10,707 nt of DNA, from contig CACYDQ010000226.1 in the NCBI GenBank assembly GCA_902773215.1, forward strand, positions 1 to 10,707, written 5' to 3'. Shown in pieces: positions 1-10,707 of the stretch. Under the pieces are notes generated by a model that searched no databases, was not told the origin of the DNA, and saw only the letters and a program-made list of their open reading frames with translations. Position 1 is the stretch's first letter. Each line of letters starts with the position of its first letter. The translations under genes were made by a program, and so were the position numbers. The stretch comes from an uncultured Spirochaetaceae bacterium. GTDB taxonomy: Bacteria > Spirochaetota > Spirochaetia > Treponematales > Treponemataceae.

Positions 1-348
1 GCCCTCACGCTCAAATATGCCCACGTGGACGAAGCCCTGCATTACATAGAAAGCCATCCTTCCGCCCCCAACCCCGGCACGTTCAGCGAGGCCGAGTGGG
101 AACAGGCACAGGAAGATTACAAGTACCGCTATTACATCGAAAAGCAGGACGCGCGGGTGGAAAAGCTCCGCCGCATGGAGGGGGCACGGATTCCCGACGG
201 ATTTGACTACGGCAAGATTGTCTCGCTCAGCGCGGAATCACGGATGAAGCTGGAAAAAATCCGTCCCGTCACGCTCGGCCAGGCTTCCCGTATCAGCGGC
301 ATCCGGAACAGCGACATCATGCTGCTGATGGTCTACCTGAAGAAGTGA
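1..348 (+). CDS. mnmG: MnmG (GidA) C-terminal fragment, tRNA modification enzyme
   Basis: Partial gene: the frame is open from base 1 and ends at TGA 346-348, giving the last 115 residues of a protein usually about 620-630 long. MnmG is the FAD- and NADH-dependent partner of MnmE that installs the (carboxymethyl)aminomethyl group at C5 of the wobble uridine in some tRNAs, in the cytoplasm. The visible part is the conserved C-terminal helical domain, which in the family contacts MnmE and tRNA. It carries the 'YRYYIEKQ' helix, 'RIPDGFDYGKIVSLS', 'KLEKIRPVTLGQASRISGI' and the final 'DIMLLMVYL'. The FAD-binding part lies outside the window. The gene converges on lptB with one base between the stop codons. 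Identification rests on motif recognition along the whole fragment; I see no damage. Confidence 0.95.
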   Translation, partial: ALTLKYAHVDEALHYIESHPSAPNPGTFSEAEWEQAQEDYKYRYYIEKQDARVEKLRRMEGARIPDGFDYGKIVSLSAESRMKLEKIRPVTLGQASRISGIRNSDIMLLMVYLKK

Positions 349-349
349 A

Positions 350-1096
350 TTACATCGAGAAGTCCTTTCCCAGGTAGATGTCGCGGGCAAGGGGGGAGTC
401 CAGAATTTCCTGCTTGCTGCCGGAAATCATCACCTGCCCCTGCGAGATGATGATGGCGCGGTCGGTGATTTCAAGCGTATCGCGGACGTTGTGGTCGGTG
501 ATGAGCACGCCTATCTTGCGCTCAGAGAGCATCTTGACGAGTTTCTTGATATCGGCGACGGCGATGGGGTCAATTCCGGCGAAGGGCTCGTCCAGAAGGA
601 GGAACTTGGGCTCTATGGCGAGCGAGCGGGCTATCTCCGTCCGCCGCCGCTCACCGCCTGAGAGGGTGAATGCCATCTGCTTGCGTATCCTGCCGATTGA
701 GAATTCCTCTATGAGCTCCTCCAGCCTGTCCTTCCGCTGGCTGTTCGTCAAATCCTTCCGGGTCTCAAGGATTGCCCAGATGTTTTCTTCCACGGTGAGC
801 TTGCGGAAAACGGAGGGTTCCTGGGGCAGGTATGAGATGCCGAGCGAGGCCCGCTTGTACATGGGCAGGCGGGTTATGTCCTCGCCGTCCAGAATGACGT
901 TGCCCCGGGTCGGCTTGTAGAAGCCGACTATCATATAAAATGTCGTCGTCTTGCCCGAGCCGTTTGGGCCGAGCAGGCCCAGGACTTCGCCCGTGGACAT
1001 GGAGAAGCCCACGCCCTTGACGACCTCCTTGCGTCCGAAGGATTTGTAGAGAGAGCTTATCTCCAGGCTGTGGACAGCATCGCTTCCGTTACTCAT
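350..1096 (-). CDS. lptB: LptB, ATPase of the lipopolysaccharide export ABC transporter
   Basis: Cytoplasmic ATPase (248 aa) that, as a dimer under LptF/LptG, powers extraction of LPS or a related glycolipid from the inner membrane onto the LptC-LptA bridge. All ABC motifs are present: Walker A GPNGSGKT (43-50) followed by the LptB-typical [10 protein letters not shown]-loop Gln92, signature LSGGE (145-149), Walker B with catalytic Glu170 (FLLLDE, 165-170) and H-loop His202. The family-typical '[18 protein letters not shown]' and '[11 protein letters not shown]' separate it from generic ABC ATPases. Length matches the family (about 240). The ATG at 1096 follows an AGAGGG ribosome-binding site and overlaps the lptA stop by 8 bases, so it is last in the pyrG-lptC-lptA-lptB operon. 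rpoN, a common downstream neighbour of lptB, is absent here. No lptF/lptG is visible in the window. Confidence 0.95.
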
Positions 1097-1730
1097 TTTC
1101 CCTCTTCACCGCACCACGGACACGGCCGTCGAGCGTCACCTCGTTGGTGTTCAGGTCCAGCACTATCTCCTGCGCCCTGAAGGTATCAGTCCCCTGCACA
1201 ATCTGCGGGTTCCCGCTCAGGAAGAGCTTCCGGGTCTTGGTATTATAAATCGCATAGGAACCGGTACACACGTTGTCCTTCTGCTGCATCGCGACGGAAA
1301 TCTGCATGACGACCGCCCCGCTCTTCTCGTCGTATTCCATCAGCTGTGCATTGGCGACGGCATCGTTGGCCCGGTCCACCAGGTGCACGGTATCCTGCAT
1401 GCTGGAAAGCTTGAGCTCCCGGTCATAGTGCATCTCGGCGCAGGTAAAGTCTATCTTCTCCTTTATGTTCGTGCCGCTGACGTTGCCGGTCGCCTTGATG
1501 TAGCGGTAGCCCTTGCCGGACAGTTCGATGGAGTCCGCGAAAATCTCCACGCTCTCGGTCGTTATGCTCGCGTTCCCGGTCAGGCGGGCGTAGTCCCCGC
1601 CTTTGCCGCTGCTGCCGGTCATGCTGTCCGCGCGGAACATCACGGTCTCGGCCCGGACGGGGCTTATGGAGAGGCAGAGCGACACAAGGAAGAAGAACCG
1701 CATGGCCGGAAAGACGCGGAGGAACTTCAC
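1089..1730 (-). CDS. lptA: LptA/OstA-like periplasmic bridge protein
   Basis: Periplasmic protein (213 aa) of the OstA/LptA beta-jellyroll family, which polymerises into the bridge carrying LPS from LptC to the outer-membrane LptD. It has a Sec signal peptide (residues 1-27: hydrophobic core [12 protein letters not shown], cleavage after PVRA). The mature part has the repeating family pattern: 'FRADSM', 'RLTGNASI', 'IFADSIELS', 'IKATGNVSG', and a second set '[25 protein letters not shown]' split around the mid-region. I chose GTG at 1730-1728 as start because it forms a GTGA overlap with the lptC stop and follows a GGGGAGG purine run; an ATG ten codons in (MRFFF...) would also leave a usable signal peptide. 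Spirochaetes such as treponemes are reported to lack classical LPS, so if the host is one, the cargo may be another glycolipid (inference). Confidence 0.85.
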
Positions 1731-2308
1731 CTGCCCGCCTCCCCGGACGTGCCGTCATCGTCGGTGATGATGAAGCCCGAGACATCGGAGGAGAAGGAAA
1801 ACTCAGCTCCCCGCTCGCGGGCAGAAAATCCCTTGCCTTCAAGCGTAAGACCGTCCTTTGTCATCGTCGTGACGGACGACTCCGGCGAGGCGACCCTGCC
1901 GCTCGTCCGGTTCCACTTGAGCGCATCCGCCTCAAGCTTCATCCCCTCTTCGGGCTGTTCCATGACGACGGCCCCGTAAAAGCTCAGCTCGGAGTTGTCT
2001 TTATTCCCTGCCCGCCCTATGCCGAGAAGCTTGCACCGCCCTTTCGCTTCCAGCGTACCGTCCTCGGAGTAAGAGGAGAAAACCGCGTCCTCCACGTAGG
2101 TGACGGACGGAGAGGAATACTGCTCGATGCGCGGGGAGTCAAGCGAGAATGAGACCGCGTTGCCCTCGTAGCGGAAAAAGCTTGCCGTCCTCAGCGTAAA
2201 CTGAGGTGCAGAAGACTCCACGGCAGCATTCTGCTCGTAGTTCAGGGAACATGAAGAGAAGACAGGAAAAAGCAGGATGACCGCAAGCTTAGTTAAAGAG
2301 ACTTCCAT
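1727..2308 (-). CDS. lptC: LptC-like lipoprotein (LPS transport periplasmic component)
   Basis: 193 aa. The N-terminus has a lipoprotein signal peptide: short basic start, hydrophobic run LAVILLFPVF and a lipobox FSSC with lipidation Cys20. Classical LptC of Escherichia coli is instead held by an uncleaved transmembrane helix; lipoprotein versions are known from other phyla. The mature domain has the LptC pattern: 'FSLDSPRIEQYSS' early, then 'LEADALKWNRTSGRVASPE', a 'DGLTLEGKGFSA' turn and 'FSFSSDVSGFI' at the end. It is weakly conserved, so the call leans on gene order directly before lptA and lptB. The start overlaps the pyrG 3' end by 20 bases and has a good AGGGAGAG ribosome-binding site; the stop overlaps lptA. 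It should receive lipid from LptB2FG and pass it to LptA at the inner membrane's periplasmic face. Confidence 0.78.
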   Translation of the reverse strand: MEVSLTKLAVILLFPVFSSCSLNYEQNAAVESSAPQFTLRTASFFRYEGNAVSFSLDSPRIEQYSSPSVTYVEDAVFSSYSEDGTLEAKGRCKLLGIGRAGNKDNSELSFYGAVVMEQPEEGMKLEADALKWNRTSGRVASPESSVTTMTKDGLTLEGKGFSARERGAEFSFSSDVSGFIITDDDGTSGEAGR

Positions 2309-3917
2309 CTCTCTCCCTGCCCGCTATCGCAGCCTGGATGAAGGAGTCAAAGAGGGGGTGCGGCTTGGTCGGCCGGCTGACGAATTCCGGGTGATACTGC
2401 ACGCCGATTCCCCAAGGATGATCCGCCCACTCGAAGGCCTCCACCTGAGAATCCTCCGAGGACAAGGCAGAGACAATCAGACCGTGCCCCTCCATATCCT
2501 TAGTGTAGCGGCGGTCAAAGCTATACTTGGACCGGTGACGCTCGGTTATCTCGTCCGCGTTGTATATGGAATACAGCCTGGTGTCCTTCTTGATGGAGAT
2601 GCCGCTCGCCCCCAGCTTCATCACGTGGGATGACGGCTCCGACTGCTCCTCGGGCAGGCTTATGACCGGATGCCTGGAGTTCTGGATGAACTCGGTCGTG
2701 TCCGCATCCTCCCATCCGCAGAGGTCACGGGCGGTGTCAATCGCCATCAGCTGCATTCCCAGGTCTATGCCGAGGTAGGGAATCTTGTTCCGGCGGGCAT
2801 AGCGGACGGTGGAAAGCAGGCCCAGAAAGCCCCTCTGCCCGTAATTGCCGGGAACGACGATGCCGTCAACCCCTTCAAAGAAGGAGGACACGTCGTCGGT
2901 ATTGGCGTTCTCGAGGGTCTCCGCATCTATCTTGCGTATCTTGATTTCCGCGTCGTTGCCGGTGACGGCGGCATGGAAGAGGGACTCCTGCACGGACTTG
3001 TAGCAGTTGTCCAGGTAATCCTTTTTGCCGACCATGCCGATGCAGACACTGCGGGAAGGATGGTTCAGCCTGTCTATGAAGGATGACCACTGCCTGATGT
3101 CCGTCGTCCTGTTGCCGAGAGAGAGCTTATCCAGAATCAGCTTGTCCAGGCCCTGCTCATGGAATATCTGGGGCAGCTCGTATATCGACTTCCTGACGTC
3201 CGGCGAGACAAAGACCGCGTCCGGGGCGACGTTGCAGAAGAGGGCTATCTTCTTCTTGAGGGACTCATCCACCGGGGCCTCGCAGCGGCAGAGCAGGATG
3301 TCAGGCTGAATTCCCACTTCCTGCAGCTGCTTGACGGAGTGCTGGGTCGGCTTGGACTTGAGCTCACCCCCGGTGATGACGGGAATCAGGGTCAGGTGGA
3401 CGCTGATGGCGTTGCCCCGCCCGAGCTCCCTGACCAGCTGCCTCGCGGCCTCCAGGTAGGGCACGGCCTCTATGTCGCCGACCGTTCCCCCTACCTCCAC
3501 GATGACCACGTCCGCCTTGGACTTCTCGCCCAAGTGGCGGATGCACCGCTTTATCTCGTCCGTTATATGGGGAATGACCTGCACGGTCCTGCCGTTGTAG
3601 CGGCCGGCCCGCTCGTTCCTGATGACGTTCTCGTAGACCTTGCCGATTGATATGCAGTTCTCATTGGTCAGGTTGACGCTCGTGAAGCGGCTGAAATTGC
3701 CCAGGTCCAGGTCAGTCTCCGCCCCGTCCTCGGTGACGTAGACCTCACCGTGCTGGTAAGGACTTATGTTGCCCGCATCAACGTTGATGTAGGGGTCGCA
3801 TTTGAGCATGGAAATCTTGAGGGAAGAGCACTCAAGGAGGCTCCCGATAGTGCTGGAGGCCACGCCTTTGCCCAGGCTGGAACAGACCCCGCTCGTGACA
3901 AGGATATACTTACTCAT
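2289..3917 (-). CDS. pyrG: CTP synthase with intact synthetase but altered glutaminase nucleophile
   Basis: Cytoplasmic enzyme (542 aa; E. coli 545) making CTP from UTP, ATP and an ammonia donor. The N-terminal amidoligase half is well kept: P-loop SSLGKG (13-18), KCDPYINVD (39-47), HGEVYVTEDGAETDLDLG (56-73), VEVGGTVGDIE (140-150) and KSKPTQHSVK (187-196). The C-terminal class I glutamine amidotransferase half keeps the His509/Glu511 pair (YHPEF), but the nucleophile elbow normally reading GICLGMQ is GIDLGMQ, with Asp385 (codon GAC, 2765-2763) in place of the Cys. The oxyanion loop PGGFG is PGNYG (356-360). Glutamine hydrolysis by the standard mechanism should therefore fail, leaving ammonia-dependent activity (inference from known chemistry). 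No frameshift or stop is present and the domain is full length, so this is not a decayed gene. First gene of the operon with lptCAB; CTP feeds phospholipid and sugar-nucleotide synthesis, which fits its envelope-gene partners. Confidence 0.93.
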   Translation of the reverse strand: MSKYILVTSGVCSSLGKGVASSTIGSLLECSSLKISMLKCDPYINVDAGNISPYQHGEVYVTEDGAETDLDLGNFSRFTSVNLTNENCISIGKVYENVIRNERAGRYNGRTVQVIPHITDEIKRCIRHLGEKSKADVVIVEVGGTVGDIEAVPYLEAARQLVRELGRGNAISVHLTLIPVITGGELKSKPTQHSVKQLQEVGIQPDILLCRCEAPVDESLKKKIALFCNVAPDAVFVSPDVRKSIYELPQIFHEQGLDKLILDKLSLGNRTTDIRQWSSFIDRLNHPSRSVCIGMVGKKDYLDNCYKSVQESLFHAAVTGNDAEIKIRKIDAETLENANTDDVSSFFEGVDGIVVPGNYGQRGFLGLLSTVRYARRNKIPYLGIDLGMQLMAIDTARDLCGWEDADTTEFIQNSRHPVISLPEEQSEPSSHVMKLGASGISIKKDTRLYSIYNADEITERHRSKYSFDRRYTKDMEGHGLIVSALSSEDSQVEAFEWADHPWGIGVQYHPEFVSRPTKPHPLFDSFIQAAIAGRERDGSLFN

Positions 3918-3926
3918 TACACCCGT

Positions 3927-3955
3927 ATTCTCACATTATTCGCCCTTTTGGTCAA
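3927..3955 (-). promoter_or_regulatory. Candidate sigma-70-type promoter for pyrG-lptCAB
   Basis: On the minus strand TTGACC (3955-3950), a 17-base spacer and GAGAAT (3932-3927) preceded by TGT, an extended -10. The predicted start is only about 3 bases before the pyrG ATG (3917), which would make the transcript nearly leaderless; no purine-rich ribosome-binding site is seen in the nine bases before that ATG. Found by eye; not tested against background. Confidence 0.4.
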
Positions 3956-4002
3956 GAAGCTGTCCCCGGGGTACGGCAGCAGGCACGGACCGGATTGAAA
4001 CC

Positions 4003-4031
4003 TTGCATAAAAGGCTCCTTTCTGCTACCCT
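4003..4031 (+). promoter_or_regulatory. Candidate promoter for the zinc-ribbon/TPM genes
   Basis: TTGCAT (4003-4008), 17-base spacer, TACCCT (4026-4031); the predicted start is near 4038, giving a leader of about 30 bases with an AGAGG ribosome-binding site (4051-4055) before ATG 4067. Both boxes are only partial matches to consensus. Confidence 0.35.
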
Positions 4032-4066
4032 GTAAGCAAAGCTCTTAGAGAGAGGTTCAGAGAGAA

Positions 4067-5530
4067 ATGGCAAACAGATGTCCCAGCTGCGGAGGGACGC
4101 TCCGCTTTGACATACAGAAGCAAAAACTCGTCTGCGAGTACTGCATGAGCGAGTTCGACGCGTCGAACATGCCCCAGATGGGAGGGGCGAACGAAAGCGA
4201 GGCTTTCGGGCAGGAGACTGCCCATGAAGAGGGCGGCGACACGATTGACGCGAAGATTTTTACCTGCCCCAACTGCGGGGCGGAAGTCTTTGCGACCGAC
4301 CTGGACGCGGTGGAGTACTGCTCCTACTGCGGCACGTTCGTCACTCTGGAGAGCCGGCTTGCCAAGTTGCAGAAGCCGTCGTACATCCTCCCCTTCGCCG
4401 TCACGAAGGAAAAATGCATGGAGCTCTACAAGGAGAAGCTCAAGGCCGCCCGCTTCCTCCCGAAGGATATGTCGGCAGAAGGGGCGGAGAACAGCTTCCG
4501 CAGGATTTACATCCCATTCTGGGCATACGAAGTGGACATCAACGCGGACAAACAGATAAGCGCGGATACTTATGAAAAATGGACCAGAGGAAACACGGAG
4601 TACACCCAGCATTACACGATAAAGGCCAATGCGGACGGAAAGCTGGACAACATATTTTTTGATGCCTCGGCCACGCTGGATGACCGTATAAGCGAGGAGA
4701 TAGGGAATTTCCCGATGGACTCGCTGCAATCTTATAACAGCTCCATCATGGCCGGCTCATACGCGGATGTCGCGGACGTGAGCAAGGACACCTACGCGGA
4801 CAAGGCCTACGACAAAGGGCTGGACACCCTGATGGGAGAAGTCCGCTCTAACCTTGCGCAGAGCGGGGGAAGAGGAATGTCCGGCTCATCCGTGCGCAGC
4901 GTGGGCGGGCTCTCGGATTTCAGCCTCCCTGGAAAGACACGGAAAGACTACGGCCAGACGACCGCCAAGCTCGCCATGCTGCCGGTCTGGTTCATGACAT
5001 ACAAGAACAAAAACAGGCTCTGCTACGCCGTCGTCAACGGCAGCACGGGCAAGATGTTCGCGGAGATTCCGGCAGATCTCAAGAAATACACAATTTCTTC
5101 CATTATACTGGCAATCCCGATTTTCTTCCTGCTGGAATTATTCCTGACCCTCATGCCCAGAACCATGCTCACGGTCACAGGAATCCTTTCGCTTATCATC
5201 CTGATAAGCTACTGGTATGTCAGCAGCAAGCTCAAGAAGCAGGAGAACAGGACGAACGACTTAGGCTTCCAAAAGGTATTCAAAAAGCAGGCGGAATCTT
5301 CCGGGGGCAACTCTTTTGGCCGCGGGGCTCTGGTCTCCATACTCTCGCTGATTGCGGCGGCCATCCTGACGGCAATGGATATGCCGAACGACCTTTTGTA
5401 TTACGGATGCTCGCTTCTGTGCACCGCAGGCTCGTTCATCGCGATAGCGTCGATGGTCAAGGCGCACAACCTCTGCTGCTCGCGCCCCATCCCGCATTTC
5501 TTTGAAAAAAGGAAGGAGGCCGGAAAATGA
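4067..5530 (+). CDS. Double zinc-ribbon membrane protein of unknown function
   Basis: 487 aa. The N-terminus has two treble-Cys ribbons: CPSC (5-8) with CEYC (23-26), then CPNC (67-70) with CSYC (85-88). Each is a four-Cys zinc site like the TFIIB/rubredoxin-type ribbons used in annotation names for this family. A soluble region (about 105-340) follows; it includes 'ILPFAVTKEKC' and 'RRIYIPFWAYEVD', features I associate with zinc-ribbon proteins found beside TPM proteins. The C-terminal third carries four likely membrane helices, roughly 343-363, 366-386, 418-436 and 443-464, with a basic loop between the second and third. There is no signal peptide, so the ribbons should lie in the cytoplasm. 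The next gene overlaps by 4 bases (ATGA), implying translational coupling and a shared complex. No enzyme motif is visible; the biological role is unknown to me. Confidence 0.85.
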   Translation: MANRCPSCGGTLRFDIQKQKLVCEYCMSEFDASNMPQMGGANESEAFGQETAHEEGGDTIDAKIFTCPNCGAEVFATDLDAVEYCSYCGTFVTLESRLAKLQKPSYILPFAVTKEKCMELYKEKLKAARFLPKDMSAEGAENSFRRIYIPFWAYEVDINADKQISADTYEKWTRGNTEYTQHYTIKANADGKLDNIFFDASATLDDRISEEIGNFPMDSLQSYNSSIMAGSYADVADVSKDTYADKAYDKGLDTLMGEVRSNLAQSGGRGMSGSSVRSVGGLSDFSLPGKTRKDYGQTTAKLAMLPVWFMTYKNKNRLCYAVVNGSTGKMFAEIPADLKKYTISSIILAIPIFFLLELFLTLMPRTMLTVTGILSLIILISYWYVSSKLKKQENRTNDLGFQKVFKKQAESSGGNSFGRGALVSILSLIAAAILTAMDMPNDLLYYGCSLLCTAGSFIAIASMVKAHNLCCSRPIPHFFEKRKEAGK

Positions 5531-6378
5531 TGAAGCTGAAAAAACTTGCCGCCCTGTTCCTTGCGGTCACGCTCATGCTGCCCGGCTTTCTGACGGCGCA
5601 GGACTATGAAGACTATGATGACTACGAGGACTATGAGGATTACGAAGATTACGAGGACTATGAGGCTGATGGCGAAAACGATAGCCAGTATCTGGCCTAC
5701 AGCAATAATGAGACAGGCTATGTCATCCTGATAGAAGACATGGCCGACCTCCTGTCCGAGGACGAGGAGGAGGCGCTCGTTGACGAGATGTTCCCCCTGA
5801 CGGAATGGGGCAACGCATTCTTCTGCACGAGCGGCACAGGAGGGGGCAGCTCCGAGAATGACCTGGCCGCGACCCTGTACGAGCAGGAGTTCGGGCACGG
5901 GGCAAGCGGCGCAATCTTCCTCATAGACATGAGCAGGAGGAAGCTCGCGATACACTGCGACGGCGAGGTCTACAGGACGGTAACCACTGATTACGCCCAG
6001 ACCATCACGGACAACATATACCGGAAGGCAAGTGCGGGTGATTACTACGCCTGCGCCGCGGAGGCTTTCAGGCAGATGACGACCCTGCTCGAGGGCGGGA
6101 AAATCAGCCAGCCGATGAAGCACGTGACCAACGCCCTGCTCGCCCTCATGATTGCCCTCTTCATCTGCTACATCTATATGTCAGGGAAGAGCAAGACTGC
6201 CAGCGAGAAGAAGCAGCCCGCGGCAGATCCGGTCTTCAAGGGGCACATCTCTCATCTGGACGTCATTCCCGGCAGTCTGACAAAACGCGTCATCCAGAGC
6301 TCCTCCGGCGGCAGGAGCGGCGGAGGCGGAGGCGGCGGAGGCGGACATTCCGGCGGAGGAGGCAGCCACGGCTTCTAA
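5527..6378 (+). CDS. TPM-domain membrane protein with DYE repeats and Gly-rich tail
   Basis: 283 aa. The N-terminal signal peptide is probably cut after LTA (residue 24). A strongly acidic Asp-Tyr-Glu repeat (26-46) follows. Then comes a TPM fold (about 65-190; TLP18.3/Psb32/MOLO-1 family, formerly DUF477) seen as 'VILIEDMADLLSEDEEE', 'GASGAIFLIDMSRRKLAIHCDGE' and 'AGDYYACAAEAFRQM'. A single membrane helix (201-219) places the TPM domain outside the cytoplasm and the rest inside. The C-terminus ends in a long Gly run and SGGGGSHGF, a tail common in bacterial TPM proteins. TPM proteins have been linked to photosystem repair in plants and to acid phosphatase activity; the role of bacterial forms is unclear. 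Translation is coupled to the zinc-ribbon gene through the ATGA overlap, so the two probably act together. The stretch 100-112 is Ser/Gly-rich and may be a loop. Confidence 0.85.
   Translation: MMKLKKLAALFLAVTLMLPGFLTAQDYEDYDDYEDYEDYEDYEDYEADGENDSQYLAYSNNETGYVILIEDMADLLSEDEEEALVDEMFPLTEWGNAFFCTSGTGGGSSENDLAATLYEQEFGHGASGAIFLIDMSRRKLAIHCDGEVYRTVTTDYAQTITDNIYRKASAGDYYACAAEAFRQMTTLLEGGKISQPMKHVTNALLALMIALFICYIYMSGKSKTASEKKQPAADPVFKGHISHLDVIPGSLTKRVIQSSSGGRSGGGGGGGGGHSGGGGSHGF
5602..5664 (+). repeat. Seven tandem 9-base units encoding Asp-Tyr-Glu
   Basis: Seven consecutive in-frame units of GAC/GAT-TAT/TAC-GAA/GAG (the second unit ends in Asp). The units differ at third positions, so the array is old enough to have drifted and is held at the protein level, or has mutated since duplication. 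It lies just after the predicted signal-peptide cleavage site of the TPM protein. Confidence 0.95.
6319..6345 (+). repeat. GGCGGA-type repeat coding for the poly-Gly tail
   Basis: Short purine-rich array of GGCGGA/GGCGGC units encoding the nine-Gly run near the C-terminus of the TPM protein. Low complexity; length could vary between strains by slippage (inference). Confidence 0.8.
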
Positions 6379-6398
6379 ACGGGTCTGTCTCCAGTGAT

Positions 6399-6474
6399 TT
6401 TTCAAGGGGAATTTCTTGAAAACTACCGATACTCTTGATGAGGAGAGCTGTCTTTTTTACTTTTCAAGTTCCCC
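6399..6474 (+). promoter_or_regulatory. Leader with competing inverted repeats before the binding-protein gene
   Basis: The octamer TTTTCAAG occurs at 6399-6406 and 6461-6468, and its complement CTTGAAAA at 6415-6422 lies between them. The middle copy can pair with the first (8 bp, 8-base loop). It can instead pair with the second in a longer stem: GGGGAA plus CTTGAAAA (6406-6422, 3-base bulge TTT) with TTTTCAAGTTCCCC (6461-6474), 14 bp. The second stem ends right beside the ribosome-binding site GGGGAG (6475-6480). The two structures exclude each other, which is the layout of a switching leader. No U-run follows the first stem, so it is not a classical terminator. A weak promoter candidate TTGATG (6435-6440)/TACTTT (6458-6463) lies inside; if that is the real promoter, the switch would not be transcribed from it. 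Confidence 0.4.
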
Positions 6475-6486
6475 GGGGAGTTCTTT

Positions 6487-7296
6487 ATGAAGTTCATGCG
6501 TAGCATTACGGCAGTCCTGTTCCTGCTGCTCGCCCAAGCCGCATTCGCACAGGTGAACGGCTCACAAGGCGATATTGCCAGCATAATCAGAAGGGGAGAG
6601 CTGCGGGTGGCCATCACGGCGGTGGACCAGCCCCCCTTCTACTTCACGGGCAAGGACGGCAAGCTTTCAGGCTATGACATAGACCTCGCCAACAAGATGG
6701 CGGACGAGCTCGGGGTCAAGCTCGTCATCACCCGTGACGCGCCCGCGTTCAACGACCTGGTGACCCTGGTCTCCTCGGGCAAGGCAGACCTCGCAATCTC
6801 CAAGCTGAGCCGCACCCTCTCCCGATCAAAATACATCAAATTCTCCACCCCCTACATGACATTCAAGCAGGGGCTTCTGTTCAACCGCCTGCAGCTGGCC
6901 AAGGCGACGAGCGAGGGTGAGACCCACAAGTTCGTCAGGAACTACAAGGGCTCGCTCGGGGTCATCGCAAACTCCTCATACGCCAATTACGCAAAAGACA
7001 ACTTCCCCGAGGCAACGATAAAGGAATACCCGACCTGGGACACAGCGGTACAGGCACTGACCAACGGGGAAGTGCTCTCCCTGTACCGGGACGAGCTTGA
7101 GATAAAGAAGGTGCTCGCGTCCATCCCCAACAGCTCCCTCCTCTTCAAGCCGGTCTACTTCACCGACCTGACGGATCCCATCGCGGTCGCGGTCAAGACG
7201 GAGAACACACAGCTGCTCTACTGGGTAAACATCTTCCTTGAGAACGAGCAGAAGATGACGGCTGACGAAATTCTCAGGAAATACTCTGGGCAGTAG
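6487..7296 (+). CDS. Periplasmic solute-binding protein, family 3 (amino-acid type)
   Basis: 269 aa with a Sec signal peptide (hydrophobic AVLFLLLAQ, cleavage after AFA at about residue 21) and no lipobox Cys, so a free periplasmic protein in a diderm. The mature part matches family 3 binding proteins: 'RGELRVAI' (36-43), 'QPPFYFTGKDGKLSGYDIDLANKMADELG' split over 48-76, 'VTLVSSGKADLAI' (92-104), 'TLSRSKYIKFSTPYM' (110-124). Arg113 sits where family members bind the ligand alpha-carboxylate, and Asp202 (YRDE) where they bind the amino group, which favours an alpha-amino acid. Length is normal. The ATG follows GGGGAG at 6475-6480. Family 3 proteins normally serve ABC importers, but here the only partner is the fused symporter-cyclase 12 bases downstream. 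Ligand identity cannot be read from sequence. Confidence 0.9.
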   Translation: MKFMRSITAVLFLLLAQAAFAQVNGSQGDIASIIRRGELRVAITAVDQPPFYFTGKDGKLSGYDIDLANKMADELGVKLVITRDAPAFNDLVTLVSSGKADLAISKLSRTLSRSKYIKFSTPYMTFKQGLLFNRLQLAKATSEGETHKFVRNYKGSLGVIANSSYANYAKDNFPEATIKEYPTWDTAVQALTNGEVLSLYRDELEIKKVLASIPNSSLLFKPVYFTDLTDPIAVAVKTENTQLLYWVNIFLENEQKMTADEILRKYSGQ

Positions 7297-7299
7297 GAG
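7295..7299 (+). promoter_or_regulatory. Ribosome-binding site of the fusion gene, overlapping the upstream stop
   Basis: AGGAG at 7295-7299 shares bases with the TAG stop (7294-7296) of the binding-protein gene and stands 9 bases before ATG 7309. This fixes the start of the long fusion frame and implies coupled translation of the two genes. Confidence 0.75.
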
Positions 7300-7308
7300 A
7301 CTGATACC

Positions 7309-8544
7309 ATGATAGGAAAGATACTCAAGAACCCCATCACCATACTGGTCGCGGTAGTCCTCGGAATCCTCTTCGGCTTCTACGAGAAGGAGATAGCCCT
7401 CTCCTGGGGAATCGTGGGCGACATGTACCTGAACCTCTTCCAGATGACGGTCATCCCGATTCTGGTCACGTCCATCGTCGCAAGCCTGGCCCAGCTGATG
7501 AAGGACTCAAACGCCCGGTCGCACATCGCGAAAATCCTCATTGTCTTCGTCATAATGCTCGCGGCCACGTCGGTGTTCGGGACCCTCGCGGGTACCCTCG
7601 CCCGCCCCGGCAAGGACCTGGGTGATGCGACGACGGCGGTCCTGGACAAGATAATCAAGTCCTCTGCCGACACGAGCAAGGACGAGATGGCCCTCTATGA
7701 CCCCTCGAAGGACAAGAGCTCGGGCGGCTCATCGCTCGTGGACTTCTTCGTCAACATCATCCCGTCCAATATCTTCACATCCTTCAGCAACGGCTCCATC
7801 CTGCAGCTTGTCTTCTTCTCGATTATATTTGGCATCGCAATCGGCTTCCTCAAGGAGGACATGTCGGCAAGCCTGATACACGGGGTTCTGTCGCTCAAGG
7901 ACTCCTTCCAGAAGCTCATAAACTGGACGATGTACGGGCTTCCCATAGGCCTCGTCTTCCTGATGGGCAAGCAGATTGCCCAAGTCGGCGTGGAAATCCT
8001 GCTCGCGATGGTCAAGTTCATCGTCATCTTCTATGTGGCGGGCCTCATCACGATGATCGTCTGCAGCATCATCATCTGGCTTAAATCCGGCATAAAGAAC
8101 CCGGCGGCCGTCATGCAGAAGGTGATGGATCCCATCGTCATCTGTTTTGCGACGAGGAACAGCTTCGCCGCTATGCCCTCCTCAATCTCCGCCCTCAAGG
8201 GCCTGGGATTCGGCGAGAACATGGTGGACCTGGTCTATCCGCTCGGACTGACCGTCCTCCGCTTCGGCAACATCATGTACTTTGCGCTCGCATCCTGTTT
8301 CGTCGCGCAGGTATACGACGCTTCCCTGCCCGTCTCGTCGCTCATGCTCATCGTCATCGGCTCCCTGCTCGCAGGCACGGCGACGGCAGGCGCGTCAGGT
8401 CTCCTGACCCTGCCGATGATCTCGCTGATACTGGATCCGATAGGGCTTCCGGTGGAGTCAATCCTCGTTGTCTTCATGGCGATTGACTCGCTCATAGACC
8501 CCATGCGGACCCTGCTCATCGTCTACATGAACATCGCGACGACG
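7309..8544 (+). other. Domain: SDF/DAACS symporter (residues 1-412)
   Basis: About 412 residues, the normal size of the family that includes DctA, GltP and archaeal GltPh. Landmarks aligned by eye to GltPh: TM2 'MYLNLFQMTVIPILVTSIVASL'-type helix (35-56); HP1 tip FATRNSFAAMP (280-290), where GltPh has FSTRSSSGTLP; TM7 PLGLTVLRFGNIMY (311-324), where GltPh has PLGATINMDGTALY; HP2 tip GTATAGASG (356-364); TM8 IDSLIDPMRTLLIVYMN (392-408). Asp397, Arg400 and Thr401 match GltPh Asp394, Arg397 and Thr398, which hold acidic amino acids. Ile404 replaces Asn401, and the NxDGT cation motif is lost (Leu317, Phe319 and Asn321 at the Asn310, Asp312 and Thr314 positions). Substrate recognition may persist while sodium coupling is altered (inference). 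Confidence 0.88.
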
Positions 8545-10707
8545 GCCCTCGTCGCACCCAAGGAGACGGAAGAGGAGCGGATTGCAAACGCCCTGCTGCG
8601 CGAGGCAAACGCGGAGGGCAACAACATCTTTACGCTGGAGCCCGAGAAAATGGAGAAAGAAACTGTTATGGCGGCCCGGGACACGGCTTTGCCGGCCGCG
8701 GTCTCAATGTCGGCCGCTCCGGCCGTGGCAGCCGCACTGCCTTCCGCGAAGGCGCGGACTGCCCCCGCAAACACCGCATCACCGGTCAGGCATTCGGGCG
8801 GCATGAAGATACGGATACGCGACGCGCTCGTCATCCTGAACACCCTGCTCCTTGTCGCGACCGCGGCCATCATCATGACGATAAACTCGCGCGGGACGCA
8901 GGACTCGGTCTACTCGGTCTCCACCAAGCTCGTCACGGAAATCCTGAAGTCCGTTGACACCAAGATTGAGGCGTACTACACACCGGCAGACCAGGCGATA
9001 CACAACATCGCCTTCCACTACTGGAAGGAAGACAAGTTCCACTTCCGCGATAACAACGAGAACGCCCTGGACTACTTCATGGAGCTGCTCAAGACCCACA
9101 ATGAGTTCGCGATGGTCTACTTCGGTGATACCGAGGGCAACCTGATAATGGGACGCCGCATGCCGGACGGCTCACTGACCCGCCGCTACATAACGCGAAC
9201 CGCGAACAGGGTGCTGACCCGCTATGTCCATGAGAGCATGCAGTATAATGCGACCTTCCCCAACACGGAGGAGGGGCTGGAGACGGGCTACGACCCGCGC
9301 ACCCGCGGCTGGTACAAAAAGGCAGTGAATAACAAGAAGACTGTCTGGACCAACGTCTACATCTTCGCGACGGACAACATGCCGGGCTTCTCCTGTGCCT
9401 CGCCGATATATGACAATAACGGCAAGCTCCTGGGCGTTGCCTGTATAGACATAGGGATACGAGACCTCTCTCTCTACCTGGGGAACATCTCTACGACGGC
9501 GAATTCCAAGCTGTTCATCTACGACCAGGACAACCAGATCATCGCCAAGCCGCTCAAGCCCGAGGATCCGATCGGCACCCTGCTCAACGTCTACCCGTCG
9601 GCGGACGGCAGCAACACCTATGCGATGAAGAAGGTGGACGACAAGGCCGAGCCGATTATCGCCGAGGCGTTCGAGAACAGCAGGGGCCGCGTGAACAAGG
9701 AGGGCATTTACTCCTTCAGCCTGGACGGCAAGGAATACTTCTGCAAGATAGACTCCATGCCGCTGGACGAGGAGCTTTCCATGAACGTCGGCATGGTCAT
9801 ACCGGACAACGACATCATGGGAATCGTCTACAAGAACAACAGGACGGTGCTCATCATATCCCTGATTGTCATCATCATCGCGATTATCATCTCCGTGCTC
9901 GTCTCCTCGGTCATCTCCAAGCCGATGAAGACCCTGTCCACCGAGATGAACAACATCAAGGAGCTGGCGATTGATGACGGCGTGGTCATGCACGACTCCG
10001 GCATAAAAGAGATAGACAACATGGTCGAGTCTTTCGAGGGAATGAAACAGGGCCTCGTCAACTTCAAGAAGTATGTTCCCTCCGACCTCGTGACCCAGCT
10101 CATACGGAACAGCCAGAAGGCGGAGATAGGCGGCAAGAAGCAGACGCTGACCCTGATGTTCTCCGACATAGAGAACTTCACGGGCATCTCCGAGATGACC
10201 AAGCCGGAGGACCTGGTCAACCGCCTCTATGACTACTTCTCCCTCTTCGCCCATACGATTTCGGGCAACCGGGGCACGATAGACAAATACATCGGAGACT
10301 CCATCATGGCCTTCTGGGGCGCACCGGTCGAGATGGACGTGAAGCAGCATGCGGAGCTTGCCTGCCGCTCGGCCCTCACCTGCCAGATGCAGGGCTTCAA
10401 CCTGTCCAACGCATGGATACGGGAGGGCAAGCCCAAGTTCCGCACCAGGTTCGGAATCCACACGGGCGAGGTCGTCGTCGGCAACATGGGCTCGGACGAG
10501 AGAATCAACTACACCGTCCTCGGCGACAACGTGAATCTCGCGAGCCGCCTGGAGGGAATCAACAAGTACTACGGGACCGAGATAATCGTCAGCTCCGTCA
10601 CTCATGACCTGATTAAGGAAGAATTCGAGTTCCGCATGCTCGACAAGATAACGGTGAAGGGCAAGACGAAGCCCCTCTATATTTACGAGCTCCTTGCGGA
10701 GAAAAAC
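7309..10707 (+). CDS. DAACS symporter-dCache-HAMP-adenylate cyclase fusion (partial at 3' end)
   Basis: A single frame of at least 1133 codons, with no stop before the window edge. Order: SDF/DAACS-type symporter (about 1-412), cytoplasmic Ala/Pro-rich linker (413-498), transmembrane helix (507-527), periplasmic dCache sensor (530-843), transmembrane helix (844-866), HAMP-like segment and coupling helix (867-935), class III nucleotide cyclase (about 941-1130). DAACS proteins have both ends in the cytoplasm, so the linker, the outward sensor and the inward cyclase are topologically consistent. The cyclase fold reaches its last conserved strand (KGKTKPLYIYEL), so the true stop should lie a few codons beyond. 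It probably makes cAMP in response to a solute seen by the transporter, the dCache domain or the upstream binding protein (inference). I translated every codon by hand and found no frameshift or stop at the junctions. Neither half looks degraded, apart from changes at the cation site of the transporter. Confidence 0.92.
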   Translation, partial: MIGKILKNPITILVAVVLGILFGFYEKEIALSWGIVGDMYLNLFQMTVIPILVTSIVASLAQLMKDSNARSHIAKILIVFVIMLAATSVFGTLAGTLARPGKDLGDATTAVLDKIIKSSADTSKDEMALYDPSKDKSSGGSSLVDFFVNIIPSNIFTSFSNGSILQLVFFSIIFGIAIGFLKEDMSASLIHGVLSLKDSFQKLINWTMYGLPIGLVFLMGKQIAQVGVEILLAMVKFIVIFYVAGLITMIVCSIIIWLKSGIKNPAAVMQKVMDPIVICFATRNSFAAMPSSISALKGLGFGENMVDLVYPLGLTVLRFGNIMYFALASCFVAQVYDASLPVSSLMLIVIGSLLAGTATAGASGLLTLPMISLILDPIGLPVESILVVFMAIDSLIDPMRTLLIVYMNIATTALVAPKETEEERIANALLREANAEGNNIFTLEPEKMEKETVMAARDTALPAAVSMSAAPAVAAALPSAKARTAPANTASPVRHSGGMKIRIRDALVILNTLLLVATAAIIMTINSRGTQDSVYSVSTKLVTEILKSVDTKIEAYYTPADQAIHNIAFHYWKEDKFHFRDNNENALDYFMELLKTHNEFAMVYFGDTEGNLIMGRRMPDGSLTRRYITRTANRVLTRYVHESMQYNATFPNTEEGLETGYDPRTRGWYKKAVNNKKTVWTNVYIFATDNMPGFSCASPIYDNNGKLLGVACIDIGIRDLSLYLGNISTTANSKLFIYDQDNQIIAKPLKPEDPIGTLLNVYPSADGSNTYAMKKVDDKAEPIIAEAFENSRGRVNKEGIYSFSLDGKEYFCKIDSMPLDEELSMNVGMVIPDNDIMGIVYKNNRTVLIISLIVIIIAIIISVLVSSVISKPMKTLSTEMNNIKELAIDDGVVMHDSGIKEIDNMVESFEGMKQGLVNFKKYVPSDLVTQLIRNSQKAEIGGKKQTLTLMFSDIENFTGISEMTKPEDLVNRLYDYFSLFAHTISGNRGTIDKYIGDSIMAFWGAPVEMDVKQHAELACRSALTCQMQGFNLSNAWIREGKPKFRTRFGIHTGEVVVGNMGSDERINYTVLGDNVNLASRLEGINKYYGTEIIVSSVTHDLIKEEFEFRMLDKITVKGKTKPLYIYELLAEKN
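8545..8802 (+). other. Domain: cytoplasmic Ala/Pro-rich linker (residues 413-498)
   Basis: A charged helical stretch (KETEEERIANALLREANAE, 414-432) leads into low-complexity Ala, Pro, Ser and Thr (about 454-498) with no recognisable fold. It ends at HSGG just before Met499. The stretch looks like a tether between two formerly separate proteins; the frame stays open throughout. Confidence 0.8.
8803..9906 (+). other. Domain: membrane-anchored dCache sensor (residues 499-866)
   Basis: Begins MKIRIRDALVILN, which resembles the start of a free-standing membrane receptor, with TM helix 507-527. The extracytoplasmic part (530-843) is a dCache_1-type double PAS-like sensor: YDPRTRGWY (661-669), then Tyr684, 'SPIYDNNGKLLGVACIDI' (699-715) and 'LFIYDQDNQIIAKP' (730-743). 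Compared with the published amino-acid-binding dCache motif (PctA-type, recalled from memory), Tyr661, Arg666, Trp668, Tyr669, Tyr684 and Asp714 fall at the expected spacings; the Asp two after the second Tyr is Phe686 here. The second TM helix is 844-866, very Ile-rich. Arg-x-Trp-Tyr alone occurs in other Cache ligand classes too, so an amino-acid ligand is likely but not proven. Confidence 0.82.
9907..10707 (+). other. Domain: HAMP-like segment and class III adenylate cyclase (residues 867-1133)
   Basis: A HAMP-like pair of helices starts at Pro872 (KPMKTLSTEMNNI) and includes the conserved KEIDNMVESFEGM (901-913). A coupling helix FKKYVPSDLVTQLI (919-932) follows. The cyclase has both metal-binding Asp residues, Asp953 (FSDIENFT) and Asp997 (KYIGDSIMAFWG). 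It also has adenine-selecting Lys993, Thr1069 in NYTVLGDNVNLASR (the Thr of class IIIb enzymes), and transition-state residues Asn1076 and Arg1080. All catalytic positions are filled, so a homodimer should be active; Lys plus Thr favours ATP over GTP. Class IIIb enzymes are often bicarbonate-responsive (family knowledge). Confidence 0.9.

Follow-up and report, generated by a model that had tools for sequence, protein, structure and literature searches.

A spirochaete gene joining a DAACS transporter fold to a dCache class III cyclase receptor: a candidate one-piece amino-acid co-sensor

Introduction

DctB of B. subtilis is a solute-binding protein (SBP). In the DctB/DctA/DctS sensor unit of this bacterium it is the accessory co-receptor (excerpt of PMC6978683), and in E. 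coli the DAACS protein DctA acts as a co-sensor by putting DcuS in the responsive state (excerpt of PMC8307970). How a transporter can serve as a receptor still needs explaining for such units, because their components are separate and sensitive to dose. The locus described here resembles both units in the pairing of a DAACS co-sensor, here a putative one, with a membrane receptor that has an extracytoplasmic sensor domain. It differs in that receptor and DAACS part form one chain, a class III cyclase takes the place of the histidine kinase as output, the Na+ ligands have been lost, and the signs favor amino acids over C4-dicarboxylates. The three-partner precedent of B. subtilis lay outside an earlier reading of this DNA made from the sequence alone (the sequence-only reading). 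The locus and its relatives form a natural set, comprising a construct with a built-in 1:1 ratio, relatives in which the genes are separate, another clade of fusions, and variants devoid of ion sites; therefore, ligand binding could be tested against ion coupling and flux by a simple cAMP read-out.

Ks-Amt5, an Amt protein joined to a histidine kinase, is similar in that a transporter fold serves as a sensor fused to a signalling enzyme and a trimeric membrane part carries a normally dimeric output domain, but it has another transporter fold and ligand, no dCache in between, and a kinase instead of a cyclase (excerpt of PMC5764959). From dCache class III cyclase receptors, the present protein differs by the eight-TM DAACS fold that precedes the receptor in the same chain, and by a HAMP domain that is not called. 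The plant protein AtKUP5 reportedly has a short cytosolic centre within a K+ permease, not a class III cyclase receptor of the type fused here. An adenylate cyclase centre has been described for this permease, so that both activities are claimed in one chain (excerpt of PMC6243130). We found no description of a DAACS-cyclase fusion in open-licence PMC text, in agreement with the sequence-only reading, which knew of none; NCBI already carries such proteins, named 'cation:dicarboxylase symporter family transporter'.

Results and Discussion

The window analyzed in this study (10,707 nucleotides from an uncultured Spirochaetaceae bacterium) ends within a single open frame encoding a symporter-fold domain, a Cache domain, and a cyclase domain, as the sequence-only reading had stated (Table 1). 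Pfam matched SDF (PF00375), dCache_1, and a class III cyclase in the extended protein. The SDF match covers the entire domain with a score exceeding the curated cut-off, and the fold agrees, indicating a member of the SDF/DAACS fold, and the C-terminal 630 residues have the layout of a class III adenylate cyclase receptor with dCache. HAMP (PF00672) gave no Pfam row at E <= 0.001 in the fusion protein. A complete relative of 1204 aa (P0001) is 99% identical. The AF2 model of the DAACS part alone was of good quality and yielded a fold match; the full-length model was poor (mean pLDDT 57), and only its low-confidence linker and confident dCache were used. The linker segment (416-501) varies from 60 to 131 residues over the 38 rows of alignment A1, from which P0032 was excluded, evolves fast in the dN/dS comparison, and is predicted to be disordered.

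Table 1. Features of the fusion gene and its upstream neighbor in the window
Feature	Positions	Strand	Basis or remark
Periplasmic solute-binding protein SBP_bac_3, 269 aa	6487..7296	+	Pfam PF00497, E 1.5e-24
Fusion gene, DAACS - linker - TM - dCache - TM - class III cyclase	7309..10707	+	3' end missing (contig end)
DAACS/SDF domain, residues 11-416	7339..8556	+	Pfam; AF2 model, fold match
TM3 Na3-site positions replaced: F80, M83, L84 (GltPh Y89, T92, S93)	7546..7560	+	Alignment
TM7 L317-R318-F319-G320-N321 replacing GltPh N310-M311-D312-G313-T314	8257..8271	+	Alignment
TM8 kept: D393, D397, R400, T401 (GltPh D390, D394, R397, T398)	8485..8532	+	Alignment
TM8 replaced: I404 (GltPh N401), N408 (GltPh D405)	8485..8532	+	Alignment
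Linker, variable and disordered, residues 417-500	8557..8808	+	Alignment A1; AF2 confidence
dCache_1 Pfam stretch, residues 657-810	9277..9738	+	Pfam
dCache amino-acid motif Y661, R666, W668, Y684, D714 (PctA Y121, R126, W128, Y144, D173)	9289..9450	+	PctA alignment
Second TM and HAMP-position segment, residues 833-915	9805..10053	+	Helices with low confidence in AF2
Class III nucleotide cyclase domain	10138..10671	+	Pfam; catalytic residues conserved

The same architecture recurs across genomes. At least 42 protein clusters from several sources contain the fused DAACS-dCache-cyclase chain, a lower bound because each protein search scored about 8000 candidates sharing most words; P0201, a partial record lacking the cyclase, was kept out of them. 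Contigs bearing the fusion reach 331 kb, and 12 of the 32 genomes with the cassette described below carry it. The source MAG is fragmented (523 contigs, 72% complete) and a strain-variant contig overlaps the end of the window, which could point to two genes joined by assembly or binning; we rejected this explanation, whose probability is negligible, because the fusion recurs independently in these clusters and on contigs of this length. All domains of the fusion are under purifying selection according to dN/dS values for two relatives (L046 and L048), the other four of the six compared having DAACS, dCache, or cyclase dS values that were saturated, undefined, or above 1.9. For the DAACS part, dN/dS was about 0.05 against L046, which rules out simple degeneration of this half. 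The locus also shows that the DAACS fold, to which the neuronal glutamate transporters belong, can lose its ion sites wholesale and yet stay under strong selection.

Compared with Na+-coupled DAACS proteins (GltPh, EAATs) and uncoupled ancestral ones, the NMD motif (N310, M311, D312), Y89, T92, S93, and D405 are replaced here and position 311 is an invariant Arg in the subfamily (GltPh numbering; comparison based on an excerpt of PMC12668577). Replacement of N310, M311, D312, D405, and position 93 extends to 36 of 36 subfamily locus rows, two of which (L047 and L090) lie on the same contig, and that of position 92 to 35, the exception being L094 with Ser. Among the canonical DAACS used as control, N310, M311, T92, and D405 are intact in 18 of 18 rows (17 loci in other genomes of the order; the fetch of 18 loci had given 19 rows, of which L125 belongs to the RFGN subfamily and was excluded). 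A paralogue in the own genome (C35) is a different SDF, likewise non-canonical, and was unusable as a control. Where Na+-coupled DAACS have S/T at 92-93, N310, M/S at 311, D/E at 312, and D/E at 405, the window protein has M83, L84, L317, R318, F319, and N408. These residues rule out an ordinary Na+ symporter for the DAACS part, and the contrast with the canonical rows argues for a sensor. Na+-driven transport has probably been lost, and transport by this part is doubtful.

The main substrate ligands persist. In the acidic amino-acid ligand set of the window protein, D394, R397, and T398 are kept, whereas T314 is replaced by Asn and N401 by Ile. Among the 36 rows, R397 is kept in all and D394 in 35, and these two residues underlie the ligand class proposed below; L113 differs from the other 35 rows at D394, T398, R276, and further positions, and nearly all rows have Ile or Leu at 401. 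N401 of GltPh also binds aspartate. The HP1 and HP2 regions remain recognizable.

The amino-acid motif of dCache_1AA sensors has been defined in PctA as Y121, R126, W128, Y144, and D173 (excerpt of PMC10104139). All five residues are present in the window and in 37 of 37 receptor rows (L096 and P0033 being the same protein), predicting amino-acid binding. In the cyclase domain, D953, K993, D997, T1069, N1076, and R1080 are likewise conserved in 37 of 37 rows, giving the residue set of a putative adenylate cyclase of class III (a metal-binding Asp pair, base-selecting Lys and Thr/Asp, Asn, and Arg). We take D953 and D997 to be the metal residues, K993 and T1069, presumably the ATP-type pair, to be the base residues, and N1076 and R1080 to be those of the transition state. 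The nearest solved relatives of the domain bear the names CyaB and adenylate cyclase, and cNMP-binding proteins are present in all 12 genomes searched, which belong to the 32-genome set. The product is probably cAMP. Two residues can switch class III cyclases and Lys/Thr enzymes of this class are often bicarbonate-sensitive, so the cyclase might make cGMP, or bicarbonate might be its main regulator with the amino-acid part secondary; with K993 and T1069 kept in every row and relatives so named, this is very improbable.

The gene lies in a conserved cassette of SBP_bac_3, DAACS, dCache-cyclase, and Asp/Glu racemase. We surveyed the 32 genomes in which a member of this DAACS subfamily is complete or nearly so; among the matches listed, G394, G307, G223, G329:C25, and G269 were partial or weak and were left out before the count. 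The SBP of the window has an N-terminus that is signal-peptide-like when read by eye. An SBP is the immediate neighbor of DAACS in 31 genomes of the set, and the racemase, downstream in relatives, is near in 26. The dCache-cyclase is fused in 12 genomes and separate but near in 16, so that DAACS is genetically tied to it in 28 of 32, as in a DctA-type co-sensor. Its place is taken by a chemoreceptor in two genomes (G284, G287) and by a hybrid histidine kinase in one (G326). The remaining genome, G174, has SBP and DAACS without any receptor nearby, and its DAACS retains Ser and Asn at positions 92 and 401, respectively; SBP and DAACS may therefore also serve some purpose by themselves. The upstream SBP, the downstream racemase in relatives, and the dCache motif had not figured in the sequence-only reading.

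In some cassettes the cyclase lies ahead of the SBP or beyond the racemase; this, together with the disordered, fast-evolving linker, would fit operon neighbors that are merely co-expressed, with neutral stop-codon loss joining independent halves. This explanation seems improbable, since two fused clades have the same domain order, intact through deep divergence (40-41% identity between the clades), and a chemoreceptor or kinase adjoins the SBP where the cyclase is absent. The cassette, the two clades, and the conserved ligand and catalytic residues support a functional tie between the DAACS domain and the cyclase receptor. That part of the sequence-only reading, which had coupled solute binding or flux to cAMP, is thereby strengthened; its working symporter with reported flux is not supported, as every aligned row of the subfamily lacks the NMD motif and D405, and in P0201, an additional fused lineage, the DAACS substrate ligands are missing too.

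The best reading of these features is a fused DctB/DctA/DctS-type co-sensor that would turn the presence of a probably acidic amino acid into a cAMP signal. With reasonable though limited confidence, we regard the protein as a single-chain receptor for amino acids in which a transporter has been put to new use, with DAACS as ligand-binding co-sensor and cAMP as output. The periplasmic SBP would collect the amino acid, which is most likely acidic; the DAACS fold, its Na+ sites gone, would still hold it, acting as DctA does for DcuS; and the periplasmic dCache would bind an amino acid too. The joint state of both would set the activity of the cytoplasmic cyclase, whose cAMP would serve the cNMP-binding proteins of the cell. 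Fusion would fix a 1:1 ratio and proximity, where other spirochaetes would co-transcribe separate genes instead. The architecture, its conservation, the cassette, the two fused clades, and the residue changes are observations; the ligand, the direction of the response, the cAMP product, the loss of Na+-driven transport, and contact between the two membrane parts are what we infer. These results suggest that evolution turned a transporter into a receptor part in some gut spirochaetes.

Several features count against this co-sensor. Being long, variable, and disordered by prediction, the linker cannot itself transmit movement; DAACS proteins are trimers and class III cyclases work as dimers, a mismatch; N401 is replaced by Ile; and, judging by P0201, ligand binding by DAACS is not needed in every lineage. 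The recognizable HP1 and HP2 regions leave room for movement and Na+-free transport. Proton-coupled DAACS are characterized by A/L/I/V/M/F at 92, L311, and N405, with E279 as the putative protonation site, and DAACS exchangers independent of Na+ exist (excerpt of PMC12668577). Two of the three signature residues are present here (T92M, D405N). Accordingly, the SBP could deliver an amino acid to a DAACS part working by facilitated or proton-driven transport, with the cyclase reporting load or flux, a TRAP-like design of SBP and elevator transporter built on DAACS. It is not a TRAP or TTT system, which would have a DctM/TctA-type membrane subunit; the membrane part here is SDF, with no other transporter family called by Pfam. 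The adjoining SBP, the main substrate ligands, the strong purifying selection on the DAACS part, and the receptor-free pair of G174 fit such a transporter. We nevertheless consider it rather unlikely, given Arg instead of Leu at 311, Phe instead of Glu at 279, the loss of the whole NMD motif, the nearly general Ile/Leu at 401, and P0201, still fused to dCache after losing its substrate ligands.

The co-sensor reading can be extended, tentatively and as a plausible rather than a probable case, to the whole spirochaete DAACS subfamily, which would have left transport, with ion coupling lost and an invariant Arg replacing M311, to become an SBP-gated, ligand-binding receptor subunit with interchangeable dCache outputs (cAMP, chemotaxis, phosphorelay), the cAMP version having been fused probably twice. 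If so, these proteins would form a class of bacterial transceptors that signal through a second messenger.

In the receptor tree, the fused receptors form two separate clades, and two changes are needed on the DAACS tree as well. One fused clade was ruled out by the AU test (p 1.1e-50), which covers a single fused clade, not an early fusion with many splits, the group having been chosen once the contexts were known. The separation into two clades suggests that the fusion probably arose twice; a single ancient fusion that later split several times would be a less parsimonious history. Genomes G441 and G431, which lie outside the order, also have unfused cassettes, and in G301 the SBP is spread over two frames. 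Additionally, lone dCache-cyclase receptors are present in other Spirochaetota (G598, G500, G436, and others), with no DAACS neighbor in the stretch read, the surroundings having been read for 14 of 19 further places.

Fusion gene and its domain architecture

The frame read as open from its ATG through the end of the window contained matches to the SDF, dCache_1, and Guanylate_cyc profiles of Pfam, which bears out the sequence-only reading that one frame joins a DAACS symporter to a dCache-cyclase receptor. A HAMP domain was not called in the window protein (Pfam, E ≤ 0.001). The window gene lacks about 70 C-terminal residues because the window is the entire contig C226 of a MAG with 523 contigs and 72% completeness; the complete form is protein cluster P0001 (1204 aa, 99% identical, on a 166 kb contig). 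Another contig from this MAG, C336, showed 92.4% nucleotide identity to the last 736 nt of the window; past this overlap, it was collinear with the sequence that follows the gene in a close relative (locus L046). C336 is probably a strain variant, with two strains in one bin. The sensor half also matched the NCBIfam model of the phosphodiesterase GepA (E 5.3e-33), far below its cut-off (114 vs 1200 bits).

Between the window and L046, dN/dS was 0.021/0.39 for the DAACS part, 0.036/0.33 for the dCache part, 0.010/0.30 for the cyclase part, and 0.131/0.68 for the linker. Identity to the window was 30% in the linker, the least conserved part, compared with 83% in the DAACS core and 87% in the cyclase (31 of the 32 clusters of the first fused group aligned), and the linker length ranged from 60 to 131 residues across all 38 aligned rows.

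Distribution and history of the fusion

A full-protein search for the same architecture across genomes identified at least 38 protein clusters whose chains combine SDF with Guanylate_cyc, forming two groups (at least 32 at 66-99% identity and at least 6 at 40-41%). Querying with the DAACS domain from the second group brought in four further clusters, giving at least 42, and an assembly artefact was rejected on this count. All five named genome loci belonged to MAGs of the Spirochaetales; going by their titles, at least four come from projects that we take to be rumen projects (RUG being read as rumen).

The fused state requires two changes on both the DAACS tree (62 rows) and the receptor tree (37 rows), as forced by the starred branches. 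Constraining the fused receptors to form a single clade cost 336 log units and was rejected (p-AU 1.1e-50), with the constrained group named after the contexts had been seen and both trees being quick ones. Two gains of the fusion are the simplest reading of these trees; one early fusion followed by many splits is less parsimonious. The partial record P0201, retrieved by the second-group DAACS query, carried SDF, dCache, and the receptor linker, and its pocket residues D394, R397, and T398 were replaced too; it is perhaps a third, more decayed fused lineage. In both P0039 and the L104 gene, the DAACS was directly followed by a decayed C-terminal cyclase end with no dCache profile; in L104, a separate cyclase was located behind the racemase.

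Conserved cassette

A DAACS match of any kind was found in 163 of the 390 genomes of the order, at least 32 of which had a nearly full-length subfamily member (≥36% identity); 32 contexts were read. The SBP_bac_3 gene adjoined the DAACS gene in 31 of 32, and the remaining contig begins inside the DAACS gene. The dCache-cyclase was fused in 12 and separate but near in 16. A chemoreceptor was located immediately 5' of the SBP gene in two genomes (G284 and G287, the latter with an additional hybrid kinase behind) and a hybrid histidine kinase in one (G326), while no receptor was seen near the SBP-DAACS pair in the context read for G174. An Asp/Glu racemase was near in 26 of 32, with Cys90 and Cys217 in 26/26. 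Among the other six, a contig or stretch end cuts the context short in three (the window, G227, and G323), and no racemase was seen near the cassette in the contexts read for G174, G243, and G326. The racemase of locus L048 passed the NCBIfam cut-off for amino-acid racemase TIGR00035 (130.6 vs 93.1), yet its best score, to cysteate racemase, was below the cut-off (145.9 vs 190).

In a wider survey, 21 of 392 genomes of the phylum gave strong matches. Fourteen further places were read, comprising two unfused cassettes outside the order (G441 and G431) and 12 with a dCache-cyclase and no DAACS within the stretch read, some stretches being short.

Coordinates of features in the loci analyzed
Feature	Record	Position	Strand
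Fusion gene, open to window end	window	7309-10707	plus
Sensor half (residues 500-919), GepA model match	window	8806-10065	
Overlap with C336	window	9972-10707	
DAACS gene, decayed cyclase end attached	L104	8461-10203	minus
Receptor replacing cyclase, directly upstream of SBP-DAACS pair (dCache chemoreceptor in two genomes, hybrid histidine kinase in one)	L103	3106-5268	
Same	L105	8765-10837	
Same	L113	1-2868	
CHASE2-cyclase gene, downstream of cassette	L046	11827-13866	
SDF match	L055 (G000:C35)	173-1345	
C-terminal SBP_bac_3-like part	P0040; most of P0044-P0061; most of P0190-P0200, not P0197		
C-terminal SBP_bac_3-like part, at ends of most unfused DAACS	L095-L113		

Proposed ligand and signaling

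The window dCache aligned to PctA (E 6e-8), for which five residues are given for amino-acid sensing (PMC10104139). All five were present in 37/37 receptor rows, which comprise both fusion groups and unfused relatives. The same rows retained D953, K993, D997, T1069, N1076, and R1080 of the cyclase, to which we presumptively assign catalytic roles. Together, the SBP, a DAACS with a pocket and without ion sites, an amino-acid dCache, and an Asp/Glu-family racemase suggest a single small amino acid, probably an acidic one.

No DAACS-cyclase fusion was found in the open-licence literature, in agreement with the earlier view of it as undescribed; the component parts and the co-sensor principle are already known. 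DctA is reported to put DcuS in its responsive state by contacting the linker after TM2 (Stopp, Schubert, Unden; PMC8307970), and a review describes DctB, DctA, and DctS of B. subtilis as probably a tripartite sensory unit (PMC6978683). By analogy, the window gene looks like a DctA-type sensory unit in a single chain; with its neighboring SBP, it would form a DctB/DctA/DctS-like unit with a class III cyclase as output. The main rival explanation is that the DAACS part, which lost its Na+ sites, is a transporter working without Na+. In the single-chain sensory unit, cAMP from the cyclase would act on PF00027 proteins as candidate targets, and such proteins were found in 12/12 cassette genomes searched. 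DAACS proteins are trimers and cyclases dimers, a symmetry mismatch. Ks-Amt5 presents the same puzzle, with a kinase as output (PMC5764959).

Other observations

Many unfused subfamily DAACS carried a C-terminal SBP_bac_3-like domain or remnant, which should lie in the cytoplasm because no obvious TM precedes it; one of them (P0191) comes from a named species, Salinispira pacifica. The CHASE2-cyclase gene in the table lies in a close relative. The incomplete genome of the window contained nine more cyclase-domain matches, not counting the window gene or its strain-variant copy, and only one other SDF match was found (L055), without most known Na+ and substrate ligands. Positions 1-6378 of the window held ordinary-looking genes, including the MnmG C-terminus, an ABC ATPase adjoining LptA- and LptC-like genes, CTP synthase, a TPM-domain protein, and a zinc-ribbon-like protein with sub-threshold Pfam matches only.
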